Shown here piece by piece: positions 1-64,000 of a DNA stretch of 64,000 bases. The DNA is from Spinacia oleracea (taxonomy: Eukaryota; Streptophyta; Magnoliopsida; Caryophyllales; Amaranthaceae): NCBI RefSeq assembly GCF_020520425.1, contig NC_079492.1:138450361-138514360 (forward strand), in the 5' to 3' direction. The translations under genes were made by a program, and so were the position numbers. The notes below the pieces were generated by a model. The model saw only the letters and a program-made list of their open reading frames with translations, had not been told where the DNA came from and did not search any database. How positions within the stretch are numbered: position 1 is the stretch's first letter; every line of letters starts with the position of its first letter.

Positions 1-161
1 ACTAGAGAAGAATGTGATACAAGGGAACATTTCAATTGTTCTTCCAGCAGCCCAACACATTTCACTGCTTCCTCTTGCTCTTCCTCCACCACGGAAGCAA
101 CAAAACAAGAACTTGAATTCAAGAAACTTCACGAATTATCAACTGAAAGAGCCTTGCATGA

Positions 162-680
162 CTAACTATCAAGAATGGACACAAGCTCATAACTAAAACC
201 TCCAGGCTTGGTTACTAGTAACCCATTATCACAACCATGAAATTCTAACTTTGATTCAACTAATAATTCTTGCTTGGGTATATAACTGTTCCAGTCTTCC
301 ACTTTTATAGATGCATCATTTCTAAATTTTGCAGACACATAAAAAAAGAAGTCTGTCCAATCAATGAAAGATTTCCTCCCAAACAAGTATGAATAAGACC
401 ATTTTTTAGCTTTATCAAACATGTTTTGAGAAGCTAAATCCACTTTAACACCATCTTCAAGAATATCACGAAGAGTGAAATATTTGTTGCAATTCTTTAA
501 CCATGTCCTAAGATGAGACTCGTAAAACTTTGGAAAAACAGGGTTAGGTACATACCCATGAGATCCGGTTGAATTGATCTCAAAAATAGTAGACGACTGC
601 ACAGATTCACCACCTCTTCTCGATGCCGCTAATTCCTTCATCTCAACAAGAATTTGTAGAATCTTTTCAATTTCCCCCAT
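162..680 (-). pseudogene. gag-like polyprotein fragment of the LTR element
   Basis: The 172-residue reading starting with MGEIEKIL shows the usual plant Ty3 gag pattern: a PKF-(x)n-WLKNCNKYF segment, then a W-rich stretch (DKAKKWSYSY, SFIDWTDFFFYVSAKF). It is a structural (capsid-type) retrotransposon protein. The frame stops at 162, while another minus-strand frame stays open over 1-118 with an acidic stretch, so a frameshift or premature stop has probably broken gag. Full-length plant gag is longer than this. The element is likely inactive, but the rest of it cannot be seen. Confidence 0.6.
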
Positions 681-1118
681 AATTTTGAATTGCAATTTAG
701 ACTTGCAGAAATTGGGTATTCAGAAATTGGACTCCAAATTCAGAAATTGTGTTTGGTTTAGTGAGCTTTGTGAAGAGGAAACGATCCTGGAAGTTTATTG
801 TAACCGATGTTGGCTAAATTCATATTGGGTTTCTGTTTGACATTTTATCAAACACTTTGAATGCATGAAAAATACTTCAAGAATCTAGGAAATCAAGCTA
901 TAATAATGGCAGAAAAACGTGTAGAGGATTGGAAATTAAACAATCAATCAATTATACTTCTTGTTCTCCTACCAGATTTCTTCAACAGTTTGACCCGATT
1001 TCCAGCCCAACTAATTCCCAGCTTCAAAAACTTCAACAACTGCTGACTCTAGAATCGAAGGATAGAACTACAATTGAGTCGAATCACTCAATTTGCAGTA
1101 GGTTGGCTCTGATACCAA

Positions 1119-1416
1119 TGTTGCAGGACTCACTGCTGATATTCTCCAATGGAGATGGGAAATATCAGATAGAGAGACAGACCAGAAAGAGAAACACAAT
1201 TCTTAAGAGAGAAAGAGAAGAGAGAAGACTGTAGATAGAAGAGATACGAATAGAGAACTTTGTAAATTTTATTGAATGAGTAATACAATGATTGATTACA
1301 TTGTATTTATATACTACACTAACAGATCAAAGTATCAACTTATCTAACTACTTAGGAATAACCGAATAACTGATTTCAGAATTATGTCAGGTTTGCCCCC
1401 CTTAGCCCCCCTAACA
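1119..1416 (-). repeat. 5' LTR of the retrotransposon at the left window edge
   Basis: The LTR is bounded directly by the primer-binding site at 1105-1118 and ends in short perfect inverted TGTT/AACA termini. The outer end is G-rich on the minus strand. A second LTR copy is not in the window, so the length rests on terminal motifs and the primer-binding site only. Confidence 0.75.
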
Positions 1417-1946
1417 ATTTTCGTTATCTCTCTCATACTTGATCCATTATTAAGATTACTTGGCTACTTTTTTCTTATTTTTCATGATCTACAATACACA
1501 AACTTATACTCAGTAATAGACTCGAATAGAAACTACTCAAAACTTAGTTCACAAATTCTTACTTATTAAATAATCGAAATAAAAGTTAACTCAAAATGAT
1601 TAAAAATTATCCGATATAATATAATATAATAAATAGTGATAAAAAATTTCATTTTAATAAAGCTCATTCCTTCAAAATCATTCGTAATGTATAAAAGTAA
1701 ATATTTAACCCTAAAAAATGTTTATCCATCAATTTGTTTTCCACAATATACAAGTCAATAAAAACATGTTAATTAACCGACAACGTGTAAGACCTTTTGA
1801 ACTCAGTTTAATCGAACCCTTCCGGAATGACTTATCGCTCTTCACATTAATTTATAAATAAATGTTAAAATGGAGTCTAAACCAACTAAATTTTATGTGA
1901 CTTTTTATTTTCTATGGAATATTTATGAATGATAATGATAATGATG

Positions 1947-1993
<47 letters not shown>

Positions 1994-2260
1994 AGCATTA
2001 GGACAACCATGAAAAACATAGTGCCATAAGTCTTATAAGCATCAACTATGAAAACGCACTGCATAGCTGCATATATAACTAATTTATTGTTTATTAACTT
2101 GCGGCACTTAGTTCCACTTGAAAACAGCATGCAAATGGTAAGATGATCGATCTAATTGAAAAATTATTGTGTAATTGATAAACTTAATGGATGTTTTTCA
2201 CAGATACATGAATTTTAGTCAAATATTAAGCTGGCAAATTTTTGGCTACACCCATGTACA
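1417..2260. other. AT-rich intergenic stretch with an (AAT)n microsatellite
   Basis: No gene is visible. The main feature is an AAT trinucleotide tract at about 1946-1981 followed by an A-run at about 1982-1994. Short ORFs here are low-complexity translations of the microsatellite. Confidence 0.6.
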
Positions 2261-2350
2261 ACCAGTGTTGGTTGTACCCCCTCCAAAACGACCAGTGTTG
2301 GTTGTACCCCCTCCAAAACGACCAGTGTTGGTTGTACCTCCTCCAAAACG
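2261..2350. repeat. 30-bp tandem repeat, three copies
   Basis: Three head-to-tail copies start at 2261, 2291 and 2321. The unit opens ACCAGTGTTGGTTGTACC and ends CTCCAAAACG. Only one base differs between the copies. The array is followed by AAAACGACATCG variants and a (CA)n tract at about 2426-2445. Confidence 0.95.
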
Positions 2351-2459
2351 ACATCGTTTTGTGTTGTTCAAAACGACATCGATCCAAAACAACACGCACG
2401 CACTCGTGCACGTGCATATACAGTTACACACACACACACACACATATACATACTGTGAA

Positions 2460-4590
2460 ATTAAAAATTTCAAATAGATAGTTACTATTTGTAGAATTGA
2501 ACTTCGTACTTGAATTACAAAATACTGATAGAAATCACAATGTCTTATTGTTCTGTATCTTCAATCTTGGGTCTTGCTTTTGATGTAGTCTTGAATTTGT
2601 GTTTTTAGAGAAGTACGCTCTAAATACAATGTTTGATCTTTAAGGTACTTTCCTGGTTTTTATAGGTGTAAAATAGTAAATAATTTGATATGAGTACTAA
2701 TGAGAAACACGTATTATTTTGAAAACGATTAACAAAATGTTTAAATGATATTAAATATATGCACGAGGGAAATAACACTGTATTAAACCTGAACATTTAA
2801 TCTTTTATAAATGTACGTATTGAAATGAACTTTAACGTGCTTTTGAGCTACTATAGTACTCCGTACAATACAAGCACTATAAACATGAACAATAAATCAT
2901 TTTATAAATGAACATAATACTAGTTTATGATTATGTAGTAACTTGATAATATGAAAATGTAATTTTGATGATAAACATAAAACTTACATAAAAATAAATG
3001 TATTATGCATTCAGATTATGAATAACCTTTGGATTTCGAGAAAGTTAAAATGAACAAGATCTAAAAAGTTCAAGTAGTTAATAACATGTTCTCTTTGTAT
3101 GAGGAACATACAATTATTTGAAAAACCAAGCAAGGTTTGGCATAATGGTAAAAGTTTGGCCTCATAACCTCGAGGTATGAAATCAAACCCCACTAGGGGC
3201 TCTTTGGAGCGAGGATTTCCCTTATAATCCCCCCTTATTTCCAATGAGTCTTACCTTCTAATAAATAAATAAAATTATTTAAAAATGAACCTATTTTTAC
3301 ATTAAAGAATATTGAGTTAAAACATACACAGAATAATTGTGTAATAATTGTACAACAATTGCGAATTTGTCATTGAAAAACTACCCATATAACCACATGT
3401 ATCTAATATAATACATAATCATACATGCTTAAGTAAGTCAATATTAAAAGAAGACAAAAATAAATAAACTTTTTGAACAGATATTCTGTATCAAGTTAGT
3501 GATCGGTAGTCACAGTCCAAGCTATTTTGTTTATGAACATATTTCTTCTTATTATGAACACAAAAAATTTCATAATGTGTTTGAGCACTAATTTTACATT
3601 TCCATAATATGCACATAAAACTTTACACTAATGAACATTGTGTTTTTTCAAAATGAATATATATGATCAACAATAATATGAATTGATAGTATAACATATG
3701 AAATCACTGTGTATGTTTTTTCACCTAACTTTGCCTTTTGTTATTTATTGTGGAATAACTTGAATGTTAAAATTAAATGGTTGAAAATGAATATTACAGT
3801 CTATTTAAAAATGAGTTTATACGAATTTAACAATTTAACAACTAAAATAAAATAAGAACATCATAATATCCCAAAATGAACATAATATTTACTTATGATT
3901 TTTAACATTTTGACAACTCTCGAAATATTATAAGGTTGTAACTATGAATATCATGTACATAAAATTATTTGTAGGGAAAATGACAATATATACGTAGTGC
4001 ACAGCAAAATGAACATTTTATTGTCTGAAAGTAAACATTTTATTCTTTGAAAATGAATATTTTCTAAGTTCAAAAACTTAATCAACGACATGTATTTAAT
4101 ATTTATTATAAATAGATATATGAACATCATAATCTCAAAATAAACTTCAGAACTTTTGAAAATTATCATAATGATATATTAATACGAGCCTGTTTAAAAA
4201 ATTAGATAACAAAATATCTAGACCGGTTTTGAAAATTTTGAAGAAACTTGTTAAGAAAATGGAGAAGAAATCAGAGATTTCAACCAGATTTTTAAAAAAA
4301 TATCTTACGTAATAGCAAAATGAATTTTAAGACGAATGACATTATTAATATATACAAAAAAAATGATAGACAATTTAAGGTTTTTTTTAGAGAGATATGA
4401 ATTTTAGGGGAGAGATTTTTTGGAGAGAGAAAGTGGGATTTTAAAATGAATTTATTTATTTAGTTATATTTTAAAACCGTATATATAAGCTTTTTAAATA
4501 CATGTGCTTGACACATGGAGGTTACACCAATAGACAATAGATGAATATACCTGGTATAGCGATTATGAATATTATTAACCTCAAAAAAAT
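2460..4590. repeat. AT-rich degenerate repeat region with recurrent ATGAAC/ATGAAT words
   Basis: About 2.1 kb without a recognisable gene. The words AATGAACAT, TATGAACAT and AATGAATAT recur roughly twenty times on the plus strand, from about 2820 to 4565. A SINE (3126-3272) is inserted in it. The region looks like an old, diverged transposon interior or decayed tandem array. No termini were identified. Confidence 0.4.
3126..3272 (+). mobile_element. tRNA-derived SINE, plus orientation
   Basis: The head resembles a tRNA with an A-box-like TGGCATAATGGTAAA near 3139 and a B-box-like GGTATGAAATC near 3173. The tail is (ATAA)n-like. Near-perfect direct repeats AATTATTT(G/A)AAAA flank it at 3112-3124 and 3273-3285. 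The pol III boxes have decayed, which suggests an old insertion. Confidence 0.65.
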
Positions 4591-4601
4591 AAAAAAATTT
4601 A

Positions 4602-5857
4602 CGGTTTTTTCATGAAATACCCTTGAGGTTTAACGAAATGCATCAAATACACCCGCGTGTTTCAAATTACATATTATACCCCTATTTAAACTTATTGTGC
4701 ACCAAATACCCTTCTTACTAACGGAAGTCTAACGCCGTTAGTCATTAGTGCTAATTTACCTATTTATCTTAATTATTAACAATTAACTTCCAAATAAACC
4801 TGATTAATACATAACAAACCTAAAGATTTAGCAACCACAAAAAAGCTCACTCAAAATTCAATCAAACTTCTCGAAAATCTGGGTTCGAAATTTGCCCAAT
4901 TTAAATCAAACTTGTGATAAAATTAATCGAGCAATAATGCTTCTACTTCACTCAATTATCTCATCAATTAGCTCCACAATTCGTGCTAAAATCCCCAATT
5001 TGATTTGCCAAACCCTAAATTCAGAATTGATTTCTTTATGTTTTGATCCGATTAATGTAACTTCTGGGTTCGAAAATCAGGGAAGGGGAGAGGAAAAGAG
5101 GAAAATTCTGGGTTCGAAAATATGAATTTAATCGAGAGCTTCGTTGCTTCTTCAATGGAGTTGGGTTTCTGAAAACGATTTTTAAGCTTCGTTGCTTCTT
5201 CAATGGAGTTGGGGTTGCATGAATTTAATCGAAAATTTGGGAGTTTGAGTTGCGAATTGAAGAGGAGAGAGAAGAGGATGAGAGGAGAGCAAGGATGGGG
5301 GAATGGAGAGGATAGAGTAATTCTCGTTATTGGGGCAGTCGTTGGTGGTTTTGGTGGTGGATGTGGGACTTCATTCGGACTTGGGAAAGAGAGAAGGAGT
5401 TGTAGTGGTGGAGGCGGTGTGCGCTTTGAGGTTGGAGGCCGGCGGTGCGGGAATTTGATGATGGAGGTGGTGCTGTGCACTTTGACGGTGGAGCCGGTGC
5501 GGATTTTTGTGATGGAGGTGGTGCAGCTTCAATGGTGGTGTGTCTGTGGGCTTGGTGGTGGATAGAGCTATCAGAGTGGTTGTGCGGCCGCCTCTCCTGG
5601 GAAATAAGAGAGGATCAGAGGATAGAGCTATCAGCTTCAATGTCATTCTAATTTCCATAAATAATCATGTTCGATTAGGTTTAATTAGGGGGTTAAATAA
5701 GTTAATTAGCACTAATGACTAACGTCGTTAGACTTCCGTTAGTAAGAAGGGTATTTGGTGCACAATAAGTTTAAATAGGGGTATAATATGTAATTTGAAA
5801 CACGCAGGTGTATTTGGTGCATTTCGTTAAACCTTAGGGGCATTTCATGAAAAACCG
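4602..5857. mobile_element. Mutator-like element with captured GC-rich sequence
   Basis: The 1256-bp element has long terminal inverted repeats of about 165 bp (4602-4765 against 5697-5857, only a handful of mismatches seen) starting CGGTTTTT. It is flanked by perfect 9-bp direct repeats AAAAATTTA at 4593-4601 and 5858-5866, the target length typical of Mutator elements. The interior has no transposase. It is G/C- and purine-rich at 5230-5640, unlike its surroundings, and holds a short internal direct duplication (near 5138-5166 and 5186-5214). An open minus-strand frame (5052-5480) is proline/serine/threonine-rich and unrecognised. This is the layout of a non-autonomous, Pack-MULE-like element. 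Confidence 0.82.
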
Positions 5858-5866
5858 AAAAATTTA

Positions 5867-6345
5867 ACTATTCAATGTAGCAACCGGAACATCGCCCAGG
5901 CTCAATACACTAGTTTACCTCTATTGTCTGTACGAAGAATTGATGGAGAATTTAATTCAATGCTTTATTTAGAAAGAAATTCTCATGTTATTACAGTAAG
6001 CCCGTGATATGTGCACCATCGGCTCACCTACTGAAGATGAGCCAATTATCTTCCATTTTGGTTTTGTGGAAGTATTTGGCCAAGCAATTACTAGCCCCTT
6101 AATTAGAGAAATGAACAATGGAACTAATTACTAATTAGGGATTACTCCGTACTATTTAGTGATGATTATGTCGTAAAAGGACATTCTAGTCAATATCAGT
6201 CCCAGAAAATCAAATGCTAATATGTAATCAATCACCTCATCTGCAGACAATGTACTACCAAGTCTGCCAGTCTACAATGATCGGTTCTTTTAACATAGAT
6301 TTTCGAATATATTCTACGGAGTGTCTATTTTCATAAACGGGTTCC
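5867..6345. other. Intergenic, no gene seen
   Basis: AT-rich single-copy-looking sequence with no recognisable ORF, RNA gene or repeat boundary. Confidence 0.5.
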
Positions 6346-6357
6346 ACACAAATTGTT

Positions 6358-6446
6358 TTTTTTGTTTTACTAACAGTTCACCTTTACTCCCTTAGGACTA
6401 TTCAGATTCGGGACGAGTGTTGAGTGAATAGGTTCATGTCCCCTCT
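6358..6446 (-). mobile_element. 5'-truncated SINE, same family as the copy at 23571-23739
   Basis: The body parallels the 3' half of the SINE at 23571-23739 (shared words include CAGATTCGGG and GTCCCCTC). A T-rich block at the left marks the A-rich tail of a minus-strand retroposon. Direct repeats ACACAAATTGTT at 6346-6357 and 6447-6458 are the target duplications, so the truncation happened at insertion. Confidence 0.7.
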
Positions 6447-6741
6447 ACACAAATTGTTAATATCATTGAAAAATCTGTAGTGCATAATTGTAGAAATTAC
6501 GATCCCTCTCATTTCTTGAAACAAAAAAAAAAAGTAAAAACAAAATCTATGATTCATCTATTTGAGATTTTTTTTTTTTTTTTTTACTAACTTAAGGACC
6601 ACCATCTTAAGATAGAAAATTGATACTCCGTATTAAGAGATGCAAATAAGTACGAAATACTCCATAAATGCTTTGAGCTTTTGAGGTATAAACTCCCCAA
6701 GAGAAGAGAGATGGAGGAGAAAGGGAGGAAAAGTTTACTTA

Positions 6742-6963
6742 GGCTGCGTTTTATTCACCTGATTTCCACTTATTTTTCCTGAACTTATCTTATCTGAACT
6801 TATCTGAACTTAATTGAACTTATCTGAACTTATTAGAACTTATCAAAATTTATTTTAGTTATAAATTGTACTTGGCCAACCCTTATTTTTCCTGAACTTA
6901 ACTGAACTTATCTGAACTTATTTTTCCTGAAATAAGTGGAAATAAGGTGAATAGAACAAGGCC
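6742..6963. mobile_element. Tourist-like (PIF/Harbinger-type) MITE
   Basis: A 222-bp element with imperfect terminal inverted repeats (GGCTGCGTTTTATTCACC against GGCCTTGTTCTATTCACC), flanked by 3-bp TTA on both sides. The interior is built from repeated CTGAACTTAT words, so the whole element can fold back. Non-coding. The superfamily call rests on the 3-bp TTA target and the end sequence. Confidence 0.68.
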
Positions 6964-6966
6964 TTA

Positions 6967-8009
6967 AAATAAAAGTGAAATATATTTTTTGGAATGCAAT
7001 ACTTATGAGTTATGATGATAAAATCAATAACCCAGAAAATTAACAAATTCCTTAACCGAAAACATCTACTACTACGTAGTAATTTCTGTTGTGGATGCAA
7101 AAAGACTAGACCCTTTTCCTAGCCCTTATGGGTAGATTATGGACTCAAGCAACACGTAACCTAGGGACCTTAGAAATGGAGAGAAATAGTGAAGATTATG
7201 AACAATACAAATAATATCAGAAATCAACATTTGAATCTCCACTTTCGCTCGTTACAGTTCCACCTAGTCAGCTCTCACATCGATACGATCCTTGAACACT
7301 TTCATGTCCTGTAGCGCAAGCCAAAGGGCAAATGGTTTCAGCTTTCGGGATTAGATAGAGAGACATAACATTCGACGCCATGACCACAATATTACTGTTG
7401 ATCAACAAAAGTTTCAATTTCTTACGGAGTAGTTGGTAAAGTCTTGAAGGGTTGATATCCAAGACATGAATTCAAATTCCGTCTACATCATTTGTTGGCT
7501 GGCCCGTTCTGGCACTACTCTTACACCACCCCAAAAAAAACACCAATTTCAAGTCTCAACAACTACCTGTCTTAAAATGTTTTGTTTGGGGAAGCAAAAT
7601 GAGGTCGTCAGTTGAGGCCTGATTTTGTGTGTATAAAACTCAAGCCAACATCAAATAGCGTAAAGATCAACTGAAATCTTCAACAGAAATATTTTCGCAG
7701 TTATTGATAAAGTCGCTAGCTAATACTGGAGTACTGGAGTTTCAAACCTAATACAAGTCACGGCGAACATACACGAGTTCTGTCAAAAGGTCAATCTTAT
7801 AAGCTCTAACACAACACAAACACAAACACAAACACAAACACAAACACAAACACAAACACAAACGCAACATTATAAAGTCCCCGGCAACACATTGCGGTGT
7901 GGTAGACCTAAGGAGTATGTACCTCAAAGCATCAAGTACAACAACAACAGTGAAAGTAAATCACATGTGAAACTAGGTAATCCCGTTTGATAGTGGGGCT
8001 TATTTCTTC
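6967..8009. other. 3' flank of the SR45a-like gene, with an (ACAAAC)n microsatellite
   Basis: No further gene is visible. A hexanucleotide AAACAC tract runs over about 7807-7861. The part nearest 8010 is presumably the 3'UTR of the minus-strand gene. No clear single polyadenylation site was chosen. Confidence 0.5.
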
Positions 8010-11000
8010 TCAAGGGTAGCCACCACGACCAGCTGACACGGACCGCTCCCTACGCCTCCGGTATGAGTCTGGATAATCATCAGGTCTCCTACCATAAGGA
8101 GAGCGTGATCTCCCTCGCCTATCACGTGGATAAGGATCTCTCTCATAATGACCTCTATCATACCGTCGTCGCGGTGGTGAAAAGCTGCGAGACCGTCTAC
8201 GAGGACCTCGACCTGAGGAAGTTTCAGATACCAGCATACATCAGTGACTAAGTGGATGCTTGCTTAGTTGCTTCTCTTTTCTCTACATCACTTGCCAAAA
8301 CTTAATTTATATACAATGCTAATTGGATTGTCAACGAATTATTTTCCATCATTTTTTACAGACCTTGATGTTTTTAGAAGGTGCTCTGTTTTAAGTAAAT
8401 TTCTAGAATCATGGATTCATGGAACAAATCAACAAGGGATGGAAACTTCATTGCCATCACTTGCTAGGTTCATGTCATTTGGGTATTTGGTATTGAGCAA
8501 TATGGAAGGAACCACTTCCGTAAAGAGACCTCATATGTACTAATGGACATTCAGTTTTTTTGATAAATGCACTAATCTTTCAATAGCATTTCACAGTACT
8601 GATCACAAAACAAAGACCAAGACTCCTAATCACAGAACTAATCATGCATGTCCGTTGAGGTGTCAAGTGTGTCGGTCTCAAGTATTGTTTGCCAGGTTGA
8701 TAACAGGTTTACTAAGGCTATGACTTTTTTTCTTTATGAAAGACATAATATAACTTGAATAATCACAGGTCCATACCTCCTCCTCTTGGTCCTCCCCGTT
8801 CTTTCCTCAGACCCTGGTATCGACCAGGAGTTGGTGTCCTCCCACGAGACCGTTTTGCCTACAAATTCAGATGAAATTTTGTCACATCAAATAGGATTCA
8901 AAAGTTGCATCATGTTGTATTACCTTCCTTTTTCTGCTGTTTCACATTCATGAGAAGGTAAGCTACAGAGCATGCAAGTCCTAGAATATAATTATTCACA
9001 GTACTAGACTGAGTAACCAAACCCTGCATCACCCACTCATTCACCTACACCTCCCACAATTCTGGCAATGTATATTTAAACAGGAAAAAAGGAATTCAAT
9101 TAAGAGGTCTCTGTTTTTAATAGACACAGAACATCTACCTACAGCCAAAAGTAAGATACCATAAAATGAGACTACTGGATTGTTTACCATTTTACGGTTT
9201 TTGAAAATAAAAGGTCTAAAACATCGGTGATGTGTCTGCTATCTGATGAAGAAATGGTATTGAGGGCATAGACCCCTTGCAATTAGTCGGTTCAAATCGA
9301 TTAGCAATGTCGATGAAGAGCTCATGTCGTGAAGGGACAAGTCAACTGTTAAGAGCATAGATTGAATTCGATGGAGCTACAATGACACAGCCTGCTGCCA
9401 AAACTAATAGAGAAACAATTTATGCGTGGGGAAAACTGCAAAGCACCAAATTCAAACAGCCTTCATCGACAAAGACACACTAATGAAGACACACCTTTTC
9501 TACGGAGACCAATCGGCCCTCAAGCACAGAGCGATGCAAATATTTGATACATCTTTCAGCTTGTTCTCTAGTTTCCATAGTAACAAATGCAAAGCCACGA
9601 GATTCTTTGGTACGAGGATCAGTAACCAAACAGCATTCGAGGACCTACAAAAGAGATACATTAAGTTTTTCAAGGATACCAAGGTACTCAAAGATTAAGG
9701 CAAAATGTTATACGGAACTTTAAAAGATGATAGTATTTCAATACACACTATTGCCTTGAGCTTAAAAAGAAAACCTGGAACTTAATAGATACTATAAGTA
9801 CATTTCATGGCTGTTCACTCACCTGCTACAGGTTAGATCTCTAGAGGTTCTAAGCACGTGAAAACATGTGTACACCCTCTCTTGTTTTACAGAGGAAAAA
9901 AAACATGGACATCTGCATATCTTCTGGTAGTCAATACTTACTCATAGCTAGTTGACACTTATCAAATGAAATTCTAGCTCACTCGTATTCAAATGTTTAA
10001 AGCAATTAGCCAATTATACAGAAAATGTACTGGATAACTCAAGAGGTCGGAAAATAGGGGATCCTGATTTACAACTAATTATAGACTAATAGAGGATATG
10101 CACCAAAAAGTTCCAAATAATCAGTATGTTACTAGACTCTTTAGAAGAGTTGGAACTTATTAGAAGTACCTGACACAAACTTAGACCCATATAACCAAGC
10201 CCTTATTTTAATCTTTATTTCAATTTGGCAAGAGAAAGCACATTCTCAACAGTTCTGAAGCACCTAATAATTTAATATCACATCCTCTCAGTTGCTCTCA
10301 GAGCTCATCTAAACAAAAACTGCAGGGAGAATGGTGGAAAAAGGAGAAGGGAAGGAAGAAAATATGGATCAAATAATGCATAGTTGCCTCCTTCCTTACA
10401 AATGACATACAATGACATAAGGTCGCACATTCAACAACATAACACCAGTTGTTATTTGGCAAGCTCAAAAAGACAAAAAGCAAACTTGTTACAAGTAGGA
10501 TAGCCATCTCATGGACAAGTAAAAGCTATTCAGCAATTATCATAATCTTCTCGAAAACTGCACACTTCAATATCCAAAGAGGTACATACCTTCCCTTCTT
10601 TGCTAAAGAACTTCTCCAGATCAGTGTTAGTCACCCTTGTGGATAAGCCAGTCACATACAGATTGTTTCCAGGATTGGATGTATCTACAGGACTCCTAAT
10701 ACAACATAATCCAAAAGACCAGAACATTCAGAAAATACAACAAGCTATAAAACAAAAGTCCTATATTTTAGTTATGTTAGGATGATAAAAAGAATAGGCA
10801 AGTAATACGAATATACCCAGATCGACTACGTGCAGGAGGTGGTGACCTTGACCTCGACCTCGATCGTTGATGCCTGGGATTAATCCCAGGCGAGGCAGAA
10901 CCATCTGGTGAAGGAGACCTACTAACACACATCATCCACCAAAAAATTAACAAAGAAATGAATTCAACATTAAGTATAACATTCAAAAGAATAGCTGCTA

Positions 11001-11068
11001 AAAGATGTACAACCACCAAATTGTTCATAACAATCAACAACTAACCTTTCTTCCCTCGAAAGTGACAT
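8010..11068 (-). CDS. SR45a: SR45a/Tra2-like serine/arginine-rich splicing factor
   Basis: Spliced coding exons on the minus strand: 11068-11046, 10918-10817, 10695-10590, 9644-9495, 8858-8777 and 8212-8010, joining in frame to about 221 aa. Residues about 8-43 form an N-terminal RS region (RSRSRSRSPPPARSRSG). An RRM follows at about 53-127, with RNP2 LYVTGL and RNP1 RGFAFVTM. The C-terminal tail is rich in RG, RS and Y/R residues (GRTPTPGRYQG linker). This is the RS-RRM-RS order of transformer-2/SR45a proteins, nuclear pre-mRNA splicing regulators that bind RNA and recruit spliceosomal partners. The C-terminal RS tail is shorter than in Arabidopsis SR45a, so a close paralogue is possible. 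A 5'UTR intron is likely (donor at about 11593), placing the transcription start near 11660. Family membership is firm; the exact orthologue is inferred. Confidence 0.88.
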
Positions 11069-11593
11069 CTATGAGATCACACCAAAAACAAACAAAAAAC
11101 ACAATTATCATTATAATTCCTATGCCATCACTAAATAGAACAAAATAAATGTTGCAAATTGAGCATCAAAATTATGGAAAATTCCCACTTGATATTTTTT
11201 CCTTCTTCTTTTATAGCTAAAGATTTGGGTGTTAAGTGAAAATTTGACAACGAAGAAGCAAAAGCTTAACCCCCCTTTCTCATTTCCTTAATTTTCTATC
11301 CAAAATAATTTTCTATCCAAAATAATCAAACAAAACATTATAAATCAAGGGTTATGAAAGTGTGAGGGGAAAAAAGCTTAAGAATTTAGAATACCCCAAA
11401 AGCAGGCAAGTATTTAATTTTTGTTTTGGGGGGAAAGGGGAGCTCTGGATTTACTAAATTTCTAGGGTTCTTGGTGAATTGTGACATACAATTTCAGATC
11501 AGGCCGAATAAATGGGTAAAAGATTAAAAAAATCTGAACTAGTTTACAGCAGAAACTTAACGATAGAGAAAGAGATGGAGAGAGAAGGATTTA

Positions 11594-11680
11594 CCTTGGG
11601 TCGAGGAGCAGAAATTGAAATGAATTGATGAAGATTGAAGATAATGAACGTGAACTTCAACTTTGGTTTTTACATAAAGT
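11594..11680 (-). promoter_or_regulatory. 5'UTR exon and start region of the SR45a-like gene
   Basis: On the minus strand a purine-poor leader ends with CCCAAG followed by GTAAAT, a plausible donor at 11593, upstream of the first coding exon at 11068. The degenerate tandem array starts only about 70 bp further upstream (11740), so repeat DNA abuts the promoter. Confidence 0.45.
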
Positions 11681-11807
11681 AAAAGAAAAAGGAAAAAAAA
11701 AAAAAGGAAGGACAGCTTCTACAGTTCTACCCCTTTTTCAAAACCACGTTGTTTTGATTTTTCCTTTTGTTGGCGTTGGATAAATGCTAAGGAGTTTGCT
11801 ATTTTAA

Positions 11808-13035
11808 TTTTTTTTTTTTTTTTTTTTTGTAAAGGAAAGGTACACAAAAGTTAGGATAGTCTTCTCTCAAAACTATATCCTAACTTATCTAAGGTAAGAA
11901 AATAAGAAAATATATTGTCTACAAAATGATCAATATCTAATTGACTATTAATGTGATGACCAATGGTTGCTACGTAATCAGCTGTGCGGTTAGCTTCTCG
12001 ATACACATGTCTCGAATTATGGGTATCGAAATTAAAGAGCAGATGTTTTATGTCATCCATAAGCAGCTGTATTTTCCATGGACACAGAGCTCTTTGTTGC
12101 AAAATCTGAATTATAAGTAAATTATCTCCCTCAATGAGAATATGTCGAATATTGTTTTCTATTGCCAGTAGTAATCCATTGCGAAGTGCAATAGCTTCTG
12201 CAAGAAAAGGGGGAGTAGCCCCCAGATTGAAAGACCGACTAGCAATATTGTTTCCAAGATGGTCTCTAATTACAACACCTGCTGCACCTGAGTTATGGCG
12301 AACAGAGCCGTCAAAGTTAAGTTTGAATGTTCCTGGGGCAGGTGGCGTCCAAGAAACTTGGATACAACGATAAGAACTTTTAGGAGCATTGTTTATTGAG
12401 CGTGAATCGAAAGAGTCGAAACAAGTGCGAGTTTTCCATTCGTTAAAAATCTTAAAAGCTCTAGTATAGAGTCCTATAGCTGAGAATGAGGCGTTTTTAA
12501 AAATAACTGCATTTCGCATTTTCCAAATGCTCCAGAAAGAAGTAATTATTTTCGTAATTAGGAGACTGACATTATTGCGTATATTTCGGAAAAAAGAAAA
12601 AATAGAAGTTTCTTGAATGTGCGTACCTAGCCAACGGATTGTTGTAGCGGAATCCCAAAATTCTTTAGTAGAAAGGCAACGGAGAAAGAGGTGATCTTGA
12701 GTTTCATTTTGAGAGCCGCAGAAAGGGCAACTAATAGGAATGTCAATACTTCTATATACTAGGTTATCTCTTGTAGGTAGACCATTGTGCAAAAGTTGCC
12801 ATAAAAAAGTTTTTAACTTAGGGGAAATATCTAGCTTCCAAATCCAGTGGTATTCCCATTTAACATGAGGAATAACATTATGAGCTAACCAAGTGGCCGA
12901 TTTAACTGTAAAGTTTCCGTTACTAGAAAGACCCCAACATGGTTGATCTAATAAGTTCGTGACAGGTAATGGAATACCTTTGATGACTTGAACTACTGAA
13001 GGAGGAACCACTAAAGCAAGAGCATGTTCATGGAA
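11808..13035 (-). mobile_element. 5'-truncated L1-type LINE with RNase H domain
   Basis: Direct repeats TGCTATTTTAA at 11797-11807 and 13036-13046 flank the insert. A long T-run at about 11808-11829 is the poly(A) tail of a minus-strand copy. Only the 3' part of ORF2 and the 3'UTR are present. 5' truncation, a poly(A) tail and a target duplication together indicate target-primed reverse transcription. Confidence 0.92.
11851..13011 (-). CDS. LINE ORF2 C-terminal part: zinc-binding RT domain plus RNase H
   Basis: An uninterrupted 386-residue frame. Residues about 25-125 match the reverse-transcriptase zinc-binding region (WKLDISPKLKTFLWQLLHNGLPTRDNL, then a CPFCG...H...C pattern). Residues about 225-350 are an RNase H domain with all expected acidic residues in place: NFDGS, FLAEAIALRNG, IEGDN and REANRTADYVA. 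Plant L1 elements with this extra RNase H use it for RNA removal during retrotransposition. The N-terminal endonuclease and polymerase domains are missing, so the copy is dead on its own. The intact frame suggests recent insertion. Confidence 0.9.
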   Translation of the reverse strand: MVPPSVVQVIKGIPLPVTNLLDQPCWGLSSNGNFTVKSATWLAHNVIPHVKWEYHWIWKLDISPKLKTFLWQLLHNGLPTRDNLVYRSIDIPISCPFCGSQNETQDHLFLRCLSTKEFWDSATTIRWLGTHIQETSIFSFFRNIRNNVSLLITKIITSFWSIWKMRNAVIFKNASFSAIGLYTRAFKIFNEWKTRTCFDSFDSRSINNAPKSSYRCIQVSWTPPAPGTFKLNFDGSVRHNSGAAGVVIRDHLGNNIASRSFNLGATPPFLAEAIALRNGLLLAIENNIRHILIEGDNLLIIQILQQRALCPWKIQLLMDDIKHLLFNFDTHNSRHVYREANRTADYVATIGHHINSQLDIDHFVDNIFSYFLTLDKLGYSFERRLS

Positions 13036-13540
13036 TGCTATTTTAAATTTTTAAGTAGTGGTCTGGGTGTCATGATCAAAATTTTGATTCTACCGTTTGT
13101 TGGTGTCGGGTTAACTGTTACAGAGTGTGTTGTTTTTAGTAGTAGTGTAGTTGCGACGAACAAATTTTCATTGCAAAACCACGAATTTTTAAAGGGAAGT
13201 AAAACCACGTTGTTCTGATTATACCTTTTGTTGGCGTCGGATTAACTGCTACGGAGTTTGTTGTTTTAAAAAGTGGTGTGGTCTTCATGATCAAATTTTC
13301 ATTATAAAACCACGTTTTAATCCTACCATTTGTTGCGGGTTCACTGCTACGGAGGGTGTTGTTTTTAGTAGCTAGTGGTGTAGTCGTGACGAACAAATTT
13401 TCATTGCAAAACTACGTCGACCATTTGTTGCTATAGGAGTAATTGCTACAGAGTGTGTTGTTTTTAGAAGTGGTGTAGTCGTGATGAGATAATTTTCATT
13501 GCAAAACCATGTTGTTTTACTTCTATCATTTATTGGTGTC

Positions 13541-13671
13541 TTGGCCTAGTGGTTAAGACGGAGGGCCTGTGTACAATAGGTCTCAGGTTCGAATCCCCCT
13601 GCCCCCATTTGTAATTTATATTGCCCTTGTGACTCATTCGCACCAAAAATAAATTAAAAAAAATAAAAAAA
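13541..13671 (+). mobile_element. tRNA-derived SINE with intact A and B boxes
   Basis: A-box TTGGCCTAGTGGTTAAGAC at 13541 and B-box GGTTCGAATCC near 13587 form a good internal pol III promoter, followed by a short body and an A-rich tail. A perfect 17-bp target duplication, TATCATTTATTGGTGTC, lies at 13524-13540 and 13672-13688. The insertion sits inside the last unit of the degenerate tandem array. Confidence 0.93.
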
Positions 13672-13740
13672 TATCATTTATTGGTGTCGGATTAACTGCG
13701 ACGGAGTGTGCTATTTTTAGTAGTGGTGTAGTCTTGATAA

Positions 13741-14879
13741 GCAATGATATAGACGAGATTTGATTTGTTGATGCTTTTCCTATTTCGCACCAAAAAGCGA
13801 AAAAAAATCGTATATATGTGAACAAGCTCGATCCAAACTTATTTAAACTTATTTAATAAGTTTGAACAAAAAGATTCAAACTCGTAGAGTAAAGAGTCAA
13901 ACTCGAACAATTTCATGTTTGACTCGTTAATATTCGTAAGTAACTCGTTTAAGTTACTTCATAAGCGTGTTCATGTTCGAGTATAACTCATTTAAAACAC
14001 GTACAATCTCAAAATAATATTTGACATTTTAGAAGTATTTCAGTATTATCTTTCTATTGCGTATACTTTTTAAATTAAATCAAAGTTTTCGCCACTTATA
14101 AAATTAACCCATAGATTTTTATTATAGAAAGATTGAAAAAGCTGGAATTAAATTAAATATATATAAATTTCTTTTTGTTTTAAAGATTATATAAGTCCAT
14201 TTATTTATCAAGTCAATTTAAAGTCGTTTAAGCTCGAGCTCAAACACGAAATGCAAATGAGCATGTTCATGAACAAAACTCGAACAAACCAAACTCTTAA
14301 CAAGCCAAACTTGAACAAGAATTTCCAAAACTCGTTCAAACTCGAACATTAATAATCCTCATCAAACTTAGCTCGAAGATATTGAAACTCAGCTCAAACA
14401 TACCAAAATTTGATTCAACTCGACTCGTTTCCACCTTGAGTCCCCGGTCTCCCAAGTCCCATCACAGCCTCTCCGATTAATAAAATGTGAACACACATAA
14501 AATATAAATAAAAAGCTTTCAACTATAAACCGGCAAAAAGATCAGTTTTTTTCATATAAGGAAAGAAAATCAGGTTGGACAGATGTAAACCAAATCGACA
14601 TAGAAATACAAGAGTTTCTCCCTCCGCTTGGCCAAGGACGAGTCAAAATGGTTATCCATGGAAAATATTTGGTAGCATTTTCTATACATTTACTTTGCAT
14701 AAGTTGCAACACTAAATTCATGTGGCCTGGTGGCCGGTCTTTTGGAGTACTAGTCTATCATCTATACAACAAAATATATCGCCTTAATCAAGATTTTGTT
14801 GATTTTGTTTAGTACCTATTCTAACTTGTTTTTATTTTGTACAATGACAAGTTGAAACTTGAAAACAACATTATAAACA
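13741..14879. repeat. Intergenic, partly CTCGAAC/AACTCG-rich dispersed repeat
   Basis: From about 13810 to 14420 the words CTCGAAC, AACTCGTT and GAACAAAC recur in both orientations, which points to an old repetitive element of unknown class. The rest, up to the TMEM8-like stop codon at 14880, is probably its 3' flank. No gene was found. Confidence 0.4.
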
Positions 14880-17800
14880 TCAGTTGATTATGCCATCAGC
14901 AGCTGATGTTGTTGGTATGACTGCCATATCGTTATTCAAATTAGGCTTCGAACCCTCATTTTGTACGTTAACCTTTGAGCAAAGGAAGAAGAATGCTGCT
15001 GTGTACATTGCAATGTGCCAACTACTGTAATCACCAAGCCACAACAAATTAGTACAAAATTAAACCAGCTTATTATCCCAGAAATTTCTGTTTCAGGAGA
15101 AAAGTTCTGTTACCTGTGTGAAAACCAGTAATTTTCACTGTTTTCTAAATTCCAGCTTGTTGTTGCCAAGGCTAATGCAACAAAACCAGCAACCAAAAAC
15201 CCCCACCTATACCGTCTGCATATCTTCTTCAGATTTTCAAGGAACCAGGAAGTGGTTATCAATGAGAATGCCGTGCACTTGGTTGATGATTCTACTAGCC
15301 ACGCAATGAGCAGACACGCCGCCCCAATGACTATAACAAAATTAATGTTTCTTGAACTGCAAAAAAATATTGATACATTCAAGTTTGCCCCTGAGGAGTA
15401 GCTTAGAATCACATATACAGTAGTAAATCTGACCTGGTGGCATCATGTAATGCCATGAGTGCTGTGAGAATCCACACAACTGAAAGAATGGCTCTCTTCA
15501 TTGCTTCACTTATAGAAGCCATGTATATGAATGTGCTTATCACCGCCACAAAAGAAAGCCAGAAATCCATGAACTGAATAACAGAATGTAAGCTAACACA
15601 AGTACAATAACAATAGATAGGAATATGATCAATTGTAAGAAGTAAGAATATTTACCTGTAGTGTATCATATTTGGTAACACATTTCCACTGTACATCACA
15701 AGCATGATAGATAGCACTCGCGACTCCACTAGAGAGATAGATCACCCACTCAGCATAAGACTGCATTCGAGTATAAGTCCAAATTGAAAATGAGAAAGAA
15801 TCTAAACCAGGCAATATATTTAAGTATTGTTTTGAGCTAAGAAAGCCTTACTTTCTTCCAAAGGGCACAAATTGCAGGAAATATAGCTGCTGCATTTGAT
15901 CCTACTAGAAATGATATCTGGATCTTCTGTTCTGCAGTAAATTCCAGTTCTTTTTTTTATCAGGAAAAGGTGACAAAAGGTAAAACAAAAACAAAATTAA
16001 AGGGGAAAATTTATGTATTTGGTCTCTACCGGATTTTGGTACTATTTCTATGCTGCAATCAAATCCACCATGGAACTCATCACATCTGCAGAAGCTGAAA
16101 GAACAGTTAAGGAATTCAGGAAAAGAAATGCAGAATAACTTTGTGTAACAAAAATGTATAAAAGATAAACAAATGTATATATAAGCTAACCTGTAAGATG
16201 TCAAGGCACTAATATCACTGCATTTCCCATAACCGGAACAGTCATCAGGACAAGACTCGCGAGAGATGGATAAGTTGGTTTGAGACACCGAATTTATCAT
16301 GGAATTCTGTCTCCTTATTAATCCAAAACTCCAATTCCCTTCTTGAGCGTTAATTATGTCAAATTTCACTCTTTGATTGCTTGATACATACACCTTAAAC
16401 AAGGATAATCCATTATTGCTGTTGCTTGATTGGTTTGCATAGTAATAATCATACACTTCAACTGATGGTAGACCACCTAATCTAGCATATAGTTCATACT
16501 CTATGCTTGTGTTTGACACGATTTCGATTCTAATGTTTCTGCTTGAAACATCTTCTGGAACTTCCGTAAAAAAGTATGTCCATGGATAGCCAAAGTTCTC
16601 TTCTTGGAATGTTTTTCTTAGAGGCAAATGAATAGACGAGAATTTGGTTCCGTCCACCTTAGTAATGGAGCTTCCCTGATCATTCTCCTGTCAAACATCA
16701 AAAGCATCAGGGTTATGTTTTACATCTGATTTTTACTGATTTCATTAAGCTAAGGTCAGTTTAGGCAGTTCTTTTTGGTTGAATTTCAGGGAAATTCAGT
16801 TCAGTTCAGTTCAGTTCAGCTCAAAAGAACAGGGCCTAAAATTGAAAGGTTAAGACTAACCTTTATGGGATTTCCCAGGACTTTCCACCTCAAGGAATAG
16901 CAAAGCTGTTTCACCAGTGTTTTTTTACCAGCATTTGCAACATGTATATCAGGCACAATGTAGAAATACCAAGTACCGACCTTTGGTGATTTAACCATGA
17001 GTTTATTTCTGCTGATATCAGTAGAGTAATCAAACGAATCATTGGTTGGGATGGCACCATTTCTTGCATATACGATCAAAGATATTAAACCATCATTTTC
17101 TGTGTTATTATTACTACTACTAATTGACTGATATTCCAGTTTAATATCATGAACTGATAACATCAGCTCTTCTGACATAGTTTTGACATTCAGAAAGAAG
17201 GCCTTTGGACTCATATCAGGTGAGTGACATGAACGGAGGTGGTTTCTGCAAGCAACTTCCCTCCCTCCAATGGTTTGATTTCTTTGTGGTCTATCATTGC
17301 GGCTTTTGAGTGGAATACAATGAAGCCGGTGAAGTATCTTGTCACAGAATTGTCCCCAGAAGTTGGTTCTGTTACATGCTTCTACAGATGTAAAGGCGCT
17401 GAATTTGTAGTATTTGCCTCTGTTGATCTGATTAGTTCTCATGAGTTAATTATTTAGTAGAAATCAAAATTGTAATTCTGTGATCATTCATTATAGTGGA
17501 AAGACATACCATTCTAGACTGTGTTCGAGCTGGTCCAATTCCATAGAAAAAACCTATGAACAGAACACCTTCTGTAATCTGCATAATTCAAGAACAAGCC
17601 TTAGCTTACTAATTAAGTTCACCTAAGAAAAAGTTTAAGATTTTGTAATACCTGTTCATTTGACAGTGAAAGCGTGAAATTCCCTTGCATAGCATAGCAT
17701 TTCCCGATATTTAAAGTCTGAAGCATCTGACTTGGTTGATCATAAACATTATGTAGCACTGCAACAGGAAGCAAGTTATACATAAATGTCGAAAGTTCAG

Positions 17801-20699
17801 CTAAGGGTATGTAACGTAAATCTCCTAGCTTAGAAATGAATATAGTCATTTGAACCTTTGAATACAGATGAACACAAGTTTTACATACCAAATTCTTCTA
17901 GGGATTTCTGTGAGAAATCTGGAAGAGGAGGACCCCCTTGTCGAAAGCACATTGTAGGCAGTCGATATGTTCCCCTCTTGGTTGTGGATTTTGGATCCTG
18001 TAAATGATGATCAAACATCTTAATACATGCGTGTAACATAGTCGAGGCAACTAAAAAATTTGAGGTTAATATGTGTATCAGTGTGTATGTAGAGTTGACA
18101 GAATATTACATTAAATATATAAGGTAATTCGAGCTTACTACTTCGATATCTGTGGACAAGGAAATGGTCACAGAAGAGAACCTTGGTGGCAGCTCCACTA
18201 TAAAAAAACAAAACTAACAAGTCAGAATCACTAAATAAAACTGTACTGTGTCCCTCATATAAGCCCTTTTTTTTTGACGGGTCCCTCAGATAAGCCTTAT
18301 CGTTCTATTCTACCAGGGGCGGATCTTTGTTGTGGCTGGGGTAGGCCTGGCCCCCGGCCGAAAAATTTTGTAGTATATTTTTAGTTACGCCCCCCTAAAA
18401 TTTGTGTATAATTGTACAATTATATAGTATATTGCTTAATTTGTTCTACCGGCCTCCCTCCTAAAACCATTCAAGGTCCGCCACTGTATTCTAATACGTC
18501 GACAATAGTTTTAATCACTAGGCTGAGACCTCATTAATCCTAGTCTGCTACAATGTACTACTATGTAAGTATGTATATGTACAACCAACCATATGAGGGC
18601 TGCAAAACTTATAACCGTTATCTTTGGTGCAATGTCAAATATCATATTCGTGAATACTAGGCAAAGACCTCATTAGTGCCTACTCTGACTACTGCTGTAA
18701 TATGGAGAGACAACCATCCTAGGGCTGCAAAACGTATAAATTATAAGTTAGGATTTTTTGCTAAAAAGGACCTTTTATAAGCATTTCTTTGCGAGAAAGG
18801 ACCTTTTATGTCAAAATTGGTGAGATGGGACCAAAAACACAACTTTTTTTGTCAAGTGGGACCTTTTGCCGGATTCTTGTAGTCAACTCTCTTTTCTGGC
18901 ATTGACTTCGACACGTGGCAACCGGTAACCGCCACGTGTCAAACTATTTAAAAAAAAAAAATTAAAATTTAATTTTTTTACCATTTATTTTCCCTCCAAA
19001 ACAACTGAATTTTTTTGCCTTCCTTCTGCCTTCTTCCTCATCTTCTCGTACTTCACCTTCATCTTCTCATGCTCCTCATTCAACCTCTTCATTTCATGTT
19101 CCATGAATTCAGCTCTTCCCTTAATTATTTTCATCTCCATTGCAAGCCTCTGCTTTTCTGAAAGAAGATGATTAGTGACGTCTTTTTGCCACTCAAGAAT
19201 GTCTTCATCAACCCAATCAAATGCATCACATCCCCTTTGCCCAGTTTCGAAGTTGTAGAATCTGCAACCTTTAAATTTCCTCCCCGGATTCTCATGTGTC
19301 CACGATGTTCTTTGAACAACGGGATACCCACAACCACATATTTTCGCTTTTTGATGGGACATTGTCAATCTAAAACACAAATACACAACAAATTACAAAA
19401 TCCCCAATTTTCGTAAGAACCCTAATTTTTTCGACCTAAAATTACAACAATTGAAGAAGATTTTGAGGGGGGAAAATAGCATACCTGAATCGTGTAGGCC
19501 TGAGTAACAATTCGTGGCAATCAATTTGAGATATCAAACACTTTCCTTCAACCTTGAATCTTCACCAACAATGGCGTTTGAAGGAGCAGAGGAGAGAGAA
19601 GAGAACGCGATTTTATTTTATTTTGTCAAAAAATTTCAGTTTTTTTGGAGGGAAAATAAATGGTAAAAAAATTAAATTTTAATTTTTTTTTTTTTAAAAA
19701 TAGTTTGACACGTGGCGGTTACCGGTTGCCACGTGTCGAAGTCAATGCCAGAAAAGAGAGTTGACTCCAAGAATCCGGCAAAAGGTCCCACTTGACAAAA
19801 AAAGTTGTGTTTTTGGTCCCATCTCACCAATTTTGACATAAAAGGTCATTTCTCGCAAAGAAATGCTTATAAAAGGTCCTTTTTAGCAAAAAATCCTATA
19901 AGTTATAACCGTTATTTTTGGTGTAATGCCAAATATCATAATCGTGACACGCTAAAAATGAATCTCATGGCGGAATAAAACGGTGTAGTTTTGGGTTTAT
20001 TGGCTCGCAGAATTAGCATTTGGCTATTATAAATTTGGAAATTATCTACCCGTCAATATCATTCATGTTCATTGTTTACGTGGTCTGCAAATCACAAGGA
20101 TCATATGAGTTGCTACAAATAGAGCATTGGACGTTAACTAAATCATTACATTCACACTACAAATCCATACATTTTTAATTTTCAAAGCGGTGCTTAAAAC
20201 TTCTCAAGAACAAGAGTCATAATACATTAAATAACGCGTAAAAACATGTGCATAAACAAATCATGACTACTAAAGTTGGTAAAACCCTTTGATTAATCAT
20301 CAATTTTGTTAAACACTTAAATGCTAATCATATTAGACTCTTAATACTAGTGAGTCTTTTTTTTATACTGGTATTTCTCGTAAAACTGTTCAAGATCCGT
20401 CACTAATTAAATATTAACTATATTGGACTCTTAACACTAGTGATTCTTCCTCCTTAATTCCACTAGCATAAGAAAATGAACTATGATAATTAAGAATTTT
20501 AAGATTAACAAATTGTAATAACTCAACATAATTAGAAAAAAGCAAGTCCCTAACCTCTTAGGTAAGACCAATCATATGGTTTGAGAATAGTTGAAGGATA
20601 ACTCTTACTCCAAATCGTGTAAAGATCGCTAGTTCTACCATTAACATTGCAAGCTAATGCTAACAAAGATAAACACAACATCGCGTAAACCCGGGCCAT
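14880..20699 (-). CDS. TMEM8/PGAP6-like EGF-domain seven-transmembrane protein
   Basis: Thirteen coding exons join in frame to about 776 aa: 20699-20555, 18197-18139, 17997-17889, 17758-17652, 17578-17510, 17427-16861, 16687-16191, 16094-16030, 15931-15852, 15760-15656, 15573-15434, 15356-15114 and 15024-14880. The start at 20699 gives a clean signal peptide (MARVYAMLCLSLLALACNVNG). A large luminal/extracellular part with many N-x-S/T sites follows. An EGF-like unit is split over two exons (CPDDCSGYGKC ... CRCDEFHGGFDC, about residues 500-535). The last 240 residues hold about seven hydrophobic helices with histidines typical of the CREST/DUF3522 family (AIYHACD and HSSWH). Animal PGAP6/TMEM8A acts on GPI-anchored proteins as a phospholipase A2; a similar role in plants is inference. 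Intron 1 (2.36 kb) carries two transposable elements, and a short foldback element sits in the intron after the 17427-16861 exon. Confidence 0.88.
16764..16836. mobile_element. Short foldback MITE in an intron of the TMEM8-like gene
   Basis: About 75 bp with inverted ends (GGCAGTTCTTTT against GGCCCTGTTCTTTTGAGC) and an interior of repeated TTCAG words. Flanks are TTA on the left and TAA on the right. It belongs to the same broad type as the element at 6742-6963. It lies between the exons at 16687 and 16861, so it is spliced out. Confidence 0.45.
18314..18486. mobile_element. hAT-type MITE in intron 1 of the TMEM8-like gene
   Basis: The ends CAGGGGCGGATCTT and (reversed) CAGTGGCGGACCTT form short terminal inverted repeats. 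8-bp flanks TATTCTAC (18306-18313) and TATTCTAA (18487-18494) match in seven positions. The size (173 bp), ends and 8-bp target are typical of non-autonomous hAT elements. Confidence 0.75.
18520..18750. repeat. Diverged 125-bp tandem duplication, second copy split by the Mutator-like element
   Basis: AGGGCTGCAAAAC occurs at 18596 and 18721, and the blocks before each (GACCTCATTA..., ACAACCA...) are also related. The sequence ATAACCGTTAT..., which follows the first copy at about 18610, reappears right after the transposon at about 19903. The 18751-19896 element therefore landed inside the second unit. Confidence 0.65.
18985..19362 (-). CDS. GRF-type zinc-finger protein with C-terminal coiled coil (transposon cargo)
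   Basis: A 125-residue protein with its start at 19362 (MSHQKAK). Residues about 9-50 form a GRF zinc finger: CGCGYPVVQRTSWTHENPGRKF, then KGCRFYNF, then GCDAFDWVDED, with the conserved Cys, G-R-F and W positions. Residues about 60-118 are highly charged Lys/Glu-rich helix, probably a coiled coil. GRF fingers bind single-stranded or structured nucleic acid in several eukaryotic DNA-processing proteins; here only the finger and coiled coil are present and no enzyme domain. The last codons and the stop lie inside the left terminal inverted repeat. A 5'UTR intron is likely (19484-19370). Related small GRF ORFs are widespread in plants; their function is unknown. Confidence 0.85.
   Translation of the reverse strand: MSHQKAKICGCGYPVVQRTSWTHENPGRKFKGCRFYNFETGQRGCDAFDWVDEDILEWQKDVTNHLLSEKQRLAMEMKIIKGRAEFMEHEMKRLNEEHEKMKVKYEKMRKKAEGRQKNSVVLEGK
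19363..19620 (-). promoter_or_regulatory. Leader and 5'UTR intron of the GRF gene
   Basis: On the minus strand a leader reads into GATTCAG followed by GTATGC (donor at 19484) and re-enters at TTTTAG/ATTGACAATG (acceptor near 19370), eight bases before the ATG. A CT-rich stretch at about 19590-19610 may mark the start of transcription. The upstream promoter would then fall inside the right inverted repeat. Confidence 0.5.
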
Positions 20700-20749
20700 A
20701 GTTGATGATCGATGCTCGCTTGCTGCCCAATGTAATGCACAAAACAAGA

Positions 20750-21446
20750 AGATTTGAAGAAAATATGGTGTGTTTAATTTAAAAGAGGTAGAAGAAAGAC
20801 TCTAGTGAGGATTGAGGAATCTTATAGGAGAGTACGTAACTCTTGAAACACCAATTATGTGCATGATTTTCTACCTTGAATGGAAAAGGACGCTATTTTG
20901 TTGTTGTTTGTCACTTTTCAATGTACCTTTGTGGTTTTTGTAACCCATGATTTAGTTCCTTAAATGGCTTTTGACCCATTCGGATCCTCTATCCCACTTC
21001 TTATTCATGTCCATATCCATGTTATGTTGATATTTCCGCATTATCGATATTTCATTTACATAAATTGCTCCACTTATAATTTATTGTGGATTATGCCTAA
21101 AAAAGAAAGTAAATAACTTGTTTCTAATTTATTTTAGCATGTTCACTAGGGTTATTATTAAAAAGTAATAAATATCAAATTGGTGTTGTTAATATAAGTT
21201 GTGTTTGAATAATAATATTTTAAGTCAAGATTCACTTAAAAAAAGAGAGGTTATTTTGATTCGAAAAATGGTTAATATGTCTAAGAAAATTGGTATTTAC
21301 TTTATTATATAAGAGAACTCCCAAGGTTATTTTCACAAATGACCTTTTGGTATCCTTCTATACAATAGACTAAAATACACTACATAACTTCACAATTTAA
21401 AGCTGATTATTTTAGTAATTATAAAAAATTATTATTTAATACAAAT
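20750..21446. other. 5' flank of the TMEM8-like gene, AT-rich, no gene seen
   Basis: Presumed promoter and intergenic DNA upstream of 20699. No obvious repeat termini. Short ORFs are not supported. Confidence 0.5.
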
Positions 21447-21465
21447 TAGCAAAACCAAATAATTT

Positions 21466-22081
21466 GCTTCTCCCCTCTCACCCTCTTTTCTCTCTCTTTT
21501 TAGGGTTTACAAAAATTAGGATTTTTAGGGCGGAAATAGCCAATTTTCTTCCGAAATTTGGTTATTCCCGTCCCTTCTCTTTCAATTATGTTGTGTTTTT
21601 GCGTTAGATCTCAATAAAACTACATAGTTTCAGTGTAGTAAGTACCCCTATGGTGGGTTTGTTTGTTTCAGTTTAGTAAGTACCCCTATGGTGGGTTTGT
21701 TTGTTTCAGTTTAGTAAGTACCCCTATGGTGGGTTTGATCCTAGTTAAGTTTTGTGTGTTTAGTTTTGTTCAGGTTGTTTCTTTGGTAAAGATTTATGCG
21801 AGATCGAAAAGCATGTCAATCTTTCGACTACAATCAGACGAATCAGACGGAATCATATTTATCACGGCTACAACAGATCTATAGACCCCCTCGATAATGA
21901 AGGCTGTAAATCTCAGCGATATAAAAGAGGGTGTACAGAATGTTTGATATACTACGATCGTAGCTATGGTGAAAGGAAGTTTTTATTTGATTCGATTGTT
22001 ATGTATTTGTTAGATTTAAATATTTATGTAGATGTCGTATGACTTTTTATCAGTGAATTAATTTGTTTATAACAAAAAAAA
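21466..22081 (+). mobile_element. Non-coding retroposon, copy A (616 bp)
   Basis: A perfect 19-bp target duplication (TAGCAAAACCAAATAATTT) at 21447-21465 and 22082-22100 bounds a 616-bp insert that begins with a pyrimidine-rich leader (CTTCTCCCCTCTCACCC) and ends in an A-run. No long ORF, no tRNA-like head and no LINE domains are seen. Its last about 200 bases match copy B at 38728-39342 (shared words AGACCCCCTCG, GAGGGTGTACA, TTTTATTTGATTCGAT and AGATGTCGTATGACTTTTTAT). Long target duplication plus A tail indicates LINE-driven retroposition. Confidence 0.88.
21628..21741. repeat. 38-bp tandem repeat, three copies, inside retroposon copy A
   Basis: Units start at 21628, 21666 and 21704 with TTTCAGTTTAGTAAGTACC followed by CCTATGGTGGG. 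Copies are nearly identical. The array is absent from copy B. Confidence 0.93.
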
Positions 22082-22100
22082 TAGCAAAACCAAATAATTT

Positions 22101-22411
22101 CATGCATAAAATCTTCCTTATTGGCAATGTGATAACAAAAAGTCAACAAACATAAAAGCAAGTACTGAAGTAAAATTTATGGAAATCAACCATGTAATAT
22201 CTTATTTTCTTTAATGGAAACAATAAAACTTGTTAATGAAAGTCAAAGAGAACAAAAAAATCACAAAATATTACAAAATTATTATAATTGCCAAAAAATT
22301 TATTGTATACTACGTATATGGAAAACTAAAATACTCAAATCACCTTTTTCCATTTGATTTACTGTAAAAGTGATATGAGTCTAAACAATTTTAATAAAAA
22401 AAGAATAAATC
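22101..22411. other. AT-rich spacer between two retroposons
   Basis: Nothing recognisable. It is bounded by the target duplications of the 21466 retroposon and the 22426 LINE fragment. Confidence 0.5.
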
Positions 22412-22425
22412 AAACAAATGAGTTC

Positions 22426-23198
22426 TCCACAGTGGGTTGAAGTTGTTGGAAAATTGTGAAATTTGTTCTCTTCCAACGAGTCTAACGAATGGATGGAAAG
22501 AGAGCTTTCCATTTAAGAGTGATATGGTTTTGTGAAGAAGTGTATTTTGGAAGCCCAAACTTTAGCTTGGTAATTTCATACTTCCAGGCATACGCACTCC
22601 TCCACTTCACTCTCCTTTGGTTTGGTTCCATGATGGTCTCCCCCTTCTTTGAATACCTTTAAGCTTAATTGTGATATGTCTTTTTTGGAATGTTTGGGAA
22701 GTTGGTAGCATTGCAGGATTCGCAGGTGTGTTTAGGGATTATTTGGGGCAATTGGATTCTTGGTTTTCAGCAACAATGCAGAATACAACCAACATTAATG
22801 GGTGAACTTCTAGCCATTTGTATTGGTTTGCACTATTCGAGGTAGGAGCTGGCCAAAGGTGGTCATCAATTCGGACTCCCAACAAGCCTTGGATCGCTTT
22901 GGTGATACACAGTTTGTGGATGCTAATTTTCATGTTACTAACCATTGCAAGGACCTCTTGCGTGACCTTCCGGGAGTTGAGTTGGAATTTGCTTCAAGAT
23001 GCACTAACAAAATGGCGTATAGGATGGCTAAGATGTGTCGAACAAATGAAATAAATAGGCCTAAATTAATGTACTTTGAACTCCATCTGGGATATGTTGT
23101 GAATGTAATTTTGGAGGATAAGCGTCCTTGAACTATCTTGTATCCTCTTAACTATTTTTATTTAACGTTCCGCGCTTTAGATAAAAAAAATAACAAAA
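22426..23198 (+). mobile_element. 5'-truncated LINE with decayed RNase H remnant
   Basis: Target duplications AAACAAATGAGTTC at 22412-22425 and 23199-23212 bound a 773-bp plus-strand fragment with an A-rich tail. Translated in pieces it gives an RNase H-like run (AGFAGVFRDYLGQ; then INGELLAICIGL; then VINSDSQQALDRF; then CTNKMAYRMAKMC). The frames are shifted and some catalytic residues are lost. It is a different, older LINE lineage from the one at 11808-13035. Confidence 0.82.
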
Positions 23199-23212
23199 AA
23201 ACAAATGAGTTC

Positions 23213-23554
23213 ATCCCAAAACTCCAGCATCGTTTCTCTTAAAGTCGTGTCGGTACATATGAGTATATATTTTCGTCTACCGAATCCATACACAAAATAA
23301 AAAAATATATAAATAGAAATTGTGTTATAGAGATACATCATTTTCGACGAAGAAAATCACACATGGATTGCTATAAATCTTTTTACTGACATTTCTTTTC
23401 AATCATTCATTTGTTATGAAATTTTTGGTTCGGTATTAAGTTAAGATGCTTCCCCAAAAATAAAAAAGTTAGTTATTCCACGTTAATAAACTTTGATTTC
23501 TTAATGTCAACATACGTGCATTCTATACTCCACGAACACATTGCGTGCATAAAA
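23213..23554. other. AT-rich spacer, no gene seen
   Basis: No ORF or repeat boundary recognised between the LINE fragment and the SINE. Confidence 0.5.
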
Positions 23555-23570
23555 TACTAGTAGTTACTAT

Positions 23571-23739
23571 ATTTTTTTTGGGTGTTAGCACCCGGTTCAC
23601 CCTTAGGGCTAATCCAGATTCGGGGCTAGTTTTGGGTGGTTAGGTTCCAGTCCCCTCCCAATTGTTGTTGCGGGGGATCAAACACAGGTTCTCCCTATCA
23701 AGTTCAGCTTCAATCACCACCGAACCAATAAGCAATTGG
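23571..23739 (-). mobile_element. SINE, minus orientation, full-length copy
   Basis: A perfect 16-bp target duplication TACTAGTAGTTACTAT at 23555-23570 and 23740-23755. On the minus strand the head reads TTGGTTCGGTGGTGATTG (A-box-like) and GTGTTTGATCCCCC (B-box-like), and the copy ends in a poly(A) tail, seen as the T-run at the left. It shares its 3' half with the truncated copy at 6358-6446. Confidence 0.87.
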
Positions 23740-24113
23740 TACTAGTAGTTACTATGTGAACAATAGAGCTGTTTATATATGCAAAAAATGTTGCTAGAGG
23801 AAATTGTTGGTTTTGGGTCCAAATTAAATTATTGTGGACCACACAAGAATAAGCCTATCTTTACCCTAATGTATACATCTTTTGCATTTATTTCAACTTA
23901 AATTTTCTAAATATCGATTTTTTATAATTTTTACTAACGTAAAAATCATTAATGGTCATACCAGTACATTAAAATTAGACATAATATAAAACTGAGAAAC
24001 ATTATAGAATAGAGAGAATAATGAAGTAAGCCAATATTTATTCAATATGGTTTTGTTTCCGTTAATTCTTTTAATCCCCTATAAAACAATTGCATAATTT
24101 CCAACTTTGGTTA

Positions 24114-24235
24114 TTGGGCCAAAAAGGCCCAAAATAGTAAAGGCCCAACATAAACTCATTTCAGGCAGGTTTATTTTACGGGCTTTTACAATTCCATATT
24201 TATAAATAACCGTAAGTTCATCTCAAAAACCCTAA
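24114..24235 (+). promoter_or_regulatory. eL30 promoter: site II elements, TATA and telo-box
   Basis: Site II motifs TTGGGCC (24114-24120), AGGCCCA (24125-24131) and AGGCCCA (24141-24147) are followed by a TATA-like ATATTTATAAATA (about 24196) and a telo-box AAACCCTAA (24227-24235). Site II plus telo-box is the standard module of plant ribosomal-protein promoters and couples them to cell growth through TCP-type factors. Presence is seen directly; the regulation is inferred from that family. Confidence 0.82.
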
Positions 24236-24306
24236 TTGCTCAAGCCATCTCTAGTGTTGTTCATCTCTTTCTTGAAGCTCTCTCATCAACCTTCGCCGAC
24301 GCCGCA

Positions 24307-25861
24307 ATGGCCCCTTCCAAGAAGACGGTACTAATTTTTCCTCTCCAATTCATTATCATCAGTTCCTGTTAATTGAAATGTCTAATTGATTGATGATTTA
24401 AACAAAAATTAAAAATTGAATGTTTGGTTGAATTTGCAGAAGAAGACTCATGAGAGCATTAACAACAGATTGGCTCTTGTCATGAAGAGTGGAAAGTTCA
24501 CTCTTGGGTACAAAACCGTCCTTAAGACCCTCAGATCTTCCAAGGGTAAACCCTAATTTTTTATTTAACATTTCTCAGTTTTGATTTTTTATTTTAAAGT
24601 TAGTATATTCTGTTCCCTGTTGTTGTAGCTGATTAATTTGCGAAGTTTTAGATCATTTTGAAGTCATTGTAAAAATAATAAAAATTGATTTATGAACTTG
24701 TGTTTGTTTATCTAATTTCTTCGGTGAAAATCCTGATGAATATGGTTTGCAAGAATATATTTTAGCTCCATCTGTATCTATTTAATCAGAACAAAGCCAA
24801 AAACCTGTTAATCCATTGAAAATCAGAACAAATTATATGCCTAATACAAATTCACTTTCTCTTATTCCTACTGCATTTGCACGTAAATTCAATCATTACT
24901 TACTCTTCACTCGACTTTTAATAAATTGCTAACTTTTTTGGCTGAATCAAAACGGCTTTATAATTGTTTACTTGTTTTCTTTTTATATGAAGTTGTATTT
25001 CTGTACTAATTAAAGCTTAATTTTGGGATCATAAATGTTTTGTTGATTGTGCTCTGGGTCGTGATGGCCTAATTGTGGTTGTTGAATATGTGGTTTAGTG
25101 GACATTCTAGTATTCTAAATTCATTTGCCCGTTTGTCTCTTTTGCCATCAATTAGTCTTTGAATGTACTCAAACTACTTTGGGTTTACTGTTTTTAAAAT
25201 TGAACTTGCTGCTTTATTATAAACTTGTTCAAGATGTAATGCTTAGATATGTACTTGCTATTTCTTTCAGCCAAGTTGATTATCATTTCTAACAATTGCC
25301 CACCCCTGAGGAAGTCTGAGATTGAGTACTACGCTATGTTGGCTAAGGTTGGAGTTCACCATTACAATGGAAGTAAGTGTTTCTTGGAATCCAATCCGCA
25401 TTGTTTTAGTGTCTATTGTTATTTGTTCTAAGGTATTGATGAAATATTTGCTCTGATAGTACTAGTAGGCAACTTGTTGATTTAGTACACAAGGTCTAAA
25501 GTTTGCAAGCATGCTTAAAGCATATAGCCAATTAGCCATATCCTAATACCAATTTTGCAACCCTACCCGTTTCATTTCACTTTGCTTTTAGTATGAGAAT
25601 ACATGCCACTACATGATTGGTGATTCATATGTGGCTGAGAATGTCTTGACTGCATACATTTGTTTCATGTAAATATATTCCAAGCTCTATTTTTCTCGAA
25701 TAGTCATATTTCTTGATATTTATTTGTCGAGGTCTGTTTTCTGTTGGTTTACAGACAATGTCGATCTTGGAACTGCTTGCGGGAAGTACTACAGGGTGTG
25801 CTGCCTCAGCATTATTGATGCAGGTGACTCAGATATCATCAAGAGCATGCCCGACCACTAA
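24307..25861 (+). CDS. RPL30: 60S ribosomal protein eL30
   Basis: Exons 24307-24327, 24440-24545, 25271-25372 and 25755-25861 join to about 111 aa, the usual eL30 length. The protein starts [18 protein letters not shown] and ends [10 protein letters not shown]. It has the L7Ae-type RNA-binding fold with family stretches [36 protein letters not shown] and [18 protein letters not shown]. It is a structural component of the cytosolic large ribosomal subunit. The first intron comes just seven codons after the ATG, as is common in plant ribosomal-protein genes. No disruption is seen. Confidence 0.97.
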
Positions 25862-26147
25862 ATTTGCTGTACCTTTAGGGTGAATTTATTTGGTTTTCTT
25901 GCAGAAAGAAGTTTTGAAGAGCCATTATTCATAGGAACGTTTTTTAAATTTATATTCAGTGTTTTGGACATCCTTGCTTGTAGACATATATTTGGTGTTT
26001 TAATCAGTTGAATGAGGTGCAACTTCAATGGATTCATGTATCTTGTTTACACTTATATGCGAGTGAACACCAGTTCTCTTGTGCGCTTTTGATGCGAGTC
26101 TGTTAATCTACTGTCTTCAACAATTTCTTTGTCCAAACTATAAAGTA
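25862..26147. other. 3'UTR and flank of eL30
   Basis: T-rich sequence after the stop codon, presumably the 3'UTR, with no further feature before the pseudogene fragment begins near 26148. Confidence 0.5.
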
Positions 26148-26480
26148 TTAGGCACAACCGCACAATATTGAAATACACCAAGTGTAGCTTTGGTGATTTT
26201 GTCACTGAGTTATTGTTTGCTGATATCAGTAGAATAGTCAGACGAATTAGTGGTTGATATAGTGCTTGATACAGCACCATTTCTTGCATAAACGATCAAA
26301 GGTATAACAACCTAAGAAAATGTATGTTTTTGTACTAATGGATGAGATTAAATTATGCACTCTTCCTAGTTTGTATACCAGTTCGACAGTGAGAGCGTAA
26401 ACTTCCCTTGTATAGCATAGCATTTCTCAATTCCGAAGCAGCTTGCTTGGTTAAAAGTTCAGCTAAAGGGCACAACTTGA
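26148..26480 (-). pseudogene. Broken genomic duplicate of part of the TMEM8-like gene
   Basis: Two blocks match the functional gene in order and orientation. 26148-26310 matches 16940-17090 (the exon encoding SRNKLMVKSPKVGT); 26372-26480 matches about 17645-17815, which covers an exon (GNFTLSLSNEQ) and also part of the next intron (AAAGTTCAGCTAA). The exon at 17510-17578 between them is missing. Retention of intron sequence shows a DNA-level duplication, not a retrocopy. The fragment has stops and frameshifts and no start. Confidence 0.85.
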
Positions 26481-27171
26481 AAGATTATATTGTGCATGAA
26501 ACTTCTCTAAACTCTATTTTTAAGACATTTGAAAGAGGGACATTGTCATTAAGTGGACTTTACAATTTAGGAATATCTGCAACTCGATTGGTAGCTAACT
26601 AGCTATACACTATATTGTGTAAATACCTGTGACTCTGTGAGTGACCAGATTATACAGTATTGTGCAAACATTATACCGTTAGTCGCTCCGTATATTTTTT
26701 TTCTGGCATGTTAGATGCTCCATATTGGCATAATGATTGCAACTTTGCATCAAAATACCGGGCTACTCTTCAGAAGTATTCTAAAATTAGTATGAAGGTG
26801 TAAAAAAGAAGTTACATTAATAAGATGAGTAGTCTTTAGAGTTTAGACACTATACATGTTTTATAAATGGTAACCAATTAACCAATACACCTCGAAGATA
26901 AAGTTTGAGGTAAAGAAAATTAAAGATCTTGAACAACCAAACTACACACTTTGTTAAAATGAATAAATTTGACATAAAAGAGAATTATAACTCATCTTAC
27001 AAACCCCAAAAATTTGCCGGAAAACTAGATTTAACTAATCAGAAACCAGCACAAACACGATGGCATGCAGGAGGAAAAAGAGATGAAAAACCGCCCAAGA
27101 CCTGGCAATAATGGTTACAAGTATACAGATATTCTTCAATGGGGTTATGAGGATGAAAATGAAAATATTTT
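26481..27171. other. Intergenic and 3' flank of the beta-adaptin gene
   Basis: AT-rich. No independent gene seen. The right part is likely to contain the adaptin 3'UTR. Confidence 0.5.
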
Positions 27172-30100
27172 TCAGCTCTGGAGAAAATGCTCGAGTGCTT
27201 CAAAGAAGAGAGGTGCCATTTCAGGGCTTGGTGTCTTGATTGCACATTTGACTCCGGGAACTCCAACTGCCGCAGTCAGTTCAATCAAAAATGGAATTCC
27301 TCTAGGAATCTTGGCTGAGAGATACAACACCTCTTGGTTTGCATTTTTCCTTTTTGCTATGAAGAACATGTTTGAGGCTGCCAATTTGTCAAGAGTTGAT
27401 TCCATGCTTTTAATTACAAGTCCAGGGAATTCTCTCAATACCTCATTTGAATCAGGAAGAGATTTCCACGTCTGTCGAGTAAACAAAGATAGCAATTAAT
27501 CCACAATTTCCAACAAAATAATCCTACAATTCAACTCACTTCACAGAAAAGAATAAAGCAGTTGAGAGAACTCCAAATAATAACCCAATCACTTAAAAGT
27601 TATAGGGTTGTATGAGCTTTTATTGATGAACGGTGAACAAAGGAAGTTATAGGTGCTAATTTGGACACTTTTTCCTTCATAAAAACAATTGAAAATTACA
27701 GATATCAATTACAAAGAAACTATTTTTGCTTTTTATATTATCTCAGTTACTTTCTAATCAATTCTGAAAAGTTTGATTATGAATTTATAAATTGTATTCG
27801 TTTTAGTACAGATGGCCAAAGCTACTAACCAAAACTGGTCAAATGAGCCATGGATGCTTGAGACCTAGGAAAATTTCTTTTCCTTTGAGAACAAGCAATT
27901 TTTAATTTGAATTTTATTTATATACTTTCGCCATGATATATATTGCATTAATGAGGTCAAGAGTTCAATCACAAAAATCATAGTTCTTTTTCCTGTTTAT
28001 GTTATCCAGAAGCACACAGAGAGAAACAAGTACTTCGTTGCGCAAACATGCCCGAGTTCCAGTAGCTTAGTCATCATACAAAACAAGGATACAGACATCG
28101 ATATCAAGCAACATAAGAACAAAAACATTGTTGGGTGTTTTCCTCGACCAATCAGAGATTCAAATACATTACCTCCAAAAAGGTTGCACGTTCCATTCTG
28201 CCATCTTCAGTGAAGAGAACATGCAATGAAATCTTATCACTGAAGTACCAAACTGGTTGCTGGTTGTTCTTTACAGCCACCTGGAGGAGAGTGTTTGGAG
28301 CACCAGGAGCAACATTTTGAAATAAAACCATGGGGAGAAGAGTCCTTGCTGATGTCCCAGGATGCAATGGTGGAACCTGGCACACCAAAAAAAAGTGTGC
28401 AAAAATTGTAAAAGAACATAAAAGATTAATTTCTCCAGGAAAGACTTCCAACAAGCAATGTGTACCTGCAAAGGTCCAGTAGCTGCAAGCCCAAATGTAT
28501 TTTTATTGAACTGGATCATGAACCCATCAAGGACTGACTGTGTATTGTTCTCAAACAGCATGCTGTAGAATACTTGTCCATCACTCCGTGTAAGTTCTGC
28601 ACTGATTTGTAAACCTTGACCTTTGGCGGCAGGCAACAACACTGGCAAAGGAGGACTGCACAGGAATAGATGAATAAGAATAATTTTGCAAGCGACAGTT
28701 CAGACAAAGCAGGTCAAGAGTAGATCAAGGGATTGAGAAGTCGAAATACATAATTTCATTTAGCGCCATCAGAAAAATCTTTAAAATTCTAACTACTCCA
28801 AAAATAACAAGGATGGTGCTTCGATGTCTGGCAATTTCAAGAAGCATGATTTTTAGACAATTCAGTACAAGCCAAGGTGACAGTTAAAGCGTCAATAACG
28901 CCATTTTAGCTAAAAAGAGGAAGGCCTCAGTTCTTTTCATTCAATTCTAAATGAAATTTTGTTTGCTAGTTTTTTTGGGTGTGTTTCTAGGTCTTTTGTC
29001 TGGAGGGAGGGTAAAAAGGTTGCCCATGAGTCATCCATTCTGTTCCATTCCTAACACTTTCTTCACAACATTGAAGAAGTAGGTAGGCGCAGTTGGTTTG
29101 ATAGTTTTATTAGTTGTGCCGGCTTCTTTGTACTCTGTTTTGCAAGTCATGAATGAATACATATCCCTTTTAGGGTTCTTTTAAAAAATTAAACTGCAAA
29201 AAGTAGGTGGGTATTGACTTTAAAATGAGTAATATTCAAGAAGAAGGTATGACCGTATGAGTCATATCACTCACCCAGCTGGTGCAGGCTGGTCAACTGG
29301 GACAAGAGAATTTGAATTGTCCAGGCCTATCAGATCACCAAGTAAATCAGGAACAGGAGCTGGGGCTGCTGCAACTGGTGGTGAAGTTGCTGGATGCCTG
29401 GATCCCGAGCTTGATGAAGGTGATGCAGCACCATCAACAGGATGTGCAGGGGATTCAGGATATCCAGATTCACTTCCCTCAGGATAGTCATCTTCCTCGG
29501 CTCTCTGGGATACTGTTTTAAGACGAGTTACAAATGATTCTGGTGGTTTGTGATACACAGATGATAGAGTTGCAATGTTTGCAAGAAGTTCATCAAGAAG
29601 AGAAGAATCAAGCTGGTTTGAATCATCAGTGATGACAGGTTTTTCTGCTAATACAACATCTTTAGCTGCCTGCAACAAGGAGTAGGTCAATTTAATAGTG
29701 TCATCAGAACTCAAAACAACACTCTTAAAGGAAATTTAATAGTGTAAATGACAACATATATTATCCAAGTCAGAGAATCAGAAACACACAGAATTGAAAC
29801 TAAACAAGAATCTTTAGTGTCATCAGAATTCAGAACTAAAACAACACACTAAGTAAGTTTGTCTATGTTAATAATAACAATTTCAACATAACATATACCA
29901 CTGGCAGCATGCCAGCTCCAAAAGCCCTTTTGCGAACTCCATAAGCAAAAGATTAGATTATGTCTATCTCAGTTTAGATGATTTTTCTTTTTCTTGCTTT
30001 CAACCAAAGCGATTTCCCAGGCATTATCAAAATGGTGATGGATTGTACTGGTGATTCACTACCTCTTGATAACAGAACAAAAAATTATACTCAACATACG

Positions 30101-33100
30101 TAAATTATACTAACCTCGGGATCGGTTGAAAGAAGACGCCAATATATGTAAGCACGATCACGCAAATCGGGATTGTCGGTCTCAACAGTAGCATTATTCA
30201 AAACAGCCTGTGAGAAGTTAAACATCCAGGGGTAAAATAGCAGCAACAGTAAAAGTCACAACAAAATGGACATTATGGTTAGCTTTTTTCTCGCCTCAGT
30301 TAAAAAGTCACAATCCTTTCAAATATAATTTGTCATTTTGTCCCACTCAACTTTGATAATGCATGAATTCTTGGAAAACAATACCTTCATTTTCTAACAA
30401 AGTAACAATAGCGACCTTTACCACATACTATGTATTTACCAATTTGAACACAGGGCAATAGAGACTAGAGAGTGGATAATTATCGGATTTATACAGTTCT
30501 TATTAGGTTCTTATCAAAATTCATTAGATCCTCCTGTAAGATGAAGATGCAACATGGAAACCTATGTAGACCATCAATTTGCAAAGCCAAATCCCTCTAT
30601 ATGCCTGAGCATTTCATCCTCCCTCCAGTCTTTTCGCAACATTGATCACTGTTACATAAATATGTAAATATTTTATACCTGATTTATGCACGTATATAAG
30701 CGTTGTAGTCATAGTAATTCTCCTGTAACCCTAATTAGTAATTCTCTAGTAATCACCATTAGTACACACACACACATCACCTTTCAACTTCAATATTATT
30801 TTGACTACCACTCTACTAGGATGGACATGTTTTGAATGGGATTGCAATAATCAAAACTAAAAGTTACCCTACGCCTCTGATTACTTATTGAATAGGCCTA
30901 ATCAGTTGGCAACAAACATCCCAATATTCGCTCAGCAATTTCAGGAAAAGATTGTGTATTCTCAACCTCAACAAAAGGTAGATACCTGAATCATCTGCTG
31001 TGGTCCTTCTGTTGGCTTCTTCAGGAAAAGCTTGACAGTTGCTGTTAGTAATTGCAACTGCACTTGTGGAGGCTCTTCAGGGAAACTTTCCAAGAAGCTC
31101 TCAAGCAACTCATCTGCATTGTCAATTCTTTCCGCATATTCACCAATGATCCAAATCATTGAAGCCTGGAAGATATAATCGATAAATAAGCCTCAATCAC
31201 AACAAAGATAAAGAAACTCAGAGTCAGAGATTTATACCTTGGCCTCTGGTTCATCTAAAGTGTCTAAGCTCTCACAGAGGGTTGCAATGATGGACTCGTA
31301 ACTGGAAGAATCATGACAAACCTTAGGGAAAAAAGTTGAAGAAAGCCATATCATAACATCAAGAACTCAAAGTCCACCAACTTACGTGTTAGGGTATCTT
31401 CTAAATATATCTTTAATGACAATAATTGCCTCCTGAACTACATAGTTTACTTTAATCTTGATCAGCTCCAGCAAGACACTGATGCAGCGTTCAGCAGCTC
31501 TCTCTAACTTTATGGCACATCGGCCAATTGCACGAACAGCCTTCCTAACGAAATCTACATCTACTTCTGTGGCATACTCTTTAAACTCCAGTAAGACCTG
31601 GAAACACCATCATCAAGTTAAGTGCAAAAACAATAAATTCCAGAATTATTAGGTATCAGCAGATAATAAATAAATCACCTGATCAATATTCCTGTCTGAA
31701 GCAAGCTTGATCATAATTTCTAACTTCTCCATCTTGACATATATAGGATCATTGTACTTGCAGAAAAACACCTTATAACAAAATATGCATGTAAGACAAT
31801 GGTAATGGACTGCTATTGAGTGTGCAATGGAGTGTATATTATTTAACAAAAAGAGCAATTACAAAAATGATGGCCTAAAAACTCTCCAATACCTTGATTT
31901 CATGCGCCAGAATAGTTGGCCTCTTTTGTACAATCAGATTGATATTTCTTAGGGCAACATACTGTATTTCAGGCTCTGCAGACAAAAGGGTTACAAGTGG
32001 AGGGGCCATTTTCTTACAAAGATTCCGAACAATATCAGTACTAGTAATGAGTTCCATCTGCTGAAGAATCATCTGCAGAAATCCACAAAACCAATTGTTA
32101 AGGATACAACACATACATCTAGCAATGACTATTAATCTACCAGAAAAAGGTGGGAAGGGTCACCTTCACCGCTGAAAGCACAACAGCGCAATTTGCATGT
32201 TGTAGACGTGGAGTAACTCTCTCTACAATGTTTTCAGCTTCTCGAGCATCAGCTGCTTTGTATCTTGACAAGGCATCCAATATAAAAACTTGACCCCACC
32301 TGGAAGCCAGTGAAAATTGTATGAATGCATCAGCATTGGTAAAAGACAAGGTCCTAACAGCTGGACAAATGTGTTCGTCTCCCTTACACCTCTCCCTTCG
32401 CCCACTCCATAGCTAGATAAACTTTGCATTTGTCCCGAGTGTCATAGTTTTACTTTTTCCCCTGTCTACCATTTACACCAAAATGGATTTTGGGGGTAAA
32501 TAGAACCATCAATTAACTAGGCAGTTTCAATTTGTCTGGATCTAAAACAAACATGGTTTTGGCCTAACACATCAGATGCAAATAAGTTATGGAACCAAAG
32601 TCAAGACGGCAATGACCAGGAAAAAAATCTAGTAGAAGTTCTCCCTCAAAATTCACCCATGTGACCTCTATACACTTGTTTATAAAAATGAACCACAAGC
32701 CAACAATCCCCTTACCTTAAAGGAAGGAGAAAAGCCAACAGTTAGTGCATGGCAAGGGCGCTAAGAAACATATAGATCCAAATCAAAAACTCACTCCAAA
32801 AGCATCAAAACACCCTCCATCTCAGAAAAGAGACGATGTGGGTAATTTGTGACAGAATATGCAAATGACCAATAGGTCATTAAATTATAACAGGAGTTTT
32901 TCTACTGGAGTCTGTAATTGTCTAAATGGTACAGAGTTAATTACTACCAAGTCCAGGGTACTTCCATTGGCCAGTAAACAAAAGAGGCCAAGAGAACAAA
33001 TGAAATGCCAAAAAGTCATTCCCTGGGACAGAAAGCAATAATCCATTTACAAATTAGACCCCAGTGAAGCAGAAATCATTCCCTCCAAAGTCTGTATGGT

Positions 33101-36100
33101 TACTCCCAAGTCTTTCAGTCGTATGCTTACCAAGTAACAACGGAAATGCAAAGATCCATGTTGTTCAGAGTTAAGTGATCCTATATCTACCTAGAGGTCC
33201 AAATATAAAGATGTCGTCCACATCACAATTAAGTGATATATGATACTTTGACACCAGTTTTACACATCAACTCATCAAGATATCCCATTTAGAAAACAGC
33301 AAACGATCACAACTTACTCCGTGCATTCATTGAGGGCAGTAAGGAGCTTTTGAAGTGTGGCACTTGTGATTTCAAAGATTGGTCTTGCGCTGTTCTCCTG
33401 AATCTCAGCAAGAGCTGCCACAGCATTGGCTACTACCATCGGGTTATTGTCAGATATCAAATCTTTCAGGGAATCCAAAAATCCCCTATCCTCAACTAGC
33501 TCAGCATTTATATCGTAGAGCTTAGCCACACAGATAGCAGCTGTCTTGCGAACATATGGATCATCATCCTGTAAGAAGCAAAAGGAACAGAGTTACACCT
33601 GCATCGCTCAAAGACATTTCCTGTCCAAGCACATAGGTCAAACAACAAGATTTTTGAAAGACAATAATCATTATGTCAACCTTAAGGCACCTCTGAAGAG
33701 GATCACACAAATACTCGGTAATTTTATCAACACGAATGCAGCCCATAGTTCTCACAGCCAAAGCCCGAATCAAAGGATTTGGGTCCTGTGAATCCTGCAG
33801 AAGGACAACAGTAAATCATCAGCTAAAGCTGCTAATAATTATAGTCAATGAAACACAACTTTGTTGAAGGTATTACAATTCATATAAAGTGAGGCGGGGG
33901 GAGCCTCAGCCACCCCTACAAACATGAAAAGTTTCTATAGACCCATTAAATATAAAATACTTCATACAAGCAATAGGCTCATAGCTACTGGAAAGTGACA
34001 ATACCAGATACACATTATTAGAAAAATCTAATAAAAGAAATTCCCTCCCTCTCATTGAAAGCTTTAACACTAGAAACATAGATCAATGCACAGATATCTG
34101 GTGGTGTATTCAGTATTGGCTCGTCTACAATTTACATCTGAATTTAACGGCCTAATATTTGAAGAGCATAGAATTTTTTTAATATTTTGCAATGCAGTTT
34201 CAAATATGGAGTATTAGATTAGCATTGTCGAATTTAACATTATTAGACTAGTACTACAGGTTAAAAGAAGGTGACTCGATTAACTTTTACCCTAGCTCTG
34301 TCATGTGTTATGATAGAAGTAAGCAAAAAAAGACCCGGGTGGGAGGGGAGAAGAACTACGAAAACGCTGCAAGAGGTGAAATGGGAAATGTACTTCAATG
34401 CGCTGATACTGGGATGAACTTACTCCCTTCCAACCTCAACCTTATTTCAAATCTTCCTCAACTCTATCAAACATTCAAAACTATATTAATTTCCAAGAAG
34501 AGCGAACTATTTCCAACCTCGTCAATCAAAGAACAGTCCTATCATTTGAGTTCAAGCTTGTCATGGTAACAAAGTGGAGCTTCAATCATAAGCCAATAGG
34601 TGATATCTTGATAGTGTGTTAATATGTCGTGAAGCCTTAGAACTACTTCCTATCAAAAGGTTCCCGTGATGTGAGTCACAAGTTTCAGTGGATAGTCATT
34701 TTTATCTGGTGAAGTACAAACAAGGTTTAAGAAATTGCTTCTTCAAGAAACATGGGGCATTCAGTCCTGAAATTTGAATATTTACAACTTCCATTGATAA
34801 TTTAGATGTTTCATAGGATGCCCCCAAGGCCCCAACACCTGAGATGCACTGTCACTTAATTTAACTCTTCTAACTTTGACATGCATTTGTTCATCAATTA
34901 CCATATATTTATCAAAAGACTACTTTGAGACAAGTTACGCCGAAAGCATAATGATGGATAATCAAGGACCATGATCTGACAATGTAACCAGGAAAAACAA
35001 AAATACGTCCTCTGTTTCTTTTTATGCAACACTTCCATTTCGATGTTTGCCAATGCATAACCATTAATATTCTAATAATCAATAAGTAAAAATTATTATT
35101 TTTTTAGAAATGATACTTTGAAAATATACACTGAGATGAATCTAAAAAGATCCAGATGACTATATTCTTCTTGAAGAATCACCAAAAAAAGAAAGTAAAG
35201 TGTGTGAACAGTGTAAAAACCAAAGTGTTGCATCTAAAAAAACCAGAGGAAGTATATACCAAGGGGCAAGGGCACACAATGGTGATCTGCTATCTTACCT
35301 TAACAAATGTGTTGACCGCAAGAATTGCTAGGTCGGGTTGACTTTTAGCATAATTAATTAGGTACAAGTAAACTAGTTTCTTCAACTCCAAATTTTCTGT
35401 TTGCATGCAGTTCACAACGTCAGTGAACAATGATGAAACGTCCTTGCCTACGGTCATTGCAGCAATAACTTTTTTTACCGCATCCTTCCTCTTATCCTAC
35501 AAAAAGAAAATATCAGTCAGGTCATTAGCATAAACAAAAGAGACAACCACATGAACACCAGTGAACTTGTCACATAAACTGTGAATTCAAAGGAATACAA
35601 AAAACAGGGGAATTGGTCTCCTAAGCGCAAAAGCAGTGAACTCCGGACACCTGATACCAATAAATCTGTGGCAGAGAGGTTGCATATCTATTCAAAAAGA
35701 CTTCTCATTTCCCTTTGCTGTCCTCTTTCTCATTTAAGTGAAGACAGTCTCCTTATGCTTAGTGATATATCAACCTCTGATCGACAATACTATGTTCTGA
35801 TTGGATTTCCCTAGAAAGTAGATACTCCCTAAATAAAATGGATGGTGGAAGGGGGATTTAAAGGCACAATTATACGAAAACCTGAATAACTATTTTGATA
35901 AAGTTGAGGATGGTTATAAGATGGAGTGGCATAAAGATCAAATCAAGGCATACCCCTAGGAATGAGAGGAAACAGCCCTGCGGTTCCTCACACTTCGCTG
36001 ATTAGGTGACATCGTGCCAAGTCCCTAATTTAAAGGTATGCGACAATGTCACAATTAATTCTGGGTAGAGGGAGCACTACAATAGCAACCAAATGAAGTA

Positions 36101-37321
36101 GCATACTCAATTATTTGTTATCTATACCATGGATAAGATTGTACTAATCTAGGAAAAAACATTGTGGTTTAATTAGCACATAATTCATGCCATTGTGACC
36201 TAATATCCTTCATAACTTACATGAGCTGAATTATCCTGATTTAGTTCCTAGATAATTCAGTCCTCAACATTCCAGTCAGGAAAGTTCACAAACAGTAAAA
36301 GAAAAATCAATAATCTATCATACAAAGAGGATCTCCATACTTGGAGGTCGATGAGAGTTGCATATTTGCGTAACATAATAGTAAAAGTAAAAGAGAGTAG
36401 AGGGATCAAAACATCTTTGTATACTGGTTAAAGTCCTCTTATGTAAAACCATAGAAGTAGAACTACTCTGAATTTCAGAATACCATCCATCCGTTTGAAA
36501 TTTTTGGATGAACCCTATGCTTGTTGTATCAAAAATATCAAAATGTTCCACTCAAAGTCCAAAGAACCGAGTTCAGCAAAAACCATTTTCGGCTAATCTC
36601 CAAATTTATTAACAACCTTTTTCATTATCACAAGCATTACCATAGTTTTCATTACAAGAGTTCAGCAAAAAACCGTTTTCCGGCTGTTCTCCAGATTTGT
36701 TAAGCCAACCTCTTACATTACCATAGTTCTAATTACACAACGAAAAGTTGAAAACACTAGGTATGAGATAGCTCGGACACAAACATTTCCCCCCTTTCAA
36801 TTCACAGCCTAACCTTACAAATCCTTGTTGATTTAAGATATAATAACAGCAAAATATTCATCCATCTTCTTCAATTTCAAAAGTGCAACTCATCACAAAT
36901 CGAATTATAACCAAATTCCGCCCATTTCACAAACTGGGTAAACAAAAAAATTAACCGATGTAATTCGATATAGCAAAAATTGAAGCTGCAGTTGCATTGT
37001 TACTAATCTATAACTAATTCTAGGTCTGATCCATATAAAATCAGAAACAAGGCACCCAAAAATACACGAAATCATCAACAATCACACGAAAATCGATAAA
37101 GCAAGCACGGATTTTGACGAAAAAACGAACAGATCTGTATACATTTCCGGCGATTGGGGACGAGAACTACAAAATTCGAGAAATAAAGCATAGAAAGTGA
37201 CATCATGAAAAGAAAAGATAAGGCGAGGGAAAACCTTGTACTGAGAATTGAGCTCTTCTTTGAGTTCAGGGATTTCTCCCTTCTTCGTAGTGGAGAAGTA
37301 CTTGGAATCGTGACCGCTCAT
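27172..37321 (-). CDS. Beta-adaptin, large subunit of AP-1/AP-2 clathrin adaptor
   Basis: Fifteen coding exons join in frame to about 897 aa: 37321-37235, 35496-35299, 33794-33681, 33568-33318, 32299-32164, 32072-31893, 31771-31679, 31597-31386, 31301-31238, 31165-30986, 30207-30115, 29669-29275, 28655-28466, 28376-28173 and 27471-27172. The N-terminus [20 protein letters not shown] is that of plant beta-adaptins. Residues 1 to about 570 form the HEAT/armadillo trunk. A Pro/Ser/Ala-rich hinge at about 600-665 includes [14 protein letters not shown], a clathrin-box-like LLGDL. The C-terminal appendage has two parts, from about 680 and about 790 to the end ([21 protein letters not shown]). The protein links clathrin and cargo in trans-Golgi or plasma-membrane vesicles. 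AP-1 and AP-2 cannot be told apart, because plant beta subunits are shared. All exons look intact. Confidence 0.96.
36569..36740. repeat. Local 89-bp tandem duplication in adaptin intron 1
   Basis: GAGTTCAGCAAAAA...CGTTTTC-type units start at 36569 and 36658 and both end with CATTACCATAGTT. Two copies, moderately diverged. Confidence 0.7.
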
Positions 37322-37524
37322 CGTTCTCTCTTTGTGTTTCTCCCACCGAAGCTTTTATCTGTGATTTGAAAATGGCGTCGACGGAGGAGAGAGAATCAAC
37401 AATGGCGGATGTAGGAGAAGACTAACGAGTTAACTGGCTTTTCTATGGTTGGGCTTGGACGTTTTGAGGAGGTTGCTGAAATGCTGACCGGCAAATATCA
37501 ACGTTTCTTAAGTTGTAAAGTTTT
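37322..37524 (-). promoter_or_regulatory. 5' flank of the beta-adaptin gene
   Basis: Leader and promoter region directly upstream of the ATG at 37321. No specific element was chosen. The foldback repeat from about 37525 lies only 200 bp upstream of the start codon. Confidence 0.4.
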
Positions 37525-37950
37525 CTATTTGCCAATTACAATCCAGTAAAGTTTCTATTTGTCAATTACAACCTTAAATTTCTATTTTTGTCAATTGCAA
37601 CCTTAAATTTATACGTCCGTTTTAAATTACCATCCTGAATTATTTTCCGGCAAAAATCACCGGAAGATGATGTCATAATGTTATTAAAAAAAATAGTTAC
37701 ATACTTTCTATAAAAAAAATAGATAAATAAGAATTAAAAAAAATATATCGATTTTTTTTTTTTTGTATTTCATAATTTTTTTAATAACGTTATGGCATCA
37801 TTTTCTGGTGATTTTTACCGGAAAATGATTTCGGGTTGTAATTTAAAATAAATGTACAAGTTTAAGGTTGTAATCGGCAAAATTAGAAATTTGAGGTTGT
37901 AATTGACAAATAGAGAACTTTATTAGGTTGTATTTGGCAAATTTACCTAA
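37525..37950. mobile_element. Foldback element upstream of the beta-adaptin gene
   Basis: Two arms of about 170 bp are inverted copies (left arm: TTTGTCAATTACAACC, TTTTCCGGCAAAAATCACCGG; right arm: the reverse complement of the same words, with mismatches). An AT-rich loop lies around 37690-37780. Probably a non-autonomous Mutator-type MITE, but a target duplication could not be fixed. Confidence 0.6.
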
Positions 37951-38258
37951 TAAAAAATCAAAAGGTTATGTGTAAAATAAATTTTGTTACATAAGGTAAT
38001 TTTTACCCAATTTTTTATTACATAATTATTATGGGTGATTTGAAAGGATGAATTTGAATAAAGCGATTTTTTTATCACTATTGTACAATATTTATATTGT
38101 ACACCATCCTTAAATAAAAAATTGTGATAAAAATTGTCATGCAATTTAGTTTTTCAAATAAAATCTCCATTTGTTAAGGAAAATACTAGGAGTAAGCGAG
38201 GTTGGCGTAGCGGATATCAGATATCACTCCACAACATCACAAAATAAAACGGTAATTT

Positions 38259-38455
38259 TTGTGTAAGACCGTCTTACTGAAAAGACCGATTTGATTGTTT
38301 AACTAATTATTTTCATTGTTTAACTAATTGGTTTCACTGCTTAACTAATTATTTTCATTGATTAACTAATTAGTTCAAGTGCTTAACTAATTGATTCCTA
38401 TGCTTAACTTATATGACATCAATGCGGTCTTTTGTATAAGACCGCCTTATATAAA
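38259..38455. mobile_element. MITE with GTAAGACCGTCTTAC ends
   Basis: Inverted ends carry TAAGACCGTCTTA and AAAAGACCG on the left and their complement on the right. The interior holds about five loose repeats of TTTAACTAATTA plus TTTTCA/TTTCAC. Non-coding. The superfamily was not resolved. Confidence 0.55.
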
Positions 38456-38716
38456 AGTTTGTACAAAACCCACTCACAACATGACAAAATAGGGGGGGAG
38501 ACTAATAGATAAAGACAAAACACTAAATGACAAAACACACACAATTAGAATAGAAAAAATAAGAGAGAGAAAGAGGGGAAAAAAAAGTAGAGAGTGAAAA
38601 AAAATAGAGAAAAAAAAAACAACAATAAAGAGAGAAAATGACGAAGTGGAGAGAGAAAGTATCATTTTCTTTAAAAATATATCCTTAAAAAAAACAAGTA
38701 TCATTCCTTTTAAAAC
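38456..38716. other. Purine-rich low-complexity spacer
   Basis: Long A/G-rich runs (AGAGAGAAAG, AAAAAAGTAGAGAG). The only ORF is a low-complexity minus-strand translation and is not a gene. Confidence 0.5.
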
Positions 38717-38727
38717 AAGTATTATGT

Positions 38728-39342
38728 AGATATTGAGTAACTTTTAATTTAATTCTCCTCTCTCTCCTTTCCCTCTCTCAAACCCTAGCCTCCATTAGTG
38801 AATTTTGAAGGGGCTTCCATCGATTTTATCGGTGGAAAGCTCCGATCTTTTTATTTTGTTGTTCTTTTCTAATTTTGTTTGATTTTTAGTGTTTTAATAA
38901 TACTTCCTCCTTGTGCGAGGAATTGTTCTCCCTCGAAAGACAGGGTTTTTCTTCTCCTTTTAAGGAGAATTTTTCTTAGGTTAGATGATCATAAATTTCT
39001 GGTGTACGAGGGAGAATATTATTTAATTTCGCAGGAGAAATTGATTCGGCAATGAAGATTTTTGAGGTGTCGCATCATATGCCAGTTCTACATCTACAAT
39101 CAATTGAATCTGATTTAATTCAATATCAAAATTACAACATATCAAAAGACCCCCTCGTTGAAGGTTGTATCAAACAACGATGTGTTAGAGGGTGTACAAG
39201 ATGTTCGATGCGCGATGATCGTAGTTTTGCAGAAAATGAGTTTTATTTGATTCGATTTGTTATGTATTTGATAGATTCATATTTCTTTTGTAGATGTCGT
39301 ATGACTTTTTATTAAAATGAATTAATTTTAATTCAAAAAAAG
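38728..39342 (+). mobile_element. Non-coding retroposon, copy B (615 bp)
   Basis: Target duplications AAGTATTATGT at 38717-38727 and 39343-39353. It begins with a CT-rich leader and CAAACCCTAGCC and ends in an A-rich tail. The 3' about 200 bases are homologous to copy A (21466-22081), while the 5' halves are largely different. No ORF of note and no tRNA-like promoter. Confidence 0.85.
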
Positions 39343-39383
39343 AAGTATTATGTCTTTAAAAAAACAGTACCAGTTCGAAATTC

Positions 39384-39455
39384 GCCCGATCGGGCGATCT
39401 GCTGCCCGATCGGGCGATCTGCTGCCCGATCGGGCGATCTGCTGCCCAATCGGGC
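39384..39455. repeat. 20-bp tandem repeat centred on GCCCGATCGGGC
   Basis: Four units at 39384, 39404, 39424 and 39444 (the last with one mismatch). Each holds the 12-bp perfect palindrome GCCCGATCGGGC followed by GATCTGCT. Confidence 0.95.
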
Positions 39456-41075
39456 GATTTGCGAATCAGCGACAAATAAGCCACGGTTTGCTCACTTTCC
39501 TGATGATACCCCTTGAGCCAATGAGGACATTGTCTGATTTAGCTTGGGGGGGTGTTTCACTCACTTGTACATATTAGGTATGTTTTTCCTTTTATTTTTG
39601 CATTTACTTATTTTTGTGTGTTTATTTTGGTGTGTTTAATGTTTTCTAGAGTAGTTTATTGCTTTGAAAAAAAAATACAAAAATACGTTCCGATGAATAC
39701 AATATCATGCTTCCCTGTGCCCCTTTGATTGAAAATTGTTTTGATTCTTGGTATTTGATGACGAGCAATGTGGATGTGTTAGCCATGATTTGATATTCGA
39801 TTGCTTTGATGCCTTAACATGAGTCAACTCTGACTAACTATTTGTGGACTTGGTGCTTGGCTAGTTGACTTGGTTAGGATGTGTGATAGCTTCCTGGTGT
39901 GTCATTGATTTTGAGTATTGGTTTGCAACTGTTAGTAGTGTTTTATGACTCATATACATGCACATTGTGGAGGACGAAGGCATTTTTCTGTTTAGGTAGC
40001 CTTCAGATGAATCTAGATACATTTGTTCCCTCCTTTTCTACCCATGTTGTTGCTTGTGCCCCTTTATTCGGTGACTAGCCATATTACAAGCCCATGAAAG
40101 CCCCATTGGTTACTAGTCCCAAGCCTAGCTTGGGGGAGCTAATAGTAAGTGAGGTGAGGGAGTTGTAGTGTGCTTAGTTTTGAGCACAAAGTGAGTGTTG
40201 AAAAGGAAATAAGGGAGTTCTTCTTATCTTGTTTGTTGTTTGAAAAAGAGAAAAAAAAAATAATGAAGAGTGAAAGAGATGAGAAGAATAGAAAATATGA
40301 AGGTTTCCAAAGAAAAAAAAAGGAAATTGAAAAAAATAAAAAGAAAAAAATTCATTACTCTCAGAAAAATTCAAAGCATTGTTACACTCAAGTATTGTAA
40401 TTTCTTATCTTTATGAGTGATTGATTTTAATTGTGAAAGAAAGGCAAGAAAGTATAGTGTGGTTTGTTTGTTGTTTCATCATGTGTTGAGTGAGAGAGTT
40501 GTGGTCATTATTTGTGGTTGATCATGGTTTTGCTAGGATTTATGCTCCCCAAAGCCAAGGCTTTAAGCTCACATTTTACCCAAATTTACCGCACCCCTAC
40601 CTAAGCCTATCATTACAAGCTTTGAAGACCTTCCGACCTTTGTGCATAGAGTCATATTAATGTGAAAGTAGTTGTTTATCAATGCAAGTTATGACATGAC
40701 ATATTCCGAGTCGACTATTAGGTTGAGTGTATGTTTTTCTAGACACACGAGTGTTGTGAGTTTTGGGAGGGCATTGTACACTTATATGTTGGGAGGAGAG
40801 CGAACGGGTACATCTTTTATCCGCCACATAAATGAGTGACGAGTGTGTGAGCACTAGTCTTGAATTCCATTGTGCATTTGTGGTTCAATTTGCGTGACGA
40901 TTGTTAGGGAGGATTTGTGGTTGGTGGATTTGATTGGTTGACATTGATGCATGCTCGTTAGATTTTGCCTTGAATTATGTCTTTCGTTTTGAAATATGTT
41001 AGGGGTGAAGTTGATCTTGTATTCATCGATGATTTCCTTGCTTAGGGACAATCAAGGATCTAGCTTGGGGGAGTT

Positions 41076-42557
41076 TGATATATGCGTTTTATATAGAGTT
41101 TTTACCCCCGTCCCTTAGTACTTTTTGATCTCAAATGAGCTCTTCGGAGCGATTTTAGTACTAATGTGCTCCTTGTAGTGTGTTTGTAGTTTCAGGTTCA
41201 TCATTGTAGGAATTAGCATATTTTTGTGCATTTCCTACTCATTTGAATCAATACAAGAGATTATATACTTTCGAGAGCGCAAACATTGAGTTGGAAGAAT
41301 TTTCATGCAAAGCGAATAGTGAAAGAAGTAGAAAACTGAATGTCGTCCACTCTTTTGATCATAACTCGAGTTATACAACTCCAAATGCAGCGATTCAAAT
41401 TGGGTTGGATTTTAGACTTCAAGAGCTTTCCAACGAGTGGTCACTCGCCTGATTCCGAAATATAACGAAGGAGATATGGTGTTTTTAAGATAGAGGATCG
41501 TGCAGTTTCAACACGCGCCCGATCGGGCGGGCTTCGCCCGATCCGGATCGGGCGGTCATTCTGGGCGCTGTTCTGGGCATTTTGCAACCGCCCGATCGGG
41601 CGGAATTTCGCCCGATCGGGCCGACTATCGAGCACATAGCCCGATCGGGCGAAGCGTCGCCCGATCGGGCCACGCCAACCTCCAGCGTATTTCGCGAGAT
41701 TTTATTTCCGATTTTGGGCTCTATTTTGGGCAAACTATAAATACTAGCCCCTTATATTTTTAGTGATATCTTTTATTCTAGTTTTCTAATTACTTAGTCT
41801 ATTTTAGTTCTCTCTATTTTCTCCAAACACTTAGTTTTAATTTTAATCAAAGATTCAAGCTTTATTATTCCATTGTTCTTCAAGTCGGTATTGTTTCTTG
41901 CTTTAATTTATCTTATTGCTTGATCATGTTTTCTATTATGTTAATTGTTTTGTTATTTATTATCATGAGTGAGTAGTTTAATTTCTAGGGTTTAGGGGAT
42001 CCATGAATGCATGATTGGGATTATATGTGGACTTGATTAATTGATTGATTGATTATAATTTCTATAGCTTATTATTATTGCTCGTCAATTCTATTCGGCC
42101 GGACTATTTTGATTTGAGTTTGATTAACCTTAGATTATGCGCCGAGAGGTATAAATATGATGTTTTTTGGTCTGTGGCTATTAGATAGGAATTATTTCTA
42201 GTACGTAGCGAGAGCCCGCTAGTTGTTCTATCCTAAGGAATTCATAAGATTCGAGAGATGCATGTTTTCCTAATTATGATTGTTCATTGATTGTTATTGT
42301 CCGTTGTCCAATCCTGCTCTGCATTTATGGTGAACCGTTGCCCTAGATTCCTTTAATATTGTTATTTTCCGATTTGATTATTTGCTTTAGTTTAATATAC
42401 AAACCAATCCAACTCTTTGTTACCAGTAGTCTAGATTAGTTAATTAATAGTAGAAAGAACATTGTTTCCCTGTGGATACGATCCCTGCTTCCCTTACTAT
42501 ATTTTTAGTTGGTGAACGTTAGGTTTATCTTTGATAGGAGTGCGATTTAGCCTGTCA
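41076..42557 (+). repeat. 3' LTR (LTR A) of the Tat/Athila-like element
   Basis: It starts TGATATATGCG immediately after the polypurine tract and ends near CCTGTCA (42557) or CCTGTCAGCA (42560). A TATA box TATAAATA lies at 41736-41743. Upstream of it sits a cluster of GCCCGATCGGGC palindromes (41517-41670). The right-hand boundary is uncertain because no second LTR or target duplication is available. Confidence 0.65.
41517..41670. promoter_or_regulatory. Palindrome cluster upstream of the LTR A TATA box
   Basis: Exact GCCCGATCGGGC at 41517, 41590, 41609, 41640 and 41659, plus the 18-bp palindrome GCCCGATCCGGATCGGGC at 41536. In an AT-rich element this GC cluster, 65-220 bp upstream of TATA, looks like a U3 enhancer with repeated factor sites. 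The function is inferred. Confidence 0.75.
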
Positions 42558-43056
42558 GCATGTTACCAAATAAAGCTTCCATTTTCGTAATTAACTTCCA
42601 TTTTCATCTTTCAAGATAACCCTTTTACAATGTTTCATAATTTTTCTGCCATTTTTGTAGCTAACTAGATAAAGCTTTTTTTAATCTCTGCCATTTTAGA
42701 AGCCCATAACTATTACAATGAGTTCGTGAGTTTCACATGACATTTTTGAATCATCTGATGTCTTCCATTAAAAAAACTTTCATGGGATTAATGATGCATG
42801 TAACATGTTTGATGAAATTACCAAGAGAGTTTCATTAAGATTTAATTAGTTTCAGTTGCGATGTATTGGGTATAATAAGGTGTAGTAGAGAATCAGACAT
42901 GGCAATGTGTTATCATTAGACTTTCTCTGAAACTGGAAATGATGAATTGGAAGTGACAACGGCTGCTTTGTTAATGAAGTGACAATTGGATGTTGAAGCT
43001 ATCGTATAGCATGAAATCATATAAGTTATGTTTATGATTCTAGAAATTGTATAAAA
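42558..43056. other. Spacer between the two LTRs
   Basis: No gene. Contains loosely repeated CTTCCATTTTCGTAATTAA and CTGCCATTTT words (42578-42720). Confidence 0.45.
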
Positions 43057-43061
43057 GATAC

Positions 43062-45013
43062 TGATGAGCGGCATTTATGTCGCTCTTAGCCTAGGAATTT
43101 ATTCCATTTTATTATCATTTTATTCCTATTTTTGCTTAGTTTTATCGTTTTTAGTTCGTTTGTCGCGTTTTTGCATTAATCGTAACATTTTCTCGTCTTG
43201 CATATATTTTAGTCGTTTTTTCTCTAGACATGCCTTTTATGCTCATTTTCATTGTGTAGAGTCTTTAGAGTATTAACGTGCTAAATAACGTGTCATTATG
43301 CTTAGACGACGAGTAATATGTTTTAGGATTTGTAAAATGCTAAACGAATAATAATATGCTTTCCGATTTAATAAACATGCTTTACGATTTTATTGATTTG
43401 CTACACGATGTTGTTTGCGTGCAGCGACGACTTTGTAATGTGCAGCGACGAAGCATGAAGTGCAGCAACGAACATCACAGCAACAACCTGGCACGAACTA
43501 GAACTGCAGCCACTGTAGACTAGCAAACATCACTATCACATAAGCTACAACGCACCAAACATAGCCACTACACGAGCCAGCAGCGGATTCGTGTAACATG
43601 TCACAGCGATTCCGTATACTTTCATTTCTAAAGCATTTACTGTCATCATTCATGAAGCAAACTGCAGCAACAACGAACAAAAAACAAACTGCAGGTACAG
43701 GTCTGTGCGCGCGCACAACTTGCCCGTGGGGGCGCACAAATCTGAACAAATGAGGCAGTAACTTCAGGAAGCTTGTTTCGTGCGCAGAGAGCTCTTGTGT
43801 GGGCGCAGAGGTCTGTGCGAGCGCACACACCCTCTTGTGTGTGCGCACAGAAGCACGGAGCTGGGTATAAAAACAGCAGCAACAACAGTTCGTAGGAAGC
43901 AAGTTTTTAGTTTAGTTTTTGCTCGAAGCTTAGCGAATAGAATAGAGCAGCAAGAGCTGCAATTAGGATAGGGATTAGAGCTTAGATTAGAGGATAAAAC
44001 TTAGAATTCTTAGCTTCACAATCAGATTTTCGATTCTTAGTTATTTCAAACACAATCATATTATCTTCTCTTTAGTTTGAGTTTTGTTCATCATTTTCAG
44101 AATTTTCGTTCTAAAAATTTGGTCCAATTTTGATAATTCATGGTAAAATTCTAGCTCTTCTCTTTAATTGTTTCCTTAATTCTTTAATTGCTTGATTAGT
44201 TTATTTTATACTTTGATTTCGTTGTTTGATTTTAGATTGAATATTTTGATTGAATTTTGTTGGATTTTGGCTTTGAATTTTCATGTTTGATTTAGTTGAT
44301 TGAATTAGTTCGATTTTTTAATTAGTTTCATGATTAGGATTTCTTATAGTTTAACCTTAGTTCTAATCATGCTTATTGAATAACCATAATGTAGAGAATA
44401 GGGGTGAAGCTTGGAAATTAATTAGGGATTTTTTAAGGGAATTCATGATGATGTTGTGATTAAAATTTGATTTGATGATTATGATTTCCATGTTTAGTTA
44501 GATTAGTGATTGTAAATGCTAATTCTAGTTAGTTGATTGGAATGTTTCATGTTAGTTTGTCAAGAGATTGAGAATTAGTATGAGCATGTGGATGAACTAG
44601 TTCTAATTGTTAGTTATCTAGTCTAGGGGTCATGCAAAGCTCTCCCTTGGATTAGACAACTTAATGTGTTCTATCCGAGAGGTGGCGAATGCTTTACGGT
44701 TTTCCCCTAATTGTCATGTCTTTGCAATATCAAAGTTGTTGAACCTTCGTCCTTCCCTAATGAAACCATGACTATCCCCAATTCCCTAGTTTATTCCATT
44801 TACATTTTAATTTCAATAGATACATACATACATACTTACATTTCCTTTTGAACTAGCTTGTGAATGCAATTAGTTTGGAAAGTAAAAAATATTCATTCTA
44901 TTAGGACGATCCCTACACTTGCCACTATAGTTGATATAGTCGGTTAGTTTAGGTGTTTTATAAATTTTGTTTGATTTAGCGGTGTTCGTCAACGACGCGA
45001 AAATCGATTATCA
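43062..45013 (+). repeat. Solo LTR (LTR B), 1952 bp
   Basis: TGAT...ATCA ends flanked on both sides by the 5-bp target duplication GATAC (43057-43061 and 45014-45018). No internal region is present, so this is a solo LTR left by recombination between the two LTRs of a complete element. A TATA box TATAAAAA lies at 43866-43873. Just upstream are GC-rich palindromes (TGTGCGCGCGCACA at 43704, TGTGCGAGCGCACA at 43813). Three GTGCAGCGACGAA-like repeats occur at about 43421-43470. It is a different family from LTR A. Confidence 0.9.
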
Positions 45014-45018
45014 GATAC

Positions 45019-46970
45019 TCATAAATGTATTATTGTTTTTCAAAATTGAATAAAATATACGTACTCATACATAAGATCAAAAGGGGAAAAAACCAGAAGG
45101 AAAAAAAATCACAGGGGCAACAATTTCTTCTTTTTTCACCACCCCACATGATCGAACACGAGTTTACCATAGTTTAAGGATGATTAAGTAACCAATTTAT
45201 CATGGGTATCAGACTATCAGCACATCATAGTAAGCTAAAATTTTATATACAGAGGAATAACAAATGAAGTTAATAAGCAGTGTGTGTTTAGATTTCAGTA
45301 TACATGTAATGATCCCACAAATTAAAACACAATCTCCTTAAAGATAAATTTTATTATTAACAAAATAAAACAATGTGCTCCCAATTACCCTTTGTGCATT
45401 AGGAATCGAACTTGGGTTCGTAATTCAACATATCTATAACACGTAGTGAAAACTCATGTGGTGAAGTTAATTCATTTGTCAAGTCTTCGCGACTTATTTT
45501 ATTATTATACTAGTGTGTAGCTCGGGCGTTGCCACGGGTTTTGACTTTTATTCGGGTTTATAGTTTAAAATATGTGCACGTATAGATTATGTTGTCATTG
45601 AATTACGGTGGTGACATAGGTTAGTGGTCGATCAACAACCTCCACGATCTGAAACCCCACATCCGAAAATTAAAATAAAGTAGGATCAATTTCTTCAAAG
45701 TAATAATTGTACATTTATAAATTATGTAAACATTCCCTTTTTTTGGCATTCACTTTTATTCAATGAATTGTTTATGGAGAGGTATTACATAAGTTGTAGC
45801 TGGTTAAGATGGTAGGAAGTGTAACTTTTAACAAAGTGATCTAGTATTCGATCATTGTTATATGTTTTTTGGTTGTAATGACATGTCATGATGCTAAATA
45901 GTGGTGACGTGGCGTAATAAGGAGAGGTTTATGTGACACGTATACGTTCTTAAAAACACCTTTTAATATATTAGTATAGATTATATTATAGGAAAGGGTA
46001 TGTCATACTAATTATATTGTGTAATCCATTCCATTCAAAACTTTTATGAAAATTTTCTAAACTAATACCATCGTAATGAATAATTTTGCAATGATAAATA
46101 AATATGATAACAACTAAAATCATCTACTTTAACATGAATTATGATGTCATGGATCATTACAATCTTGAGTCTGTTGGAGTATAAGGGATTCCTTTTGCTC
46201 TACCAAACAGGTAATAAATGTAATAATCTAGTTATAAAGTAGAGTATATTTTTTCCAATTGGATATCATAACGGGTACCCGATATCTGATCCGAAAGTTT
46301 GGTTACCCGAACTTAACTGTTCGGTTCATGAATATCAATTTTTGCATTATTGGTTATCGGTCACCTGAACCGATAATATTATTGGTTCGGGTACTCGACC
46401 CATGCTCACCCCTAACCGAGAGCTCTAATGGAAGGGGAAGAAACAGAAACATATCAAGTTCACTTAGAATTTTGGGGCAGTGAAGCTTACGGTGTGTTTT
46501 GGGGGCATGTAGTAAAACTTTTGTGTTTTGGGGGCATGTATTAAAGCTTTTTTGAACTTGAATGTACGCAATCATGTATTTTGAAAGCTCTTTGGTAATG
46601 ATGATAGATATATTTTGAAAACATTTAGGGATTCAATCTCAATTGTGTTGATTTTCATCATTGATCATGTGTTTCACATTTGGTTGATGACTTTAACATC
46701 CTGCTTCCGAATGGAATGCTTGGTATTCTACTGAGTGTGAAATGATATTCATTCCATTTGAAAACAGAAGTTAAAGTTTTATTTTGAAACAACGATCACA
46801 GAATTACAACAACATCATCTTGAAAGAAAACCTTATCCACTAACAAACATTATCTCAGAATGTCCCCAAACATCACAGAAACAAACTTGACCACTAACCA
46901 CTTAGCACCCGAGAAGCCGGTTGCTAATGGAACGGAATAGTTAGTGGCATTTCGAGTTTGTTTCTCAACA
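45019..46970. other. Repeat-derived intergenic DNA
   Basis: Contains an element-like block at about 45508-45976 with TATACTAGTGT/TATACTAATAT inverted ends, and at about 46258-46415 a GGGTACCCGA-rich block whose right end (TGCTCACCCCTAA) resembles a hAT terminus. Neither has verified target duplications. No gene seen. Confidence 0.4.
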
Positions 46971-46974
46971 TACA

Positions 46975-47150
46975 CTAGTAGAAAAAACCTCAAGTGCTTT
47001 TAGCCAAAAAACACCCAAGCACTCAGTGACACCTAATATTCTTTTTAATAAAACACTTCATACGTACTTGGGTTTTCCTATTCACCCAAGCACTTGATTG
47101 CAAATTTTACACGTGCTTGAGTTTTACTATTCACCCAAAAACACTTGGAA
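46975..47150 (+). mobile_element. CACTA-type transposon end (partial)
   Basis: CACTAGTAGAAAAAACC matches the usual CACTA terminus. It is followed by several subterminal repeats in both orientations (CACCCAAGCACTTG-type). The opposite end was not found on either strand in the following 10 kb, so this is a broken copy. It lies within 250 bp of the purine-gene 5'UTR exon. Confidence 0.65.
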
Positions 47151-47199
47151 GTTGGACCTCCTTCACCAGTTAACTTTTCCTTTTCTTTTTTAATAGTTC

Positions 47200-47454
47200 A
47201 CTTAGGTTAATTCCTTTGACACCATTTTCAGCTTCTTCCAATCTCCCCGTGCTTCCCCCTGCGGCCCTGCTTCTTCACCACCACCACCCACGCCAAACTC
47301 AACACCGTCATCGCTGCGTGCCATCTTCTCTCCTCTCCACCAGCCAAATCTCCGAGGAACTCGCTACCGCAGCCACTTCCTCTTCTTTCCTGGGCAAATA
47401 ATCGTGCGCGCCGCCACCTTCGCCGGCCTTCCCTCCCGGTGGACACCCTAAGAG
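47200..47454 (+). promoter_or_regulatory. 5'UTR exon of the AICAR transformylase/IMP cyclohydrolase gene
   Basis: A C-rich, GC-rich stretch, unlike its surroundings, ends in CCCTAAGAG followed by the strong donor GTAAGT at 47455. The matching acceptor (TTTTTTCAG at 49165-49173) lies 70 bp before the ATG at 49244. The exon start is not defined. There is no in-frame ATG ORF of note in it. Confidence 0.6.
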
Positions 47455-47568
47455 GTAAGTTCACACACGTTCTCTTCTCATATTCTAGGTTTTCTACATA
47501 TAATGTAACTTTTCTGCAATTCAAATTATATTATTCACCATTTCGAAATGGAGAATCTTTTTGTGCTA

Positions 47569-47806
47569 CTCCTTCCGTCCCGGAATACTCGCAACGGTTT
47601 GACTTTTTGCACTATTCACATGATTCACTTTGACCGTGTTTTATTTATAGTATATGAAAAATAAGTGTTAGCATATAATATATTGTTGGCTTACTTAATA
47701 TATATTTTCAAAATATTAAATATTTTACAAGTTTTTATAATATATAATCGAAGATATTGATGGTCAAAGTTGTGCATTGGCAAGCGTGTCAAGTGGACGG
47801 AGGGAG
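47569..47806. mobile_element. Stowaway MITE in the 5'UTR intron of the purine gene
   Basis: TA target duplications (47567-47568, 47807-47808), left end CTCCTTCCGTCC and right end GGACGGAGGGAG, 238 bp, AT-rich interior. These are standard Stowaway (Tc1/mariner-derived) features. Confidence 0.92.
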
Positions 47807-49243
47807 TAATTGTTTATGTCTAATTAATTCGAATCAGTGTATTGGTGATCTATTTTATGAAATGTTGTTGGATATAGAGGCAAGCCTGAAAGAGAGAGTA
47901 TTTAATCTTAAAGATAGGAAGAGTGAATTTAGCAGAGGAATGCAGTGCAAGAGAGTTGAATAGGTAGAATAATACTTAAAAAGAAGATGAACAAACTCAA
48001 CAACCTTGGCTGTTTGTCTACTCTTGTGCGTTTGATTTTACAGTTATATGTGAAAAAGTATATGAAGTAATAACTGATAAGAATTTGCACAATTGCACCT
48101 ACAAATTTCTTATATGCTACTTGAGATATATGCCTATATGATATATTAGTCACGACTATTTTTTCTTTTCGATTGTGGACTGGTAATTTAATTGGATTCT
48201 ACAGGCATTAACACCATTGTTCTTGACTTTTTTTTTTGGGTGTAATATGTTCTTTTTTTAATAATTAGTTTACTAGCAAAGCACTGCATTAAATCAATTG
48301 AAATTCCTTTATTTACCAAACAACCTATTAAAATTTGAAATGCTGCATTTGAAATTCTTATGTTTTCCAAACACAAAATTTGGAATTGAATTCCAAGATT
48401 TCAATTCCAGAAATTGAATTCCATCATTTGAAATGAATTCCATGTTTTCAAACGCAACCTTATGGGTTTGATTATGTAATGGCTTCAATTATGCATTTGG
48501 GCTGTAAATTAGATTTGGATTACGATGATAGACCCTTATGAACTTGTCAGTGTAGTTCACTTAGAAGACTCAATATCAGATTTGGGAAAGCTCTGACTAA
48601 TTGATAATTACTTTAGCCTTGCATAATTGCATTACTCTGACAACCCGTTTGGTAGGCGGTACTAAGTGGTGGTAATGGGCATGATTTTGTATTATAATTT
48701 GCGAGAAAATTCATATACCAAAGCTCAGTGCTAATTCACCTCAAGTGTTTCATTTTCTTCATAAATGATCATTACCATCCGTTACCACTTGGGTAATAGT
48801 ATTGGGTGGAATGAAAATTTATGAAGGAAAACATAAGTTTGGATGAGATGGGTATTACTGTGGAGTGTGGACATTATGTTGTTACATTCCTTGCCAATTT
48901 ACACTCAAATTCGTTACCGCCATTTATTACCGGCTACCAAATGGGCTATAAGAGTAGGTGTATCAATATTGTCTTGGATTATGATATTATGTTGTAATGC
49001 CTGCTTGGAATAGGTTTTGAGAAGTTTTAACGAACCCAAATTTCTGGGTTGTCCTACTTTCAAAGGAAGTCACTGCTTGATTTTTATAATTAAATAGTAT
49101 TGGTTTCAATTTCTGATTTTTTTTTTTTTTTTTGCACTTTGTAATGGTGGATTTTTTCTATTTTCTTTTTTCAGTTTAGGGTGCATAAAACAAATAAATT
49201 AAAGAATATTCATATACTTTGAACGACTCGAACTGCATTGGAG

Positions 49244-52200
49244 ATGCCTGCATTTTCTGTGGCTAGTGCATGTAAAGCACCCTCAACCTCCATTTTCGAC
49301 CGTTCAAGACTTCTTCACCATTTTATTTCCCGAAAGTCGCGCATTGAATCGGTAAATCATAGACCTCTTCTACAACATCATTTTTATGTGTCAAATTTAT
49401 GATATTCTTATTTCAATATCATCTCAGGCTGGAACAGTTTCACCTGATATTGGACTGTTTTCACTGAAATCAAGCTCAAAGAAAAGTAAAGCTGTGTCTG
49501 TGTCTGGTTCAATGGCTACATCACAGTTGGAGTCTTCCTCTACAGGTTTAGGTACTTTACGGCACAACTGTTATTGTACTCTTGTATAGTTGTATGTCTT
49601 ATGTTATTTGCTTCTAAAGGGGTATTTGGTTTTCCTTAAATGTTTGAGTCTAGTAGTGCTTTTATTTTGTTATTGTGAAATTTCTGTAAAGTTGTTGATA
49701 TGATTACTTGTTTTTTAGTCTCAGGGACGAAGCGGGTGTTGATTTCACTATCTGATAAGAGTGATTTAGCTTTGCTCGGAAGCGGGTTACATAGCTTAGG
49801 GTCAGTTTTGCATTGTCTCTACCTCTTTTTCTTTTTCTCCCCTTCCAATGATTAGTTGGTGGTTATTTTCAAATGGTTAGGGAGTTTTAAGTGATGAAAT
49901 GCTCTGTTCAGTTATACACATGGCATATTTGAAAATCTTTCACACATGTTGCTCCCTAAGTTATGTGGACTCGACAAAACTGTTGCCCCCTCATACAGTG
50001 TCCAACATATATAGGTCTAGTTTCATCTAGGTTTTCTTCTTTTCTTCTGGTTTTGAAAGGTCACACTCATGAAGTACGACAAGATAGGTGAAACCTGGAT
50101 GACCTAGGGTTCTTCTATATGTAGTATGCTTGTCAGTTATTTCTGAAAATGTAATCTAATAGTTACACTTGTTTCCAGCTTGCTTGGACATCTTATCCTC
50201 TTTTACATATTTCTGTTGTTCATTCACGGTTAATTATGCAAAGAAAAAACGAGGAAATTTGTTGTGTAAATTTATTTAGTAAAATTTTATTGTCGACCTT
50301 CTCCAAGTGGTCTGGTGGAAGTATTTCCAAAGCTAACACCAAAAACCAATAAAGTAAAGGGTCGCTCGGGAATGCTTTGGTTTTCTGTTTTAATTTCGAG
50401 ATATTGGAAACAAAACCTGTTAGGTAAAATGGATTAGAACATCAAATTGCAAGCGATGTTGAAGAAACTGAAGCGAAAAACACGAAACCACATGTAGCGG
50501 TTTTATATTTTTTTGTTTTTTTTCCCTTTACCATAATACCCCACCTATGATCTTCTCGCTCCTCCATACTTATCCCCAAAAATGGTGAGGGCGGTGTAGC
50601 CGCGTCAGCACCCTCAACATGGCAAATTGTTTTTTTAATCTCTATCCTATTGAAATGATGGCAACCCAAATCACATTCCATCTGTAATTTAACAATATTT
50701 CGTAATTTAATTTTGAGGGAGCCCTTAGTTTAAAAAGGCGCAAGGCGCACTAAGGCGCACAAGGGTCATGGAGCCTAGGCGCAATGCGCAAGGCTCAGGC
50801 GCGCGCCTTTTGGATACAAGGCGCACATAATTTTCTAATGAACCTTAAATTCGGTATGGAAAAAAATTATCAGAACTTTTACTCAAAACAACATATTTCT
50901 ATTGGAGTGTCATATTTTCTTGCCGGTTCATAAGTATTGCGTGATCCCGTCGATGGAGTGCCAAAATTAGAACCTTCCATGGTAATTACAAGCTGGAAAT
51001 ATGAAAATTAACTCATATTATGCTACTTCCACTACCCAAAAGCTAAGGTTGTAGAGATATGACTGTTGATAGGTCACATGGGGTGTGTTTATATCATTAA
51101 AAAAGAAAAACAATGTAAATAAAAGATCCACGTCATCTTATTGCGCCTGAAGACTGAAGGCGCACAAGGCGCTGCGCCTTGCGCCTTACCTAAGGCGCAC
51201 AAAGGCGCACGAAAGCGCGCGCCTGGTTGACATCAGTGAGCCTGGAGAGCTCAAGGCGCCGAAGGCTGAGCCTAGGTGAGCCTTGCGCCCAAGGCGCGCT
51301 TTTTTAAACTAAGAGGGAGCCTAAAACCAACAAGATTTTGAGTACTCCGTGTATTTTTGTTTCAGTTTTGAAAAACTAAAAACTATGACAAACTGGCTTT
51401 AGGTTTATAAAAACTGAAAATTGAAATCTGACAATGATACCGAACAAGCCCTAAAACTAACTATCTCCAAGCTGTGAAGGTGATTGAATGATTTATGTTG
51501 GCTCCTGCTAATTGTTCCTACTTGATGCTTCAAATGAAGTGACTTATAGAAATTGAAATTGAAACGCTCCTCCCCATATTCCAAAGCCTCCAAATTCTGT
51601 AACAGTTTCTTTATACAGGTATATCAAATTGGGCAGTTAATAATGTCGACAGAATAATTATTTTAAATAGTTTACCTTTGTTGCCGTACCTATTTATGTA
51701 GAAGTGGAATCTGCTTGGATGACTTGGATCTGTTTACTTCATACTGCATGTCTGCAACTATAAAGACCTGCAAAGGCTGCAATATATTATTTTAATTGTA
51801 ATGCCGTCCATAATATATTGCGAGTTATTTGTTTTCTGATATCATAGCCTCACATTTGACGGAATTTTCTGAAAGCAATTACAATGGAATCGTCATAATG
51901 TATCATGAAATATTTCTTTATCTAGTTGTATAGTTGCCATTTACGCCTCATGAAAATCTTAGGAGATTTCCAGTTGAGCACTTGAGCTGTCGTGGAATTT
52001 ATGTGATTCTTTTGTCTTTGGTAGTGTGTGTTTGCTTTTCACTTGAGTCTCTTTATAGATCACATGATGAAGAAAATTTCTTTTTTCGTTGATTATGGCT
52101 TGTTTTTTTTTGCTCTAGATTCATGATAGTTTCAACCGGAGGAACTGCAACTTCTCTGGAAAATGCTGGCGTGTCTGTTACTAAAGTGGAGCAGCTAACT

Positions 52201-55200
52201 CGCTTTCCTGAAATGGTGAGCCTTTTGTATGTTTTGCTCACATATTTTTTTGTACTCCCACCTGCATGATTTCATTGGTTATTTTGACGTATATGCTTGG
52301 ATGTTTGAGTAAGGTACATGTGCCTTTAAGTGCATATTTGTTATAATCTCTCTTCCTACTTGTAAAGTTAGACTGGGTGAAAGTATGAACTGACAGAAGC
52401 AATTAACACGTGACAAAATAAGCAACATACAACCCCTAACAAAATTTGATACCTTTCAGCTATCTAGCCTTGTACGAGCTGTCTCTCAGACTATCCTAAA
52501 CTGCAGCCCTAGTGTCGTCCCTTAAGTACCTTTTTATTGTTGCTCTTGTTTCAACATGTCTCTCGAAAGCTGGAGAACTATTTGCATTTTGTACTGACTA
52601 GAATCTAACATGACGTGGTCAGCCGAACTCCCTTGGTTTTACTCACCTAAGATTGTATTTTGGTTTTCCTATCCATTCAAAGCTTACCATAGATAGGTGA
52701 TAATAAGTGGGAGGAGGTAATAAATCTCTCAATTCTTTGTTTGTTTCAAATACATGTCCGGCTTGCTGAACACATAGATGCACACACCAAAGAGGAAAAA
52801 AGGTAAAACTTTAATTCATGAAAGTTCCATGAAGAAATTGATCATTAAGAAGAATTTATGCATCTTCTTTACAGCTTGATGGTCGTGTAAAAACTTTGCA
52901 TCCTTGCATACATGGAGGCATCCTTGCTAGAAGAGACCTTAAGCATCACATGGATGCTTTAGAGGAACATGGAATCGGTCAGTCACTCGCTCACTCTAGG
53001 TTGATTACTGACAATTGATTTCCACCCGATGCTTGTATGGTTGATATAGTTTGATACAATATATTTGCAGGAACCTTTGATGTTGTTGTTGTAAATTTAT
53101 ACCCCTTTTATGATAAAGTAACTTCAGCTGGAGGAGTTCATTTTGATGAGGGAATTGAGAATATTGACATCGGTGGACCTGCTATGATCAGAGCTGCGGC
53201 AAAGGTAATTGTCCTGCTTGATATGCTAGAAATTTACTCAGACATTTGTTGCTGATTTTTTTTTTGTTGAACTAAACTGGTAAAGGTTACCTAAGTTGTG
53301 CGGAGTGTTGTGTGTTTTAAAGGTTGTTTTTGTCTTTCATATGTTTTTCCTTTTTTTGGAGGGAGAGGAGGGGGGGGGGGGGGGGGGGGGGGGTTGAAAA
53401 GAGGTAGGTGGGGCGGATGAGACTTGTTCAGATTTTGTGTATCTTCAGTCCTTTAGTCTTCCACTTTATATATCTTGGACACTGATATTACACTCTTGTT
53501 GGGATTTTGTAGTTTTTCTTTCCATCCTCTCCATTATTATATCTTCAATATTCTTTCTAGTTTCTACAATTTCTCTAATTTTGGATTAATTACTGGTTTC
53601 TGTTATTTTTGACTTAAAAATATGGTAACATTATAAAATAAAAGTTTATACTAAAACATCATGTCTTCTTGTCCCATCCTAATTTTCAATTAGCATGTGG
53701 TAATTAAAATATTAACCAAGAATATGTTGTTCATATGCACTTCCTAATACACAAGTCGACTGTTCCTATCTAGTGCTAACAAATAGTAACAACTGTGCCC
53801 TGAACACCTAGTTAAGTTCATGTTTATGGTTTCCTGGCCATTATGTGATTTTCTCTACTTTTAATTCTTACGAGTAATTCTTAAATACTTCGTATTATTT
53901 TTTGATTCCACAATCCGTTGTTTAAGATCCGGATTTAACTTGTGGTTTGGTTACTTGAGATATTAACTGCTGATGCAAAAAACAGAATCACAAGGATGTC
54001 TTGGTGGTGGTTGATCCACAAGATTACGCTTCTCTCTTAGATTATCTTAAGGGAGATCAGGATGATGAGATGTTCCGTAGGAAGCTTGCCTGGAAGGCTT
54101 TTCAGCATGTAGCTGCTTATGATTCTGCAGTTTCAGAGTGGCTGTGGAATCAAACTGGAGGAGGTATGTTTATGAAAGTACATATCATGACTTGTGGACA
54201 AAACTTTCTGTTAAGGGAACCCTTAAGGGTTAAATTTTGAAATTGGGATAATGGTGAGCTAAATCAAAATTACTTTGTATTGATGTATTAGTTGTAGGGG
54301 CAATCAGTTACTTTTCCCATCAAAGTTTTCAGGGGGAAACACGCTCTTTGCAATTGCAGGGCCTGAGCTTTACCACTCTAGGAGCTTCTTTGCATTTATA
54401 ATGCTGCTTGCATTTGCCCCCTACCCTACCTAGACAAGAGCCTCAGCCTCAGTACAGGCATTGGGTGATGCTGTATTATATAGATTGAGAAATTCGTTTC
54501 ACCTCGTTTTTTAAATGATCTTCATTATGCATTGTTATTTGTCAGCCTCTTTGATTTACAATTATACTGGACAGTGGTAACACGTATACAGATATTCTGA
54601 AAGATCGTTGTCACCATGTTGAGTTGCTAAAGCTTCCTGTTGACTGTCTTCTTCCATCATTCTTGTTAATTTAATTTATCGTGAATCCTTATTCACATGT
54701 GATATGCAAAATGAGTGTGTTCTATTATGTAATTTATGTCCGTCATAAACAGTTTTAGCCATTTTTTAAATCATCATTATAGATGAGTCTAATAGTTTTC
54801 ATTTGTTGAAGAAAAATTCCCACCCAGCTTCACGGTGCCATTGTCCCTTAGAAGCTCTCTTCGGTATGGAGAGAATCCTCACCAGAAAGCTGCATTTTAT
54901 GCTGACAAGAGTCTTGGAGAAGTTAATTCTGGTGGTATTGCTACAGCTGTTCAACACCATGGAAAGGTGAAACATGTTAAGAATGCCTTCTTCTGATATA
55001 TTTCCTTAGATGTTTATCTCTTGTACTAGCGTTGGATTATTTATGAAGGATGACTGTCTCCAAGAAATCAAATTCCACTAATCATTAAGTATTCACTTTA
55101 CCTTTTTCTGATGTTCTTTGTCTTTTTTGTATTGGTTGTCAATTTGTCATGGTATACTCTTTAGTATCTGTCCATTTCATTCATTATCATTATCATTACC

Positions 55201-57991
55201 CCATTGCCTTGACGAGGCTCCCGCAAGAAGCGGGGTAAGGGGGGTCGGACATACGCAACCTTACCCCTGCTATCGCAGAGAGGTTGTTTCCAATTGTCCC
55301 AAAAGCGATAACGGGATGACAACCAAACGACCATCTTCTACTTCATGGAAAGGAAGCGAAGAGGTTTTAAGAGCCATTTTGATTTAGTCCATTACATCCC
55401 ACAACCAAAACAACAATTGAATCTTTGGCTCCATCGGAAATGAACAAGTATCTGTCCATTTAACTTTGGAATTTGTTCGGAACAGTTTGGTTACTAACTA
55501 TACCTACTTAAGATTTGAGAACATCTTTGACGAAGAAATGTTGTAATGCTTTTAAGTTATTTTTTGCGACTTAGCAGTTCTATATTCCCTCATTGGTAGT
55601 CTTATCATCCTATGAGATTGGGCAAGGTTACTCTGTTTGTGAGCCTTGGTGCACATTAACCTTGAGTGCGTTGTAGATTTGCAGACATAAGGGAGAAGAA
55701 AGAAGAGCAGAGTGATTGAGATTCTTTTTAGATATCCGCAAATAGTAACGTGGAAGTTTAGTTTTGGTGGAGGGAGGATTGTCTATCGTCACTGCCTGAA
55801 TGTATTTGGGTAGTTTATAGCTTTTGTCCAGGATGCTACTTCACCTATCTGTTTGATCACTTGACTTAAGTCCCTTCATACTTCTTTGTGTTTTGGCATC
55901 ACGTAACATTTCTAATTGTCTATTGGCTTTCTCCATCTAATTGAGATTTTATGCAATCTCTTACAGAATCATCGTATTGTATCTTTCTGTAGGAAATGTC
56001 GTATAATAACTACTTGGATGCTGATGCAGCTTGGAATTGTGTCTCTGAATTCAAAGATCCAACATGTGTGGTGGTGAAGCATACAAACCCTTGTGGAGTA
56101 GCTTCACGCGATCACATAATTGAAGCATACAGGCTAGCTGTCAAAGCAGATCCAGTTAGTGCATTTGGCGGCATTGTAGCCTTCAATGTTGAAGTTGATG
56201 AGGTAACCACCTCTTCTTTTGTTTCTGGTGAATCAGTGATAGTTCATGGAATATAGGCATTGTGGTAGGCATAAGGTTCAATGATCATGGGAGTAGTATC
56301 CTATTATTAAGGATTTGGTTGAACTCGAATTTAGGCTACTCATCGAGAAGCAAACATATATTTTACTAGTAGCTTTTCAATTGAGTAAATTATCTTTCTT
56401 TTTATCATTATGGTCCTCCGTCCAACGTAATAAGCAACATTCTATATCGAAATAATGGCTAATCTAGACTTGGTCATATGAGATTTATAATTTTATTTTA
56501 AATGTCTAAGCTGTCTCCATTAGCAAATTCTTCCTTTTCATCTATTTATTTTCACTTGTCGCGTTACTTCTGTACATGGTGCTAGCAACTTTGAAGCTTT
56601 AACTTGTCCACAAAAAAACACCTTGAAGCTATATCTATCTAATTACATCAGGATTCTCCTGGTAATGCTTATGACTTTCTCACTATTCCCTGTACAAAAT
56701 AGGCTGTTATGCTTTGCAGTTACACTACTAATTTTTTTTAGAAATACTTTGTTCGAGTCTTCTTCTTCTTCTGGAAACAACTGTGCAGTCTGTCTGTACT
56801 TGTCTTTAACTTAGCAGGAGTAATTGCCTGTGTTAACATTTGTTAATAATAACACTACATGGTACTTGATGTCTTAAAAATTCGCTGAGTTATTTCTGTT
56901 GCAGTAGAGGATTGATTCTAAATATCATTATCTTGATTTTATTCACGTTGAAGGCTCTTGCAAAGGATATTCGAGAGTTTAGAAGCCCTACAGATGGCGA
57001 GACTCGGATGTTTTATGAAATTGTTGTTGCGCCCAAGTATTCAGAAAAAGGACTTGAGATTCTCCGTGGAAAGTCAAAGACCTTAAGAATTCTTGAGGCA
57101 AAGAAGAATGATAAAGGAAAGCTTTCTTTGCGACAAGTTGGAGGTGGTTGGTTAGCTCAGGAGTCTGACGATTTGATACCCGAGGATATCCAATTTAAAG
57201 TCGTCTCTGGTAAAGGTCCAACAGAAAAGGAGCTAGGTGATGCACAATTTGCCTGGCTTTGTGTGAAGCATGTGAAGAGCAATGCTATAGTGATAGCTAA
57301 GGTGAAAACCATTGATTTGTTTTCGTTAATTCATGCATCTTTTGAAAAAGGGGAAATTTCAATTGAACTGCCTTTTCTGCTTTTATGATACCAATGGATT
57401 ATACTAGTAAGTAAAAGGGAGTTCCGTATTCAACGGTTACATCATTTTCTCAATACCTAAATACTGATTTGAAATAGGTTGTAAAGGCTGTATAGGCTCG
57501 CCTTCACACGATATGCAGTAGCACTAAGTTCAGAATTGAACCTTAATTTCTTGTTTAAGTATTCCTTATCTTTGTGTAGAACAAATGCATGCTAGGCATG
57601 GGGAGCGGGCAGCCAAACCGTCTAGAAAGTTTGAGGATTGCTATGAGAAAAGCAGGAGATGAGGTCAAAGGAGCATCTTTGGCAAGTGATGCTTTCTTCC
57701 CATTTGGTAATTGCTCTTTCATATATTTTGCTTCTCTCTTAACTGTTAATAATTTACTATCGCTTTAAGTTTGTTGCTAGTAATTGAAGCTTACTATGCG
57801 TTAGAGGTGAAATGATTTTAATTATGTTATGTGAAACAGCTTGGAATGATGCAGTTGAAGAAGCTTGTCAGAGTGGCGTGAGTGTAATAGCAGAGCCTGG
57901 TGGCAGCATTAGAGATAAAGATGCGATAGACTGTTGCGATAAATATGGCGTGTCACTAGTTTTAACTGAAGTGAGGCACTTCCGACATTAA
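49244..57991 (+). CDS. ATIC: Bifunctional AICAR transformylase / IMP cyclohydrolase, plastid-type
   Basis: Twelve coding exons join in frame to about 605 aa: 49244-49351, 49428-49551, 49719-49800, 52119-52215, 52875-52977, 53071-53204, 53986-54163, 54812-54966, 55993-56202, 56954-57301, 57580-57706 and 57840-57991. The first 75 residues or so are Ser-rich with few acids, as in a plastid transit peptide. The IMP cyclohydrolase (MGS-like) domain runs from about 80 to 225 ([41 protein letters not shown]). The transformylase domain follows to the end, with the catalytic pair K356-H357 in VVKHTNPCG, then [20 protein letters not shown] and GMGSGQPNR. It catalyses the last two steps of de novo purine synthesis, AICAR to FAICAR to IMP. 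Introns hold several transposon insertions; the coding frame is intact. Confidence 0.96.
50724..51312. mobile_element. GCGC-rich foldback element (Mutator-like) in intron 3 of the purine gene
   Basis: Perfect 9-bp direct repeats GAGGGAGCC at 50715-50723 and 51313-51321. Ends are inverted (CTTAGTTTAAAAAGGCGC; the other side TTAGTTTAAAAAAGCGC). Both arms are filled with AAGGCGCA/GCGCCTT words and the centre is AT-rich. No coding capacity. The 9-bp target suggests a Mutator relationship. Confidence 0.8.
53370..53393 (+). repeat. Homopolymer run of 24 G in intron 6 of the purine gene
   Basis: A purine-rich lead-in (GGAGGGAGAGGAG) runs into 24 consecutive G. It can form G-quadruplex on the coding strand. 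Exact length is prone to sequencing error. Confidence 0.9.
55178..55446 (-). mobile_element. Au-like SINE with an unfamiliar 5' head, intron 8 of the purine gene
   Basis: A perfect 15-bp target duplication AGTATCTGTCCATTT at 55163-55177 and 55447-55461. On the minus strand the 3' half reads GGAAACAACCTCTCTGC, GGGGTAAGGTTGCGTATGTC and GCGGGAGCCTCGTC, the conserved body of the widespread Au/angiosperm SINE type, ending in a (TAATGA)n tail. The first about 130 bases are not recognisably tRNA-like. Confidence 0.78.
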
Positions 57992-58639
57992 CCATGATGC
58001 TAGAGGTAGTAGACGTTGTTGCCATTCCTTTGGCCCCAATTAGTAGAACCTGTGATATACTACCATTATAGTTAATTAGAGGGCGAGATGCTAAAATGTT
58101 GACGGCAAATAACGATCGACCTACTTGAGTCAAAAATAAAATGATGTGCCTTTTCATATCTCTCAGTACTTGTTGATAAGGTGGGAGCTTCAAGCCTGAT
58201 TTCAGGTAAGGGTATGCAAGGTCATGTCTCATTTGGGTTGTATACCCGAGCATTAACTTATAATTTGCTCATGTAATCTTGATGGATTTGTTTATTAAAC
58301 ATGATTATTTTCATCTGAATCTTAAATTCTTTTGGTGTTGTGTTGTATGGTTGGAAAAGGTTTTCATTGCTAAAAGCAGTCTATTACTGTTAGTTAGGCG
58401 AAGACAAGGGATTCGTAGAGATTGCTGATTAGTGATTACCAGATTGAACTGTTCCATTTTGATAGTACGGATTACTAGTAATCTAGTATCTCACTCTTCG
58501 CTACTAGGTGAAAGATGCCTCTTCTTTGCATTAATTACGATTTTTTCTTTATGAGTATCGTAATTTGAATAGTCTTATTATTACTCCAAAAAACCTCCCT
58601 TTTTCTTTTGTATTGCAATTTCTTGATTATTATATGCCC
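57992..58639. other. 3'UTR and flank of the purine gene
   Basis: No further gene. The minus-strand ORF at about 57909-58253 overlaps the last coding exon and is a shadow. Confidence 0.5.
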
Positions 58640-58781
58640 TTTCGAAGTCCTGGAGAGGAAGATGCATCTTGGGTTGCTCACTTGCAAACATATTTGGGTG
58701 GGATCAAATATATGACAGGGTTACCGGATATTGTAATCATCGTTGATCAATAGGAAGAATATACGGCCCTTCGAGAATGTC
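58640..58781 (+). pseudogene. Plastid rps2 fragment in nuclear DNA (NUPT)
   Basis: The plus-strand translation [18 protein letters not shown] continuing to IVDQ, stop, EEYTALREC is the C-terminal part of plastid ribosomal protein S2. An in-frame TAG interrupts it, most simply from CAG by C-to-T, and similarity ends abruptly after LREC. No plastid neighbour genes are seen. A short, decayed nuclear insertion of plastid DNA is the simplest reading. Confidence 0.75.
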
Positions 58782-59464
58782 CAATTATTTTTATAGATAG
58801 ATTTCCTTTCATTAAATAAAAAAATATCTTCTTGATTCTCATTTTATTTCTGGTTTTAACGATATGCAGACTGGCCAAGTAAAGTGTAATGGGCTTAGAA
58901 AGTAGAGAACGAGGTGGCCTGGACCCCTCTAGAATCTAGACACTGTTGGTCGCTATTAGCCCGGTCTAGCCACCGTACAAAAGCAAGTTACGACGCTTCT
59001 TGGCCCTCACTTATATGGTCGCACACAAGTCCCTCACTTATATGGTCGCACACTCAAAAGACGCTCTTAAGTATCTTGAGTTTTCACTGCCCATTCAAAT
59101 ACTCCGTAGTACACAATAATACTAACCTACAACAATCTACCCATATTAATATAGACACATAGGCTTATGAAAGTTTGTCTCATATGAAATAAGTTGTTTG
59201 GCCATAACATCTGGAAAATGCCAGCACATGACAAGTGGCCAATTAAGAAAACTAGTGCTTTATACAATTTTATGGACCCTAAATAATGAGTGATTTCCGT
59301 CAATAATGTTAGAAGATGTAAAATTTCCCAAAATATGTTTCATGTTAATTTAATTCTCATACTACCGTCCACGTCATCAAAAAACCGGATTATATTTATT
59401 TTAATCAATTAGCACAAAACCGCCAACTGAAATAGCGGTTTGCCTAGTTCACCTTTAGAGCCCA
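58782..59464. other. Intergenic, with a 23-bp direct repeat
   Basis: No gene recognised. CCCTCACTTATATGGTCGC-type units (23 bp) occur twice, near 59004 and 59031, a few bases apart. Confidence 0.5.
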
Positions 59465-59537
59465 CCATTGGCTTATCACATTGATGACTTCTCCATGTAG
59501 AAGTAGAGATAGTCCCATCAATGTGATAAGCCAATGG
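59465..59537. repeat. Perfect 22-bp inverted repeat, 29-bp loop
   Basis: The arms 59465-59486 and 59516-59537 are exact reverse complements (left arm begins CCATTGGCTTATCACATT). The loop contains a smaller imperfect hairpin around CTTCTCCATGTAGAAG. The pairing does not extend beyond 22 bp. Confidence 0.95.
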
Positions 59538-60200
59538 CTAAACACCCACATGAAGCTCACAAACACACCCTACCAAAGTAGCAACTATGAGTTCTTTTAT
59601 TGTGGAAGGAGAACCAAACACAATCAACTTTTAGCCCTTTTTTTTAACAGATTCTTCACACGAGTGGATGAATTTGCAATGACTCCTAGCTAGGCTTACT
59701 ACCATTTGACTGCTTTCCTTTCCTCTTGAGAACATCTTTGTGTTATTTAGGGGTTATTTTTTGTTTTAAAAATTGCACTAAGATTAAATTAGCAAAAATG
59801 CTCCATTCAAAGGTAGAAAGGCATTGATTGATCTATCTACTAATAGCCATAAAGAAATTCTCTAAGGCAAAGGCAACTTTGACGGCTATACTTTTTATAT
59901 TCTCACTGTTACTTTTTGGTAATTATAAGTCTTAATTGATACTGGTTTCATACTTTCACCTATATACCCGATATATATTTTTTGTGTCTGAGACTGAGCT
60001 AGATATATTTACGTAGTTACGTAAATGTATTAGTCAACATCCTATGAGATATTTTGACACATGTAAGGCTTTGTATTTATCAATCTCTCATACGATATTG
60101 ACTACAGTATAGAATTATACGAAGTATTCCCTTTACAAGACATGTAGGTGAAAGATGATGAAGAGGCCAATATCTGATATGTATTTCAAGATACATTATC
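59538..60200. other. AT-rich intergenic DNA
   Basis: No gene or repeat boundary identified. ORFs are short and unrecognised. Confidence 0.5.
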
Positions 60201-60202
60201 AC

Positions 60203-60361
60203 CCCACTAAACGATAAAATAGAGATAAGACAAAAATTAAAGCAGGTGACATTTTTCAAAGAACATATGCCATTTTAGAAAAATGGATGTCATTTTTCAA
60301 AAATCGATGTCATTTTCCTTTAGCGTTTGTCTTATCTCTATTTTGCCGTTTAATGAGTGGT
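60203..60361. mobile_element. Foldback MITE of about 160 bp
   Basis: Arms of about 40 bp are inverted copies: left CCACTAAACGATAAAATAG with AGATAAGACAAA, right the complement with a few changes. The centre has three GATGTCATTTTTC-like repeats. A target duplication was not established. Confidence 0.65.
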
Positions 60362-63300
60362 ATGTATTTGTGAAATCATATCAGATATTAATTTATACTT
60401 CCTCAGATGAACAACGGTTCTCTTTAACGATTGTCGAAATTGAACACCCTTAAACATTAAAGTAACAAAACACATTTTTTTTTGACGGCGAGTAACAAAA
60501 CAAATTAAACAAGTATATTAAGCCGTTTTAGCAGTAAAGCATGACTTAATTAAGGCAAGTCATAATAACAGACACAATGAGGGTGATGCATTATATATTT
60601 ATATCGAGTATATTCCAAATGTTGACCTTTTTATGCTCCAGTCAACCAAGGAGCCCATCATGAATTCATGACCATGTTAACAAAGCCCAAAAAGGTTGGG
60701 AGTGGAATTAGTTACAAGGCCCACCATTGTTTTTCGTCTCTAAAAATATGGTATAAAGGTGTGCTAGATTCACTGCAATGAATCAATGGTACATTATTTC
60801 CACCAAGAGATGTTTTGTTTAGCAATGGAACTTTTGACCATCATATATCAGCAATGATATTGCCTGGTTTACACTAATGGAGGTTTCTAGTGTCAACCAA
60901 TGCATTAAGTGAGAAAAACATTGATTAATTAATTAACTAATTTACACGTACATGTGGTCGTTTAATAGACATTGTACGTAAAAACAATGACTAGTAATTA
61001 AACGAAATACTTATCTCAACCGAGTCGTGACGTGAATAAACAATACCTACCCAGCTACCCTAATGTTGAATCTTCGCTGATATATACACACGGCCTCACA
61101 ACAATCAACCTTGCTGGTGTAGCAAAGAGATAAATTACAATTGAAAAATTTCCAATAATTATGAAGTTCAATGTAAAAAGATGTTTGTCTATCTTGTTCT
61201 TTTGAAGCAGAACGTACCACTTGGAGTGAAACAAACTCCAACAAATATTACGTTACGTTGATATGTGTTTATCGTTATCCATGGAGCTAGTACAATATAA
61301 AAACACCGGAATTTTATTACTATGTATACCAATATAACCTGTATGAGCGCTTTCGTGAGTTGTATACTTGTGTTAGTGTATAGGTCTCATCTATCTTATG
61401 TCGATTTAATTTATACTCCGTAACAAAAGTAGGCAAAAACAATTCACCGATTTTTTCCTAATGCCAAAGTTAAGTGGTTGCATAATTAAATGGTTTTTCT
61501 TCAACATTATTCCTTCTAGCTACTGCCTAGGCGTCCGACTTGTAAAAAGTTCCCATCATCAATTTTGAACTCAGGATTCTTTTGTCTTTTTTTCTTTTTC
61601 TATCATGATCAACCAATAAGGATTCGTTGATGTCGGGAAAATAATTAAACTTGGAAAAAAAAATGTGTAATGATGGTCCACTAATACAAACTTCGTGCAC
61701 ATTTTAAATACTAGTCTTATATGCACGCGATACGTGCGAAATTATTTGAAAAACTTAAAATTGTATTATTACAACTAATCACAACAAATATTAGGCACAA
61801 AAATATTCACAAGTTCATATTTAAAAACATGAAGGTCATGCTATAGGTCAATTTTGCAATCTAAGTTCATATTTAACTAATCACAACTATTGCATCAATC
61901 AAAAAAAAATCTATGTATGTAAATAATAATCAAAGTAATAAACATTTAATTAATCAGTTTTTTAAAATAATAAGTAATCAGATTTACATTAATACGTAAT
62001 TGTGAAGAGCTGAGGGTATTTTCGTCTTTTAGTTGGTGGACACCAAAAGTGTGATTACGAAAATAACCCTCCCCTCTTGGCTTATATAATAGAGATTAAT
62101 CCTAGCAAAATGATTGGAAGGAGAGTCCCTTGTGAAATCTTCAAGGACAAATATTCATTTTTGTATCTAGAGTATATATTAAAAAAAATATCTATATGTC
62201 TTGCTTTTGTTTTATGTAAATTTGTAAAGTACACGTACTCATTTAAAAGCTCGGCAAATGTCGTGTCAACAAAATTTAAACCGCGACCTCATGTTTTGAC
62301 ATTAAAATTTTCACCAATAAATTACGTTATATTATATGTTTTTCTTTCAGAAAATAAATGAAAATGATTTGACCATGATTTTTGTGTTTAAATTATAAAT
62401 ATTTTCGGGGAATCGTCGGATCAAAAAAGAGTTTAATTGTCATGCTATGAAAATGGTATTAAATTTTGTGCCTTTGAGAAAAAAAAACTTACGGATATCG
62501 CCTTTAGATCTCTAGCTGTGTTTTGATAGGATGGTGAAGCCACGTCAATACTAATTCCACCATTAAGAATGTGGTCAAAGTAAAGCGCCCTTGAAATCAT
62601 TTTCTTAGTTGAGGTACTTTTTACTTAATTTAATTTGAGTTTGGTAAGGAAAAATTCGAATGTAGGTTAGAATTAGGTTTCCCACATTAAAGAAGAGGTG
62701 GAAGGAGAATAATTAACATATAAGTCTAATGAGTTAACTTTGTTGAGCTTCAAAGCTTGTATTTTCGACGTGGACGTACTTGTGTTTAACCGTTGAATTT
62801 TAGAAAGAGGTACTTCCAACATATGTGAACTTTTAGTGTTCAATTTTTTTTTCGATCTAAAACCAGATAAATAAAACGAGAGCTAATTAAATTTGAATTA
62901 TTAAGAGTATAATCCATATGTGAGTATTAGTTATCCCATATTGAAGAAATAAAGAGAGATTGACTACAATATAAGATTGGTGGGTTACTCCGATCCCATA
63001 TCACCAATTGACTTTAGGGTGAAACTCTATCAGACTTATGTTTGGGCAAACTCTCCATCGACATGAGCTTAACTTGGCCCGGTGGGTTTTATCATGAACG
63101 TTCCATATTTCTGATATTTCAGTGCATGAATCTTCTCATTAATTAAACTCTTTAGTCTTTACGATAATCAAGTTAATAAACCTAGCTAATGTGTTCATGA
63201 CTTCACAATACAAAATGGAAAGAAGCTAAGTGGAGAAGATTCGGTCTTGAAAATTCATCAGCTTTGCTTTTAAAGAAGATGCTTTGGTCAAAACTAAGCT

Positions 63301-63748
63301 TTTTACGTCATTCTGACATCTGTGCTACTGCTAATCTGCTACGTACAGTTTATCTTCTCTTCTCTACAATAATATTAGGGCATAAATATATCTGAAATTA
63401 ATTTGATGCAACAAAAAGGGCTTTTCTTGTACGCGGAGAAATGTTGATTACTTTACATAAACAAGTTAGTCAATTTTATTTATTTATTTATTTAATAACA
63501 AAGATGCAAAGTTTCATCAATCATAATCACAATGATTATGATCATCTGTCTTGTTTTGTGCTAAATTGCTAATATAAGTCTTTTTGAGTTTTGACATGCA
63601 TGCTAGTTAAGATGGATGTACAAGAGGAATATATACCATAAGTACTATCTCTATTTTAGAGCAATTTTTTTTAATAAAAAAGGTGCTTTGGTGTGTTGCT
63701 TTGTTGTTACTTTAGTGGTAAGCTAGCTAGGCAAGGTCTATTACGGTT
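60362..63748. other. Gene-poor AT-rich stretch
   Basis: About 3.4 kb without a supportable gene. At about 61708-62090 a dispersed-repeat-like block starts ACTAGTCTTATATGCACGCG and ends near TTATATAATAGAGATT. Class not resolved. Confidence 0.4.
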
Positions 63749-63750
63749 TA

Positions 63751-64000
63751 CTCCCTCCGCCTATTAATACTCGCATCGATTTAATACTTAAATTGACTTA
63801 TTAATTTAATGGGTGTTAGCTGATAGTGGAGTATTTTTTAACATAGATAGTGAGAAATGTGTAAGGGATGGGGAGTGATGAATGGGGAGTGTGAATTTTT
63901 AAATGAATTTTTTTAAGAAGTAAGGGGTGTAAGTGGGTTAGTAGGTAAGTGTGATAAATAATATAATATTGGTAAAATTCCATTTATAGAAACAGTTCAA
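63751..64000. mobile_element. Stowaway-like MITE, left end only
   Basis: TA followed by CTCCCTCCGCCTATTAATAC is a Stowaway-type end. The opposite end lies beyond the window, so size and right target cannot be checked. Confidence 0.6.

Follow-up and report, generated by a model that had tools for sequence, protein, structure and literature searches.

The window analysed here, a stretch of 64,000 nucleotides of Spinacia oleracea DNA, contains within a host intron a short Mutator-like element (MULE) with an open reading frame (ORF) for a GRF zinc finger, which raises the question of whether this gene was taken up from the host or belongs to the transposon. The first-pass annotation had described it as a complete gene captured from the host. 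The comparisons presented below indicate that the element is, very probably, a young MULE that arose by internal deletion from a two-gene element of the MuDR type, and that the GRF ORF is the truncated second gene of the element itself.

Examination of the window copy bore out most of the structure proposed earlier. The element is 1146 bp long and is flanked by a perfect TATAAGTTA pair, as expected from the 9-bp target-site duplications (TSDs) described. Its near-identical terminal inverted repeats (TIRs), put at about 265 bp, measured 267 and 270 bp, with 97.4% identity across 270 alignment columns. As had been noted, no transposase frame was detected among the ORFs of the element. The one GRF/coiled-coil ORF is open from its ATG through 125 codons, and the leader intron that precedes it has GT..AG ends, read by eye. 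The description of the gene as complete did not hold, since the ORF is intact yet C-terminally truncated compared with the gene of 6.4-kb copies elsewhere in the genome; its final 11 residues are unlike the full-length protein. Both TIRs contain an inverted pair of CACGTG motifs, which we take to be G-box-like, a putative label of function only. The window TIR at 18751-19017 lacks a 9-bp word that three relatives (L034, L035 and L038) have at their transposase-side ends.

The placement of the element within a host intron was likewise upheld. In a gene model drawn by eye from the sequence only, exon 1 runs as far as 20554 and exon 2 begins at 18197; the reading frame is continuous across them and intron 1 has GT..AG ends. 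A neighbouring repeat unit aligned to the flanks of the element joined without it, and also lacks 14 bp at that point. A search of the genome found no further empty copy of the insertion site.

Table 1. Features of the element and its insertion site, in window coordinates
Feature	Coordinates	Strand	Basis
Non-autonomous MULE, whole	18751..19896	- (GRF gene strand)	TIRs, TSD, copies elsewhere in the genome
TSD left, TATAAGTTA	18742..18750	.	Same 9 bp as 19897-19905
TSD right, TATAAGTTA	19897..19905	.	Perfect match to left TSD
TIR, deletion-junction side	18751..19017	+	97.4% to opposite TIR
TIR, GRF promoter side	19627..19896	-	97.4% to opposite TIR
Inverted CACGTG (G-box-like) pair, left TIR	18907..18943	.	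Repeat analysis of window
Inverted CACGTG (G-box-like) pair, right TIR	19704..19740	.	Repeat analysis; same pair as left TIR
Truncated GRF ORF, finger and coiled coil	18985..19362	-	125 codons and stop
GRF leader (5' UTR) intron	19370..19484	-	GT..AG, by eye; like the intron in relatives
Internal-deletion junction	19018..19019	.	GRF codon 114/115 fused to opposite TIR
Host intron 1, holds the element	18198..20553	-	YDWSYLR / VELPPRFSSVTISLSTDIE exon ends in frame, GT..AG
Neighbouring repeat unit without element (empty-site analogue)	18606..18653	+	90% to 19900-19947

Copies of the element were sought in the genome with a 38-bp end pattern. With at most 2 mismatches allowed, the pattern occurred at 40 sites, confirming that other copies share these ends; because the reversed pattern, used as a control, occurred at none, the end pattern is found more often than chance would allow. 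TIR pairs with the same kind of ends delimit elements of 1.15, 0.57, 1.44, 6.4 and 12.5 kb. Perfect 9-bp TSDs flank 16 of the 18 family elements examined, the window copy included (12 at the expected ends and 4 once an end was shifted by a few bases).

The 6.4-kb relatives, also from the Spinacia oleracea genome, have the same ends and carry, besides a transposase of the MuDR type, a full-length GRF gene that is convergent with it. The GRF frame is full-length in these copies, with one stop in L040, and encodes a protein of 146 residues comprising the finger, a coiled coil and a C-terminal membrane-like segment. In L039, the gene convergent with it matched DBD_Tnp_Mut (E 1e-12), MULE (3e-8) and SWIM (4e-7) domains, and its three exons are open, with GT..AG introns. 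The family thus has the 9-bp TSDs and long TIRs of MULEs and, in full-length relatives such as L039, their MURA-type transposase, together with the arrangement of a MuDR-type two-gene element, in which the second gene is convergent and starts near the other TIR. Two diverged families, with GRF proteins of 52% and about 42% identity, have TIRs of 217 and 165 bp that are about 99% identical; 9-bp TSDs flank 4/4 of their copies, one of these TSDs being TAAAAAAAA and hence weak.

The relationship of the window element to the 6.4-kb copies is close. Over its first 878 bp, which take in most of the GRF gene, it matches L038 at 99.2% identity, and the alignment stops at base 878 of the longer copy, which marks the deletion junction. 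A 23-mer spanning this junction occurs at 4 places in the genome, and its control at none. The ORF is intact in all four copies of this deletion class. The proposal that the element is a young, non-autonomous MULE was supported. The argument that few TIR differences imply a recent move reached the right outcome, but the mismatch at TIR position 49 is common to the window copy and L032 and most simply predates the insertion. The 3 private substitutions in 1146 bp are the better clock for the age of the insertion.

The association between the GRF gene and the transposase extends across the genome. Among the matches listed, 90 of 150 GRF matches lay within 8 kb of a transposase of this type (chance, 0.41), and 90/90 of these pairs were convergent. 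With a further transposase set added, 147 of the 268 GRF matches listed were paired, 146 of them convergently. The best 150 matches of a control search with the MULE Pfam domain, none of which fell within 3 kb of the transposase lists used for pairing, were rarely near a GRF match (2/150 within 8 kb and 5/150 within 15 kb). GRF and transposase identities were correlated (rho 0.85 over 81 pairs). Of 50 GRF loci read, 36 gave an ORF that reached 100 aa or more and one gave an ORF below that length; the other 13 gave none by motif, some of the last reflecting a short stretch or an over-strict motif; 22 entered the alignment and 19 the dN/dS set. An excess of synonymous changes was found in five close family pairs (Fisher p 1.3e-3 to 1.5e-8) and in three distant family pairs (1e-18 to 2e-5), which shows that GRF is under purifying selection between families, and inside one genome the second gene can be recognised at identities as low as 32%. 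A leader intron with donor and acceptor at a like place before the ATG was found in 5/7 family genes inspected; in the other two, for which the stretch compared was short, the acceptor is present. Collectively, position, orientation, co-divergence, purifying selection and the leader intron show that the GRF gene resides in this group of MULEs as their second gene.

The best Pfam match of the window protein was the GRF finger (PF06839), at 17.8 bits, below the cut-off of 25.9. Residues C9, C11, C33, C45, F48, W50 and G27 are invariant in 22/22 aligned relatives and R28 and F30 are conserved in at least 90% of them, so that the four zinc ligands and the G-R-x-F and F-x-W motifs of this finger are all present. 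PF06839 was detected at E <= 0.01 in 21/22 relatives, 2 of the 8 relatives scored singly exceeded the Pfam cut-off, and the 42%-identical family reached 33.4 bits in a genome search. A membrane-like segment was found in 28 of the 36 GRF ORFs of at least 100 aa. A predicted structure model placed strands at 14-20, 28-33 and 48-50. In Foldseek, NEIL3 and APEX2 GRF structures were matches 1, 2, 4 and 5, all weak, and the fold search gave no matches at E <= 0.001. The two top rows of VIA were helix matches to unrelated proteins, and the matches of a PDB sequence search were chiefly coiled coils, NEIL3 among the rest at E 0.6. In NEIL3 and APEX2 the GRF finger forms one domain of a repair enzyme; these fingers share with the present protein the four cysteine ligands and the G-R-K-F and F-x-W motifs, whereas here the finger belongs to a small stand-alone protein with a coil and a C-terminal membrane segment.

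In the full-length copies, a MURA-type transposase gene reads inward from one TIR and the GRF gene convergently from the other. The window element very probably arose when a deletion removed the sequence between a point within the GRF gene and the TIR at the far end, so that both ends and a tail-less GRF ORF were kept. Because four copies exist, the family transposase probably moved the derivative in trans. The full-length GRF protein would help transposition: its finger may bind nucleic acid, perhaps single-stranded ends, its coil would multimerise the protein and its tail would anchor it to a membrane. Helping transposition is a plausible account of the most likely work of the gene, with the balance for and against it about even. 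The truncated ORF in the window is most likely a passenger, and the window element is an ordinary deletion derivative.

Recent pick-up of a complete host GRF gene, which would make the element a Pack-MULE, appears highly improbable. Host-sequence capture by MULEs is known (PMC6446971, available excerpt), and the window copy, like Pack-MULEs, is non-autonomous, without a transposase and with coding sequence on board. However, the ORF is most closely related to the gene carried by 6.4-kb MULEs that share its TIRs; the interior is 99% identical to the GRF gene of L038, whereas that of Pack-MULEs is host-derived; and GRF matches, as listed, pair with transposases in a single orientation. The cargo is thus the element's own second gene, cut by internal deletion, and the claim of host capture was not sustained. 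The evidence counts against recent capture; the GRF lists include any host GRF genes, and an old host origin is compatible with it.

Beyond a passenger role, the tail-less GRF protein might act in trans as a soluble or heteromeric regulator, pairing via its coil with the full-length protein and pulling it off the membrane. The logic is comparable to that of KP, a truncated protein made by deleted P elements. All copies of the window class preserve finger and coil, and the separate deletion L034 preserves the finger and the greater part of the coil; both deletion classes have lost the membrane tail, and the window element retains its leader intron and promoter-side TIR. We nevertheless consider such a regulator quite unlikely. 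Only 3 ORF changes separate the four window-class copies, all in L031 and 2 of them amino-acid changes, too few for dN/dS, so that selection on this ORF is unmeasurable; L035 retains the GRF region with the finger frame broken; and L034 breaks at the 4-bp word GAAG in purine-rich sequence, which needs no selection. Selection as the reason why the breaks precede the membrane tail was set aside. That the main effect of the element is exerted through RNA is also unlikely. By analogy with Mu killer, the model for silencing by TIR-hairpin small RNAs (PMC3440606, in part), the near-perfect 267-bp TIRs in the host intron could form a hairpin that gives rise to small RNAs against the family. The predicted fold of the transcribed strand, computed for the native sequence alone at -578.8 kcal/mol, has the TIRs paired, and the GRF gene is without its own 3' region, so its transcript may run through the opposite TIR; any element with long TIRs would, however, fold likewise.

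The deletion-derivative reading places the GRF gene among known second genes of MULEs. In maize MuDR, too, long TIRs drive transcription of two genes that converge (PMC3310237); its TSDs are likewise of 9 bp, and its non-autonomous members need the full element (PMC2725143, both in excerpt). The present family differs in having a GRF finger/coiled-coil/membrane-segment protein as its second product; mudrB is reported to be seemingly restricted to Zea (PMC2725143). The ORFR of Abermu MULEs in grasses also lies opposite to the transposase near the other TIR, is of unassigned function, and evolves faster, though with Ka/Ks <1, whereas the available portion of that report describes no likeness among ORFRs of distant plants and names no GRF domain (PMC9168764). 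The GRF gene is an old second gene in the mudrB/ORFR position and not a recent capture. The convergent second gene of MULEs is of importance in maize, yet the origin and biochemical role of mudrB and ORFR are described as still open in the sections available (PMC9168764, PMC6446971).

A literature search on GRF with Mutator, MULE or transposon found no paper naming GRF as a MULE second gene; the GRF phrase and 'transposon' co-occur in PMC5206262, PMC5413045 and PMC9743578. A broader reading, which we regard as possible but doubtful, is that genes for proteins with a GRF finger, coiled coil and membrane segment have been inherited vertically with MULEs since ancient times as their second gene, the recognisable counterpart in the mudrB/ORFR slot, and that many plant GRF annotations are transposon genes. 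If so, the proteins would tether transposon DNA or the transposition complex to a membrane, for instance that of the nuclear envelope, and deletion derivatives reduced to finger and coil, like the one in the window, would yield soluble forms that regulate the family in trans. A second gene with a nucleic-acid-binding domain, a fixed architecture and co-inheritance would make its role directly testable. The data suggest that annotated GRF-type zinc-finger genes of plants may often be transposon genes. In Asteraceae, GRF-type domains are enriched beside SWIM-type and transposon domains (PMC10359422, excerpt).

The genome was searched with the full-length GRF protein (the best 150 of 395 candidates scored and 150 matches listed) and with two exons of the MURA-type transposase, which gave 127 matches (126 scored of 1252 candidates) and 128 matches (127 scored of 863 candidates). 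A transposase match lay within 8 kb of 90 of the 150 listed GRF matches, and in all 90 it was downstream and on the opposite strand; random placement gave an expectation of 0.41 pairs within 8 kb and a maximum of 4 in 500 trials. Viewed from the transposase, a listed GRF match stood beside 90 of 153 loci, and beside 67 of the 98 loci with at least two transposase matches. GRF and transposase identities to the query family co-varied, with a rho of 0.85 for 81 pairs and 0.90 for the 57 distinct pairs, and the other transposase exon gave a rho of 0.78 with GRF identity (75 pairs), related copies being non-independent points in these values. Stop-free GRF matches were more frequent when paired (81/90) than when unpaired (36/60; p = 3e-5), a difference for which age is a possible confounder.

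The Pfam GRF model gave at least 148 matches in the genome (best 150 of 485 candidates scored), among them 53 with an equal score of 30.9 bits that were outside the earlier lists and had open frames mostly of 144-155 aa. This equal-score set includes C1:95021950 and C4:151669014 of genome G000, and many of its members have, at a distance of 2.4 kb, a convergent DBD_Tnp_Mut match that lies in a frame of up to 919 aa. When the DBD_Tnp_Mut model was searched (best 150 of 655 candidates scored), 55 of 118 GRF matches beyond the first list proved to have a transposase no more than 5 kb away, usually at a spacing of 2.4 kb and convergent in 54 of the 55; this further set was taken for a second MULE group, as judged by scores alone. 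Combined, 147 of 268 listed GRF loci were near a MULE transposase match, 146 of them convergent with it, against a chance expectation of 1.3 and a maximum of 7 in 300 trials. As a control, the best 150 MULE-domain matches did not overlap the earlier lists, and 2 of the 150 were within 8 kb of a GRF match. Thus, pairing with GRF is not common to all MULEs. The ends of two diverged families consisted of TIRs of 217 and 165 bp (about 99% identical), with 9-bp TSDs in all four copies checked, one TSD being of low complexity.

Opposite GRF, the ~6.4-kb copy L039 carries a gene with DBD_Tnp_Mut, MULE and SWIM domains, every one above its Pfam cut-off, in three open exons with GT..AG introns between them. 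Lesions were detected in other copies of this size group: a frame change in the transposase of L038, a 0.7-kb deletion in that of L041, and one stop in the GRF of L040. At least one of the copies thus seems capable of providing transposase.

Alignment of 22 GRF relatives (32-97% identity) revealed invariant C9, C11, C33, C45, W21, G27, W50 and W58, and 21 of the 22 matched the Pfam GRF model. Among the 36 ORFs that reached 100 aa, 28 had a membrane-like segment; the eight without it were the four window-class copies, which share the window element's deletion junction, L066 (with the deletion of L034), and three that are cut or frameshifted. In seven regions read by eye, a leader intron upstream of GRF had both ends in five, and the acceptor only in two short ones. 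An AlphaFold2 model consisted of three strands and one long helix (residues 57-145), with a mean pLDDT of 79.7 and a pTM of 0.36. No Foldseek match was significant; NEIL3 GRF domains ranked 1, 2 and 4 (E 0.11-0.57), an RNA polymerase II zinc ribbon ranked 3 (E 0.44) and the APEX2 GRF ranked 5 (E 0.61).

Synonymous changes exceeded amino-acid changes in all five close GRF pairs tested, two of which include L081 (p = 2.6e-6, 4.3e-5, 1.5e-8, 1.3e-3 and 6.6e-4), and in three distant pairs. Three of the close pairs had their lowest ratio in the finger and the other two had it in the coil, and the membrane tail tested alone was significant in two of the five. Across 23 pairs, dN/dS was 0.10-0.47 in the 15 with dS of at least 0.19 and 0.39-1.58 in the 8 with smaller dS. 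Architecture, transposase pairing, orientation, co-divergence and constraint mark GRF as a resident second gene of these elements.

In full copies the GRF frame has 146 residues and a C-terminal hydrophobic stretch. The 878 bp of the window element that begin with the promoter-side TIR and reach GRF codon 114/115 are 99.2% identical to L038; at that codon the element's frame enters the opposite TIR and stops after 11 foreign residues; the 125-codon minus-strand ORF, which the first-pass annotation had considered a complete gene, is thus truncated. L034, L035 and L038 have in their transposase-side ends a 9-bp word that is missing from the right part of all four window-class copies, so this part is more like the GRF-side TIR; repair-type copying is a possible source. 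L034 and L035 are further deletions of the same kind, the L034 break lying at a 4-bp word, and L036 and L037 hold nothing but TIRs. None of the 18 elements read kept the transposase side alone.

These 18 came from a TIR search that gave at least 42 matches (40 scored of 616 candidates), and comprised six of ~1.15 kb (the window element included), two of 0.57 kb, six of 6.4 kb (counting L041, at 5.6 kb), two of 12.5 kb and two of 1.44 kb. Perfect 9-bp TSDs were found in 16 of the 18, in four after one end was moved by a few bases; none was seen at L044/L045, and L042 extends into N. The 12.5-kb relatives, L044+L045 and L046+L047, each contain ~6 kb of extra internal sequence. In the 1.44-kb class (L048 and L049) the GRF-side end is ~84% identical, the match stopping 563 bases into that side, and end matches suggest additional copies of this class. 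The window copy's deletion junction occurs at exactly four sites in the genome. Of the 1146 bp of the window copy, three carry a substitution private to it among the four (at 255, 425 and 1017; about 0.26%), differences within one homopolymer left out. If 0.7-1.3e-8 substitutions accumulate per site and year, this corresponds to an age of about 0.2-0.4 million years.

The surrounding host gene, modeled by eye, has a signal-peptide-like start in its upstream exon and may be TMEM8/PGAP6-like, a label for which Pfam gave no confirmation. A repeat unit without the element (18606-18653; 90% to 19900-19947) lies next to the element, whose flanks, once joined, align to this unit, although the unit is also 14 bp short at that spot; no further empty copy of the site was found in the genome. 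Each TIR contains an inverted, G-box-like CACGTG pair with a spacing of 11 bp (18907-18943 and 19704-19740), which could drive the GRF promoter or bind protein.

GRF fingers bind DNA, often single-stranded. The GRF protein may aid transposition, with the coil mediating multimerisation and the tail serving as an anchor, and the window copy would be mobilised by transposase supplied in trans. Most likely the tail-less ORF of this copy is a passenger; action in trans is the less probable reading. The finger is described as a DNA-binding fold (PMC9369019). MuDR is described as having two convergent genes under the control of its TIRs (PMC3310237), and MURB as required for new insertions in maize (PMC9168764). 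For grass Abermu the same source describes a convergent ORFR, whose origin and function it gives as unknown; the ORFR resembles neither MURB nor, between distant plants, other ORFRs. One rice Abermu that lacks ORFR seems to have been active recently (PMC9168764), which counts against a need for ORFR, at least there. The spinach GRF gene shares slot and orientation with these second genes. The literature searched, with few subscription journals in it, yielded no account of a MULE that carries a GRF gene, which does not prove that none exists.

Features of the window (window coordinates)
Feature	Position	Strand	Details
Window element	18751-19896	GRF ORF minus	9-bp TSD; TIRs 267/270 bp, 97.4% identical
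Host intron 1	between exon ending 20554 and exon starting 18197	same as element's GRF gene	in frame; GT..AG ends
Probable second non-autonomous element	4602-5857		inverted arms ~170 bp, 94%; 9-bp flanking repeat AAAAATTTA, A+T only, so weak
Near-palindromic, fold-back-like stretch	37527-37942		other-strand self-match 80%
Near-palindromic, fold-back-like stretch	60169-60389		other-strand self-match 75%
399-codon frame	11851-13050	minus	by eye resembles reverse-transcriptase/RNase H end of LINE-type element
Beta-adaptin-like host gene exons	28271-32159	minus

No GRF ORF was present among the frames of the probable second element, and no 9-bp TSD was found at either fold-back-like stretch. In the beta-adaptin-like exons, Alpha_adaptinC2 scored above its cut-off and Adaptin_N slightly under.
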